Source of the DNA: Oscillatoria sp.
Lineage (GTDB): Bacteria > Cyanobacteriota > Cyanobacteriia > Cyanobacteriales > Laspinemataceae
Direction: 5' to 3'
Assembly (NCBI GenBank): GCA_011390515.1
Contig: JAABSJ010000023.1
Location: forward strand, 1-43,161
DNA length: 43,161 nucleotides
The notes below the pieces were generated by a model that worked only from the letters and a program-made list of their open reading frames with translations, ran no database searches and had not been told where the DNA came from. How positions within the stretch are numbered: position 1 is the first letter of the stretch; each line of letters starts with the position of its first letter. The translations under genes were made by a program, and so were the position numbers. Below, piece after piece: positions 1 through 43,161 of this stretch.

Positions 1-42
1 GGGCGATACACTCTATTCTGTAAGGTTTAGAAACAACGCTTG

Positions 43-468
43 TTACCGTTCGGATGGCTTGTTATTCTCACTCACTACTTGTACCAGTTCCTCTTGCAAA
101 GAACGAGATAACCGATTAGTAGTCATGAAAAGATACCCACACATTAACACCCCATAAAAGGGCTGGATAAATTTGGCAACTCCGGGGTAATCTATGCAAT
201 AGACGACCAAGGAAAATAGGTGAAATACTGTACTCGCTAGAATTACTCTTCTCACAAAATGAAGTGAATTCAAGAGTAACGGCTTTAAATTAAAACTCAA
301 ATACACGAAAAGACCGGATAGCCCTAAGCCAATGATTGTCAAAAGAATCCCGATTAAATTTTGATTATCCCACTTTAAATATAGATAAAGGTCACCCAGG
401 TTGTTGAGGATACTGAGTATCCCAACTACACCCAAAAAAGCTTTTAATGACCCAACTGATTCTTTCAT
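43..468 (-). CDS. Small multi-pass membrane protein, unknown function
   Basis: The 141-residue product is hydrophobic, with about four predicted membrane segments (roughly residues 8-27, 38-60, 70-91 and 98-116) and a polar C-terminal tail rich in Glu, Ser and Asn. No catalytic motif or known family is recognisable. It starts with ATG. A TATAATA box lies about 16 nt upstream on the coding strand, so the leader would be very short. It is transcribed away from the neighbouring pentapeptide gene by only a short gap and could be an independent unit. The function is unknown; a membrane location is the only safe inference. Confidence 0.6.
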   Translation of the reverse strand: MKESVGSLKAFLGVVGILSILNNLGDLYLYLKWDNQNLIGILLTIIGLGLSGLFVYLSFNLKPLLLNSLHFVRRVILASTVFHLFSLVVYCIDYPGVAKFIQPFYGVLMCGYLFMTTNRLSRSLQEELVQVVSENNKPSER

Positions 469-654
469 GAAATTGACCTGGGGTATTATAAATCCTTCCC
501 GATGTTTGCTCTAACGACGTGATGAAGGCGATCGCCTATCGGTCGGAGGGAGGTAGATGTTACTGTAGGGAGCAGGGCAGTACCCTCTCCCTACGGTTGC
601 ATTGGCTCTGGGGAAATGGTCCGAGCATTTTGCATAATTCGGATGGATTTCTCA

Positions 655-1647
655 CTACTCGGAAATTCGGCCATCCTGCATCGGGCAAGTATCGGGTAAA
701 GACATATCCTCCCAGTGTGAGGGTTCAAAATATGCCCCGCGCAAATCGGCCTCACTTAAATTGGCTCCTCGCAATTCGGCTACATTAAAATTTGAACCAC
801 ATAAACAAGCGCCTTGCAAGCTCACTTCGGTTAGATTGGCTTGAAACAAGTTGGATTGTACCAAAAGCGCTCCGGTTAAATCGGCATTTTGCAAGTTCGC
901 ATGGGATAAATCTGCTTTACTCAAATTTGCCTCACATAAATCACTTCGAGACAAATTCGCGCCATTCAAGCAGGCAGCATGAAGGTTGGTCCGAAACAAA
1001 AATGAGACGCGCATCTGGGCTGAACTCAAGTTCGTAGCGCTTAAATTGGCTAAGGAGAGATTGGCACCGCTGAGTTTTGCGCCACTGAGGTTGACTCCCT
1101 CCATCTGCACACTATTGAGGTCTACCCCATTCAGATAAGCTTGGGTGAGATTGACTCCGGTGAAGGATGCTCCGCGCAACAATGCTCCACTCAATCGGGC
1201 ACCGCTGAGGTTGGCCCAATTCAGGTTCGCATTCACTAAGTTAGCCGATCGCAAGTTAATCCCTCGCAAATCTGCCCCACAAAAATTCACCCCGCCTAAA
1301 TTCGCTAACCGCAAATTCACCCCGGACAAAATTGCCCCACTCAGTCGCGCCGCAGTGAGAATCGACTTAACCAAATATGCTCCTTTTAAATTCGCTTTGG
1401 TTAAATCCGCATGAGTCAGCCTCACTTCATTTAACTTAGCAAAACTCAGGTCAGTGCGATGTAAAAAAGCCAGGTGTAAATTGGCCCCCGTCAAGACGGC
1501 TCGCGATAAGTTGGCCCCGACAAAATAAGCCCCAGAAAAATCGCATCCGGCTAGGTTAGCTCGTTCCAGGTTGGCTCCGTTTAAATTAACGTCTTTAAAC
1601 GATCGCTCTCCTGCTGCATACCGTTCGAGGAGTTCATTAGTATTCAT
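655..1647 (-). CDS. Pentapeptide-repeat protein (paralogue 1)
   Basis: The 330-residue protein is almost entirely A(D/N)LXX pentapeptide repeats from about residue 20 to 310, which fold into a right-handed quadrilateral beta-helix. A short N-terminal cap reads ELLERYAAGERSF, and the C-terminal tail ends in a PDTCPMQDG-like motif. There is no signal peptide or extra domain. The ATG is preceded by a good AGGAG site. It is a clear paralogue of the next minus-strand gene: both share the xELLxRYxAGxRxF cap and the segment NLNWxNLSGARLSGA. Cyanobacteria carry many such proteins, mostly without known function; a few in other bacteria mimic DNA and bind gyrase. No role can be assigned here. Confidence 0.9.
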   Translation of the reverse strand: MNTNELLERYAAGERSFKDVNLNGANLERANLAGCDFSGAYFVGANLSRAVLTGANLHLAFLHRTDLSFAKLNEVRLTHADLTKANLKGAYLVKSILTAARLSGAILSGVNLRLANLGGVNFCGADLRGINLRSANLVNANLNWANLSGARLSGALLRGASFTGVNLTQAYLNGVDLNSVQMEGVNLSGAKLSGANLSLANLSATNLSSAQMRVSFLFRTNLHAACLNGANLSRSDLCEANLSKADLSHANLQNADLTGALLVQSNLFQANLTEVSLQGACLCGSNFNVAELRGANLSEADLRGAYFEPSHWEDMSLPDTCPMQDGRISE

Positions 1648-1979
1648 TTTACGTTACTCTCCTTATGGCTTAAAAGCCCCTTAATTCTTTACTGGAATCC
1701 GTTGCCCCCTAACCACTCAATTAAATTTGGGCATCGTTGGGGCTTGCCGTCCTGGTTTTTTATGGAAAAAATGGGATTTTTTTTAGCATTAACTATTCCT
1801 ATCTCCATTAAAGCATTTTTATGGCTAAAAGACAAGACGGTGCAGGGATGGAATTGGTGCGCTAACGGCGATAAAAAGTTGAAAATAGCAATTGAATGAG
1901 TTAGCCGCTTTTTTGCACCCAGTGGGTTGTTAATCTCCAGTTTTTTGCCTCATCAACCCGCTTGTCCTCCCGCTATCTG
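1648..1979. other. Intergenic spacer without recognisable gene
   Basis: This spacer between the two pentapeptide genes is AT-rich and holds short T and A runs around 1775-1830. A 65-codon open frame here has no recognisable features and was not called. The family-1 repeat follows immediately. The promoter of the upstream pentapeptide gene presumably lies in its first 100 bases, but no clear box is claimed. Confidence 0.4.
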
Positions 1980-2101
1980 ATACCAAATCCAGTTGTTAAA
2001 AGTCGGTTTTCTCTCTTAGCCCGCGCAGGCGGGCTTCGTCCGTATAGCCCCAGGCTTCAGCCTGCGGGTTTTTACAGACCTTTGACAACCGGATTCCGTA
2101 T
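1980..2101 (+). repeat. Interspersed repeat family 1, complete copy
   Basis: The element begins ATACCAAATCC and ends GGATTCCGTAT, so its ends form an imperfect inverted repeat. Inside are a GC-rich hairpin (GCCCGCGCAGGCGGGC) and a conserved tail with the word GCGGGTTTTTACAGACC. The same architecture recurs at 3361-3606, 7274-7574 and 22413-22560, with fragments elsewhere, so this is a dispersed MITE- or REP-like family. It contains no gene. Its position just past the 3' end of the second pentapeptide gene suggests it may also act as a transcriptional end. Confidence 0.8.
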
Positions 2102-2143
2102 GATGAGTTTTCAGCACCCTGTTTTATCCTCTTGCCAATGGGT

Positions 2144-3148
2144 TTAGGAATGCAGGCTCCCATCGGGCATCACTGCACCTGTCAAATCCGCATCCTGCAA
2201 GTCGGCACCCACCAGTGCCGCATCCCGCAGACTCGCCGATCGCAGATTTGCACCGCGCAAGCAAGCGCCATCGAGGTCAGATCCCCATAAATAGGCCCCT
2301 TCTAAGTTAGCGCCTGTGAGATCTGCACCTGTTAACTTGGCTAAATTGAGGTTAGCATCCCGGAGATCGGCATTTCGTAAGTCCGCTTCCATCAGGTCAG
2401 TTTTCATCAAATTGGCCCGAGTGAAACAACCTCCTCTGAGAATACTGCCATGTAGATTGGCTTGGTTAAGATTTCCCCTTTCAAAATTGGCAAATCGCAT
2501 TTGAGTATCGCGCAAATCTGCACCCCTAAAGTTAGATCCGCGCAGAGTTGCTCCGCTTAATTTAGCCTCATTGAGTTCCAGTCCGCTAAAATTAATCCCC
2601 TCCAAATTGAGGCCATTTAAAAAGGCTCCGGTGAGTTTAACTCCGTTTAAGAGTGCGCCTTTGAGACAAGCGCCGCTGAGTCTGGCTCCACTGAGGTTGG
2701 TCCAGTTCAAGTTAGCATTCATCAGATTTGCGCCTCGGAAATTAATTCCATTGAGGTTAGCACCAGAAAAGTTAACTCCGAGTAAATTTGAGCGATAAAA
2801 ATTAACCCATTTGAGAATAGCCCCACTGAGTTTAGCCCCGGTTAAATCGGTATTGGCTAACTGAGCGCCTTGGAGATTAGCTTTGGTTAAATCGGCCTCA
2901 ATCAGGCGGCTGCCTTTGAGTTTGACGAAGGTTAAATCAGCGGCGTAGAGAAATGCACCGGATAATTGAACTTCCATCATGAAGGAGCGACTTAAATTAG
3001 CCCGCGCCAAGGATGCGTCAATGAGATTTGCCCCGAACAGGTTCACCTGTTGCAGGGTTGCGCCGATCAAGTTGGCTAAATTGAGATTCCATCCACGAAA
3101 ATCGCGATCGCCTGCAGTGTAGCGTTTTAGTAATTCATACCCATCCAT
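2144..3148 (-). CDS. Pentapeptide-repeat protein (paralogue 2)
   Basis: The 334-residue product consists of A(D/N)LXX repeats from about residue 18 to 320 and ends in the tail MPDGSLHS, a C-terminal motif common in cyanobacterial pentapeptide proteins. The chosen ATG begins MDGYELLKRY and has a GTGGAG site six bases upstream; a GTG four codons earlier would fall inside that site. It is paralogous to the neighbouring gene on the same strand, with family-1 repeat DNA between them. The product is expected to be a cytoplasmic beta-helix, perhaps a binding scaffold. Function is unknown. Confidence 0.9.
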   Translation of the reverse strand: MDGYELLKRYTAGDRDFRGWNLNLANLIGATLQQVNLFGANLIDASLARANLSRSFMMEVQLSGAFLYAADLTFVKLKGSRLIEADLTKANLQGAQLANTDLTGAKLSGAILKWVNFYRSNLLGVNFSGANLNGINFRGANLMNANLNWTNLSGARLSGACLKGALLNGVKLTGAFLNGLNLEGINFSGLELNEAKLSGATLRGSNFRGADLRDTQMRFANFERGNLNQANLHGSILRGGCFTRANLMKTDLMEADLRNADLRDANLNLAKLTGADLTGANLEGAYLWGSDLDGACLRGANLRSASLRDAALVGADLQDADLTGAVMPDGSLHS

Positions 3149-3360
3149 ATTCCACTCCACCTATTTAGCCTGAGATATCTACAATTTAGAATGCCCTGGT
3201 GGTGAGGAGATATCATACAATGCTAAACATTTCGTAAAATAACAGATTTTTTTAAGTTTTCGGTATCGGGTATCGGCAATTAAGAATCGATAATTCATCA
3301 ATTCTTGATTGCCCATCAGGGTAGGCCCCCAAAATTTACCTGGGACTGCCAATCAGAGTC

Positions 3361-3606
3361 ATACCAAATCTGGTTGTTAAAAGTCCATTTCCTGGATAAC
3401 GCCGCGCCCCCTGGCTGATACCAAACCCGGTTGGTAAAAGTCGATTTCCTGGATTAGCCCGCGCCCGCGGGCTTTGTCCGCGAGTGCCCCACCCTTTAGT
3501 GTGCGGGTTTTTATAGACCTTTGACAACCGGATTCCGTATGAGTCCTGGTAGCCCCACCCTTGAGGGTGCGGGTTTTTATAGACATATCCGAACCGGATT
3601 CCGTAT
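3361..3606 (+). repeat. Family 1 repeat, nested double copy
   Basis: There are two left ends (ATACCAAATC at 3361 and ATACCAAACC at 3419) followed by two right ends (CCGGATTCCGTAT finishing at 3540 and at 3606). This order is expected if one copy landed inside another. The inner copy is complete with the GCCCGCGCCCGCGGGC hairpin. The outer copy is split into a left half of about 58 bases and a right half of about 66 bases that carries its own GCGGGTTTTTATAGAC segment. It lies between the pentapeptide gene and the first DUF2993 gene. Confidence 0.75.
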
Positions 3607-3666
3607 AAAACCGCAAGATGCTCCCCCTCCTGAATTTTCTAGGGAGCATGATTTAAACTGGCGATA

Positions 3667-3769
3667 TATAGCAGTCCTAACTCAATTGTGGAAGACCCTC
3701 ACCCCCAACCCCTCTCCCAGAAGGGGAGAGGGGAGATGAAAATGTTACAAATCATTTAGGAATGCTATA
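3667..3769 (+). repeat. TA-flanked MITE, TATAGCA-type
   Basis: The ends are TATAGCAGTCCTAA and TTTAGGAATGCTATA, an inverted repeat bounded by TA dinucleotides. The middle contains a CCCCTCTCCCAGAAGGGGAGAGGGG hairpin. Two relatives occur at 9886-10058 and 29429-29539. TA flanks and small size are typical of MITEs mobilised by IS630/Tc1-mariner transposases; no transposase of that kind is present in the window. Confidence 0.75.
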
Positions 3770-3811
3770 GAAACCGCGATCGCCGATAGCCCCTTCTCTC
3801 ATCAAACCCGA

Positions 3812-4603
3812 ATGGAATTTTTCACCCTGATACTCACCAGTCTGTTTACTTTAGTGTCTCCTGCCGGGATTGCCTTAGATACTCTGGCTGAACAGAATAT
3901 TCGCGATCGCCTCTCGGCAGCGGAAGAACTCGAAGTCCGCATTGATAACACCCCCAGCTATCAATTACTCAATGGAAAAGTTGATCGCCTGCGAATTGCT
4001 GGCCGAGGATTATCATTAATCCCGGGGTTAAGACTCGATATTTTAGAAATAGAAACCGACGCCATTGAGGTCAACCCTAGAGAATTAGGACGAGGTTCCG
4101 GAAATAGGCCAGTCCGGGGATTGCAAAAACCATTACAGGCGGCAGTTCGGGTTGGTGTAACCGAGGCAGATCTCAATACTGCCTTGCAGTCCCCGGAACT
4201 CTATAATCAAATGCAAACTCTAGCCTTGAGCTTATTTGATTCTCCCTTAATTCAACAAATTGCTACCCGTTATACCCTGGTCGATCGCCAAGTCACTTTT
4301 TTACCCAATAACCGAGTCCGATTCCAAACAAAAGTCCAAGAACGGGGATATAATGACGCTCTAACCTTAACCGTAGAAACGGGTATCAATGTAATTGAAG
4401 GTCAACAATTACAACTAATTTCTCCCTCAGTCTGGGTGAACGATCGCCCTGCACCTCGCAGATTAGTCACCGGACTCTTAGATTTAACCCGGAGGTTTAA
4501 TTTACAGCGACTAGAAACTCGGGGGGTGCGATCGCAGGTGTTGCACTTTAACCTGACCCCAGCCGGTGCAGAAATTGCCCTATTCTTGGCAGTCAACCCT
4601 TAG
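3812..4603 (+). CDS. DUF2993 (LmeA-like) protein, paralogue 1
   Basis: The 263-residue protein opens with a hydrophobic, signal-like stretch (about residues 3-22) and continues with the DUF2993 fold: a conserved block RIDNTPSYQLLNGKVDRLRIAGRG early in the chain, a second block on ITEADLN-type sequence (VTEADLNTAL), and a C-terminal beta-rich part. Family members are exported or membrane-associated lipid-binding-type proteins; mycobacterial LmeA is the best-studied relative. In cyanobacteria the role is not established. A paralogue sits at 7719-8549, with a HEAT-repeat gene between them. The gene follows a MITE closely, so its promoter region is short. Confidence 0.8.
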   Translation: MEFFTLILTSLFTLVSPAGIALDTLAEQNIRDRLSAAEELEVRIDNTPSYQLLNGKVDRLRIAGRGLSLIPGLRLDILEIETDAIEVNPRELGRGSGNRPVRGLQKPLQAAVRVGVTEADLNTALQSPELYNQMQTLALSLFDSPLIQQIATRYTLVDRQVTFLPNNRVRFQTKVQERGYNDALTLTVETGINVIEGQQLQLISPSVWVNDRPAPRRLVTGLLDLTRRFNLQRLETRGVRSQVLHFNLTPAGAEIALFLAVNP

Positions 4604-4785
4604 ACTGGAAAGAAAGACCCGCCACAGCAGTCCCCTGTCTCAATTTCCCAGGGACTCCTCAGATTTGTCTGACAAAAGCACTCCAGTGTGAGTTACCACC
4701 CTAACGGAGGAATCCTAGTGGTGTGGCTCCCCAGACAAGGGGCAGATATTCAGATAGACTGAGCTAGAGGAGTATTGAAAATGGT

Positions 4786-7128
4786 ATGGATGTGGGGAAC
4801 AGTATGAACGCCGAACGGTTTGCTTTTAAGCTGATTGTGGAAAAAACTGAAAATTGGGGACAAGATACCGTAACCCTACCGGAAAATCTATCTCGTTCTG
4901 AGGCTGGGGAAAAAGCCCTCAGTGAATTTTTGAACGTGATGCAGCTTGAGCTAGAGGATGCTCGCTTAGAGGAGTCGCAGGTGCAGGCGTACCGGGAGCC
5001 CCTAACGGAATTCGTCTCGCAACCGTTGGTACAGGAAACGCTGTTAGGGGTTTTTGACAAAGACTGCAAAACGATCTCCACGGATACTTTAGCCCAAACC
5101 TGGACTGATCTCAATTTGACGGCCCTCCCGGAGGGGTTTAATTGGGAAGCGGTGGCGCGAATTTATTTCAAACAAATTAAAGCCTTTGTTCACGCCAGAG
5201 AATTGGTTGATCGCCTGCTGAACGCCAACCGAGAGGATACCCTCACCCTGGATGATATCAAACGGGATGTATTTGAACACCATCTGTTTGATGAACCGTG
5301 GCATGAAGTGATGCGGCAAATCGTCAGGATGATTGCGCCAGAATTGGCGGCAGAGTTACTCGATTCTCTGATAGAAAACCAAGTCGAACCCTCTAATTTT
5401 ACTCACTTATTTGTAGCGGCAGAATGTCTGGCGGTTTTGTCCGATCGCACCGCCTTAAAATCGACGGCGAATCAACTGCGAGATCGCATGCAATCCTTAA
5501 CCCAACATCCGGAAGTGGATGAACTCATCCTCACCCGCCTGCGCGCCATTTCCACCCTGGCGCGAGTCTGGAAAACGGACCCGGATACCCTCCCCTGGTT
5601 ACAATCCCTAGTAGAATCCCCCGTTGCTGAAACCATCCGCATGAGTGCAGTGGATGAAATTGCCCTCTGTTGGAAAGAACGCCCAGAGATTCTCTCCTGG
5701 CTCAAAACCCTAGCAGAATCATCGGTGGCCGAAATTACTCGGGTGAGTGCAGTGCGATCGCTGGCGACTCACTACCGCCAGGACCCGGAGATTCTTCCCC
5801 TGCTCAAAACCTTAGCCCAAAGCGATCGCTATTGGCTGGTCCGGGAGGCGGCATTAGAAGAGTTAGCGCAGGGATGGCATGATGATCCCCAGACATTTAC
5901 CCTAATTGCGGCGATCGCCCAATCCGACTCCGAAGCGGATGTGAGAGAGGCGGCAGTCGAAGAACTCGCCAAAGGTTGGAGTCAAGACAAAGAGACTTCT
6001 GCCCTGATTCGCACTTTGGCGGAGTCCGATGAAGATTGGCACGTCAGAATTGCCGCTATGCAGCAGTTTGCGATCGCCTGGTATGACAATGCCTCAACCC
6101 TAGGTTGGCTCAGAAATCGCGCTCTTGGTGATCCCGATTGGCACGTCAGAATTGCCGCCATGCAGCAGATTGCTACCGGCTGGTTTGATGACCCCGAAAC
6201 CGTGGCTTGGTTACGAGATCGCATCGTTTCTGATGACGCATGGCAGGTGCGTGTCGCCGCTTTACAACTGGCTGCCGCTTGGTTTGAAGACCCGAAAACC
6301 TTGCCAATCCTGAAAGATATTGCCTCTTCTGACCGCGATCGCCGGGTCCGGGAAGCGGCAGTGCACGAGTTTACTCGCACCTGGAAGGATGACCCGGAAC
6401 TGTTACCGATTCTCAAATCCCGGGCGACTGAGGATGAACATTGGCAGGTGCGTGTCGCTGCCTTACAGCAACTGGCGACGGGATGGTATGACGACCCGGA
6501 AACCTTACCCATTCTCAAGGTTCAAGCAATCAATGACGCTTCCTCTGATGTGAGGATGACTACTTTGCGAGAACTGGCTTCTGGGTGGTTTGATGACCCC
6601 GAAACCTTGCCGATTTTGAAAAGTCGGGCCACATCGGATCAAGGCTGGGATGTGAGAATTGTCGCTCTGCGAGAATTGGCAACGGGTTGGAAAGAAGACT
6701 CGGAAAGTTGGACCATTGTCAAAAGCCGCGCTCAATCCGATGAGAATTGGGCCGTGCGTCTTGCCGGGGCGATCGAGTTGGTGACCCACTGGCCCAAAAA
6801 CCCAGAAACGTTGGAGATTGTCAAAACTCGGGCTTGTAATGATGAGGATTCGTTTGTGAGACTCTCGTCCCTGCAACAGTTGGTCAAGGGGGGATGGGAT
6901 GACGCGGATGTATTTGCCTTTTTGTGCGATCGGGCGGTCAATGATCCGTTTGTGCCGTTACAAGATGGTGCACTCAATCCTCGACTCACCGCCCTCGAAG
7001 CCATTGTCCAGTATTATGGGGAGCATCCAGAAACCTTCCCCTTACTCCGCGATCGGGCCCAATCTGACCCCGATGAAAAAGTGCGGGCCTTTGCTCAATC
7101 TGTCTTAAGCACCTCGGGCAAAAACTAG
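4786..7128 (+). CDS. HEAT-repeat protein with N-terminal helical domain
   Basis: The product has 780 residues. From about residue 255 to the C-terminus it consists of some fifteen near-regular 34-residue HEAT-like units with the consensus VRxAALxxLAxGWxDDPETLPILKxxAxSD. Repeats at 6034 and 6136 are nearly identical in DNA and exactly 102 bases apart, which shows recent internal duplication. Residues 1-150 form a separate helical domain, with segments like LVQETLLGVFD and LPEGFNWEAVARIYFKQIKAF, that resembles the region before the NTPase in cyanobacterial NACHT-HEAT proteins (from memory). Here no Walker A motif follows, so it would be an NTPase-less relative. A GAGGAG site lies 13 bases before the chosen ATG; an alternative ATG at 4804 overlaps the stop of an 8-codon leader frame. 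It is presumably a cytoplasmic protein-protein interaction scaffold. Confidence 0.85.
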   Translation: MDVGNSMNAERFAFKLIVEKTENWGQDTVTLPENLSRSEAGEKALSEFLNVMQLELEDARLEESQVQAYREPLTEFVSQPLVQETLLGVFDKDCKTISTDTLAQTWTDLNLTALPEGFNWEAVARIYFKQIKAFVHARELVDRLLNANREDTLTLDDIKRDVFEHHLFDEPWHEVMRQIVRMIAPELAAELLDSLIENQVEPSNFTHLFVAAECLAVLSDRTALKSTANQLRDRMQSLTQHPEVDELILTRLRAISTLARVWKTDPDTLPWLQSLVESPVAETIRMSAVDEIALCWKERPEILSWLKTLAESSVAEITRVSAVRSLATHYRQDPEILPLLKTLAQSDRYWLVREAALEELAQGWHDDPQTFTLIAAIAQSDSEADVREAAVEELAKGWSQDKETSALIRTLAESDEDWHVRIAAMQQFAIAWYDNASTLGWLRNRALGDPDWHVRIAAMQQIATGWFDDPETVAWLRDRIVSDDAWQVRVAALQLAAAWFEDPKTLPILKDIASSDRDRRVREAAVHEFTRTWKDDPELLPILKSRATEDEHWQVRVAALQQLATGWYDDPETLPILKVQAINDASSDVRMTTLRELASGWFDDPETLPILKSRATSDQGWDVRIVALRELATGWKEDSESWTIVKSRAQSDENWAVRLAGAIELVTHWPKNPETLEIVKTRACNDEDSFVRLSSLQQLVKGGWDDADVFAFLCDRAVNDPFVPLQDGALNPRLTALEAIVQYYGEHPETFPLLRDRAQSDPDEKVRAFAQSVLSTSGKN

Positions 7129-7273
7129 AAAGAATATTTCTGGCTTAACCCTTGACAAAAATCCTCTTTTACCCATTAGGCCAACCCTAATCGGTCCCAC
7201 GCTAGTCAGGGGTGACCAGCCAGACTGCTGCGACCCCACCCTAGAAAGCCAGTTTAAACCACCAGAAGTTCTC

Positions 7274-7574
7274 ATACCAAATCCGGTTGTTAAAAGTCGG
7301 TTTTCGCTTTTAGCCCGCGTAGGCGGGCTTCGTCCGCAAACGCCCCACCCTTTCCTAGCGGAACGCTCATAGAACAGGGTGCGGGTTTTTACAGACCTTT
7401 GACAACCGGATTTGGGATCACCATCCTCTGATCCCAAATCCGGTTGTTAAAAGTCGGTTTTCGCTTTTAGCCCGCGTAGGCGGGCTTCGTCCGCAAACGC
7501 CCCACCCTTTCCTGACGGAACGCTTATAGAACAGGGTGTGGGTTTTTATAGACAGATCAGAACCGGATTGCGTA
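7274..7574 (+). repeat. Family 1 repeat, tandem pair
   Basis: Two complete copies follow each other (about 7274-7417 and 7431-7574). The first 120 bases of each are nearly identical, including TAGCCCGCGTAGGCGGGC and a GGAACGCT(C/T)ATAGAACAGGGTG segment not seen in the copy at 1980. At the junction the right end of the first and the left end of the second form an inverted repeat around a 6-base centre (ends TTTGGGATCA and TGATCCCAAA, with one intervening base). It fills most of the 590-base gap between the HEAT gene and the second DUF2993 gene. Confidence 0.8.
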
Positions 7575-7718
7575 TGTCATGATACCTAGACCCTAAAAAC
7601 CGTCAGCAAGCCAGAGTTGCCCCGGGGAGATGGGACCAATTGGAGAAACCTGGACACTCCATTTTAGCCTCCTTACGGGTTTCCCCCTGGACTTAGCCTA
7701 ATTCATTGAATAGAAATT

Positions 7719-8549
7719 ATGGAATTATTGACCCTGGTTTTAACCGGAATTCTCACCTTAGTGTCCCCCGTTGGGGCGACATTCGATAACATCGCTGAGG
7801 GAGATATTCGTGAGGCCCTCCATGATGCCGAACAGTTGGTAGTCCGACTGGATAATGCCCCAAACTACTCTCTACTCAGGGGAAATATCCAACGATTACG
7901 CTTTGCGGGGCGGGGATTGTACGTCACACCGGACCTCCGTATCGATACGGTGGAAATCGAAAGCGACCCGATCGCCGTAGATATTAACCGTCTCAACCAA
8001 GAAGACCGCAGCTCAATCCCACGCTTTCTCCGGGAACCCTTACAGGGGGCGATGCGCGTAGTAATCACCGAAGCCGACATCAACCATGCCTTGCGATCGC
8101 AGGCTGCGGCTGAACCCTTACGAGAACTCGGCATCGGGATCACCCGCACCAATGACCCCGAGGCCCAAAGCGACCCCCAACGCTTTCAAATTGTCAATCC
8201 CGAGGTGGAATTTTTAGCCAATAATCGCGTGCGCTTTCAGTTAGAAATTGCAGACCGCAGGGATAATGAATCCGTGCAAATCGTTGTAGAGACCGGGTTA
8301 GCCTCGGTTAATGGGGCAAGGCTCCAAGCGGTCAACCCGACCATCCGGATTAATAATGAAGAGGCCCCCACTCAGTTGATCACGATTTTCTCCCGAATCC
8401 TCGATCGCGCCCTAGACCTTAGAAAATATGAAGAGCGGGGATTATTTGCCCGGTTTTTAAAATTTGAGCTGGATGGCGATCGCCTAGAAGTTGCCGCCTT
8501 TATTCGCATCGATCAGCCTGATGCGTTGTCAGTCTTGACTTCGGAGTAA
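7719..8549 (+). CDS. DUF2993 (LmeA-like) protein, paralogue 2
   Basis: The 276-residue protein is homologous along its length to the one at 3812-4603. Both start ME(F/L)(F/L)TLxLTxxxTLVSPxG, share RxDNxPxYxLLxGxxxRLRxAGRGL, and carry the block ITEADINHAL. The N-terminal hydrophobic segment suggests export. It is slightly longer, with an insertion around residues 130-155. The pair probably arose by duplication, later separated by the HEAT gene and repeats. No catalytic residues are known for the family, so the call rests on the fold-level similarity only. Confidence 0.8.
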   Translation: MELLTLVLTGILTLVSPVGATFDNIAEGDIREALHDAEQLVVRLDNAPNYSLLRGNIQRLRFAGRGLYVTPDLRIDTVEIESDPIAVDINRLNQEDRSSIPRFLREPLQGAMRVVITEADINHALRSQAAAEPLRELGIGITRTNDPEAQSDPQRFQIVNPEVEFLANNRVRFQLEIADRRDNESVQIVVETGLASVNGARLQAVNPTIRINNEEAPTQLITIFSRILDRALDLRKYEERGLFARFLKFELDGDRLEVAAFIRIDQPDALSVLTSE

Positions 8550-8815
8550 GTTTTCTGGAAATTTAGCCGATTCCCTTGTAGTTTCTTGCCAAGGTCTACC
8601 GGCATCTTTAATTCTTTAATCAAGATGTAGCTATTTGTTCTTAAGGCATTGGCGATCGCCAATTAACCCGATGAGCGGCTCAAGGCTGGGAAGAATTCAG
8701 GGATGGCAACAGGGGATCCCCCGTACCGGATGCGAAGGGAACCCTCAGTTCAAAACCACCAAATCCGCATTTCTTATTAGTCAATATTGTTTAACTGTTG
8801 AGGAGAACTTTTGAT

Positions 8816-9469
8816 ATGCAAAATGGACAAACTCGCCGCATTCCCCTGGGTGTCATTGCCACCCTAGGAGCTGTCGTTGTCGCTGCCGGAGGTGGAACTG
8901 CTTGGTGGGCGGTGAATTCTCAAAAGGACGTCACCCTCAATGGCATGACTCCATCTCCCACCCAACCCAGGGACCCTGGGGTAAATATCGAGGTCACCCA
9001 GGACCCGAGTGTGACTCCGCCTACGGCGCTCAATCCCATCGACCAATCGGTGCAAATTTATGTGGTCCAAGATACCGGGACCCAATTTGAATTGGCCGCT
9101 GTCCCCGTCTCCGTGCAGGCGACGGAACAACCCGATGCGGTGATAAAAGCCGCCTTTGATCGCTTGGTCACCCAACCGCCCAATAGCGCTGGCTTTAGCG
9201 AAATTCCCACCGGCACCCAAGTGCTGAATGTCGAGGTCAAAGAGAATGGCATTTATGTCAACCTCTCCCCTGAGTTTACCTCCGGGGGTGGCAGTAGCTC
9301 CATGACTGCTAGATTAGGGCAGGTCGTTTATACGGCGACCACCTTGGATCCAAATGCCTCCGTCTGGATTTCCGTAGGCGGTCAACCGTTGGAAGTATTG
9401 GGGGGTGAAGGGTTAGAGATTCCTCTGCCGATTACCCGCACTATTTTTGAGTCCGAGTTTCCCCTGTAA
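8816..9469 (+). CDS. GerMN-domain membrane-anchored protein
   Basis: The 217-residue product has one transmembrane or signal-anchor segment (about residues 10-33, GVIATLGAVVVAAGG), a Pro/Thr-rich linker, and a C-terminal GerMN domain (about residues 80-215). That domain carries the typical LNVEVKENGIYVNLSPEF strand pair, a conserved QVVYTATTL helix and the final VSIGGQPLE-like turn (here ISVGGQPLEVLGG). GerMN domains occur in cell-surface lipoproteins and in spore germination protein GerM; the cyanobacterial ones are presumed periplasmic, without known ligand. The ATG was chosen over an upstream TTG because AGGAG lies ten bases before it. A strong terminator follows. Confidence 0.8.
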   Translation: MQNGQTRRIPLGVIATLGAVVVAAGGGTAWWAVNSQKDVTLNGMTPSPTQPRDPGVNIEVTQDPSVTPPTALNPIDQSVQIYVVQDTGTQFELAAVPVSVQATEQPDAVIKAAFDRLVTQPPNSAGFSEIPTGTQVLNVEVKENGIYVNLSPEFTSGGGSSSMTARLGQVVYTATTLDPNASVWISVGGQPLEVLGGEGLEIPLPITRTIFESEFPL

Positions 9470-9496
9470 TTCATTGCCATTGACAACAAACAACGA

Positions 9497-9541
9497 TTGA
9501 CCCCCCAAGTCCCCCCGATTCACAGAGGCTTGGGGGGTCAA
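9497..9541 (+). terminator. Intrinsic terminator after the GerMN gene
   Basis: A 13-bp perfect stem (TTGACCCCCCAAG with CTTGGGGGGTCAA) encloses a 19-base loop and is followed by TTTGTATT. It starts 27 bases after the stop codon, the expected place for the end of this transcript. Confidence 0.7.
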
Positions 9542-9595
9542 TTTGTATTGGATGAAAGGGACAAGAAAGCCGCTTTCATCCGGATTCCGCTTGTG

Positions 9596-9622
9596 ATACC
9601 AAATCCGGTTGTGATAGATCTA
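9596..9622 (+). repeat. Family 1 repeat, left-end fragment
   Basis: The sequence ATACCAAATCCGGTTGTGAT matches the left end of family 1, but the rest of the element is missing. A TATAGCG-type MITE follows at once, which may have replaced the remainder. Confidence 0.5.
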
Positions 9623-9629
9623 TAAAAAC

Positions 9630-9735
9630 TATAGCGGTTCCCGGACTCATGAGGTATTCTTTCAAAGCCCCTCTCCCGTTCTGGGAGAGGGGTTTGGGGT
9701 GAGGGCAGTACCTTATGGACATGAGAACCGCTATA
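9630..9735 (+). repeat. TA-flanked MITE, TATAGCGG-type, copy 1
   Basis: The ends TATAGCGGTTC and GAACCGCTATA are perfect inverted repeats bounded by TA. The centre is a CCCCTCTCCCGTTCTGGGAGAGGGG hairpin and the flanking words GGACTCATGAGGTA and ACCTTATGGACATGAG are conserved in copy 2. The structure fits a non-autonomous IS630-type element. Confidence 0.8.
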
Positions 9736-9773
9736 GCCCTGTCAAGATGATAAATTTAATCACCCCAAATCGT

Positions 9774-9878
9774 TATAGCGGTTCACGGACTCATGAGGTA
9801 CATTTCAAAGCCCCTCTCCCGTTCTGGGAGAGGGGTTTGGGGTGAGGGCCGTACCTTATGGAGATGAGAAACGCTATA
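9774..9878 (+). repeat. TA-flanked MITE, TATAGCGG-type, copy 2
   Basis: It is about 90 percent identical by eye to the element 38 bases upstream and in the same orientation, with the same central hairpin. The right end has one change (GAAACGCTATA). Two so similar copies side by side point to recent activity or tandem duplication. Confidence 0.8.
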
Positions 9879-9885
9879 TTTCATC

Positions 9886-10058
9886 TATAGCATTCCTAAA
9901 TGATTTATAACATTTTTAGCTCCCCTCTCCCCCTGAGCTAAGCCTGTCCTGAGCGAAGCCGAAGCCTGTCCTGAGCTACGTCGAAGGGGGTCGAAGGGCT
10001 GGGCCGCCGACGGTTGGGGGCCGCCATCGTCTTCCACAACTGATTTAGGATTGCTATA
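9886..10058 (+). repeat. TATAGCA-type MITE carrying a secondary insertion
   Basis: The outer ends TATAGCATTCCTAAATGATT and TGATTTAGGATTGCTATA match the elements at 3667 and 29429. The copy is longer because its centre holds the repeated words AGCCTGTCCTGAGC and GAAGCCTGTCCTGAGC plus GTCGAAGG, a short dispersed repeat seen in many cyanobacterial genomes (from memory). A GGCCGCCGACGGTTGGGGGC segment is shared with the copy at 29429. Confidence 0.7.
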
Positions 10059-10071
10059 GCCGCGAAAAGAG

Positions 10072-10350
10072 AAGCGCCCGTCCAGATGCTCAATTTAAGG
10101 TGTAACCTAACACCAAAGAACGGGACCACTGCCAATCACCCACGGCTAAGGAAATCTGAATGTCCGACTTGAACTCTCGTAAGGTTACAGCAGTGAAATA
10201 GGTTGATACACTGCGTCCAAAAGGATAAGCGATGAAGGTGGAGTTTTCCTGAAAACATCGACACAAACCCTCAAAAGCACGCCGGGAGACAGGACAAGCC
10301 TAAAGGTGAAACAATCCACATAGATGGAACGTGATAATCCCACAGAAGCT
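10072..10350 (+). other. Group II intron remnant (domain I region, no ORF, no domain V)
   Basis: The stretch resembles the 5' part of cyanobacterial group II introns as I recall them: a GCGCCCGTCCAGATGCTC start (intact introns begin GTGCG), the words GAACTCTCGTAAGGTTACAG, CGTCCAAAAGGATAAGCGAT, GAAGGTGGAG, and CACGCCGGGAGACAGGA with GGTGAAACAATCC after it. No reverse transcriptase/maturase frame is present and no domain V hairpin was found downstream, so it is a dead 5' fragment. It lies between a MITE and a family-1 fragment in a region without genes. Identification is from sequence memory, not from a structural model. Confidence 0.5.
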
Positions 10351-10477
10351 CTTGGCAATTGGGTCGATTAGCTTGCGTAGTGATAAGGGATTTGCATAAA
10401 AAAAATTCTGCATTAGGGTATTCCAACAAATAAATCATCCAAATTCGAGGGTTAAGCACCTAACAAGACTGTATGAC

Positions 10478-10581
10478 GCCGCGCTTGAAGGGCTTCGTCT
10501 GCGAGTGCCCCACCCTTCAGTCGCGCTCTTTTTTGGAGATTTTATTTTATGGAGTTCCCTTATAGAACGGGGTGCGGGTTT
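10478..10581 (+). repeat. Family 1 fragment with an embedded GGGAACTCC-type end
   Basis: GGGCTTCGTCTGCGAGTGCC and the later word TATAGAACGGGGTGCGGG belong to family 1 but both outer ends are missing. Between them lies GGAGATTTTATTTTATGGAG followed by TTCCC, the reverse complement of the end of the TNA-flanked MITE seen at 23168 and 30154. This looks like a mosaic of two broken elements. It reaches the 3' end of the ArsR gene. Confidence 0.5.
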
Positions 10582-10585
10582 TTGC

Positions 10586-10939
10586 TCACCGTTTTCCATG
10601 CAAGCTCAAGGCTCTAAATTGACTCGCTTGTTGTTCAATCCGCTCTGCAAGGCGATCGCAGACCAGATTACACAGATCGAAAATCAGGGGATCCTCGACG
10701 CGATAATAAGCCGAAGTCCCTTCAGTGCGACGACTGAGGATTCCCGCTTGCAACATGACTTTAAGATGTTTAGAAACATTGGCCTGACTCGTTGAAGTGG
10801 CATCCACTAACTCTTGCACGCATTTTTCGCCATCTCTGAGTAAGTTTAAGAGCTTCAAGCGCATTGGCTCACTCAAAATACTGAAATATTCCGCCACTTG
10901 TTGCAATACCTCTGGGGGTAAGGGTTGCGCTCGTTTCAT
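10586..10939 (-). CDS. ArsR/SmtB-family winged-helix regulator
   Basis: The 117-residue protein is a stand-alone ArsR-type winged helix: dimerisation helix, FSILSEPMRLKLLNLL, recognition helix TSTSQANVSKHLKVMLQAG, and wing ILSRRTEGTSAYYRVED. It binds DNA as a dimer and usually represses under control of a metal or redox signal. The classic CxCxD metal motif of ArsR/SmtB is absent. Cysteines occur in GEKCVQEL and in DLCNLVCDR, so thiol sensing is possible but unproven. The ATG was chosen because AAGGAG lies seven bases upstream; a longer frame runs into the neighbouring hairpin. No operon partner follows, so the target is unknown. Confidence 0.85.
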   Translation of the reverse strand: MKRAQPLPPEVLQQVAEYFSILSEPMRLKLLNLLRDGEKCVQELVDATSTSQANVSKHLKVMLQAGILSRRTEGTSAYYRVEDPLIFDLCNLVCDRLAERIEQQASQFRALSLHGKR

Positions 10940-10960
10940 CAAAAAACTCCTTGGTGGATA

Positions 10961-10989
10961 CCCCCGCCTCGCGCCTGCACCGGCGGGGG
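10961..10989. repeat. GC-rich hairpin between isrB and the ArsR gene
   Basis: CCCCCGCC and GGCGGGGG are perfect 8-bp arms around a 13-base loop. The site is in the leader of the ArsR gene and just downstream of the IsrB stop, so it may be the 3' end structure of the IsrB element, a terminator or an ArsR leader hairpin. Confidence 0.45.
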
Positions 10990-11002
10990 AGGAAAACAAG
11001 TG

Positions 11003-12118
11003 TCAGGCAATGGAGGGTTCTACATTGACTGACAAATAGCGTGGACGAGATACCAGTAACCCAGTGGCGCGATGGATTAACTGGACTTTGGAAGCACTAA
11101 ACTGTCCGAGTCTCTTCCCGTCAAAATTAGAAACACTGACCTGTCGGGCGGTATCGCCACTGACCCAACCCATGACAACCCGTTCTGCCATAGAAGCCCG
11201 AACGAGGTCGCCTTTCCTCACCCCATGCCTTGTGGTTGTTCCCCCATATTTGCGGCGAACACCCCCTTTTGAGGGAACCATCAGATGCAGTTGTCGGCGA
11301 GAAATCGGAGGTCTACGAATGACCACAAAGGCTGAAAGCGTCATTTTGACAGAACCCTTCCAGGTATGGCCGTGAGTTGTCGCGGTATAGAATGGTTTGT
11401 ATTTGATGAACTCAGAACAGGCTAAAGCCACTCCATCAACTGCATGACTTTCAGGGTTTTGGCTTGATTTGTCTTGGGATTTAACCAGTCCTAATTGAGC
11501 TCTAAGACTAGCAGTTTTGTATCCAAACCTAGTTTCAACGGGAGCCAATTTTGCCAGCCAAGTTAACATGACTTTTTGTCCCACCATAACTGGAGAGAAA
11601 GATTTTGAACCCCTGGCTTTTACATATTCGTAGACAATTTTGCTAACCGGAAACAATCGACATAGTTCAGTCACCACCCGCAACTCAATCTGACGATTGG
11701 CTCGAATAGAAGGAGGAAGTTGATTCCCTCTGCGGTTATCAAATCGTTTTTGTCGGTGGGCGAGCTTGGAGTATTGGACTTGGCGGTTAATCCGGTGTCC
11801 TCTCCGGTTACGCCGCATCATTCGACGTTGCTCCATCCGTTCTTTAACGGTCTGGAATGGCCGAATCAAGTCAGCCATAAATAGAGTGGCTTTGGCTGAT
11901 TGTACTCCGATCCCGGAATATAACTTGCCTGGGTCAACCCCAACGGCAATTAGTTGGGTTTCTTTCCCAGAAGGCTGTTCAGTCAGTTGGACATAAAACA
12001 CCCCCAAATCTGACCATTTGCCCATAGCTAAACCACCTCGCATCCAGCGACGGGCGCGACTGGGTTTAGTGGGCATTAAAGGCTTGCCATCGGGTGATAA
12101 AACTGGAACTCTCAGCAT
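11003..12118 (-). CDS. isrB: IsrB-type RuvC nuclease (IscB/Cas9 relative without HNH)
   Basis: Read from MLRVPVLSPDGKPLMP, the product has 371 residues. In order it shows the N-terminal PLMP motif (13-16), RuvC-I with Asp62 in VGVDPG, an Arg-rich bridge helix with the RRXRR motif (RRNRR, 102-106), RuvC-II with Glu164 in KIVYEYV, and RuvC-III with SHAVDG (His225, Asp228). Only about 60 residues separate RuvC-II and RuvC-III, so the HNH domain of IscB is missing. This is the definition of IsrB, an RNA-guided nickase of the OMEGA group. The C-terminal part (RRQLHLMVPSKGGVRRKYGG) matches the family's target-interaction region. The RuvC residues look intact. The frame extends upstream to 12265, but that part overlaps the expected omega RNA; ATG 12175 is an alternative start. 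No TnpA transposase is near. Confidence 0.85.
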   Translation of the reverse strand: MLRVPVLSPDGKPLMPTKPSRARRWMRGGLAMGKWSDLGVFYVQLTEQPSGKETQLIAVGVDPGKLYSGIGVQSAKATLFMADLIRPFQTVKERMEQRRMMRRNRRGHRINRQVQYSKLAHRQKRFDNRRGNQLPPSIRANRQIELRVVTELCRLFPVSKIVYEYVKARGSKSFSPVMVGQKVMLTWLAKLAPVETRFGYKTASLRAQLGLVKSQDKSSQNPESHAVDGVALACSEFIKYKPFYTATTHGHTWKGSVKMTLSAFVVIRRPPISRRQLHLMVPSKGGVRRKYGGTTTRHGVRKGDLVRASMAERVVMGWVSGDTARQVSVSNFDGKRLGQFSASKVQLIHRATGLLVSRPRYLSVNVEPSIA

Positions 12119-12345
12119 TGTTTGTGATAAACCTCCAATAGGAGTGATTGTCTTTTCAAACACCGAATCCAACATGGCTTGGCTTTCCCAACGTCTTAAC
12201 CAGAAGACTTGCAGATAATCCGGCCTAGAGAAGCAGCCGTTCGTGCGTGGCAGAATTCGGATCAAGGGCTATTCAAAGTTTCAGTGGGACTGGCTTCCCA
12301 CTCTCCCACCTCACGGAACTTAGGTGGGAGTTATTGAAGGCTGGT
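12119..12345 (-). ncRNA. Candidate omega RNA (HEARO) of the IsrB locus
   Basis: IscB/IsrB guide RNAs are encoded directly upstream of the nuclease, so this is where it should lie. On the minus strand the region holds CTCCCACCT/AGGTGGGAG (arms 12303-12311 and 12322-12330) and GTGGGA/TCCCAC (12284-12289 and 12296-12301) side by side, both enclosed by TTCAA/TTGAA pairing (12272-12276 with 12334-12338), a multibranched structure. The 3' end should abut the isrB start. The 5' end, which sets the guide, is not resolved: it may be near 12345 or, if the element follows the GTGA at 12463-12466, up to about 12462. Confidence 0.55.
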
Positions 12346-12431
12346 CCTAAAGAATTACCCATTTTTATATGTTCCTATTGTAACAGTAAACCGATTTATG
12401 ACAATTAAGTAATTAAAGGGAGTAAACTCAA

Positions 12432-12465
12432 GAGTCGATTGTCTTGCGCGCAAGGCAATCGACTC
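12432..12465. terminator. Long hairpin downstream of accB
   Basis: The 34-base inverted repeat runs from GAGTCGATTG to CAATCGACTC with CTTGC/GCAAG inside and a single T/G mismatch that would pair in RNA. CTCAA and TTGAG further out can extend it. It lies 22 bases past the accB stop, as expected for a terminator, though the T-run is weak. It could also be the 5' boundary structure of the IsrB element. Confidence 0.5.
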
Positions 12466-12486
12466 ACCCCTTGAGACGGGAAAACA

Positions 12487-13041
12487 TTACTCGGGGCTAA
12501 TCCGCATTAAAGACTGACCGTATTCCACCGGAGTGCCATTTTCGACCAAAATTTCCACCACTTGTCCGGAAACCTCTGCCTCGATTTCATTCATCAACTT
12601 CATCGCCTCAATGATGCAGACGGTTTGGCCGAGTTTGATGCGATCGCCCACGGCGACAAATGGGGCTTCATCAGGAGAGGGAGAGCGATAGAAGGTCCCC
12701 ACCATTGGGGAAATGACCTCCAAAAACTTACGATCGTTCGTCACCGGAGCCGGAGCACCGGGACCCCCGGGGGCATTCCCCCCCGTAGGCCCTGGGGTCC
12801 CTGACGAGGGAGGGGCTGTGGGAATAGCCTGCTCAATCGGGGGACCCGAACGGGCGATCGCCCCGGTTCCCTCCGCCATCGGCAGCAACCCCGGATCAAC
12901 CGGGATCCCCACCCGCTCGGCAATCATCCTGTCCTTGCGGAGGGTCAGCTCAAAATCGCCACTTTTTAAAATCAGCTCAGAAATATCCGTTCCATTGAAA
13001 GCCCCAAGCAGCTCACTCAGTTGGCTTAAATCCAGTTGCAC
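12487..13041 (-). CDS. accB: Biotin carboxyl carrier protein of acetyl-CoA carboxylase
   Basis: The product, 184 residues, carries biotin for acetyl-CoA carboxylase, the first committed step of fatty acid synthesis. Its C-terminal biotinyl domain (about residues 105-182) has the EAMKLM signature with the biotin-accepting Lys148. Before it lies a Pro/Gly/Ala-rich linker (about 65-100) that acts as a flexible arm, and an N-terminal conserved helical segment beginning [15 protein letters not shown]. efp lies upstream on the same strand, an order widely kept in cyanobacteria, with about 200 bases between, so the two may be co-transcribed. Confidence 0.95.
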
Positions 13042-13239
13042 AGTTTCTTTGACCCCGTAAAATCAACGTTATTCTTCTCTAGTTTTTCCCCATCGAACGG
13101 TAGGCGATCGCCTCAAATCCCCGGGATAGACCAACCGAACCGCCAAAGCCCTCGGGGGCAACCCAGGAGAGCGCATAAATACCAATCTCCTGAGTGCAGA
13201 CAGGCAGGGCGACTGACCCCTATTCGGTGAAGCGAAACT

Positions 13240-13800
13240 CTATGATTCTCGGCCCAGATAGGAATCGTTACGGGTATCGATTTTAATCCGTTCACCGATC
13301 GTAATGAACAACGGAACCATCACTTCAGCCCCAGTTTCCACCGTCGCGGGTTTAGTTCCACCCGTTGCGGTATCTCCTTTGATGCCCGGATCGGTTTGCG
13401 TCACTTCCAAAACGACCGAGTTAGGCAGTTCGACTTCCAGCACTTGTTCGCCCCAACGGACGACATTCACTTCCATCCCTTCCTTAAGATACTTGACGCG
13501 ATCGCCAATCTGCGCCTCACTCAAACGGGTTTCTTCATAGGTTCCCATATCCATAAACACTAACTGTTCACCTTCTCTATAGGTGTACTGCATCGTATTT
13601 TTTTCTAATGTCGCTTGTGGCACGCTCTCTGCCGCACGAAACGTGCGCTCAATCACGCTGCCATTCTGGACATTCTTTAATTTCGTGCGAACAAAGGCCG
13701 AGCCTTTACCGGGTTTGACATGGAGGAATTCAACCACCCGCCACACAACCCCATCTAATTCAATTGTGACGCCGGTGCGAAAGTCATTACTGGAAATCAT
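13240..13800 (-). CDS. efp: Translation elongation factor P
   Basis: The product, 186 residues, is the three-domain tRNA-mimic that relieves ribosome stalling at proline runs. The N-terminal KOW-like domain carries the tip loop VKPGKGSAF with Lys32 at the position modified in many bacteria; domain II (about 65-125) and the C-terminal OB domain, with its [16 protein letters not shown] signature, are complete. Start ATG and full family length agree. accB follows on the same strand. No lysine-modifying epmA/epmB genes are near. Confidence 0.95.
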
Positions 13801-13995
13801 GAATCTTTATTCGTGGAGAATAATCGGGATTTTATTTTACCGCGAATTCTCCCCTTCAATGGTATTGGATCAAATTGCCACTTTCACCATCCCCTCCCAC
13901 CCTTGCTCAGAATTCCCGAGGGATCCCCCGGTGCAACTTCCCTCGGTATGGGAAGATTGATCCATGCCGATTAAAAAGGATTCAGAGATATATTG

Positions 13996-15141
13996 ATGCT
14001 GACTTCAAGTAAAAAAATTACAAATTTATGGCAACGCGGCCTCAAAGCCGCTTTATTGGTCGTACTGATGACCAGTCTCTCCCTGGGATTGAGCGCCGCT
14101 TGGTGGAATGGCGGCGACAGTTCCACACCGAATCGCACCAGTGTCCTCCCCCAAGGCAATGCCATCACCGATGGGAAAGCCCTGTTGCGATACGCCTTAC
14201 CCATTGACAATCAAGCCCTGCGCGAGGCCCAAAGCAGTTTAGAAGACATTTCCCAGCAACTGCGCGGGAAACGCTGGAGTCCGATCACCAGTGATATCAC
14301 CAAAGCTGCCGGGATTTTTACCAATCGCGAGGCGGATATCTTGGAGGATATTCCCGAATCTCAACAAGCGAACGCCGGTGCTATCCTCGCCCAAATTAAA
14401 GAGGAAATTGCCACCCTGCGATCGTCCGTCGAGGTTCAGGATAAACCCGCCACTCAGGAGGGCCGCGATCGCCTCCTGGATTTAGTCGGCCAACTCGAAG
14501 AAATGATGGTCGCCGAATTCCCCTATCAAGTCCCCGCAGAATACAGCCAACTGCCTCAACTTCTGGGCCGCGCCACCGTCGCTGTAGAAACCAACAAAGG
14601 CAATCTGACCGTGGTCCTAGATGGATATAGCGCCCCAGTGACCTCCGGCAACTTTGTGGATCTCGTCCAGCGCGGGTTTTACGATGGCCTAGAATTTATT
14701 CGCTCAGAAGATTTCTATGTCCTCCAAACCGGGGATCCGGTGGGACCAGACCAAGGCTTTATCGACCCGGATACCGGAGAATATCGCAATATTCCCCTGG
14801 AAGTTCTAGTCCGGGGAGATATTCAACCCACTTATGGAATTACCTTGGAAGAGGCCGGACGCTTTCGAGAACAGCCGGTCCTCCCCTTCTCAGCTTTTGG
14901 AACTGTAGCAATGGCCCGCCCAGAAGATGACCCGGACGGCGGTTCTTCTCAGTTTTTCTTCTTCCTGTTTGAACCGGAGTTAACTCCTGCCGGTCTCAAT
15001 TTGCTCGATGGTCGGTATTCGGTTTTTGGCTATGTGGTTGAAGGGAAGGAAATTTTAGAAAAGCTCAAACAGGGGGATCAGATTCTCTCCATGAAAGTGG
15101 TGCAAGGCATGGAAAATTTCGTTCCCGCCCAAACTAGCTAA
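13996..15141 (+). CDS. Cyclophilin-type peptidyl-prolyl isomerase, TLP40/CYP38-like
   Basis: The product, 381 residues, begins with a signal peptide (about residues 12-36, hydrophobic core LLVVLMTSLSLGLSA, AxA-like site before AWW), so it acts in the thylakoid lumen or periplasm. A helical N-terminal region follows (about 60-175, with SLEDISQQLRGKRW and a heptad-like stretch). The C-terminal cyclophilin domain (about 185-375) has TVVLDGYSAPVTSGNFVDLVQRGFYDGL and QFFFFLFEPELTPAG. This two-part layout is that of plant TLP40/CYP38 and its cyanobacterial orthologues, involved in photosystem II assembly. The ATG was preferred over a TTG one codon earlier. Two hairpins follow the stop codon. Confidence 0.88.
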   Translation: MLTSSKKITNLWQRGLKAALLVVLMTSLSLGLSAAWWNGGDSSTPNRTSVLPQGNAITDGKALLRYALPIDNQALREAQSSLEDISQQLRGKRWSPITSDITKAAGIFTNREADILEDIPESQQANAGAILAQIKEEIATLRSSVEVQDKPATQEGRDRLLDLVGQLEEMMVAEFPYQVPAEYSQLPQLLGRATVAVETNKGNLTVVLDGYSAPVTSGNFVDLVQRGFYDGLEFIRSEDFYVLQTGDPVGPDQGFIDPDTGEYRNIPLEVLVRGDIQPTYGITLEEAGRFREQPVLPFSAFGTVAMARPEDDPDGGSSQFFFFLFEPELTPAGLNLLDGRYSVFGYVVEGKEILEKLKQGDQILSMKVVQGMENFVPAQTS

Positions 15142-15158
15142 GGCTTGAGGGTTCACAG

Positions 15159-15181
15159 AAACTGCCGATTTTCAGCAGTTT
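15159..15181 (+). terminator. Small hairpin after the cyclophilin gene
   Basis: AAACTGC and GCAGTTT form a 7-bp stem with a 9-base loop 18 bases after the stop codon. It precedes the stronger hairpin at 15190 and the two may act together. Confidence 0.4.
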
Positions 15182-15189
15182 CCAAGCAG

Positions 15190-15217
15190 AAGTCTAGTGG
15201 GGGTTTCCACTAGACTT
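15190..15217 (+). terminator. Strong terminator between the cyclophilin gene and thiL
   Basis: AAGTCTAGTGG and CCACTAGACTT form a perfect 11-bp stem with a 6-base loop, followed by TACTATTTT. It separates the cyclophilin transcript from thiL and covers the in-frame GTG at 15197, which is therefore unlikely to be the thiL start. Confidence 0.65.
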
Positions 15218-15244
15218 TACTATTTTGGGGAGGTTAGAAACAGG

Positions 15245-16264
15245 GTGAAGAAGGATTCAGAAAATTCCCTTTCGGTGCGAGAGTTGGGGGAACAGGGACT
15301 GTTGAAACGATTGCAGGGATTTTGTCCACCGGAGTGGGTGGGGGATGATGCAGCGGCGATCGCCATGACACCGGAAGCGAATCGGTTGTTGGTGGTGACG
15401 ACGGATATGTTGGTGGATGGGGTGCATTTTAGCGATCGCACCACCTCTGCTGAAGATGTGGGGTGGAGGGCGGCAGCGGTGAATTTATCGGATTTAGCCG
15501 CAATGGGTGCTACTCCGTTAGCCATTACCGTCAGTTTAGGATTGCAGGGGGATACCCTAGTGTCTTGGGTGGAGGGGGTTTATACCGGGATGGTGAGTTG
15601 TCTGGATGCTTATCAGACGGCGATCGCCGGTGGGGATGTTTGTCAGTCCCCGGTGAATGTCATTTCGATTACCGCCTTTGGCTGGGTGCCCACGGACCGG
15701 ACAATTCGACGGCAGAATGGAAAACCGGGGGATGCGATCGTGGTGACTGGAGTGCATGGAGCCTCCCGTGCGGGATTAGAATTATTGCTGCATCCGGAAA
15801 CGTCCAAGGATTGGTCAGAAGAGGAGATTCGGGAATTAATGACCGCTCATCAGCGTCCGAACCCACGACTGGATGTGTTGCCGATTTTGTGGGAGGTGAT
15901 GGGGGAGGGGGGAGAAATTGCTGGAATGGATAGTTCTGATGGGTTAGCCGATGCGATCGTGCAAATTGCCCGAGCGAGTGGGGTGGGGGCGACCCTAGAC
16001 CGGGGTTTGATTCCAGTACCACCGAGTTTGAAGCAGAGAGTGGGGGAAGAACGGACAGTTGAGTGGGCCTTGTACGGCGGAGAAGATTTTGAACTCGTGC
16101 TGTGCTTACCCCCTCCAGTAGCGCGTGAGTTCGTAGAACGACTGGGAAATGGAGCGGCGATTGTCGGGATCTTAACAAAAAGCACCAGGGTGTGTCTAAC
16201 TGACTCCACTGGTGCTTATGCTGACGAAGTGATCACTCAAAGTTTGAGTTTTCAGCATTTTTAA
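15245..16264 (+). CDS. thiL: Thiamine-monophosphate kinase
   Basis: The product, about 339 residues, phosphorylates thiamine monophosphate to the cofactor thiamine diphosphate. It has the PurM/ThiL fold: WVGDDAAAIA near residue 32, TTDMLVDGVHF (Mg-ATP site), SDLAAMGATPLAITVSLGL, AGGDVCQSP, and MDSSDGLADAIVQIARASGVG with YGGEDFELVLCLP toward the C-terminus. GTG 15245 was chosen because a GGGGAGG site lies upstream and an earlier GTG sits inside a terminator hairpin. It is convergent with gap2. Confidence 0.92.
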   Translation: MKKDSENSLSVRELGEQGLLKRLQGFCPPEWVGDDAAAIAMTPEANRLLVVTTDMLVDGVHFSDRTTSAEDVGWRAAAVNLSDLAAMGATPLAITVSLGLQGDTLVSWVEGVYTGMVSCLDAYQTAIAGGDVCQSPVNVISITAFGWVPTDRTIRRQNGKPGDAIVVTGVHGASRAGLELLLHPETSKDWSEEEIRELMTAHQRPNPRLDVLPILWEVMGEGGEIAGMDSSDGLADAIVQIARASGVGATLDRGLIPVPPSLKQRVGEERTVEWALYGGEDFELVLCLPPPVAREFVERLGNGAAIVGILTKSTRVCLTDSTGAYADEVITQSLSFQHF

Positions 16265-16274
16265 GCTGAAGGTG

Positions 16275-16319
16275 ATGAGTTTTGAATAGTGAACGAATCC
16301 GTCCGAAATCAAAACTCAT
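16275..16319. terminator. Bidirectional terminator between thiL and gap2
   Basis: ATGAGTTTTGA and TCAAAACTCAT are perfect 11-bp arms around a 23-base loop, 10 bases after the thiL stop and 19 bases after the gap2 stop on the other strand. The run of T in each arm suits termination in both directions. Confidence 0.55.
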
Positions 16320-16338
16320 TGCCCGCTTCGTTCTATGC

Positions 16339-17349
16339 TTACCATTTTTGAGCGACGAGTTCGGCTAAGTCAACCACACGCTGAGAGTAACCCCACTCAT
16401 TATCGTACCAGCCGATGACTTTCACCATGTCTCCATCCATGACCATCGTCAAGCTGGCATCGACAATAGACGATGCATCATGACCTTTGTAGTCAGAGGA
16501 AACTAAAGGTTCATCACTGTATTCCAAAATGCCTTTCATCGCACCTTTAGAAGCTGCTTCTAAGACTTCATTGACTTGTTCGGCAAAGGTCTTTTTCTGA
16601 ACTTGAGCCACCAAATCTACGACCGAAACGTTCGGTGTTGGCACCCGCATCGCGATCCCATTCAACTTACCGGACATCTCTGGAATGACTAAAGCCACGG
16701 CTTTAGCTGCACCAGTAGAAGTCGGGACGATATTCAGTGCAGCAGCACGAGCACGACGCACATCCCGGTGACTGGCATCAAGCAACCGTTGGTCGCCAGT
16801 GTAGCTGTGGGTTGTGGTCATCATGCCTTTGATGATGCCAAAGTTGTCGTTGATGACCTTAACGATGGGAGCCAAACAATTCGTCGTACAACTGGCATTA
16901 CTGACGATGTTGTACTGGTTGGGGTCGTACTGTTCATGGTTAACTCCCATGACAAAAGTGCCAATGTTGCTGCCTTTTCCAGGAGCAGTAATCAACACCT
17001 TTTTTGCACCTGCTTGAATATGCTTTGAGGCACCTTCTTCGGTTACGAAGACCCCGGTGGATTCAATAACCAAATCAACTCCCCAAGCAGCCCAGGGCAA
17101 GTTTAAGGGATTGCGATCGGAGACACATTTAATGGTCTTGCCGTTGACAGTAATGGAGTTTTCATCGGCACTAATGTCAGCATCCAACGTTCCCAACATG
17201 GAATCATATTTGAGTAGATGGGCGTTGGTGCTTGGGTCGGAGGTGTCGTTCACACCGACCAGTTCGAGTTGGCTGTTGGATCTGGTTAACCAGCAGCGCA
17301 GGAAGTTGCGTCCGATACGTCCAAAACCGTTAATCGCTACTCTAATCAC
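16339..17349 (-). CDS. gap2: Glyceraldehyde-3-phosphate dehydrogenase, Gap2 type
   Basis: The product, 336 residues, has the Rossmann start [12 protein letters not shown], active-site Cys154 in SNASCTTNC, and the C-terminal [15 protein letters not shown]. Sequence details match cyanobacterial Gap2, the NADP/NAD enzyme of the Calvin cycle and gluconeogenesis, rather than the glycolytic Gap1. The start is GTG, with an AAGAAAGGGG stretch upstream. nadD is 87 bases upstream on the same strand, a link with no evident functional reason. Confidence 0.95.
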
Positions 17350-17436
17350 TGCGTCTTGCCCCTTTCTTTAATGTAAAACTGCCTAACGTAATGAACCCAA
17401 TCATATCGCAACAGGTGTCAATTTCGATCAGATTTT

Positions 17437-18246
17437 TTAAAGTCTGGGGATCGAGCTAGAGTGCTGTGGTAGCGGGTGCTGTGGGTTCTGATAAAGGTGG
17501 TGAGTTTGGATATAAATTTGGACGGCTTCGGGAACCCAGGTGCGGATTTTGGGCCAGTCGCACCAATGGTGACGCAGTAAGGTTGAAGCCATCGGCAGGG
17601 TTGGGGATTGTAAAATTTGCCAGCGTAGAGTAATCTGTCTGGTCTTAAAGGCGATCGCGACTTGTTGGCAAATCTCCTCAGTTTTGAGCAGCGCGGTGTT
17701 GTCCCGGCGGTTTGAGGGAAAAGTACCTAGACTGGAGTTCAATTTAGGCCGTCCTTGCTGAAGGTTTAGGGGGGAGATTTCCATGAACAAGGGAGTTTCT
17801 TCGGGGTAATTGACCGGGGGTGGGGAGACCGATCGCGGTGCAACCAACCACTCAAAAGCCTCTACCAGTTCAGCAGCACGATACCATTTCGGCAGGGTAG
17901 AAAAGGCGTCGGCTCCAATAATCCAATACCACTGGCTATCAGGGTAGCGTTGTTGGAGGGTTTGTCCGGTGACGATCGCATACCCGGCTTTGGGGTCCTC
18001 TGGAGGGGGCGGACCGAGGCAAAAGGCTGGTTCTGGGGCGATCGCCAACCGCACCATTTCCTGGCGATGCTCAAACTCTACTCGCGATTGCTGACGGGGA
18101 TCGCGCTTGTGGCGATCGCTAACCCATATAATCTGGTGTAGTCCCACCTGTTCTAAGGCGGCATAAGCGATTTCCAAATGCCCCCAATGAATCGGGTCAA
18201 AGGTTCCGCCTAAAATCGCTCTTTTTTTGATCGGATCAGGCTGCAT
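17437..18246 (-). CDS. nadD: Nicotinate-nucleotide adenylyltransferase, extended form
   Basis: The product transfers AMP to nicotinate mononucleotide in NAD synthesis. The nucleotidyl-transferase signature GGTFDPIHWGH lies at residues 13-23; WIIGADAFSTLPKWY and the late MASTLLR, which stands in for the family ISST-x-R motif, are present. At 269 residues it is longer than the usual 190-215: an extra stretch rich in Pro, Asn and Ser lies at about 140-185, and the C-terminus has a polar tail of about 20 residues. The assignment to NadD rather than another family member is therefore good but not certain. Confidence 0.82.
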   Translation of the reverse strand: MQPDPIKKRAILGGTFDPIHWGHLEIAYAALEQVGLHQIIWVSDRHKRDPRQQSRVEFEHRQEMVRLAIAPEPAFCLGPPPPEDPKAGYAIVTGQTLQQRYPDSQWYWIIGADAFSTLPKWYRAAELVEAFEWLVAPRSVSPPPVNYPEETPLFMEISPLNLQQGRPKLNSSLGTFPSNRRDNTALLKTEEICQQVAIAFKTRQITLRWQILQSPTLPMASTLLRHHWCDWPKIRTWVPEAVQIYIQTHHLYQNPQHPLPQHSSSIPRL

Positions 18247-18746
18247 TCTTTCCCGTCAACTTTTTTGGACATGGCTGTTACTTGAGGGCGGTCATTTTCG
18301 CTGGGATTGGAGGGTCTGAAGGTCACCAATCATCGCCATCATAACCCGCTGTGATTTCCTATTCCTGCTTTTTAATGGTATTTTTTCCGGAAACCCCCTA
18401 GCAACCGATGGAGGCACTTGTGCGATAGGAAGAGTGCTTTCCCCTTTGTTCTACGACGTTTCAGGAGCGTACTTTTACCTAACTTAGGTGAGATTATTAG
18501 CTCACCTTGGGAATCCCGAGTTATTTTCCGTTTTTCTTCAACATCGGTTATGGTAAACACACCCAAAACGTTTAACCCTAGAAAAATCTCGGGAAAAGAC
18601 TACGGAACGGGTGTATTCGACACTAGAATCGAAAAATGCTTCTTCAGGGAGATCGCTGAATTTCTGTTATGACTGTATCGTACAAAAACAATTCTTGATA
18701 TGATATCGCGTGTTATTGGCGTGGTGTGGTGTGTAAGGAGCTTACA
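18247..18746. other. Divergent intergenic region between nadD and murC
   Basis: This 500-base region should hold both promoters. A short inverted repeat GGTGAG...CTCACC sits near 18488-18508. Short open frames here show no homology signal and look random. Just before murC a TAAGGAG ribosome site is seen. No repeat-family element is present. Confidence 0.4.
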
Positions 18747-20303
18747 ATGCACAATTCTATCGATCTAAGTGGCAAACCCTTTCATTTCATCGGCATCGGT
18801 GGAATCGGAATGTCAGCGCTTGCCTACATTTTAGCGAAGCGGCAGGTCCCGGTATTTGGATCCGATATTCGATCGAGCCATATCACTCAGCGCTTACAAG
18901 AAAATGGAGCGCAAATTTTTTGGCGTCAAGATGCCAGCAACCTGGATTTTTACCGACAAACCAACGCATCAACCGATGAAGCGGCAGTTTTGAGTTCAGC
19001 AAACGGGGAGGGGTCTGGGGGTAAACCTGCGATCGCACCGAAATCGGTAAGATTAGCCGCCAACGGCATCCCCTCCCGAGTTGATTTGCCGCAAGTGATT
19101 TGCTCAACGGCGATCGATGGAGCCAATAGCGAATATCAAGCCGCCTTAGACTCGGGTTGTCCCATCTTTCACCGCTCCGACTTACTGGCTGCTTTAATAT
19201 CCGAATATCAAAGCATTGCCGTAGCCGGAACCCACGGGAAGACCACAACGAGTTCAATGCTGGCTTATGTGCTGTTAAAGGCCGGTTTGGACCCCACGAT
19301 TGTGGTCGGGGGAGAAGTCAAAGCCTGGGAAGGGAACGCTCGTCTGGGAGAAGGACCCTATCTAGTGGCAGAAGCGGACGAATCCGATGGGTCCCTCGCC
19401 AAACTCTCGGCCAAAATTGGGGTGGTGACCAACATCGAACTGGACCATCCGGACCATTACGAGAGCTTGGATCAAGTCATCGAGATTTTTGAAACTTTTA
19501 AAGAGCGCTGCACCGAATTAGTCGGATGTATTGATTGCCCAACCGTGCGCGATCGCATTCAACCGGGCATCTCCTACAGCCTCAACCTCGCGAACGGTGC
19601 CGACTACACCGTAGACTGTATCGCCTATAGAGGCGACGGCACCACAGCGAGGGTTTGGGAGAAAGGACAAATACTCGGTCAACTGTCCATTTCCCTACTC
19701 GGTGCACATAACCTGAGTAACGCTCTAGCCGTCGTTGCCGTCGGACGCTTGGTCGGTTTAGACTTCGCCACCATCGCCCGGGAAATTGCTACATTTGAGG
19801 GCGCTTGCCGCCGGTTTGAAACCCGAGGCACCTACAATGACATCCAATTTGTAGATGACTACGCCCATCACCCCAGTGAAATTCGGGCCACCCTACATGG
19901 GGCCAGTCTGCAAACCAAAGGATTGCGTTCTCGTTCCAATCGGGTTGTCGCCGTATTTCAACCCCATCGGTACAGCCGTACTCGGGCCTTTTTAGCCGAG
20001 TTTGCTGAATCATTTAGCGATGCTGATTTAGTTGTGGTGACCGACATTTACAGTGCCGGGGAAACCAATGAATTTCAACTGAGCGGACAACAAGTCGCCG
20101 ACGAAATCGCCGCTCATCATCCTCGGGTGCATTACAGTCCTTCGATGCCTGAAGTGAGCGAGTTTCTTGGCAAAGCTTTGCTCCCTGGAGACCTCGCCTT
20201 ATTTCTGGGGGCTGGTAATTTGAATCAGATCATTCCGGAAGTCATGGCATTTCATCAACAGGTCGAGCAAACGGCTCTGGCAGAAGCACGCCATCGAGCC
20301 TGA
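18747..20303 (+). CDS. murC: UDP-N-acetylmuramate--L-alanine ligase
   Basis: The product, 518 residues, adds the first amino acid of the peptidoglycan stem peptide. It shows the UDP-binding GIGGIGMSA (16-24), P-loop GTHGKTTT (161-168), EADESDGS, NIELDHPDHY and the C-terminal FQPHRYSRT and LGAGNLN motifs. An unusual low-complexity insertion of about 40 residues (around 73-114, Ser/Ala/Gly-rich) lies in the N-terminal domain before VICSTAI. TAAGGAG lies six bases before the chosen ATG; the in-frame GTG upstream has no such site. murB follows on the same strand. Confidence 0.95.
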   Translation: MHNSIDLSGKPFHFIGIGGIGMSALAYILAKRQVPVFGSDIRSSHITQRLQENGAQIFWRQDASNLDFYRQTNASTDEAAVLSSANGEGSGGKPAIAPKSVRLAANGIPSRVDLPQVICSTAIDGANSEYQAALDSGCPIFHRSDLLAALISEYQSIAVAGTHGKTTTSSMLAYVLLKAGLDPTIVVGGEVKAWEGNARLGEGPYLVAEADESDGSLAKLSAKIGVVTNIELDHPDHYESLDQVIEIFETFKERCTELVGCIDCPTVRDRIQPGISYSLNLANGADYTVDCIAYRGDGTTARVWEKGQILGQLSISLLGAHNLSNALAVVAVGRLVGLDFATIAREIATFEGACRRFETRGTYNDIQFVDDYAHHPSEIRATLHGASLQTKGLRSRSNRVVAVFQPHRYSRTRAFLAEFAESFSDADLVVVTDIYSAGETNEFQLSGQQVADEIAAHHPRVHYSPSMPEVSEFLGKALLPGDLALFLGAGNLNQIIPEVMAFHQQVEQTALAEARHRA

Positions 20304-20410
20304 ACGCCAGTAAGTTTCTAGGGAACCGGAGGGCGATCGCTCCTCGAAATACCCTGGATGATTGACGTTCACAAACAGTGGTCTATAGGGATTTAAGCAC
20401 CTGGATTATC

Positions 20411-21427
20411 ATGACTCTTTCCTCCGATACTGTCCGAATCTTCAGCCCCTCCGTGGTCAACCAACCCGCCAAGAATCCACATCTGACTCCCGTGAACTGT
20501 GATCGAGATCGATCCCAGTCTATTTATTTAGCCGGAACCGCTTGTCAGATTAAGTCCAATGTTTCCTTGTCAACATTTACCTCCTTTCGAGTTGGGGGTC
20601 CTGCTGAATGGTACGTTGCGCCTAAACAGATAGAAGAGGTCCAAGCCTGCTTAGAATGGGCCAGGGCTGAAGGATTACCCGTCACCTTCTTGGGTGCGGG
20701 TTCTAATCTGTTGGTTAGCGATCGCGGCATTCCCGGTTTGGCGATTTCTACACGCCATCTGCGCTATAGCCGTTTTAATCCCGAAACAGGTCAAGTCACC
20801 GTTGCCGCAGGTCAGTCCCTGCCTCGTCTGGCTTGGCAAGCTGCTCAATTGGGATGGGAAGGACTGGAGTGGGCCGTGGGGATTCCCGGCACTGTCGGGG
20901 GAGCCGTCGTGATGAATGCTGGTGCTCACGGCAGTTGTGCCTCTGAGATTTTAGTGAAGACTCAGGTGGTGTCCCGCAAGGGAAGCATCTCCACCCTGAC
21001 CCCGGAAGAGTTGGGGTATAGCTATCGCACCTCAGTCCTCCAAGGGGGCGATCGCCTAGTCACCGAGGCCACTTTTCAACTCAAACCGGGCTCAGACCCC
21101 GCTCGGGTCCAAGCCACCACCTCCGAACAACTCGAACATCGCAAATCTACCCAACCCTATCACCTGCCCAGTTGTGGCAGTGTATTCCGCAATCCGGACA
21201 ACTCCCGAGGGGCGGGATGGTTAATTGAGCAAGCCGGACTGAAAGGATATCAGATTGGCAGTGCTCAGGTTGCCGAACGTCATGCCAACTTTATTGTGAA
21301 TTGTGGCGGCGCAAAAGCCAGCGATATTTTCCAGTTGATTCGATATGTTCAATCGCGAGTCGAGGAACATTGGGCTGTCCTTTTAGAACCAGAAGTTCGC
21401 ACGATTGGCGAGTTTCAAGCCCTGTAA
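20411..21427 (+). CDS. murB: UDP-N-acetylenolpyruvoylglucosamine reductase
   Basis: The product, 338 residues, reduces UDP-GlcNAc-enolpyruvate to UDP-MurNAc with FAD and NADPH, the step before MurC. It has the FAD-binding [51 protein letters not shown], and SCGSVFRNP with the catalytic Ser. About 55 poorly conserved residues precede the core, so a downstream start is possible. A GTG eleven codons earlier is an alternative. murC ends 107 bases upstream; the two genes are probably co-regulated. Confidence 0.93.
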
Positions 21428-21781
21428 CCTCACGGATTGAGAGGCGATCGCACCCGATTGTTACCCGTCCCACCCGGTGATCCCCCTAGCTGGGTCGATG
21501 GCATACTGCAATTATCGCGTGGTAGTATTGCTAAGGGTAATGCCCATGAGGGTCTGATTCTGACGTTAAAGCGCCAGAGTTTCAGCACTCAACAGTACGG
21601 TGAGGCACACCGGAACTGGCTCTTACATCAAGGGCAAAACGCTTGGAGAAAGCGGCACTTGTCTCTTAAAATAGGAGACTATTTTAGGGTTAGTCCCCTT
21701 GAGGAACCAAGAATCCACAGCAGCGATCGCGCCGCTCAATCATGCCAACATCGATTTGAACCCATACAGAGTTAACCCGTT
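21428..21781. other. Spacer between murB and the YbaB gene
   Basis: An open frame of 112 codons spans most of this region, but its Arg/Pro/Ser-rich product has no recognisable domain and no ribosome site, so it was not called. A short inverted repeat GTCTC...GAGAC occurs near 21661-21679, just upstream of the YbaB gene, and may lie in its leader. Confidence 0.35.
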
Positions 21782-22132
21782 ATGGCAGGAAAAGGACAGG
21801 GAGGATTTGGTTTCGGTCTCGGCAAAATGAAAGAGCTGACTGAAGCCTTCAAAAAAGCTCAACAAGTACAAGAAGGTGCTAAAAAGCTTCAAGAAGAATT
21901 AGATGAACTCGAAGTCATCGGAGAAGCCGGTGGTGGTTTGGTTAAAGTGATTTTAAGCGGCAACCAAGAACCCCGTCGGGTCGAAATTTCCCCGGATGCT
22001 CTGGGTGAAGGTGCCGAAGTGGTTTCCGAACTGGTTGCCGTTGCGATGACAGATGCATATAATAAATCCACCGCCACCATGCGCGAACGGATGGAAGAAT
22101 TAACAGGTGGGCTCAATCTGCCCGGTCTGTAA
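21782..22132 (+). CDS. YbaB/EbfC-family nucleoid-associated protein
   Basis: The product, 116 residues, has the family layout: Gly-rich start, long helix [26 protein letters not shown], beta hairpin around [20 protein letters not shown], and C-terminal helix with [22 protein letters not shown]. Members are dimeric DNA-binding proteins that coat the nucleoid or modulate expression. In many bacteria the gene pairs with dnaX and recR; neither is here. The ATG starts directly at MAGKGQGG. Confidence 0.9.
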
Positions 22133-22273
22133 CTGCTATAGCTCAGGCAGTCGTGTTTGTATCAGTCTAATCCATATCAACTACTTTTCATCAAGATCTA
22201 GCTGGCTTTCTACTGTGTCAAGTAAGCCAGCTAATTTTGTTTTAGGCTTTGATTACCGTCGGACTGGGAGTTA

Positions 22274-22361
22274 GGACTTACCCATAAACCCCGGATGTTG
22301 TAGGGTTGATTCGCGAATCAACCCTACATTTAGGGTTTTATATGAAATCATGCGTAAGTCC
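22274..22361. repeat. MITE-like element, GGACTTAC ends
   Basis: GGACTTACCCAT and ATGCGTAAGTCC are 12-base inverted ends with one mismatch. The centre is a perfect 30-base palindrome (22299-22328, TGTAGGGTTGATTCG and its complement). GGACTTACGCA ends are known from cyanobacterial IS5-like elements (from memory), so this is likely a non-autonomous derivative. Confidence 0.65.
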
Positions 22362-22412
22362 CGGGAGTGATCCAGTTTAAAATCTCGGTAAGATAGAAGG
22401 CGATCACCTTCT

Positions 22413-22560
22413 ATACGGAATCCGGTTGTGATAGATCTCTAAAAACCCACACCCTCAAGGGTGGGGCTACACAGACAAAGCCTGCCTAAGCGCTGGCGCG
22501 CTGGCTACGCCAAACGCAGGCTGAAGAGTAAAATAGGTCGAGTACAACCGGATTTGGTAT
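22413..22560 (-). repeat. Family 1 repeat, complete inverted copy
   Basis: Read on the minus strand it starts ATACCAAATCCGGTTGT and ends ACCGGATTCCGTAT, as the copy at 1980. The GCCCGC hairpin core is replaced by a GCGTTTGGCGTAGCCAGCGC-like segment, so internal sequence varies between copies while ends are kept. It lies 42 bases before the tyrosine phosphatase gene and could influence its promoter. Confidence 0.75.
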
Positions 22561-22602
22561 TAAATCTATTATCCTCAGTCTCCAACTGCGAATAACTCAC
22601 CC

Positions 22603-23094
22603 ATGCCCTATAAACTCTTATTTGTCTGTCTCGGGAATATCTGCCGCTCACCGGCTGCCGAAAATATTATGAACCACCAAATCGCAGACAGAAATCTCCA
22701 GGATCAGATTGTCTGTGACTCTGCTGGGACTTCCGCTTATCATGTGGGGAGTCCCCCCGATCGCCGCATGGTTGCCGCAGCCAAACAACAGGGACTCTCA
22801 TTTATTGGCGAAGCGCGCCGTTTTCATGCTGCCGATTTTCAGAAATTTGACCTGATTTTAGCAATGGATCGGGAAAACTACGCCGATATCATCTCCCTTG
22901 ACCCCAAGGGTGAATATCGCGAAAAAGTCCGCATGATGTGTGATTTCTGTCGCGATCGTCCCGAGAAAGAAGTTCCCGACCCCTATTATGGCGGTCCCGA
23001 TGGATTTAACAATGTCATCACTCTGCTCACCGATGCCTGTGAAGGACTTCTGGATTATGTCATTGAGCAGCAGAATGTCAAGGTGAGTCCCTAA
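22603..23094 (+). CDS. Low-molecular-weight protein tyrosine phosphatase
   Basis: The product, 163 residues, carries the P-loop CLGNICRS (Cys9 nucleophile, Arg15) at its N-terminus and the general acid Asp126 in VPDPYYGG. Length and motif order match soluble arsenate-reductase-like LMW phosphatases, which in bacteria often act on polysaccharide-export tyrosine kinases. No exopolysaccharide genes flank it, so the substrate is open. A strong terminator follows at 23130. Confidence 0.92.
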   Translation: MPYKLLFVCLGNICRSPAAENIMNHQIADRNLQDQIVCDSAGTSAYHVGSPPDRRMVAAAKQQGLSFIGEARRFHAADFQKFDLILAMDRENYADIISLDPKGEYREKVRMMCDFCRDRPEKEVPDPYYGGPDGFNNVITLLTDACEGLLDYVIEQQNVKVSP

Positions 23095-23129
23095 CCTATC
23101 CAGAACGTCGATTCAGACAGCCTATGATC

Positions 23130-23163
23130 AACCGGAAACCGAGTTGGGTTTCCCGGTTTTTTT
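23130..23163 (+). terminator. Intrinsic terminator of the tyrosine phosphatase gene
   Basis: AACCGGAAACC pairs with GGTTTCCCGGTT (one bulged C) around a 6-base loop and runs straight into seven T residues. It lies 35 bases after the stop codon. Confidence 0.85.
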
Positions 23164-23167
23164 GTAA

Positions 23168-23336
23168 GGGAACTCCAAAAAATAAAATCTCCAAAACGTT
23201 CGTTCGTAGTGACGGATCAACGGAGTAGCCCCGTCAATGTCGGAGTAAATGCTTGCGCCCCTGGGGCGCAAGCATTTACTCCGACACATACCTTCTTTCA
23301 GTTGAACGGTTGGATGATTTATATTTTGCAATCCCC
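23168..23336 (+). repeat. TNA-flanked MITE, GGGAACTCC-type, copy 1
   Basis: Ends GGGAACTCCAAAAAATAAAA and GATTTATATTTTGCAATCCCC are imperfect inverted repeats. The element is flanked by TAA on both sides, a 3-bp target duplication. Inside is a perfect 24-bp inverted repeat with a single central base (23238-23286). A second copy with a different core lies at 30154. TNA duplications are a mark of IS5-family subgroups. Confidence 0.8.
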
Positions 23337-23382
23337 TAAATATCCTTCATTCAATCGGATTAGCGAGAAGGTGTATCTTGTT

Positions 23383-24033
23383 TCATTGATTTTCCTGAGC
23401 ATTTTCCAACAATCTCACCCCCCACAACAAAGTAAAGGCGATGACAGTCATCATCAGCACCATTTGATTGGCGCGTTGATAATCCTGCATCTGTACGGCA
23501 TCATAAATAGCCAAGGGTAACGTTTGGGTGCGCCCGGGAATACTGCCTGCCACCATCAAAGTTGCGCCAAATTCGCCTAACCCTCGGGCGATACTTAAAC
23601 CCAATCCGGCCAATACTCCACGATAGGCTAAGGGTAAACTAATCAGCCATAAGACTTCTAGTTCCGATGCGCCTAACGTGCGGGCGGCGTCTTCCAGTTC
23701 AGGATTGACAGTGGCGATCGCCACCCTTGTGGATTCCACCATTAATGGGAGTGCCACCACCGTCGAGGCGATCGCCGCAGCTTGCCAAGTAAATAATAAC
23801 TGAATTCCCAAAACTTCCTGAATTGGACTGCCTCTTCCTAATGCCAGCAATAGCCCATAACCCACCACACTCGGAGGCAGTACCAACGGTAAATTTAACA
23901 CCGTCGAAACCAGTAGTTGTCCCGGGAAACTTGTTCTTGCCAAGAAAATGCCTAGCCCTAACCCTAAAGTTAAGATTGCTAGGCTGGCAACTCCTATAAC
24001 TTGTAATGACAAAAATAATGGATACCAAATCAT
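23383..24033 (-). CDS. modB: Molybdate ABC transporter permease
   Basis: The product, 216 residues, has five to six membrane segments and the permease EAA loop EDAARTLGASELEVLWLISLPLAYRGVLAGLGLSIARGLGEFGATL, read in pieces: EDAARTLGA then GLGEFGATL. This contacts the ATPase subunit. Sequence is closest to ModB; sulfate CysT/W permeases are the alternative. It overlaps modA by four bases (ATGA). In many cyanobacteria ModB is fused to the ATPase ModC; here the protein ends after the permease and a MITE follows 46 bases downstream, with no modC in sight. Confidence 0.88.
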   Translation of the reverse strand: MIWYPLFLSLQVIGVASLAILTLGLGLGIFLARTSFPGQLLVSTVLNLPLVLPPSVVGYGLLLALGRGSPIQEVLGIQLLFTWQAAAIASTVVALPLMVESTRVAIATVNPELEDAARTLGASELEVLWLISLPLAYRGVLAGLGLSIARGLGEFGATLMVAGSIPGRTQTLPLAIYDAVQMQDYQRANQMVLMMTVIAFTLLWGVRLLENAQENQ

Positions 24034-24842
24034 TTGATAGGGTGTTCTCCCGGCAAAATAAAGCCATGCTTTTGCATTAAATGTTTACTTTTAGAACTCT
24101 TAATAAATATAGCAAATTGCTCGGCAATCTCAGGATGATGGGCAGTCTTGGGGATAACTAACATTTGCTCAATGGGTTGATGTAAATCCTCGGGAATTAA
24201 GAGCCATTGACCCGGGCGATTCAGACTGAGGGACAAGGCAACGATCGCCACATCCACATTGCCAGTTTCTGCATATTGCTGAGTTTGCCTGATGTTTTCC
24301 CCTAAGACTAACTTGGGCTGAATTTCATCCCAAATTCCTATAGATTGCAAGGCTTGTTTGGCCGCAATTCCGTAGGGGGCGTGGTCTGGATTGGCAATGG
24401 CAATTCGTTCAATTTCTGAGATTGTTAAGTCCTGGAGTTCTTTTATAGGAAGGGAGTTATCTTCCCGATGCCACAGGGTAATTCGTCCCACCCCATACAA
24501 TGTTTTTGTCTCCGAGAAAACTAGCGCTTTTGTGTCTAAATCCTCAATAGATTTTTTATCCGCTGCCACAAATAAATCAACAGGCGCACCTCGCTCAATT
24601 TGTTGTGCAAGTTGCCCTGTGGAACCCAAGTTAATCATCACTCTATTCCCCGTTTCCTGTTCCCAGAGTTTGGCGATCGGGGGTAAGACTTGATTCAAAC
24701 TTGTCGCTGCCGAAACAGTCAGAGTCACGGGGGCAGAGGATGAGTCAGGCGGCTGGGTTCCCGTAGATATCCCACAAGCGACCAGCAGCGCCAGTAGGGC
24801 ATAAACCATATACATAAACGGTTTTCGCCGATGTTGTCCCAT
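24030..24842 (-). CDS. modA: Molybdate-binding periplasmic lipoprotein
   Basis: The product, 270 residues, begins with a lipoprotein signal (hydrophobic MVYALLALLVACG, lipobox Cys near residue 23) and continues as a type II solute-binding protein: TVSAATSLNQVLPPIAKLWEQ, NLGSTGQLAQQIERGAPVDLFVAA, and C-terminal GNVDVAIVALS. This is the ModA pattern, capturing molybdate or tungstate for ModB. An inner ATG (MYMVYALL) would shorten the signal by nine residues. It overlaps modB by ATGA, so translation is coupled. Confidence 0.9.
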   Translation of the reverse strand: MGQHRRKPFMYMVYALLALLVACGISTGTQPPDSSSAPVTLTVSAATSLNQVLPPIAKLWEQETGNRVMINLGSTGQLAQQIERGAPVDLFVAADKKSIEDLDTKALVFSETKTLYGVGRITLWHREDNSLPIKELQDLTISEIERIAIANPDHAPYGIAAKQALQSIGIWDEIQPKLVLGENIRQTQQYAETGNVDVAIVALSLSLNRPGQWLLIPEDLHQPIEQMLVIPKTAHHPEIAEQFAIFIKSSKSKHLMQKHGFILPGEHPIK

Positions 24843-24892
24843 AGTTGTCGCGGTTGACCTGATTCTGCATCCTGCTATTATACTGGCATCCG

Positions 24893-24955
24893 GCTAAAAC
24901 CCACACCCTGAAGGGTGGGGCTATACGGACGAAGCCCACCTGCGCGGGCTAGTTT
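24893..24955 (-). repeat. Family 1 repeat fragment
   Basis: AAAACCCACACCCTGAAGGG followed by GTGGGGCTATACGGACGAAGCC and a CCTGCGCGGGC hairpin match the inner half of family 1 on the minus strand. Both outer ends are missing. It lies in the divergent region between modA and frmA. Confidence 0.6.
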
Positions 24956-25103
24956 ATAAAAACAAGTTTTGATAATTTGAACTCATTTTTTGATAGATTT
25001 GTCAACCCCTACTTTCCCAAAAAATTCCGAGTTTAGGGTAGATTCTTCGCTAGAATTAACAGGACTGCTTCTTCTCACAAAACACAACAAAAACGAGATA
25101 ATT

Positions 25104-26219
25104 ATGGACGTACAAGCCGCCGTTGCTTGGCAAGCCGATAAACCTTTAAGTTTAGAAACCGTACAACTTGATGGTCCCAAAGCCGGAGAAGTTATGGTGG
25201 AAATCAAAGCGACCGGCGTTTGTCATACCGATGCCTATACTCTATCTGGAGCAGACCCGGAGGGACTGTTTCCGGCTATCCTGGGCCACGAAGGGGCGGG
25301 AGTTGTGGTGGAAGTCGGCGATGAAGTCAAAAGCCTTAAAGTAGGCGATCGCGTCATTCCCCTCTATACCCCCGAATGTCGTCAATGCAAATACTGTCTC
25401 AGCAATAAAACCAACCTCTGTCAAGCCATCCGAGCCACCCAAGGCAAAGGAGTCATGCCTGATGGCACCAGTCGCTTCTCCCTCAACGGTGAAAAAATCC
25501 ATCACTACATGGGAACCTCCACCTTTGCCAACTTCACCGTTCTCCCAGAAATCGCCGTCGCCAAAATCCGGGATGACGCCCCATTCGAGAAAGTCTGTCT
25601 AATCGGTTGTGGAGTCACCACCGGCATTGGGGCAGTCATCAACACCGCCAAAGTCGAACCGGGGTCAAATGTCGTCGTCTTTGGGTTAGGCGGAATTGGA
25701 CTCAACGTCATCCAAGGAGCGCGTTTAGTGGGAGCCAATCAAATTATTGGCATTGACCTCAATCCGGACAAACGGGACCTCGCTGAAAAATTTGGCATGA
25801 CTCATTTCATCAACCCCAACGATGTAGATGATGTTGTTGCAGCCATCATCGACCTCACCGATGGCGGTGCGGACTATAGCTTTGAATGTATCGGCAACGT
25901 CAACGTCATGCGTCAGGCCCTCGAATGCTGTCATAAAGGCTGGGGCGAATCTATCATCATTGGCGTCGCGGGGGCGGGCCAAGAAATTAGGACCCGTCCC
26001 TTCCAACTCGTCACGGGTCGGGTTTGGCGAGGAACCGCTTTTGGTGGAGCCAAAGGTCGCCGGGATGTGCCGAAAATCGTCGATTGGTACATGGATGGTA
26101 AAATCGACATCGATAGTCTGGTCTCCCATATCATCCCCGTCAATCGTATCAACGAGGCTTTTGACCTGATGCATACCGGGGAAGCCATTCGCACCGTTGT
26201 CACCTTCCCCGAATCATGA
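25104..26219 (+). CDS. frmA: S-(hydroxymethyl)glutathione dehydrogenase (class III alcohol dehydrogenase)
   Basis: The product, 371 residues, oxidises the formaldehyde-glutathione adduct with NAD. Catalytic zinc ligands are Cys40 and His62 (GHEGAGVV) with a third Cys in LIGCGVTTG; the structural zinc site is Cys92, Cys95, Cys98 and Cys106 in [16 protein letters not shown]. The NAD site is [13 protein letters not shown] with Asp in [11 protein letters not shown] 25104 gives the standard [10 protein letters not shown] start; 38 upstream in-frame codons have no family match. It overlaps fghA by ATGA, so both enzymes are made together. Confidence 0.96.
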
Positions 26220-27064
26220 CCCTTACCCTAACTCAGCAGAATCGTTCCTTTGGTGGAACTACCCAGTTTTATCAGCATTCCTCCCAATGCTGCGACGCTC
26301 CCATGCGGTTCTCGGTTTATATTCCTCCCCAAGCCGCCCAGCAACGGGTTCCCATTCTGTATTGGCTATCGGGGTTAACTTGTACAGAGGAGAACTTTAT
26401 GATTAAAGCTGGGGCCCAACGTCTAGCCGCCCAATATGGCTTGCTGTTGGTCGCCCCGGATACCAGTCCCCGCAATCTGGGACTGCCGGGAGAAGAGGAC
26501 CGCTCGGATTTCGGGAGTGGGGCCAGCTTTTATGTCGATGCGACGGAATTGCCCTGGGCGAAGCATTATCAGATGTACCGCTATGTCACGGAGGAACTTC
26601 CCGCCCTGATTGAGAAGAATTTCCCAGTGGATCCGACTCGTCAGAGTATTTTCGGTCATTCGATGGGGGGACATGGGGCGCTTATCTGTGCCTTACGCAA
26701 TCCCTCCCGTTATCAGTCGGTTTCCGCCTTTGCCCCCATTACAGCCCCCATGTGTTGTCCTTGGGGGGAAACGGCATTTCGGGGCTATTTGGGGGAGAAT
26801 CGTCAAACTTGGGCTGCCTATGATGCGAGTGAGTTAGTGAAGACTTCGGCTTGGCGGCGTCCGATTTTGGTTGACCAAGGGGACGCGGATTCGTTTTTGG
26901 CCCAAGGTCAGTTGTTACCGGAACGGTTTGAGACAGCTTGTCAGCAGGCGGGGATTGACCTCCGGTTACGGATGCGATCGGGGTACGATCATAGTTACTA
27001 CTTTATTGCCAGTTTCATCGATGACCATCTCCGCCATCATGCGGAGGCGTTAGGTTGTGTTTAG
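26216..27064 (+). CDS. fghA: S-formylglutathione hydrolase
   Basis: The product, 282 residues, hydrolyses S-formylglutathione to formate and glutathione, the step after the dehydrogenase. It is an esterase-D-type alpha/beta hydrolase: [11 protein letters not shown], nucleophile Ser149 in [11 protein letters not shown], Asp in [11 protein letters not shown], and His in GYDHSYYFI. Length and motifs are standard. The start codon overlaps the frmA stop, a clear two-gene operon for formaldehyde detoxification. Confidence 0.96.
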
Positions 27065-27809
27065 AAGCTTTGGTGGCGAAGGGACACCACTCCCGCCATC
27101 CCCATCGTCCTAACCTAAGCCCTCCACGTTGTGGCGGGCCGAGTCAAACCGAAACCTTGGCAGTTTACTGAACCGATCGCCCCTTCGGCAGTCATTCCAA
27201 ACCAAACCCAGTTACCCCAGACATCTAAATAATATCGGTCACATCGGGTTCTTTCAGATGAGTCACCGAAACTCACAGAGGAATCACAGGCCGTTGTGGG
27301 TTAGAATGGCTGGCATATTCAAAGAGTTGGCTTAAGCAGGAGACAGTCCAAAAATCACCTTCTCAACCTGAAGACAACCAGAGCGACTGGCAATTATTGT
27401 AAATGTCTTAATATTAAGAAATAAGGCGTGGGTTTTACGGACAGCGCTGTTCGTAAACGCGATGATTTTCATTAGACCTCTTGCAAAATAACGGATTGAT
27501 CCTCCCAACCTCCCTTAGATCCCCCTCCCGTCCCCCTTGGGAAGGGGATCTAAGGGGGACAGGAGGGGGATCTATATAGCGATTCGGTCAACTCATTATG
27601 TACTTTTCAAAAGTGCGGAATTTACTCCAGATAGTCGCCATATCCTCAGTGCCAGTCGGGATGGAAACGCCCGCCTGTGAGATACTTCGGGTAATCTGCA
27701 TATCATCTCCAGTGGATTCACCCAAAAAAAATGAGTCCGCGTAGGCAGACTTCGCTTGTGTAGCCGCGATTTGAATCGCCCGGTTTGAGGGGTCTCCGAT
27801 TCTTGACCC
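27065..27809. other. Gene-poor spacer after fghA
   Basis: No convincing gene is seen. An imperfect palindrome of purine- and pyrimidine-rich words (CCCTTAGATCCCC, then GGGGATCTAAGGGGG) spans about 27511-27560, preceded by AGACCTCTTGCAAAA, a string that resembles an insertion-sequence end (from memory). A 110-codon frame at 27596-27928 overlaps the pilin-like gene in another register and was not called. Confidence 0.4.
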
Positions 27810-28352
27810 TTACCAAACCCCCGTTTCAGAAATATCTTCGGTGCCTTCGGGACAGACCAATGAACCATTAACCGATTGAGGCAAGTTTTCCATAATGTTA
27901 ATATCTTCTCCCTCACAGAGAATGGCATCGATCGCGATTTCAGAATGGCCTAGATTCACTTGATTCGGCTGATTGGATTGCACCCAAACAATTCCCAAAT
28001 AACTTTTATATCCCGCTTGACGAGGAATGGCGTAATGTAAAGCTGCACCCTCAATCCTGCGCATCCAATACAAATAATTGGGCGTTTTCTGAGGATGGTC
28101 TTGGAAAATTTCAAGCTGGTTTAAGGAAGAGCTAAAAGTCTGATGCACTAAAAAATATTCAGCCTGGTTTCGATTCATCCCTGTAACGAAGAAACGACCT
28201 CTGTGCAGACGACTCTTGCACAAGGACACAGACTGGCTGTTCAGGGTAGGGTAGCTCGACACAAGTCCCACCCACAAATAGCCCCAACCCAGAAGCAATA
28301 TCCAGGTCATTGTATTGATAAGCATCTTGAAAATGTAGCCTGGATTATTCAT
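27810..28352 (-). CDS. Pilin-like protein with atypical membrane anchor, paralogue 1
   Basis: The product, 180 residues, has one N-terminal membrane segment (about 10-32) and a globular part like that of cyanobacterial type IV pilins: MNRNQAEYFLVHQTFSSSL, then RRIEGAALHYAIP, YLGIVWV, and a Cys-bounded C-terminus (ILCEGEDIN...LVCPEGT). The canonical prepilin site (GFTLIE) is missing; a plain anchor replaces it. GAGGTG lies five bases upstream of the ATG. It is homologous to the gene just upstream on the same strand. It may be an extracytoplasmic protein derived from a pilin rather than a pilus subunit. Confidence 0.75.
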   Translation of the reverse strand: MNNPGYIFKMLINTMTWILLLGWGYLWVGLVSSYPTLNSQSVSLCKSRLHRGRFFVTGMNRNQAEYFLVHQTFSSSLNQLEIFQDHPQKTPNYLYWMRRIEGAALHYAIPRQAGYKSYLGIVWVQSNQPNQVNLGHSEIAIDAILCEGEDINIMENLPQSVNGSLVCPEGTEDISETGVW

Positions 28353-28429
28353 GACTCACCTCACTTTTAAAAAGGTTTTCAGAAATCATTCAAAATTCAA
28401 AGGGTTGTATCCCCAAATAATTGGAGAGA

Positions 28430-28942
28430 TTAAGGGAAGACGGTTTCCACTGGCGTTGTACCTGGAGGACATTGAAAATTACCCTCATGCTTCTGGGGAA
28501 GAACTGCCATGATATTGGTTTCTTTTGCCTGACAGACAATCGAGCGAGTGAGGGGTAAAGCATCAGATTCACCTGGAGTGGCATGGGGGACAGTCCAGAC
28601 GATTCCCAGATAGCTGGGTTGGTTGATATTCAGAGCAATGCCATAGTGAAAAATTGCCCCTTCTATTGGCCGCAAAGCATAGCGATACTCGTCTTTAAGT
28701 GGTTTGATGCCAATATCTAATTCCGTCAAAGACTTTGTAAAGGTTTGGGTTTCTAAGAAATAGACTTGTTGGGCGCGATTCATCGAAATTACCTGATTTT
28801 GAGGGGAAGATTTCAGGTGGCGACATGGGTCATCTGTAACCAATCGTGCTGTCATAGTAACAGCGATCGCCAAGCTTAAAAGAAAAAGCCAAATGGGCAA
28901 GCTCAGGCCAGTTTTTTCTGCTAAATAGTTTTGAGAAAACAT
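28430..28942 (-). CDS. Pilin-like protein with atypical membrane anchor, paralogue 2
   Basis: The 170-residue product shares with its neighbour the order anchor (about 14-36), MNRAQQVYFLETQTFTKSL, RPIEGAIFHYGIA, YLGIVWT and CQAKETN...QCPPGT with paired Cys. As there, the GFTLxE prepilin motif is absent. The ATG at MFSQNYL is preferred; the frame extends to a TTG that lies inside a MITE end. No ribosome site is evident. Gap to paralogue 1 is about 77 bases, so one transcript is likely. Confidence 0.75.
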   Translation of the reverse strand: MFSQNYLAEKTGLSLPIWLFLLSLAIAVTMTARLVTDDPCRHLKSSPQNQVISMNRAQQVYFLETQTFTKSLTELDIGIKPLKDEYRYALRPIEGAIFHYGIALNINQPSYLGIVWTVPHATPGESDALPLTRSIVCQAKETNIMAVLPQKHEGNFQCPPGTTPVETVFP

Positions 28943-28986
28943 CGGGAATATATCCAATAATAATCCAGAGGTTAGTGAGCCGATTC

Positions 28987-29096
28987 GGGAGCATCTCAAT
29001 TTGGCCTCAAAGGGGAATTTATATATCTGGCTCCCCCTTCCCTCTGAGGGAAGGGGGCTGGGGGGTTAGGTCTCTTTGCCTTCTTGAGATGCTCCC
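28987..29096. repeat. MITE, GGGAGCATCTC-type, copy 1 with 8-bp duplication
   Basis: GGGAGCATCTCAA and TTGAGATGCTCCC are perfect 13-base inverted ends. The flanks GCCGATTC on both sides are an exact 8-bp target duplication. The centre contains CCCCCTTCCCTCTGAGGGAAGGGGG. It lies in the promoter region of the pilin-like pair. Confidence 0.85.
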
Positions 29097-29262
29097 GCCG
29101 ATTCAGCAACCGAAAGGGTAAAACACTTAGGGAGTTTAGCCCCAAAACTCCCACAGAATTATCACCAGATTGGTAATACCAAGATTAACCAGACAAGCAC
29201 AAGCCAAGAGAGGGAGAAAAGAAAGGTTGCAGGTAAGAATAGCGCAACTATTATGAGGATAT

Positions 29263-29350
29263 GGGAGCATCTCCTAAAAGGCCCGAAGACCTGACCCCCT
29301 CCCCTTAGCAAGAGGAGGGGGGTGAACTGTTCGTTGATTGAGATGCTCCC
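29263..29350. repeat. MITE, GGGAGCATCTC-type, copy 2
   Basis: Ends GGGAGCATCTC and GAGATGCTCCC match copy 1, with a CCCCTCC...GGAGGGG centre. Flanks are not an exact duplication, so this copy is older or rearranged. It interrupts a stretch of hydrophobic codons on the minus strand (29162-29425), which may be the relic of a small membrane protein. Confidence 0.7.
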
Positions 29351-29428
29351 GGATAGAGCCGTGATTATTATAAGAAACAGCCAGGTAAAGGAGCCAAGAC
29401 AAAAGATGAACAATGCTGACGACAATTA

Positions 29429-29539
29429 TATAGCAATCCTAAATGATTTGTACCTCACCCCCGTCCCCTCTCCCGCTTTGGGCCGCCAACGGTTGGGGGC
29501 CGCCATCTTCTTCCACAACGGCACGCAAGGATTGCTATA
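29429..29539 (+). repeat. TA-flanked MITE, TATAGCA-type
   Basis: Ends TATAGCAATCCTAAATGATT and GGATTGCTATA match the elements at 3667 and 9886. The middle shares GGCCGCCAACGGTTGGGGGC with the copy at 9886. Confidence 0.7.
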
Positions 29540-29830
29540 GTGCTATTTGCGATGGAAAGAATGGCTCCTTTCTTCGAGGCGATCGCTCAACTCCCAACGA
29601 ACCGATCGCCCATTGACGATAACCAAACTCGTCGCTGTTGCATCGTCAAAAAGTCCGGTTCTCCACAAAAGTTTTTAACTTAGAGGCATTCCTCACTGCA
29701 TTTCCATCGCCGTCGTTGTTGAAGTAGACGAATGCGCTGTGCCCCTGACTTTCCCACTCGCCAAGACGCGAGGCCCACCAGGACAAATCCTCATCCGAGT
29801 ACAAGCCTCCATAGAGGGAGTGGGGGTCGG

Positions 29831-30313
29831 GTCCGTGAAGCCGTGCATAACTTTTCCCAGGCTCAAAACCCCAGAGCTATTTTTATCGGTTCCCTATCGG
29901 GTTTGGAACAGGGTGCATCGATAGAAGTTGCCAATACTGCCTCAAAGTTTGCCCTCCGAGGTGCAATCCAATCCCTGAGATTAGCACTTCGCGATCGCCA
30001 TATTGGCTTGGGCGTCATTAATCCCGGAAATGTGGCAACAGCAGAAGTTTTAACGGACATTCAAGAGGGACGATTTCCCCCCCAGGAAGCGATTCCCCTG
30101 GGGGATTTGGTTTCTTGTATTGACTGGATTTTATCTTTATCCCCCCAAATTGAGGGAACTCCAAAAAATAAAACCTCCAAAACGTTCGTAGTGACTCCTT
30201 CAGGAGTCATCTTTAAAGAAACCCCTGAAGGGGTTACTACAAACGTTTGAATGATTTATATTTGGCAATCCCCTGATGTGTCTGAGATTAATTTAGAACA
30301 AAGAACCCTTTAA
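29831..30313 (+). pseudogene. Short-chain dehydrogenase (SDR) pseudogene split by a MITE
   Basis: Readable SDR sequence runs from VREAVHNFSQ through IFIGSLSGLEQG, ANTASKFALRGAIQSLR and GLGVINPGNVAT to LSLSPQI. The N-terminal Rossmann part with TGxxxGxG is missing, and the catalytic YxxxK reads NTASK, so Tyr has become Asn. At 30154 a MITE enters the frame and supplies a false C-terminus. Removing it together with one copy of the flanking TGA restores QIDVSEINLEQRTL and a TAA stop that overlaps the stop of the convergent response-regulator gene. The gene is therefore broken at both ends and inactive. Confidence 0.8.
30154..30273 (+). repeat. TNA-flanked MITE, GGGAACTCC-type, copy 2
   Basis: Ends GGGAACTCCAAAAAATAAAA and ATTTGGCAATCCCC match copy 1 at 23168. 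TGA flanks it on both sides. The core differs: GACTCCTTCAGGAGTC and ACCCCTGAAGGGGT hairpins between CGTTCGTAGTGAC and TTACTACAAACG. The latter words recur around 40642-40806. Confidence 0.85.
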
Positions 30314-31023
30314 ACCAAGTGATGCTCGATCGCAAACCGCAAAAGTCCAGCGCGATTACTGGTTTCCGTTTTTCGCAACAGCGCACTTACATATTTTTCC
30401 ACCGTGCGCGGACTTAAATGGAGCCGATCGCCGATTTGGGCATTAGAAAGACCTTCCGCCAGTAAATCTAAAACATCTCGTTCTCGGGGTGTTAAAGCAA
30501 TCGTAAACTCTGACTCTTGTGCCGTTAATGCCGTCGTTCCTGGATTGAAACGAGCCGGGAGAGAATCGTCGGGAGATGACGGGGTGAGGTTGGGTTCTGC
30601 TGGGGGAGAGAGGGAGTCATCGGACTTAAATCGCCATTGAGACTGGATGAGTTGCGATCGCTCCAACAGATTGCGAATCACAGCCCCGAGTTCATCCAAA
30701 TCAAACGGCTTCGGTAAATACAAATCGCAGCCGAGTTTATACCCTAAAATCCGTTCCGGGGTACTGGTGCGCGCCGTTAAAAAAATCACAGGTAACAACC
30801 GTAAAGCCGGTTTTTGGCGAACCCGCTTAACCAGTTCATACCCATCCATCTGTGGCATGATAATATCCGTAACCAGTAAATGCGGTTGAAATTCTTCGAC
30901 TTTCAAGAGACCCTCTTGACCATTCTGAGCCGCGATCGCAGAATAACCGCACTGCTCCAAATAATGGCAGATAGACAGACGAATAGCGGGATCGTCATCA
31001 ACAATCAGAATCGTCAAGGGCAT
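30310..31023 (-). CDS. NarL/FixJ-type response regulator
   Basis: The 237-residue protein has a receiver domain (about 1-122) with acidic pair Asp10/Asp11, phospho-acceptor Asp53, Thr/Ser position in FLTART and Lys105, then a Pro/Ser-rich linker (about 128-165) and a LuxR-type helix-turn-helix (LTPRERDVLDLLAEGLSNAQIGDRL, HLSPRTVEKYVSALLRK). It is a DNA-binding output protein of a two-component system. No histidine kinase is adjacent. The sequence resembles the plastid/cyanobacterial Ycf29 group, but I would not insist on that. A perfect hairpin lies 24 bases upstream of the start. Confidence 0.9.
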   Translation of the reverse strand: MPLTILIVDDDPAIRLSICHYLEQCGYSAIAAQNGQEGLLKVEEFQPHLLVTDIIMPQMDGYELVKRVRQKPALRLLPVIFLTARTSTPERILGYKLGCDLYLPKPFDLDELGAVIRNLLERSQLIQSQWRFKSDDSLSPPAEPNLTPSSPDDSLPARFNPGTTALTAQESEFTIALTPRERDVLDLLAEGLSNAQIGDRLHLSPRTVEKYVSALLRKTETSNRAGLLRFAIEHHLV

Positions 31024-31046
31024 GGGGTCTCAAGGGGGAACTGAAC

Positions 31047-31079
31047 AAGTATAGACGCCACTGAGTAGCGTCTATACTT
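31047..31079. terminator. Perfect hairpin between pgi and the response regulator
   Basis: AAGTATAGACGC and GCGTCTATACTT are 12-bp perfect arms with a 9-base loop. Both flanking genes are on the minus strand; it lies 38 bases past the pgi stop and 24 bases before the response-regulator start. It may end the pgi transcript or act in the leader of the regulator. No T-run follows. Confidence 0.5.
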
Positions 31080-31116
31080 CTAGCGTAGGTCAAATCCAGG
31101 GTCAGTCCAACTCAAT

Positions 31117-32703
31117 TTAACGAGCAGAAACACTTAAGCTGGCAGGTTGGGCCAAATTACCCGATAGAGTCACTTGCCGTCCATTGGCATGGAGATGGCG
31201 CAGGATTTTGTAAATCATTTCAATGCGATCGCCCGCATCGGCTTTCTCAGCCAACTCCTCTAGGGATAACGGTTTCCCTTCTGCGGCAATCACCTCCATC
31301 ATGCGAGTTTGGAGATTGAGAATCTCAGAAGCTGCCTTTTTACCCGCTTCCACCCCCGGTTGGTGATAGGCATTGACGTTAACCAACGAAGCATATAACC
31401 CCACAGCGCGATCGTACAGGGCAATCAAAGCCCCCACGATGCGCGGATTCACCTGGGGAATCGTCACCGAAATGGAATCGCGCTGATTGTCATAAATCGC
31501 CTCCCGAGTTCCATACAAAAACCCTAACAAATAATCCCCGGTAGTGATTCCCGGTTCTACATCCGGGGAATGGCCCTGACGGTCTTCTAAAACCTCAATA
31601 AACGTTAAGAAGAAATTCGGCACCCCCTCGCGCAGTTGTTGAACATAAGCGTGTTGATCCGTAGACCCCTTATTTCCGTAAACCGCAATCCCTTGATAGA
31701 CCGTATTGCCAGCTAAATCTTTCTCCTTACCCAGGGATTCCATGACCAACTGTTGCAGATAGCGACTAAACAGCAACAGACTGTCTTTATAAGGCAGGAC
31801 CACCATATCTTTTTCCCCTCGTCCATTGCCTGCAAAGTACCAGGAGAGGGCCAGCAATGCAGCAGGATTGCTCTTGAGGTCCGGTTGGCGAGTGGCATCA
31901 TCCATTTCTTTAGCCCCAGCCAGCATACCCCGAATATCAATGCCCTGCAAAGCAGCCGGGACTAACCCCACCCCAGAGAGTTCTGAGGTGCGTCCTCCCA
32001 CCCAGTCATGCATGGGGAAAATATCAATCCAGCCTTCTTTCTGGGCTTGTTTTTCCAGGGCGCTATCATGGCCGGTAATGGCCACGGCTTGGTCGGCGAA
32101 CTTGAGATTCATGCTCTCAAAGGCTTTTTGGACCTCAATCATGCCATTGCGGGTATCTGGGGTAGTGCCGGATTTAGAGATTACCAGGACCAGGGTGGTT
32201 GCTAGACGGTCTTTGATGTGATTTAACAAGGCATCGATCCCTGCGGGGTCGGTATTGTCAATGAAGTGAATTCCCAGGGGTGCAGACTCAGGGGCCAAGG
32301 CTGTGGAGACAAATTGCGGTCCCAGGGCCGATCCGCCAATGCCGATGGAGAGAATGTCTGTAAATCTGGAAGCGCTGGGAGGGTGGATGGTCCCGTTATG
32401 AACTTTTTGGGCAAATTCCTCGATATGGCTGAGGTTTTCGAGGATTTCTTGTTTGAGTTCTGGGGTGGGTGCAATGTCAGGATTTCGTAACCAATAGTGA
32501 CCCACCATCCGGCCTTCATCGGGATTGGCGACTGCCCCGGCTTCTAGGGCCTTCATGTCCTCAAAGGCTTGAGCAAACTTAGGTTTCATCGATTCGACGA
32601 AGGCATCATCGAATCTCATTCGACTGATATCCAGGTAGAGTCCTAGCCCTTCATGATAATAGAGCCAGTCTTGATATCGTTTCCAGAGTGATTGAGCATC
32701 CAT
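31117..32703 (-). CDS. pgi: Glucose-6-phosphate isomerase
   Basis: The product, 528 residues, interconverts glucose-6-phosphate and fructose-6-phosphate. Motifs are [16 protein letters not shown] (sugar-phosphate binding), [30 protein letters not shown], and the C-terminal helix with VEAGKKAA near YHQPG. Full length matches cyanobacterial homologues. ATG start at [10 protein letters not shown]. It serves glycogen breakdown, the oxidative pentose phosphate route and gluconeogenesis. No partner gene is close. Confidence 0.96.
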
Positions 32704-32828
32704 AACAACTCTCTACTTATCTTTGTTTCACCACACACAAGTGTACCGATATCAGTGGAATGAGACGAAGGATGCGGATACAATTAGACGGAATGCGGTT
32801 GGAATAGGTCTTGAAAAACAAGTTGAGC

Positions 32829-32916
32829 AATTGTAGGGTGGGCATTGCCCACCGAATCGAGGTGGGCATTGCCTCCTGAGCTCTGAGCTTGTCGAAGAGT
32901 CGAAGGGCCTACAATT
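32829..32916. repeat. Short inverted-repeat element, AATTGTAGG ends
   Basis: AATTGTAGG and CCTACAATT bound a segment holding the direct repeat GTGGGCATTGCC (twice) and the word GAGCTTGTCGAAGAGTCGAAGG. A related start, CAATTGTAGGGTGGGCACTG, appears at 42574. It fills most of the gap upstream of pgi. GTCGAAGG words also occur in the MITE at 9886. Confidence 0.55.
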
Positions 32917-33014
32917 TTTAATGCTTTTATCAACCGGATTTAGTATTAGACCCTTTCAGTGGTTAACCGGAACTGGGATATCACCCTATTCCCGGGAGGA
33001 CTTCCCTGGAAGGC

Positions 33015-33281
33015 TTAGGGCTCGTTCATGTCTGGCAGAGGTAAAATCCGTAAAAACTTGACAAAATGACCAATCACTTGTATTGCCACCAAATAGTTAT
33101 CCAGCCTAAATCGATAAAAAATAGGATGAGAACCGAGTTGATGCAACTCCGGCAACTCTTGAATCCGTTCAATCTGCATAAATTTGAAAAAGACGAATTC
33201 ATAAACCCGCTCGAAACTAGCTCGGTCTAACTGCCGAAGATCGAGAAGGAAAGACCGACTATAGCGTGCTTCAAGAATCAC
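33015..33281 (-). CDS. RelE/ParE-like toxin
   Basis: The 88-residue protein has the small RelE/ParE fold: SFLLDLRQLD early, ELHQLGSHPIFYRFRLDNYLVAIQVIG (the beta-sheet with aromatic and Arg residues), and a C-terminal strand FVKFLRILPL. Such toxins cut mRNA at the ribosome or inhibit gyrase. The start is GTG. The putative antitoxin gene ends 61 bases upstream on the same strand, the usual antitoxin-first order. No catalytic assay-like inference on target is possible. Confidence 0.75.
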   Translation of the reverse strand: MILEARYSRSFLLDLRQLDRASFERVYEFVFFKFMQIERIQELPELHQLGSHPIFYRFRLDNYLVAIQVIGHFVKFLRILPLPDMNEP

Positions 33282-33342
33282 AGAACAGACCTATTCCCCC
33301 TGAATCTAAACGTTGACTTGAAGATCAGCAGTAGCAACACCT

Positions 33343-33561
33343 TCACAGCGATCGCAAATATCGCATAGCTTCATCACGAGTGAAGCTATCCCCAGGCTTA
33401 AGGCTGCGGTTCGCTTGCTGAATGAAGCGAAGCACATACAGATCGTAATAAAGACTTTCTACCACAGCACCGACCTGTTGCAAATCATCATCCGGAAGTA
33501 ACTCTACCTCCTCATACAGTTGCACGAGCAAACTTCTAACTCTTTTTTTGAGCAGTTTCAT
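33343..33561 (-). CDS. Putative antitoxin of the RelE/ParE-like pair
   Basis: The 72-residue protein is acidic in the middle (EEVELLPDDDLQQVG) and helical, with a C-terminal segment GDSFTRDEAMRYLRSL that fits a toxin-binding tail. No DNA-binding motif is certain; the basic N-terminus MKLLKKRVR may contribute. GGGAGG lies about six bases upstream of the ATG. The gap of 61 bases to the toxin is larger than usual but allows co-transcription. Identification rests on size, position and partner. Confidence 0.6.
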   Translation of the reverse strand: MKLLKKRVRSLLVQLYEEVELLPDDDLQQVGAVVESLYYDLYVLRFIQQANRSLKPGDSFTRDEAMRYLRSL

Positions 33562-33641
33562 AAATCCCTCCCAGGATTCAGTCAGCGATTTTTGTCAGTG
33601 TAGCGGACTGGGATAAATTTCCAGCAACCCCATTAATCCTT

Positions 33642-36600
33642 TTAATTCAAGGGGGGTAACGTCAAGTCTTCCACCGGACGAATAATTGGGTCCGTGCGTT
33701 GTTGTTCTCCTTGTCCTTGGAAAATAGCATTTAGGGCCTGTTCCAGGGTTTCTGCCATCACAATTTGGTTCTCATAAGCGACAATCACCCGGGCTAAAAT
33801 CGGCAAACTATTTTGTTCTGCCTCAATATAAAGCGGTTCGACATACAGCAGCGATCGCTCAATGGGAATCACCAACAAATTCCCCTGAATCGCCCGAGAC
33901 CCCTGGCGGTTCCACAGGGAAATCTGTTGAGAAATCACCGGATCTTGATTAATTCGGGCTTCAATTTGCTCCGGACCATAAACCAACTGTTGTTTCGGGA
34001 ACTGGTACAGCAGTAAATTCCCGTAATGAATCCCATCCGATCGCCCGCCCATCCAGCCAATCAAATTGTTGCGACTCATCGGCGTAAACGGATGCAACAA
34101 AATAAATTCTTCCGAGACTTCCGTGGGCAATTTCATAATCAAATAATAAGGATCGACCACTTGCTGCTCGTTGCCATAAATCTCATTGGGCACCCGCCAT
34201 TGGTCTTCCCGATTATAAAAAACCGTCGGATCGGTCATGTGATAGGTTAATAGCCGTTCTGATTGCACATCAAAAAAATCCAAGGGATAGCGGATATGGG
34301 TGCGGAGGGTCACCGGCATGGCATCGAGGGGTTGGAGCAAGTTGGGGAAAATCTCTTGCCAACTCTGAACGAGGGGGTCTGACGGGTCCGCCATGTACAA
34401 TTTGACCTTGCCATTATAGGCATCTACCACAACCTTAACCGAGTTGCGGATGTAGTTAAATTTCTTAGCAATCGGTTCAGAATAGGGATAGCGATCGCTG
34501 ATGGTATAGGCGTCAATAATCCAGTAGAGATAATTATCATCGTCTGGAAACGGTTGTTCCGCAGGCGTCATTCCCGACTCATATAAGCGGGTATTCGCAA
34601 CCACCAGATAAGGGTCATTATCAAATTGCAAAAACGGGGCGATCGCCCGAACCCGGTCCTTAATATTGCGCCGAAATAAAACTTTCGTCTCCGAAGTAAA
34701 ATTGTCCGTGAACAACATCTGCCAGTTGTTCAGGTATTTGGCAAAAATTAACCGACGCCACCAAGAGCCAATCGAAACCCCCCCGGTTCCTCCATAAGTA
34801 TTATAAACATTCTCATCTCCCTGGGGATAATCTAACTCCGGGACATTACTCGGTGCCATCACCTCCGTATCCGTCAGTTCCCCATAGTAAATCCGGGGAT
34901 GTCCGATCGGAATGCTGGCGCGAATTAATTCATTTGCGGTGCCTAATATGCCATCGTTGACCGTTTCACTCACAGTTTGGCGTTCTATGCCAATATCCCG
35001 AACGAAGTAGTCCGGCAATCCCCCGGGACCCACGGTATTCACAGGACTCAAGGTAAACCCATAGCCGTGGGTATAAACTAAGTGTTCATTGACCCAGGTT
35101 TGAGCTTCCGTGGGAACGGCGCTATAGTCCAATTCCCGGGCTGAGATCAGGACTTGTTGCCGTTCTGTGATAGATTCCTCGGATTCTGGGTCAGTTTTTC
35201 TGAGGGTGTAACGGTCGATATCCGCATCGGCAAATTTGTAGTACAGCCGAATTTGCTGGAGTTGGCGATTGGTTTGCAGGAGAGGGCGAGTATCCCAGAG
35301 GCGGATATTATTAATGGTTAGGTCATTGGCGAGGATATCCTCAAAGGTGAGGGAATTTTCTGGGTTGAAGAGTTGGACATCAATGCGATCGAGGTCGAAC
35401 CCCTGGCGGGTGAAAGCGATACTGCGCTCGATGTAGGGACGCTCCCGTTCGATTTCGTTCGGTTGGACGATTAAGCGTTGCACCGCGAACGGCAGGACCG
35501 ATCCGGCGATCGCCACCATTGCGACATAGAGTCCCAAGGACTGTTTGAGTCGTCTAAAGTTGTGGCGTTCTAGTTGGCGCACTCCCAGGGTCAGATAGAG
35601 CAAGAATATGGCGACAGCCCCGGATAATAGGCTTAACCCCCCATAGCTCCAAACCTCTACATTGGCTTGGGTATAGCCTGCACCATAAATCACATCTTTG
35701 CTGGAATAGAGCAATTCATAGCGCAATAGCCAATAGCGCAAGGCGATCGCCCCGATGAGTGTCCCACCCAATCCATAAAGGTGACGCAATTGCTCATCAG
35801 AAAATCCGGGAAACTTCCCTTCGCTGATACTATTTCCTGAGACTAAATAGAGGACGGTGACTGCGGCAAGGAGGAAAAACAGCACTCCCAATAGCCAAAA
35901 TTCTAGGAGTTCCCAAATGGGCAAGTTAAAGATATAAAAGCTCATATCCCGGTTAAAAACGGGTTCGCTAATATTAAAGGCTGTCGGGTGGAAAAACAGC
36001 AGCACTTTTGCCCACTGACCCGAGAGGACTAGGCCGAAGAACAGGCTTAAAGCAGCGGCGATCGCATAGAGTAAGCGAGGTTCCAGAACGATCACCACGG
36101 TAAACAGCAACAACAGGGCAATTTGCCACCAGTCTGTGGTCATTTGCTGTAACATTTCCTGGCTGGAGTTGAGTCCAAATCCCAAGGGGACTGAGGGAGA
36201 GTTCAACAGTAACCAGGAACCGGGATGCCAATAATCCACCACAACCTGAGCGTAGTACACCAGGAGGGTGGAAATTCCCAAGGATAGGAGGATGACGAGG
36301 GCCAGTAGGGATTCTAAGTTGAGGGCGGTATAGGAGTTGGGACTCGGGATGTTAGGGCGCGCAACGGGACGGCTAATATTCCGTTTCCAGCGATCGCGCC
36401 CTCCGGGAGGTTCCGTCCGTCCCCGACTGAGTAGATCTAATTTGCCGTATTTGAGACGGTTCGCCAGAAATAGATTGCCGAAGGTTAAACCGCCCGTGAT
36501 TCCCAGTCCTAGCGCCAGCAGCACTAAGCGGGTGAGTAGGCGGACCCAAAACACTCGTTCATAGTCCAGTTCGTCAAACCAGAGACTTTCGGCACCCAAA

Positions 36601-36683
36601 AAAGCAAAGAGTTCTATCCCCATCCATACGGCTGATCCGGCCACGATCCATTGAAAGGAGTGTTTTCCTAACCCTTTAAGCAT
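33642..36683 (-). CDS. UPF0182 family large membrane protein
   Basis: The product, 1013 residues, belongs to the UPF0182/COG1615 family. About seven transmembrane helices lie in residues 10-410 (for example LVLLALGLGITGGLTFG, LESLLALVILLSLGI and LLSGAVAIFLLYLTLGV), followed by a large extracytoplasmic domain with YTHGYGFTLSPVN, YGELTD and the conserved PFTPMSRNNLIGWM motif. Family members are widespread in cyanobacteria and actinobacteria but have no established function. The length is typical. A 58-base insertion in the linker after helix two (PPGGRDRWKRN) is basic. Confidence 0.92.
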   Translation of the reverse strand: MLKGLGKHSFQWIVAGSAVWMGIELFAFLGAESLWFDELDYERVFWVRLLTRLVLLALGLGITGGLTFGNLFLANRLKYGKLDLLSRGRTEPPGGRDRWKRNISRPVARPNIPSPNSYTALNLESLLALVILLSLGISTLLVYYAQVVVDYWHPGSWLLLNSPSVPLGFGLNSSQEMLQQMTTDWWQIALLLLFTVVIVLEPRLLYAIAAALSLFFGLVLSGQWAKVLLFFHPTAFNISEPVFNRDMSFYIFNLPIWELLEFWLLGVLFFLLAAVTVLYLVSGNSISEGKFPGFSDEQLRHLYGLGGTLIGAIALRYWLLRYELLYSSKDVIYGAGYTQANVEVWSYGGLSLLSGAVAIFLLYLTLGVRQLERHNFRRLKQSLGLYVAMVAIAGSVLPFAVQRLIVQPNEIERERPYIERSIAFTRQGFDLDRIDVQLFNPENSLTFEDILANDLTINNIRLWDTRPLLQTNRQLQQIRLYYKFADADIDRYTLRKTDPESEESITERQQVLISARELDYSAVPTEAQTWVNEHLVYTHGYGFTLSPVNTVGPGGLPDYFVRDIGIERQTVSETVNDGILGTANELIRASIPIGHPRIYYGELTDTEVMAPSNVPELDYPQGDENVYNTYGGTGGVSIGSWWRRLIFAKYLNNWQMLFTDNFTSETKVLFRRNIKDRVRAIAPFLQFDNDPYLVVANTRLYESGMTPAEQPFPDDDNYLYWIIDAYTISDRYPYSEPIAKKFNYIRNSVKVVVDAYNGKVKLYMADPSDPLVQSWQEIFPNLLQPLDAMPVTLRTHIRYPLDFFDVQSERLLTYHMTDPTVFYNREDQWRVPNEIYGNEQQVVDPYYLIMKLPTEVSEEFILLHPFTPMSRNNLIGWMGGRSDGIHYGNLLLYQFPKQQLVYGPEQIEARINQDPVISQQISLWNRQGSRAIQGNLLVIPIERSLLYVEPLYIEAEQNSLPILARVIVAYENQIVMAETLEQALNAIFQGQGEQQRTDPIIRPVEDLTLPPLN

Positions 36684-36944
36684 GAATTTTAAAGTTTAGA
36701 GTTTAGTTTAGAGTTTCGCTCTAGCTGTCATTGTAGAATTATCCCTGGGGTAATGGCGAACACTCCCAGTTTTCATACTTTTAATTTGCATAATTTTTAA
36801 CCAACCCCGCACCCTAAAGGGTGGGACTACACGAACGAAGCCCGCCTGCGCGGGCTAACTCCTCTTCTCGTATCATGGCTCTGCCGTGATACGCACCTCT
36901 TGCGGCTCTGCCGCCTAATTAAAAACCGATGGGACTGACATCTT
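36684..36944. other. Spacer with a family 1 fragment and two small hairpins
   Basis: A family-1 fragment (CCGCACCCTAAAGGGTGGG and CCCGCCTGCGCGGGC) lies at about 36799-36861 on the minus strand. Next come CGTATCATGGC/GCCGTGATACG and GCGGC/GCCGC hairpins (36878-36915). No gene is seen. Confidence 0.5.
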
Positions 36945-37278
36945 GTACCCCACATTCCGCAGGTTTAATTGCTGACTTTTTATTTTCTAAAAACCTTTGC
37001 CCATAAAGGGTTTCAGCGATTTTATAAAAAATCTAGGGGAGCTATGGTCCTCACTGTAACCGGAGTTTTCCGGCTTATTGAGAATATTCTCAATAAAAAC
37101 CGCACTTTTTGAGCGCTTGCTCCGCTGGAGAGAGTTATAGAACCCCTTCTAGAGAAAATAGCTGTAAATCTTAGAGTTCAAGGTTTGTAGCCATTTTAAG
37201 AAAATGTTTGCTTCAGCCAAAAAACTTGCGGAGACATTCCAGCTAAGTATTTTTGCTTATGCGGAATGTGGGTTGTAC
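36945..37278. mobile_element. MITE-like element with GTAC...CCACATTCCGCA ends
   Basis: The left end GTACCCCACATTCCGCA and the right end TGCGGAATGTGGGTTGTAC are inverted repeats of 15-17 matched bases. The 334-base interior has no reading frame of note. The word CCCACATTCCGCAGG also marks the point where the truncated transposase at 42824 stops matching its family, so this is a recurrent terminal sequence. Confidence 0.6.
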
Positions 37279-37284
37279 CTGTTG

Positions 37285-37425
37285 CAACACCCGGCGGGGG
37301 TTCAAACCCCCGCCTAACAGATCAAGTCGGTTGAAACCGACTGAAAACACCACTGGACAAGGATTGCAGTCGGTTTTTAACCGACTTTAGCTATGAGGCG
37401 GGGGATTTATCCCCCGCCGGTGTTG
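37285..37425. repeat. Composite palindromic repeat of four hairpins
   Basis: The 141-base block is symmetric. Outer words CAACACCC and GGTGTTG bound two GGCGGGGG/CCCCCGCC hairpins (37293-37314, 37397-37418) which in turn flank two AGTCGGTT/AACCGACT hairpins (37325-37342, 37368-37386). It resembles REP-type units of cyanobacteria; transcription through it would give a compact folded RNA. Confidence 0.75.
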
Positions 37426-37592
37426 AGAATGGGGCTTCTAATAAAATCTATATGCAAATTAAATGAATTAACCCACTCTGACAGAGAAAACGGCTGCTCT
37501 GCTCCTGATACGCCTTTAACCCAGCATGGGGAATGAGAATCAACCCCTTCAAATGGCCTAGAACCGCCAATACAGAATCAGATTCCCGGAAC

Positions 37593-37662
37593 AAGAAACC
37601 GGGGTTTTAGCCCAAATTTGATGCAGAACCCGCATTCATTTTGACCAAAACCCCGGTTTCTT
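37593..37662. terminator. Long inverted repeat downstream of hemA
   Basis: AAGAAACCGGGGTTTT and AAAACCCCGGTTTCTT are perfect 16-bp arms with a 38-base loop. The site begins 20 bases after the hemA stop on the minus strand and should terminate that transcript. The AAGAAACCGGGG word is itself a common cyanobacterial dispersed sequence (from memory). Confidence 0.6.
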
Positions 37663-37681
37663 CTATGAACTGTACCCCGGA

Positions 37682-38980
37682 CTAACTGTACTGTTCGCCC
37701 GATCGCGCTTCTGTCTCCAAATTAAACAGCAAGCGCAGAGTTTCCATCGCTTGACGGCGCGCCTCGATATCTTGCTGGGCCCGCAGTTGAACCATGGGGT
37801 CATGCAAGATTTTATTAACAATCCCTCGGGTGAGTGCCTCAATCACTTCTTGATGTTTTTCGGCAAATTCCGACCCTAAACGAGACAGAGCTTTTTCCAA
37901 TTCCTGCTCGCGAATGGTTTCGATTTTATCCCGTAAACAGCTAATCGTCGGCACCGTTTCCAAACTGCGCCACCAAACGTCAAACGCTTCGACTTCTTCT
38001 TCCAGTAATCCCTCAGCTTCCATTGCCATTTGCCGACGGCTTTCTTGGTTTTGAGCGACAACGGCTTTCAAGTCATCCACATTAAACGAATGGACATTCG
38101 AGAGCGTATTGACATCAGAATCCACATTACGCGGCACTGAAATGTCAATCAGCATGATTGAGCCATTGGGGTTTAAAATCGGTTCGAGTTTAGACCGATT
38201 TAAGATAGGTTCAGTGGAAGAGGTACTGGTAAAAACAATATCTGTTTCCGCAATGACGCTCATCATATCTGACATCAAATGCAGCTTTAAATCTGCATCG
38301 GGGAAGTTTTTAGCCAGGTCTTCCGCGCGACGTAACGTGCGATTGAGAATGGTAATTTGGCGAGCCCCTTTGGAGAGTAAATGTTGAACCAAGAGTTTCG
38401 ACATTTTCCCGGCACCGAGAATCGCAATGCGATAGGGAGCCAGGTCCTGGACCTTAATTTGAGCCAGTTCCACTGCTGCGGAACTGATAGAAACTGCGCC
38501 GGTGCCGATGCTGGTTTCCGTGCGAACTCGTTTGCCTGCGGTAATGGCTTGTTTCAGGAGACGATTGAGAATGCGTCCGACCCCATTATGTTGCTGACCG
38601 AGTTTGTGAGTATTTTTAACTTGGGCTAAAATTTGGCCTTCGCCGAGGACCAAGCTATCCAAACCAGCGGAAACCCGCATCAGATGCATAACCGCATCTT
38701 CTTGTAACAAGATAAACAGATGTTGTCGTAACTTATGAACGTTTAATTGGCCGCGTTCCGAGAGAAATTGGATCGCTTCACGAACGCCGGAGTCGGTTTC
38801 ACCCGTTACGATATAAATTTCTAAACGGTTACAAGTGCTGAGAATCGCGACTTCTCGAATATTAGGATAGCTACATAAATGAGCGATCGCCTCTTTAATA
38901 TCGGGTTCGGGAATACTCAGCTTTTCTCTAACTTCTACGGGTGCTGTCTTATGGCTAAGACCTACGACTGCAATATTCAT
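37682..38980 (-). CDS. hemA: Glutamyl-tRNA reductase
   Basis: The product, 432 residues, reduces Glu-tRNA to glutamate-1-semialdehyde, the first committed step of haem and chlorophyll synthesis. The active-site Cys50 lies in [10 protein letters not shown], and the NADPH domain has [15 protein letters not shown] followed by [32 protein letters not shown] and a C-terminal dimerisation helix complete the family pattern. glpX lies upstream on the same strand, an order common in cyanobacteria, with about 400 bases between. Confidence 0.96.
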
Positions 38981-39376
38981 GATTTCTCCCTGGATTTTTT
39001 AGTCGTTTACGCCCTCTTGATGTTTGACAAGCGTAGCGATGAAATTCTATCTCTGGCAAACTGAATTAATCGGGTTGTCTTTATTTTTATGCTAACTGAA
39101 ACCCGGGTGGGTTAGCGCAATCCTCGGGGATTGAGCAAGGGGAAGCGGCAGGATACAGGAGGAAAAACCCTCCGAACTGCACTAAGAGCGGCTTGGGGAA
39201 GGAGAGGGAGGGAGCGGACTTTAGAGGGGTCCGCACCACCGGCAGAAGGGATCACCGTGGCGATCGCTGGGGAAAGACTCTGCTGATTAACCAGCCGGAT
39301 TCTAACCCCGGTGACATCACAGTTAGTTGTGAGGTCATCCTGCTTTCGTTCCTTCCTTAACCGCGCTGAGTCTGAA
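38981..39376. other. Intergenic region between glpX and hemA
   Basis: It should carry the hemA promoter and leader. A 105-codon frame on the minus strand overlaps the end of glpX and has no recognisable features, so it was not called. One HIP1-like GGCGATCGC occurs at 39258. No repeat-family element is evident. Confidence 0.4.
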
Positions 39377-40414
39377 TTAGCGCAATTGTAAGCTCTTGGG
39401 AGCGTCGTACATATGAATGGTATCGACAAAACGAGCGGTACTCGACTGGCTAGAAATAACCAGACTGTGAGTCCGAGCGCCGCCTTTGAAGAAGCGAACC
39501 CCTTGCATCAACGTTCCGGGAGTAATACCGGATGCCGCAAACAGCACCGTTTCCCCAGAGGCTAATTCTTCGGCATTGTAAACCCGGTCAGGGTCAGTGA
39601 TCCCCATTTCTTGCAGACGAGCGATGTTGCTTTCTTTGCTTTCGCCAATCAGCCCAGTTTTCACGACTTCGGGGTCATAAATCAGTTGACCTTGGAAGTG
39701 ACCGCCTAAACAGCGCATTGCCGCAGCGGAAATCACCCCTTCAGGAGCAGCACCAATTCCCATCAGTGCGTGGATGTTGGTTCCGGAGAACGCGCAAGAA
39801 ATCGCTGCGGAGACATCTCCATCGCTGATCAGACGCACTCGGGCTCCGGCGTTGCGGATTTCTTCGATTAAGCCTTTGTGACGGGGACGATCCATCACCA
39901 CCACGACCAATTCCTCAATGGAGCGACTCATGCAGTCCGAGAGGATTTTCAGGTTTTCTGTGGCAGATTTATTGATGTCCACATGATTTTTGGCGCAGGC
40001 GGGTGCGGCGAGCTTCTTCATGTAGAAGTCTGGGGCTCGGAACAGGCCACCTTTTTCGGCAATGGCGAGAACTGCCATCGAACCGTTTTGTCCGTAGGCG
40101 ACCAAGTTGGTGCCTTCACAGGGGTCAACGGCGATATCAATTTCAATCAGTTGTTGGGGGTCACAGAATTTGCTGGCATCTTCCTGGGTGCAGATCCCAA
40201 CTTCTTCCCCGATGTACAACATAGGAGCTTCATCGCGCTCGCCTTCGCCGATCACGATGCGGCCACGCATATGAATGCGGTTCATGCGTTCGCGCATGGC
40301 TTCTACCGCCACATGGTCAGCGGTATTTTTGTCGCCTTTACCCATCCAACGAGCCGAAGCGATCGCGGCTTGTTCGACGACTTCAATAATCTCTAAACCG
40401 ATTACACTATCCAC
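39377..40414 (-). CDS. glpX: Class II fructose-1,6-/sedoheptulose-1,7-bisphosphatase
   Basis: The product, 345 residues, dephosphorylates both sugar bisphosphates in the Calvin cycle. Metal and phosphate sites are [11 protein letters not shown] (57-66), [12 protein letters not shown] (97-108) and [17 protein letters not shown]. Cys75 and Cys99, reported as a redox pair in the Synechocystis enzyme (from memory), are both present, which would allow thioredoxin control. ATG start with GGAGGAAAATTCC upstream. hemA follows in the same direction. Confidence 0.96.
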
Positions 40415-40549
40415 GGAATTTTCCTCCCAACTGCCTATCAGCAGCCTTTTTTCTGGCTACAACCGTCTAAAAGTCTATCAGAGGACGGATACTCATAGCG
40501 ATCGCGTTTAACTCAGTTTTTGTTAAGTTTTGCTGCTAGGGCTGGGGTT

Positions 40550-40608
40550 GTCATTTGTTATTTGTCATTTGTTATTTGTCATTTGTTATTTGTCATTTGT
40601 TATTTGTC
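40550..40608 (+). repeat. Tandem repeat of a 14-base unit
   Basis: GTCATTTGTTATTT is repeated four times without change, then GTC begins a fifth. It lies 135 bases upstream of the glpX start on the other strand. Such strings are common in cyanobacterial intergenic DNA and may vary in copy number. Confidence 0.9.
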
Positions 40609-40641
40609 CTGGGTTGATGGGGGAGATGGGGGAGAACGTTT

Positions 40642-40806
40642 GTAGTAACGACTTCAGTCGTTTCCTCTTCACGAAAGCTACACCTAAGTCACGCCCCGAT
40701 ATCAGGCGATCGCTCCATCTCCCAACCCCGCAGGCGGTGGACCCTCAGATTGCTCGTGTTATGGCGGATGCCATAACACGAGAGCAACGACTGAAGTCGT
40801 TACTAC
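40642..40806. repeat. Large inverted repeat, GTAGTAACGACTTCAGTCGTT arms
   Basis: The arms (40642-40662 and 40786-40806) are perfect 21-bp inverted repeats beginning GTAGTAACGACT. Between them is a second perfect hairpin, CTCGTGTTATGGC with GCCATAACACGAG and a 4-base loop (40753-40782). The arm sequence resembles the core of the MITE at 30154. It lies about 160 bases upstream of the 504-aa gene. Confidence 0.75.
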
Positions 40807-40967
40807 GAACATGGACCCTATCTTCCCCATCCCCCCCATCCTCCCCATCAACTGTCTTGATATTTTGGGAATTTGCCCGATTTTTTAAGAGTCGGTCCGT
40901 ATAGTAATCGATGACAAACTTTAAACGAGTTGAGTCAGTCCTGCATTTACCTGGATGATAATTCATC

Positions 40968-42482
40968 ATGAACATTCCTTTTATTTTAGACCTGGCGATC
41001 GGGCTAATTTTTGTTTATTTGATTTTGAGTTTACTCGCCTCGGAAATTCAAGAACTGATCACGACCCTACTTCAGTGGAGAGCCGAACATCTAAAAAAAT
41101 CCATTGAAGTGCTGATGGGAGGTACTCAAGAAAGCGAAGAAAGCCGAAAGGCGCGAATTTTGGCTAATGAACTGTATGCTCACCCCTTAATCAAGGACCT
41201 CAATCAAGAGGCTAAAGGAGCTTTAGCCGAAGGATTCAGAAAAATCAGTTCTGGATTGTTTAAAATTTATCAAAAAATGACCCATACCGAGAATGTGTTT
41301 GGAGAAAGTGAAGGGGGACCTTCTTACATTCGTCCAGACTTTTTTGCGGTGACTCTTATGGATACTTTGGGATTTGATAAAATTGCTCATGCTCTCAGTA
41401 TTGCTCGGGTAGAAAATTTTAAGCAAGAGCAGTTGAAGGAGATTATTACTTTAAGTAAAACTGCCGGTTTTAGTGAAGTCAATACGGATGTTTTCAAGAA
41501 AGAGTTAAGGGTTTGCGGGCAGAATTTCAATGAACTGGTGACGAAATATTCTCAGGAAGAAATTACGTTAGCTATGTTTGTTGAATTAATGGAAGAACGG
41601 TTTAGATTATTTGTGGACACCTTGCGGCTGGCTTTTGCAGCCGAAGGGGAAGGGGAGAGTCCAGAATTTTTGCTGGAGCGAATCAGTGCGATCGCCAACC
41701 GAATTTATGGAGAGGCGGGCAAGAAGGTTTTATTAAAAAATTTGAAGCCTGAGCCGAGAGAGATTATTGCCAGTCTGCCCCGATATCGAGAAGTTTATCT
41801 GGAGATTCAGGAAATCTTTGAAGATAAAAATAGTCCGGCCTATCAAGGGATTGAATCAGCCTTCAAAGAGTTAGAGAAAGTCATCGACTTATTACCTGAA
41901 TCGCTGAAGGAAAGTTTAAGAGTCTTAGCTAAACGATCGCAACAGAAGAACGAAGGGGCGCAAGATACCCTCAATACGTTTCAGAAAGAAATAGAAGTTT
42001 GGTTCGATCGCTCGATGGAACGGTCCTCGGGGGTGTACAAACGCAATGCCAGAGGGATTGCGATTATTATCGGATGTCTGGTCGCGGCGATCGCCAATGC
42101 CGATACCATCTATATTGTGAGTAGCTTGTCAAAAGACCCGGTTTTACGGGCGACGGTGACTGAAAATGCACAGAGTATTGTCAATGCCCAACCGATTCGA
42201 GACCCCCGAGAACTAGAGGGGGTCAAGTCAGAACTCAGAAAATCTCTTCAGGATATCTCTTTACCCATTGGGTGGAGTGAAGTTATCGTGGAAGAACAAC
42301 GGGATCCAAATCGCCAGTGGCGCGTTCCCTTTGTCAAGCAATTGGCGGGATGGTTACTCACTGGAATTGCGATTTCGATGGGGTCAAGTTTTTGGTTTGA
42401 TCTCATGGGTAAGATTGTGAATGTTCGCAATGCGGGCAAAGGATCGTATCCCACGGATGATCACTCGTCGCGATCGCTGTAA
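40968..42482 (+). CDS. Membrane protein of unknown function, 504 aa
   Basis: The protein starts with one transmembrane helix (about 5-26, FILDLAIGLIFVYLILSLLA), then a conserved-looking SEIQELITTLLQWRAEHLKKSIE segment, a long soluble helical region (about 50-360) with many charged residues, and two C-terminal membrane segments (about 365-385 and 462-482), the last before a short polar tail. This layout suggests a membrane-anchored protein with a large cytoplasmic or periplasmic helical part. No catalytic motif is seen. ATG start; GAT-rich upstream without a clear ribosome site. A strong terminator follows. It shows no operon partner. Confidence 0.8.
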   Translation: MNIPFILDLAIGLIFVYLILSLLASEIQELITTLLQWRAEHLKKSIEVLMGGTQESEESRKARILANELYAHPLIKDLNQEAKGALAEGFRKISSGLFKIYQKMTHTENVFGESEGGPSYIRPDFFAVTLMDTLGFDKIAHALSIARVENFKQEQLKEIITLSKTAGFSEVNTDVFKKELRVCGQNFNELVTKYSQEEITLAMFVELMEERFRLFVDTLRLAFAAEGEGESPEFLLERISAIANRIYGEAGKKVLLKNLKPEPREIIASLPRYREVYLEIQEIFEDKNSPAYQGIESAFKELEKVIDLLPESLKESLRVLAKRSQQKNEGAQDTLNTFQKEIEVWFDRSMERSSGVYKRNARGIAIIIGCLVAAIANADTIYIVSSLSKDPVLRATVTENAQSIVNAQPIRDPRELEGVKSELRKSLQDISLPIGWSEVIVEEQRDPNRQWRVPFVKQLAGWLLTGIAISMGSSFWFDLMGKIVNVRNAGKGSYPTDDHSSRSL

Positions 42483-42495
42483 AGGCATCGGCACA

Positions 42496-42529
42496 AAAGA
42501 GCGGAGGGTTGAACCTCCGCTCTTTTTTT
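42496..42529 (+). terminator. Intrinsic terminator of the 504-aa gene
   Basis: AAGAGCGGAGG and CCTCCGCTCTT pair around a 6-base loop and lead into a run of T residues. The stem starts 14 bases after the stop codon. Confidence 0.9.
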
Positions 42530-42823
42530 GGCCCTGGCACCATCCCCCACTCCCCTCCCAGGGAATCCAAGCAATTGTAGGGTGGGCACTGCCCCATACG
42601 CATCAAGCTAACTTCTCAAACTCAAAGCTGGCAAGCTTTTGGGGCCATTTTTCCAGTCCAGGTCCGGCAGTCATGGGTCCCAAGTGGCCCCTAGAGCTAG
42701 AGGCTATATGCTCTCTAGGGAATTGAGTAATCTTTAAAATTTTCTAAAAAACTAGACCGAACCCGGGTTTTTATTTTAAAATAGAACCCGCTCATCTAGT
42801 CCACCTAAAGTCTAACATAAATC
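42530..42823. other. Spacer with short inverted repeats before the transposase remnant
   Basis: CAATTGTAGGGTGGGCACTG near 42574 matches the element at 32829. CCCTAGAG/CTCTAGGG forms a hairpin near 42688-42720. CTAGACCGAACCCGGGTT and GAACCCGCTCATCTAG near 42752-42801 form an imperfect inverted repeat just upstream of the transposase, possibly the end of the parent insertion sequence. Confidence 0.4.
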
Positions 42824-43120
42824 GTGATAAATTCAACTCAATTATCCGAAAACCTCCCGGCCATTTGCGAAACTATTAACGGGTTATTTTCTCCAGAAAA
42901 ATTAAATCAAATCTCTAAGGAAACCGGGTTTGTCAAAAGAAGCAGTGCTAGATTGACTCCCCAAAATTTTCTCCAATTAATGACCCTAGAACTGTTAAAA
43001 GAACCCCAGTTGTCTTATTCAGGATTATGTGGACGTTTAGCCGAGATAAATCCCGAAGTTTCTTTAACCTCTCAGGGTTTAGAACCCACATTCCGCAGGT
43101 TGAATCAAGTCAGTAAATAA
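42824..43120 (+). pseudogene. IS4-family transposase, N-terminal remnant
   Basis: The 98-codon frame starts with GTG and reads like the N-terminus of cyanobacterial IS4-type transposases: a helical region with ICETINGLFSPEKLNQISKE, RLTPQNFLQLMTLELL, and LSYSGLCGRLAEINPEVSLTSQGLE. The catalytic DDE domain is missing. After about residue 86 the sequence switches to PTFRRLNQ, encoded by CCCACATTCCGCAGG, which equals the end of the element at 36945. A second element has therefore probably cut the gene here. The window ends 41 bases later. Confidence 0.7.
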
Positions 43121-43161
43121 TATTTCTGGCAGGAGGCCCCGAGGAACTGAAGGATCCATCG

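What the first reader, a model, noticed from the sequence alone, without database searches (positions are those of the whole stretch)
11003..12345. IsrB nuclease locus with a plausible omega RNA
The protein has the PLMP motif, RRXRR bridge, RuvC-I Asp62, RuvC-II Glu164 and RuvC-III His225/Asp228, and only about 60 residues where IscB carries an HNH domain. The DNA just upstream folds into two adjacent hairpins closed by a third pairing. This is an RNA-guided nickase of the OMEGA group, usually annotated only as an RRXRR protein. All RuvC residues look intact.
Basis: partly seen in the sequence, partly recalled or inferred. Interest (0 to 1): 0.78.

Follow-up and report, generated by a model that had tools for sequence, protein, structure and literature searches.

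The report
IsrB transposon docked at start codon
A cyanobacterial jumping element carrying a small RNA-guided DNA-nicking enzyme (IsrB) sits exactly in front of the start codon of a regulator gene, and many of its relatives sit in front of start codons too, probably because the short DNA tag the enzyme reads there is the start codon itself.

Summary
Window 11003-12118 (-) encodes a full-length IsrB: it aligns along nearly its whole length with DtIsrB (PDB 8dmb), has the four RuvC residues and no HNH domain. The DNA upstream encodes a genuine ωRNA: 25 of 32 proposed pairs show compensatory changes in 39 relatives, nexus pseudoknot included. Rfam HEARO does not match here, though it finds three other sites in this genome: the RNA is IsrB-type, not HEARO.

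New here: empty sites in relatives fix the element at 10940-12338 (1399 bp, no duplication), between the leader and the ATGA start of an arsR-like gene. The presumed guide equals that gene's leader, and guide plus ATGA occurs intact in two same-genus genomes. Of 82 cyanobacterial IsrB elements followed by ATGA, 52 lie at gene starts, against 155 of 2170 control ATGA sites; outside long ORFs, 46 of 67 against 98 of 666. A sister clade followed by TTGA shows 0 of 13. The tag's fourth base tracks the residue that reads it (two variant loci).

Enzyme and RNA are a new member of a known kind. I found no description of start-codon docking, but key papers were not held. Nicking, guide use and transposition are inferred.

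The parts
10940..12338 (-). whole IsrB element, 1399 bp, inserted without target duplication between arsR leader and ATGA
   Evidence: window left flank joined to right flank matches the uninterrupted site in G143 and G183
12339..12354 (-). presumed 16-nt ωRNA guide = arsR leader, includes an AGGA Shine-Dalgarno-like stretch
   Evidence: flank 5' of the conserved left end; followed by ATGA in empty sites of two genomes, by TTCA (no NTGA) in the window; the guide length of 16 is recalled, from no call
12119..12338 (-). ωRNA scaffold: S1, two hairpins, S2, a hairpin with nexus pseudoknot, a hairpin with adaptor pseudoknot; exact 3' end unknown
   Evidence: covariation
11003..12118 (-). isrB, 371 aa RNA-guided nickase (predicted); D62, E164, H225, D228; TAM-reading R336 and Q339
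10961..10989 (-). right-end hairpin (CCCCCGCC/GGCGGGGG)
   Evidence: read directly; comparable hairpins before the end in many relatives
10947..10952 (-). AAGGAG Shine-Dalgarno-like motif carried by the element's right end, 7 nt before the downstream ATG
   Evidence: sequence; a 4-nt or longer match in 39 of 82 ATGA-flanked elements, 0 of 13 TTGA-flanked, 329 of 2521 control ATGA sites
10936..10939 (-). ATGA: target-adjacent motif (inferred), insertion site and start codon of the arsR-like gene at once
10586..10939 (-). downstream ArsR/SmtB-family regulator gene whose start codon abuts the element
   Evidence: NCBIfam HTH_metalloreg 85.2 bits, cut-off 55; 93-97% identical orthologs in seven same-genus genomes
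12377..12404 (-). promoter-like TTGTCA-16-TACAAT of arsR, left outside the element and upstream of guide and ωRNA
   Evidence: read by eye; conserved upstream of arsR in the same-genus empty sites; promoter activity inferred

Best explanation
This is an IS200/IS605-like element that carries only an IsrB nickase and its ωRNA and has no transposase of its own. It inserted at the sequence ATGA, which here is the start codon of an arsR-like gene, facing that gene. Shown: exact, duplication-free insertion between leader and start codon; a covarying ωRNA; intact catalytic and tag-reading residues; guide plus tag present in sister genomes and destroyed in the occupied allele. Inferred: the host promoter left upstream makes an RNA whose 5' part is the guide (the gene's own leader), followed by ωRNA, isrB and arsR. 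IsrB with this RNA nicks empty copies of the site, favouring copying of the element back in after loss or into sister chromosomes. The downstream gene stays translated because the element's right end supplies a new leader, here with AAGGAG. Because IsrB reads NTGA, its tag coincides with ATG start codons, and selection or target choice has concentrated the ATGA-reading elements at gene starts.
For: Near full-length IsrB match, residues, ωRNA covariation and pseudoknots. Empty sites: window locus, G088 element in G071 (300 of 300 bases, 94%), G140 dapB element in G075, G199 and G201. Gene starts: 52 of 82 ATGA-flanked elements against 155 of 2170 control ATGA sites; outside long ORFs 46 of 67 against 98 of 666; 0 of 13 TTGA-flanked. 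Binomial p is 6e-39 and 3e-23, Fisher ATGA against TTGA 1e-5. Of 20 randomly drawn downstream ORFs of the 52, 16 match a Pfam family above its cut-off, including DapB, SecD/SecF and a nitrogenase-type oxidoreductase. Tag fourth base and residue: Q in all 97 loci with A, R and K in the two with G, as the Q326R result in PMC9581776 predicts (passages).
Against: No transposase gene of matching ends was found (the own genome is 87.5% complete), so mobility in trans is an assumption. If needing a host promoter drove docking, TTGA-flanked elements should also favour leaders, and they do not: 2 of 10 within 100 nt of a gene start, against 132 of 1019 controls. A right-end Shine-Dalgarno is no commoner in docked elements (21 of 52) than in undocked ones (18 of 30). 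The closest relative, in G113, is not at a gene start by my rule. No RNA, nicking or translation data exist. Forty of 82 ATGA junctions were assigned by hand; the 42 automatic ones give 25 at starts.
Confidence: 0.8

Rival explanations
1. Ordinary IsrB element; the start-codon position is only purifying selection. The transposase cuts at ATGA anywhere, insertions inside genes are lost, and those before start codons survive because they are the least harmful.
For: ATGA is the commonest flank (82 of 99) and 67 of those 82 insertions lie outside long ORFs. Elements at non-start ATGA also exist: 30 of 82.
Against: Among control ATGA sites outside long ORFs only 98 of 666 are starts, against 46 of 67 elements (p 3e-23). 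Selection against gene interruption alone does not predict this excess, though selection against breaking promoters might add to it.
Confidence: 0.45
2. Promoter capture: the guide lies outside the element, so a working ωRNA needs a host promoter. Only elements landing in leaders make guides and are retained by RNA-guided copying.
For: The guide is 5' of the left end; in the window a conserved promoter-like sequence lies just upstream.
Against: The TTGA clade shows no clear leader preference (2 of 10 against 132 of 1019), and among ATGA elements near a gene start 42 of 47 are at offset 0 rather than spread through leaders.
Confidence: 0.25
3. The locus is a fossil: an inactive IsrB relic without transposase, kept by chance.
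For: No transposase in the element; one full-length copy in this (incomplete) genome.
Against: Catalytic and tag-reading residues and the reading frame are intact; the site is empty in all seven same-genus genomes with the gene, so the insertion looks recent.
Confidence: 0.15

Closest known systems
DtIsrB of Desulfovirgula thermocuniculi (PDB 8dmb; PMC9581776, passages seen)
   Same: Near full-length protein homology, RuvC residues, R323/Q326 equivalents, no HNH, upstream ωRNA with S1, S2, nexus and adaptor pseudoknots, NTGA-type tag
   Different: 138 of 325 aligned residues identical; scaffold about 220 nt here against a roughly 300-nt ωRNA; flank ATGA where DtIsrB prefers TTGA at 60 °C
Cyanobacterial CwIsrB (Crocosphaera) and DsIsrB (Dolichospermum) (PMC9581776, passages seen)
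   Same: Cyanobacterial IsrB reported with group-B ωRNA pairing (SL2 with SL5, SL4 with the SL7-side strand), which the covariation here resembles, and an NTG tag
   Different: Their sequences were not compared here; start-codon position is not mentioned in the passages I saw
IscB/HEARO elements (Rfam RF02033)
   Same: Guide-side left end and an ATGA or GTGA right flank in the loci looked at, some at gene starts
   Different: IscB has an HNH domain (established); the RNA is a different family by covariance model

Membership tests
IsrB (OMEGA nickase) | PLMP domain, RRXRR region and split RuvC with D, E, H, D | tested here: met
IsrB (OMEGA nickase) | No HNH domain between RuvC-II and RuvC-III | tested here: met
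   61 residues from E164 to H225; no HNH in Pfam
IsrB (OMEGA nickase) | Adjacent 5' ωRNA with nexus pseudoknot | tested here: met
   5 pseudoknot pairs, 99% of cells paired, 3 with changes on both sides
IsrB (OMEGA nickase) | Adaptor pseudoknot SL2-SL5 | tested here: met
   family level: mean longest complement 5.5 against 3.98 in mismatched pairs, 0 of 2000 permutations as high; 28 of 39 with 5 or more. The window's own longest is 4, weak on its own
IsrB (OMEGA nickase) | NTGA or NTG target-adjacent motif | tested here: met
   ATGA flank; R336 and Q339 present. Inferred from the flank, no cleavage assay
IsrB (OMEGA nickase) | RNA-guided nicking of the non-target strand | not testable with these tools
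   needs protein and RNA
IsrB (OMEGA nickase) | Placement with IsrB in a phylogeny that includes IscB | not tested
   the tree holds DtIsrB and the 99 loci but no IscB
IscB | HNH domain inserted in RuvC | tested here: not met
   NCBIfam guided_IscB 101.7 bits, below cut-off 175 and N-terminal only
HEARO RNA (RF02033) | Covariance-model match at gathering score | tested here: not met
   no match in the window at gathering or in 10900-12600 at E up to 10; three matches elsewhere in the genome
IS200/IS605-type element | Insertion beside a short fixed sequence without target duplication, hairpin near the end | tested here: met
IS200/IS605-type element | Linked Y1 transposase | tested here: not met
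   no Y1_Tnp hit in or beside the element; the genome's two hits lie on other contigs, one in a REP-like setting

The most novel reading that the evidence does not exclude
Cyanobacterial IsrB, and perhaps IscB, elements are start-codon-docking transposons. The nuclease's tag doubles as the host start codon, so an element that lands there always faces a gene. It leaves the host promoter to make its guide from the gene's own leader, gives the gene a replacement leader, and can thus sit before genes likely to be essential. The RNA-guided nickase homes on gene starts.
Probability: 0.45. Interest if true: 0.72.

Novelty: new member of a known kind. Interest (0 to 1): 0.55.

Why it matters
OMEGA nucleases are studied mainly as tools, and how their elements live in host genomes is less clear. 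If the tag equals the start codon, this would explain where these elements sit, how a guide lying outside the element gets a promoter, and how they are tolerated before genes such as dapB and secF. It also gives a ready prediction: a docked element's native guide is a host gene's leader. The two ATGG loci with R or K at the tag-reading position are candidate natural variants of tag choice.

Tried and rejected
Rfam HEARO as the test of the ωRNA: no HEARO match in the window or in 20 of 20 related loci scanned at gathering. The model itself works, so it was replaced by covariation.

Finding the transposase: Y1_Tnp hits in the own genome and six relatives, compared with the ends of nine elements in 26 loci. 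Only short hairpin similarity to two G009 loci turned up; one of them (L244) reads as a tnpA/tnpB pair. Left open.

Right-end Shine-Dalgarno as the cause of docking: not supported, since docked elements have it no more often. Promoter capture as sole cause: not supported by the TTGA clade.

Empty site for a G105 element: in the two other genomes of its genus only partial matches (75-76% over part of the query); this counts neither way. A first hand-typed structure was off by a column in places and was replaced, whose string was made by script.

A first control figure set all 155 control gene starts over the 666 control sites outside long ORFs, mixing two sets; one search gives the like-for-like figure, 98 of 666. 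The earlier p of 1e-14 used the mixed figure and is superseded by 3e-23. The mend makes the excess larger; I left the odds as they were.

Literature: papers on HEARO discovery, ISC transposons and OMEGA were looked up and not held. Searches pairing IscB, ATGA, IS605, cyanobacteria, start codon or Shine-Dalgarno and searches for IsrB, HEARO and transposon-encoded nucleases listed no paper whose title or shown abstract start describes start-codon docking. I saw passages of two papers only. I recall, unchecked, that HEARO elements were described as lying next to ATGA or GTGA.

Counting rules: 110 loci came from the hits, which lists more rows than I fetched and is itself cut; I chose by match length and identity, not by flank. 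Seven duplicates and four with unclear ends were dropped, leaving 99. Two pairs appear to share a site; collapsing them gives 51 of 80 ATGA elements at starts. For 15 of 99 loci the left end was not found by its motif and was guessed or missing; with motif-found left ends only, 45 of 70 ATGA elements are at starts.

Full report
The protein. The ORF at 11003-12118 (-) gives 371 aa. It matches IsrB of PDB 8dmb over residues 2-354 at E 3.8e-52, while the IscB chains listed match mainly the N-terminal part, best E 1.4e-9. Pfam reports RRXRR alone, and NCBIfam's IscB model stays under its cut-off (101.7 of 175 bits). In an alignment with DtIsrB (138 of 325 aligned residues identical) the four RuvC residues are D62, E164, H225 and D228. 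The stretch from E164 to H225 is 61 residues (67 in DtIsrB), too short for an HNH domain. The two residues that read the tag in DtIsrB, R323 and Q326 (PMC9581776, passages), are R336 and Q339 here; I matched the numbering by the R-x-x-Q spacing.

The RNA. Rfam HEARO does not match the locus at gathering or at E up to 10, but finds three sites elsewhere in this genome. One search listed 69 non-redundant upstream regions, 55 of the ATGA type and 14 others. I aligned 39 of the 55, leaving out 16 that were more divergent or had long or uncertain left ends. RNAalifold predicts 24 pairs, 22 with at least one compensated change. A scan of all column pairs adds the closing stem S1 and a pseudoknot joining the loop of the hairpin at columns 118-142 to the strand after S2, as described for DtIsrB. 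Counted together, 32 pairs have 97.3% of cells paired, 25 changed on both sides, 0 of 500 shuffles as high on any of the five measures, and 25-51% of cells paired when slid. That structure was derived from the same alignment, so part of the excess over slides is expected. The adaptor pseudoknot is supported across the family: mean longest complement 5.5 against 3.98 for mismatched pairs, 0 of 2000 permutations as high. The window's own longest stretch there is 4, weak taken alone.

The element. Orthologs of the downstream arsR-like gene exist in all seven other same-genus genomes searched, all without the element. In G143 and G183 the 20-nt stretch made of the window's left flank plus ATGA occurs without mismatch, while the own genome shows only the same flank followed by TTCA; the other five same-genus genomes have no match within two mismatches. 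The element is therefore 10940-12338, inserted with neither loss nor duplication, between AGGACCAGCC and ATGAAACGAGCG. A TTGTCA-16-TACAAT sequence remains upstream and is conserved in the same-genus empty sites.

Start-codon docking. In the order sampled, 108 of 195 genomes have a match to the protein, weak ones included. I used 110 loci from that listing, dropped 7 duplicates and 4 unclear ends, and assigned 99 right junctions: 82 ATGA, 13 TTGA, 2 ATGG, 1 GTGA, 1 ATAA. A gene start was called when the ATG opens an ORF of 60 aa or more and fewer than 40 codons are open upstream in the joined empty site. This gives 52 of 82 for ATGA and 0 of 13 for TTGA. Controls from 15 stretches of 20 kb give 155 of 2170 ATGA sites and 159 of 3497 TTGA sites. 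Like for like outside long ORFs it is 46 of 67 elements against 98 of 666 ATGA controls, and 0 of 10 against 63 of 1019 for TTGA. Binomial p is 6e-39 and 3e-23; ATGA against TTGA, Fisher 1e-5. Zero of 13 against a control rate of 4.5% is not itself a deficit. Copies share ancestry but their insertion sites differ, except for two apparent shared pairs. Forty junctions were set by hand-written end motifs after I had seen the flanks, a possible bias; the 42 found automatically give 25. Only elements whose left end was found by motif: 45 of 70. The TTGA group is one clade of 13 with support 0.992, so the contrast between tags is a single evolutionary contrast. The rule is imperfect both ways: five further ATGA elements open ORFs of 60 aa or more but fail the upstream test, and some passing ORFs are short (60-76 aa).

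The downstream ORFs are real genes in most cases: of 20 drawn at random from the 52, 16 match Pfam above its cut-off, among them DapB, SecD/SecF, RimK and a nitrogenase-type oxidoreductase. Empty sites were also found for the G088 element in G071 (300 of 300 bases, 94%) and for the G140 dapB element in G075, G199 and G201; a G105 element gave none.

Tag and protein. All 97 loci with A as fourth base (82 ATGA, 13 TTGA, 1 GTGA, 1 ATAA) have Q at the Q326 position. The two ATGG loci have R and K. In PMC9581776 the Q326R mutant accepts TTGG and ATGG. Only two loci carry this, but their junctions were set before I looked at the residue. The R323 position is R in 97 of the 99; two TTGA loci have L and Q.

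What drives docking is open. The right end often carries a Shine-Dalgarno-like motif (39 of 82 ATGA elements, 0 of 13 TTGA, 329 of 2521 control ATGA sites), yet not more in docked (21 of 52) than undocked elements (18 of 30). Within 100 nt of the start of an ORF of 150 codons or more lie 47 of 67 non-ORF ATGA elements, 42 of them at offset 0, but only 2 of 10 TTGA elements, against 130 of 666 and 132 of 1019 controls. So the excess belongs to exact start codons in the ATGA elements, and promoter capture alone does not explain it.

Extension to IscB/HEARO. Of 20 HEARO loci fetched from three genomes, the script assigned 11 junctions from end motifs I wrote by eye; 8 open an ORF of 60 aa or more and 6 pass the full rule. 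One of the 11 (L211) has an uncertain junction. This is a small, hand-curated sample and only a lead.

Mechanism. By analogy with TnpB and IscB work (recalled), the nickase would act on the empty allele after element loss, or on sister chromosomes, and promote copying back. Nothing here tests that. A linked transposase was not found.

Noticed in passing
L149, HEARO at 1501-1728 (-), right end near 1253: An ORF-less-looking HEARO element in the same genome ends in CCAGGAGGTAAGAAAG directly before ATGAACTTTGC, perhaps another start-codon docking; the ORF there was not measured.
   Followed up: partly
L209, L216, L219, L220, L221, L224, L227: HEARO elements of G016, G056 and G009 ending at ATGA or GTGA with ORFs of 132-628 codons opening there; L221 fails the upstream test.
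   Followed up: partly
L148 639-1921: An IscB-like ORF with an HNH-like motif by eye, beside a HEARO RNA in the own genome, seems split over two overlapping frames.
   Followed up: no
window 2017-2040 and 36834-36857: The two Rfam CRISPR-DR28 matches are GCCCGC/GCGGGC palindromes like those flanking a Y1 transposase in L163, so probably REP-like repeats and not CRISPR.
   Followed up: partly
L034: An element docked directly before what looks like the leftover right end of another element, itself before an ATGAAA reading frame.
   Followed up: no
L032 / L003 (G113): The same-genus genome with an isrB 87% identical in protein has it elsewhere, not at a gene start by my rule, while its arsR site is empty.
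   Followed up: partly
L090, L099: Elements followed by ATGG with R and K in place of the tag-reading Q.
   Followed up: partly
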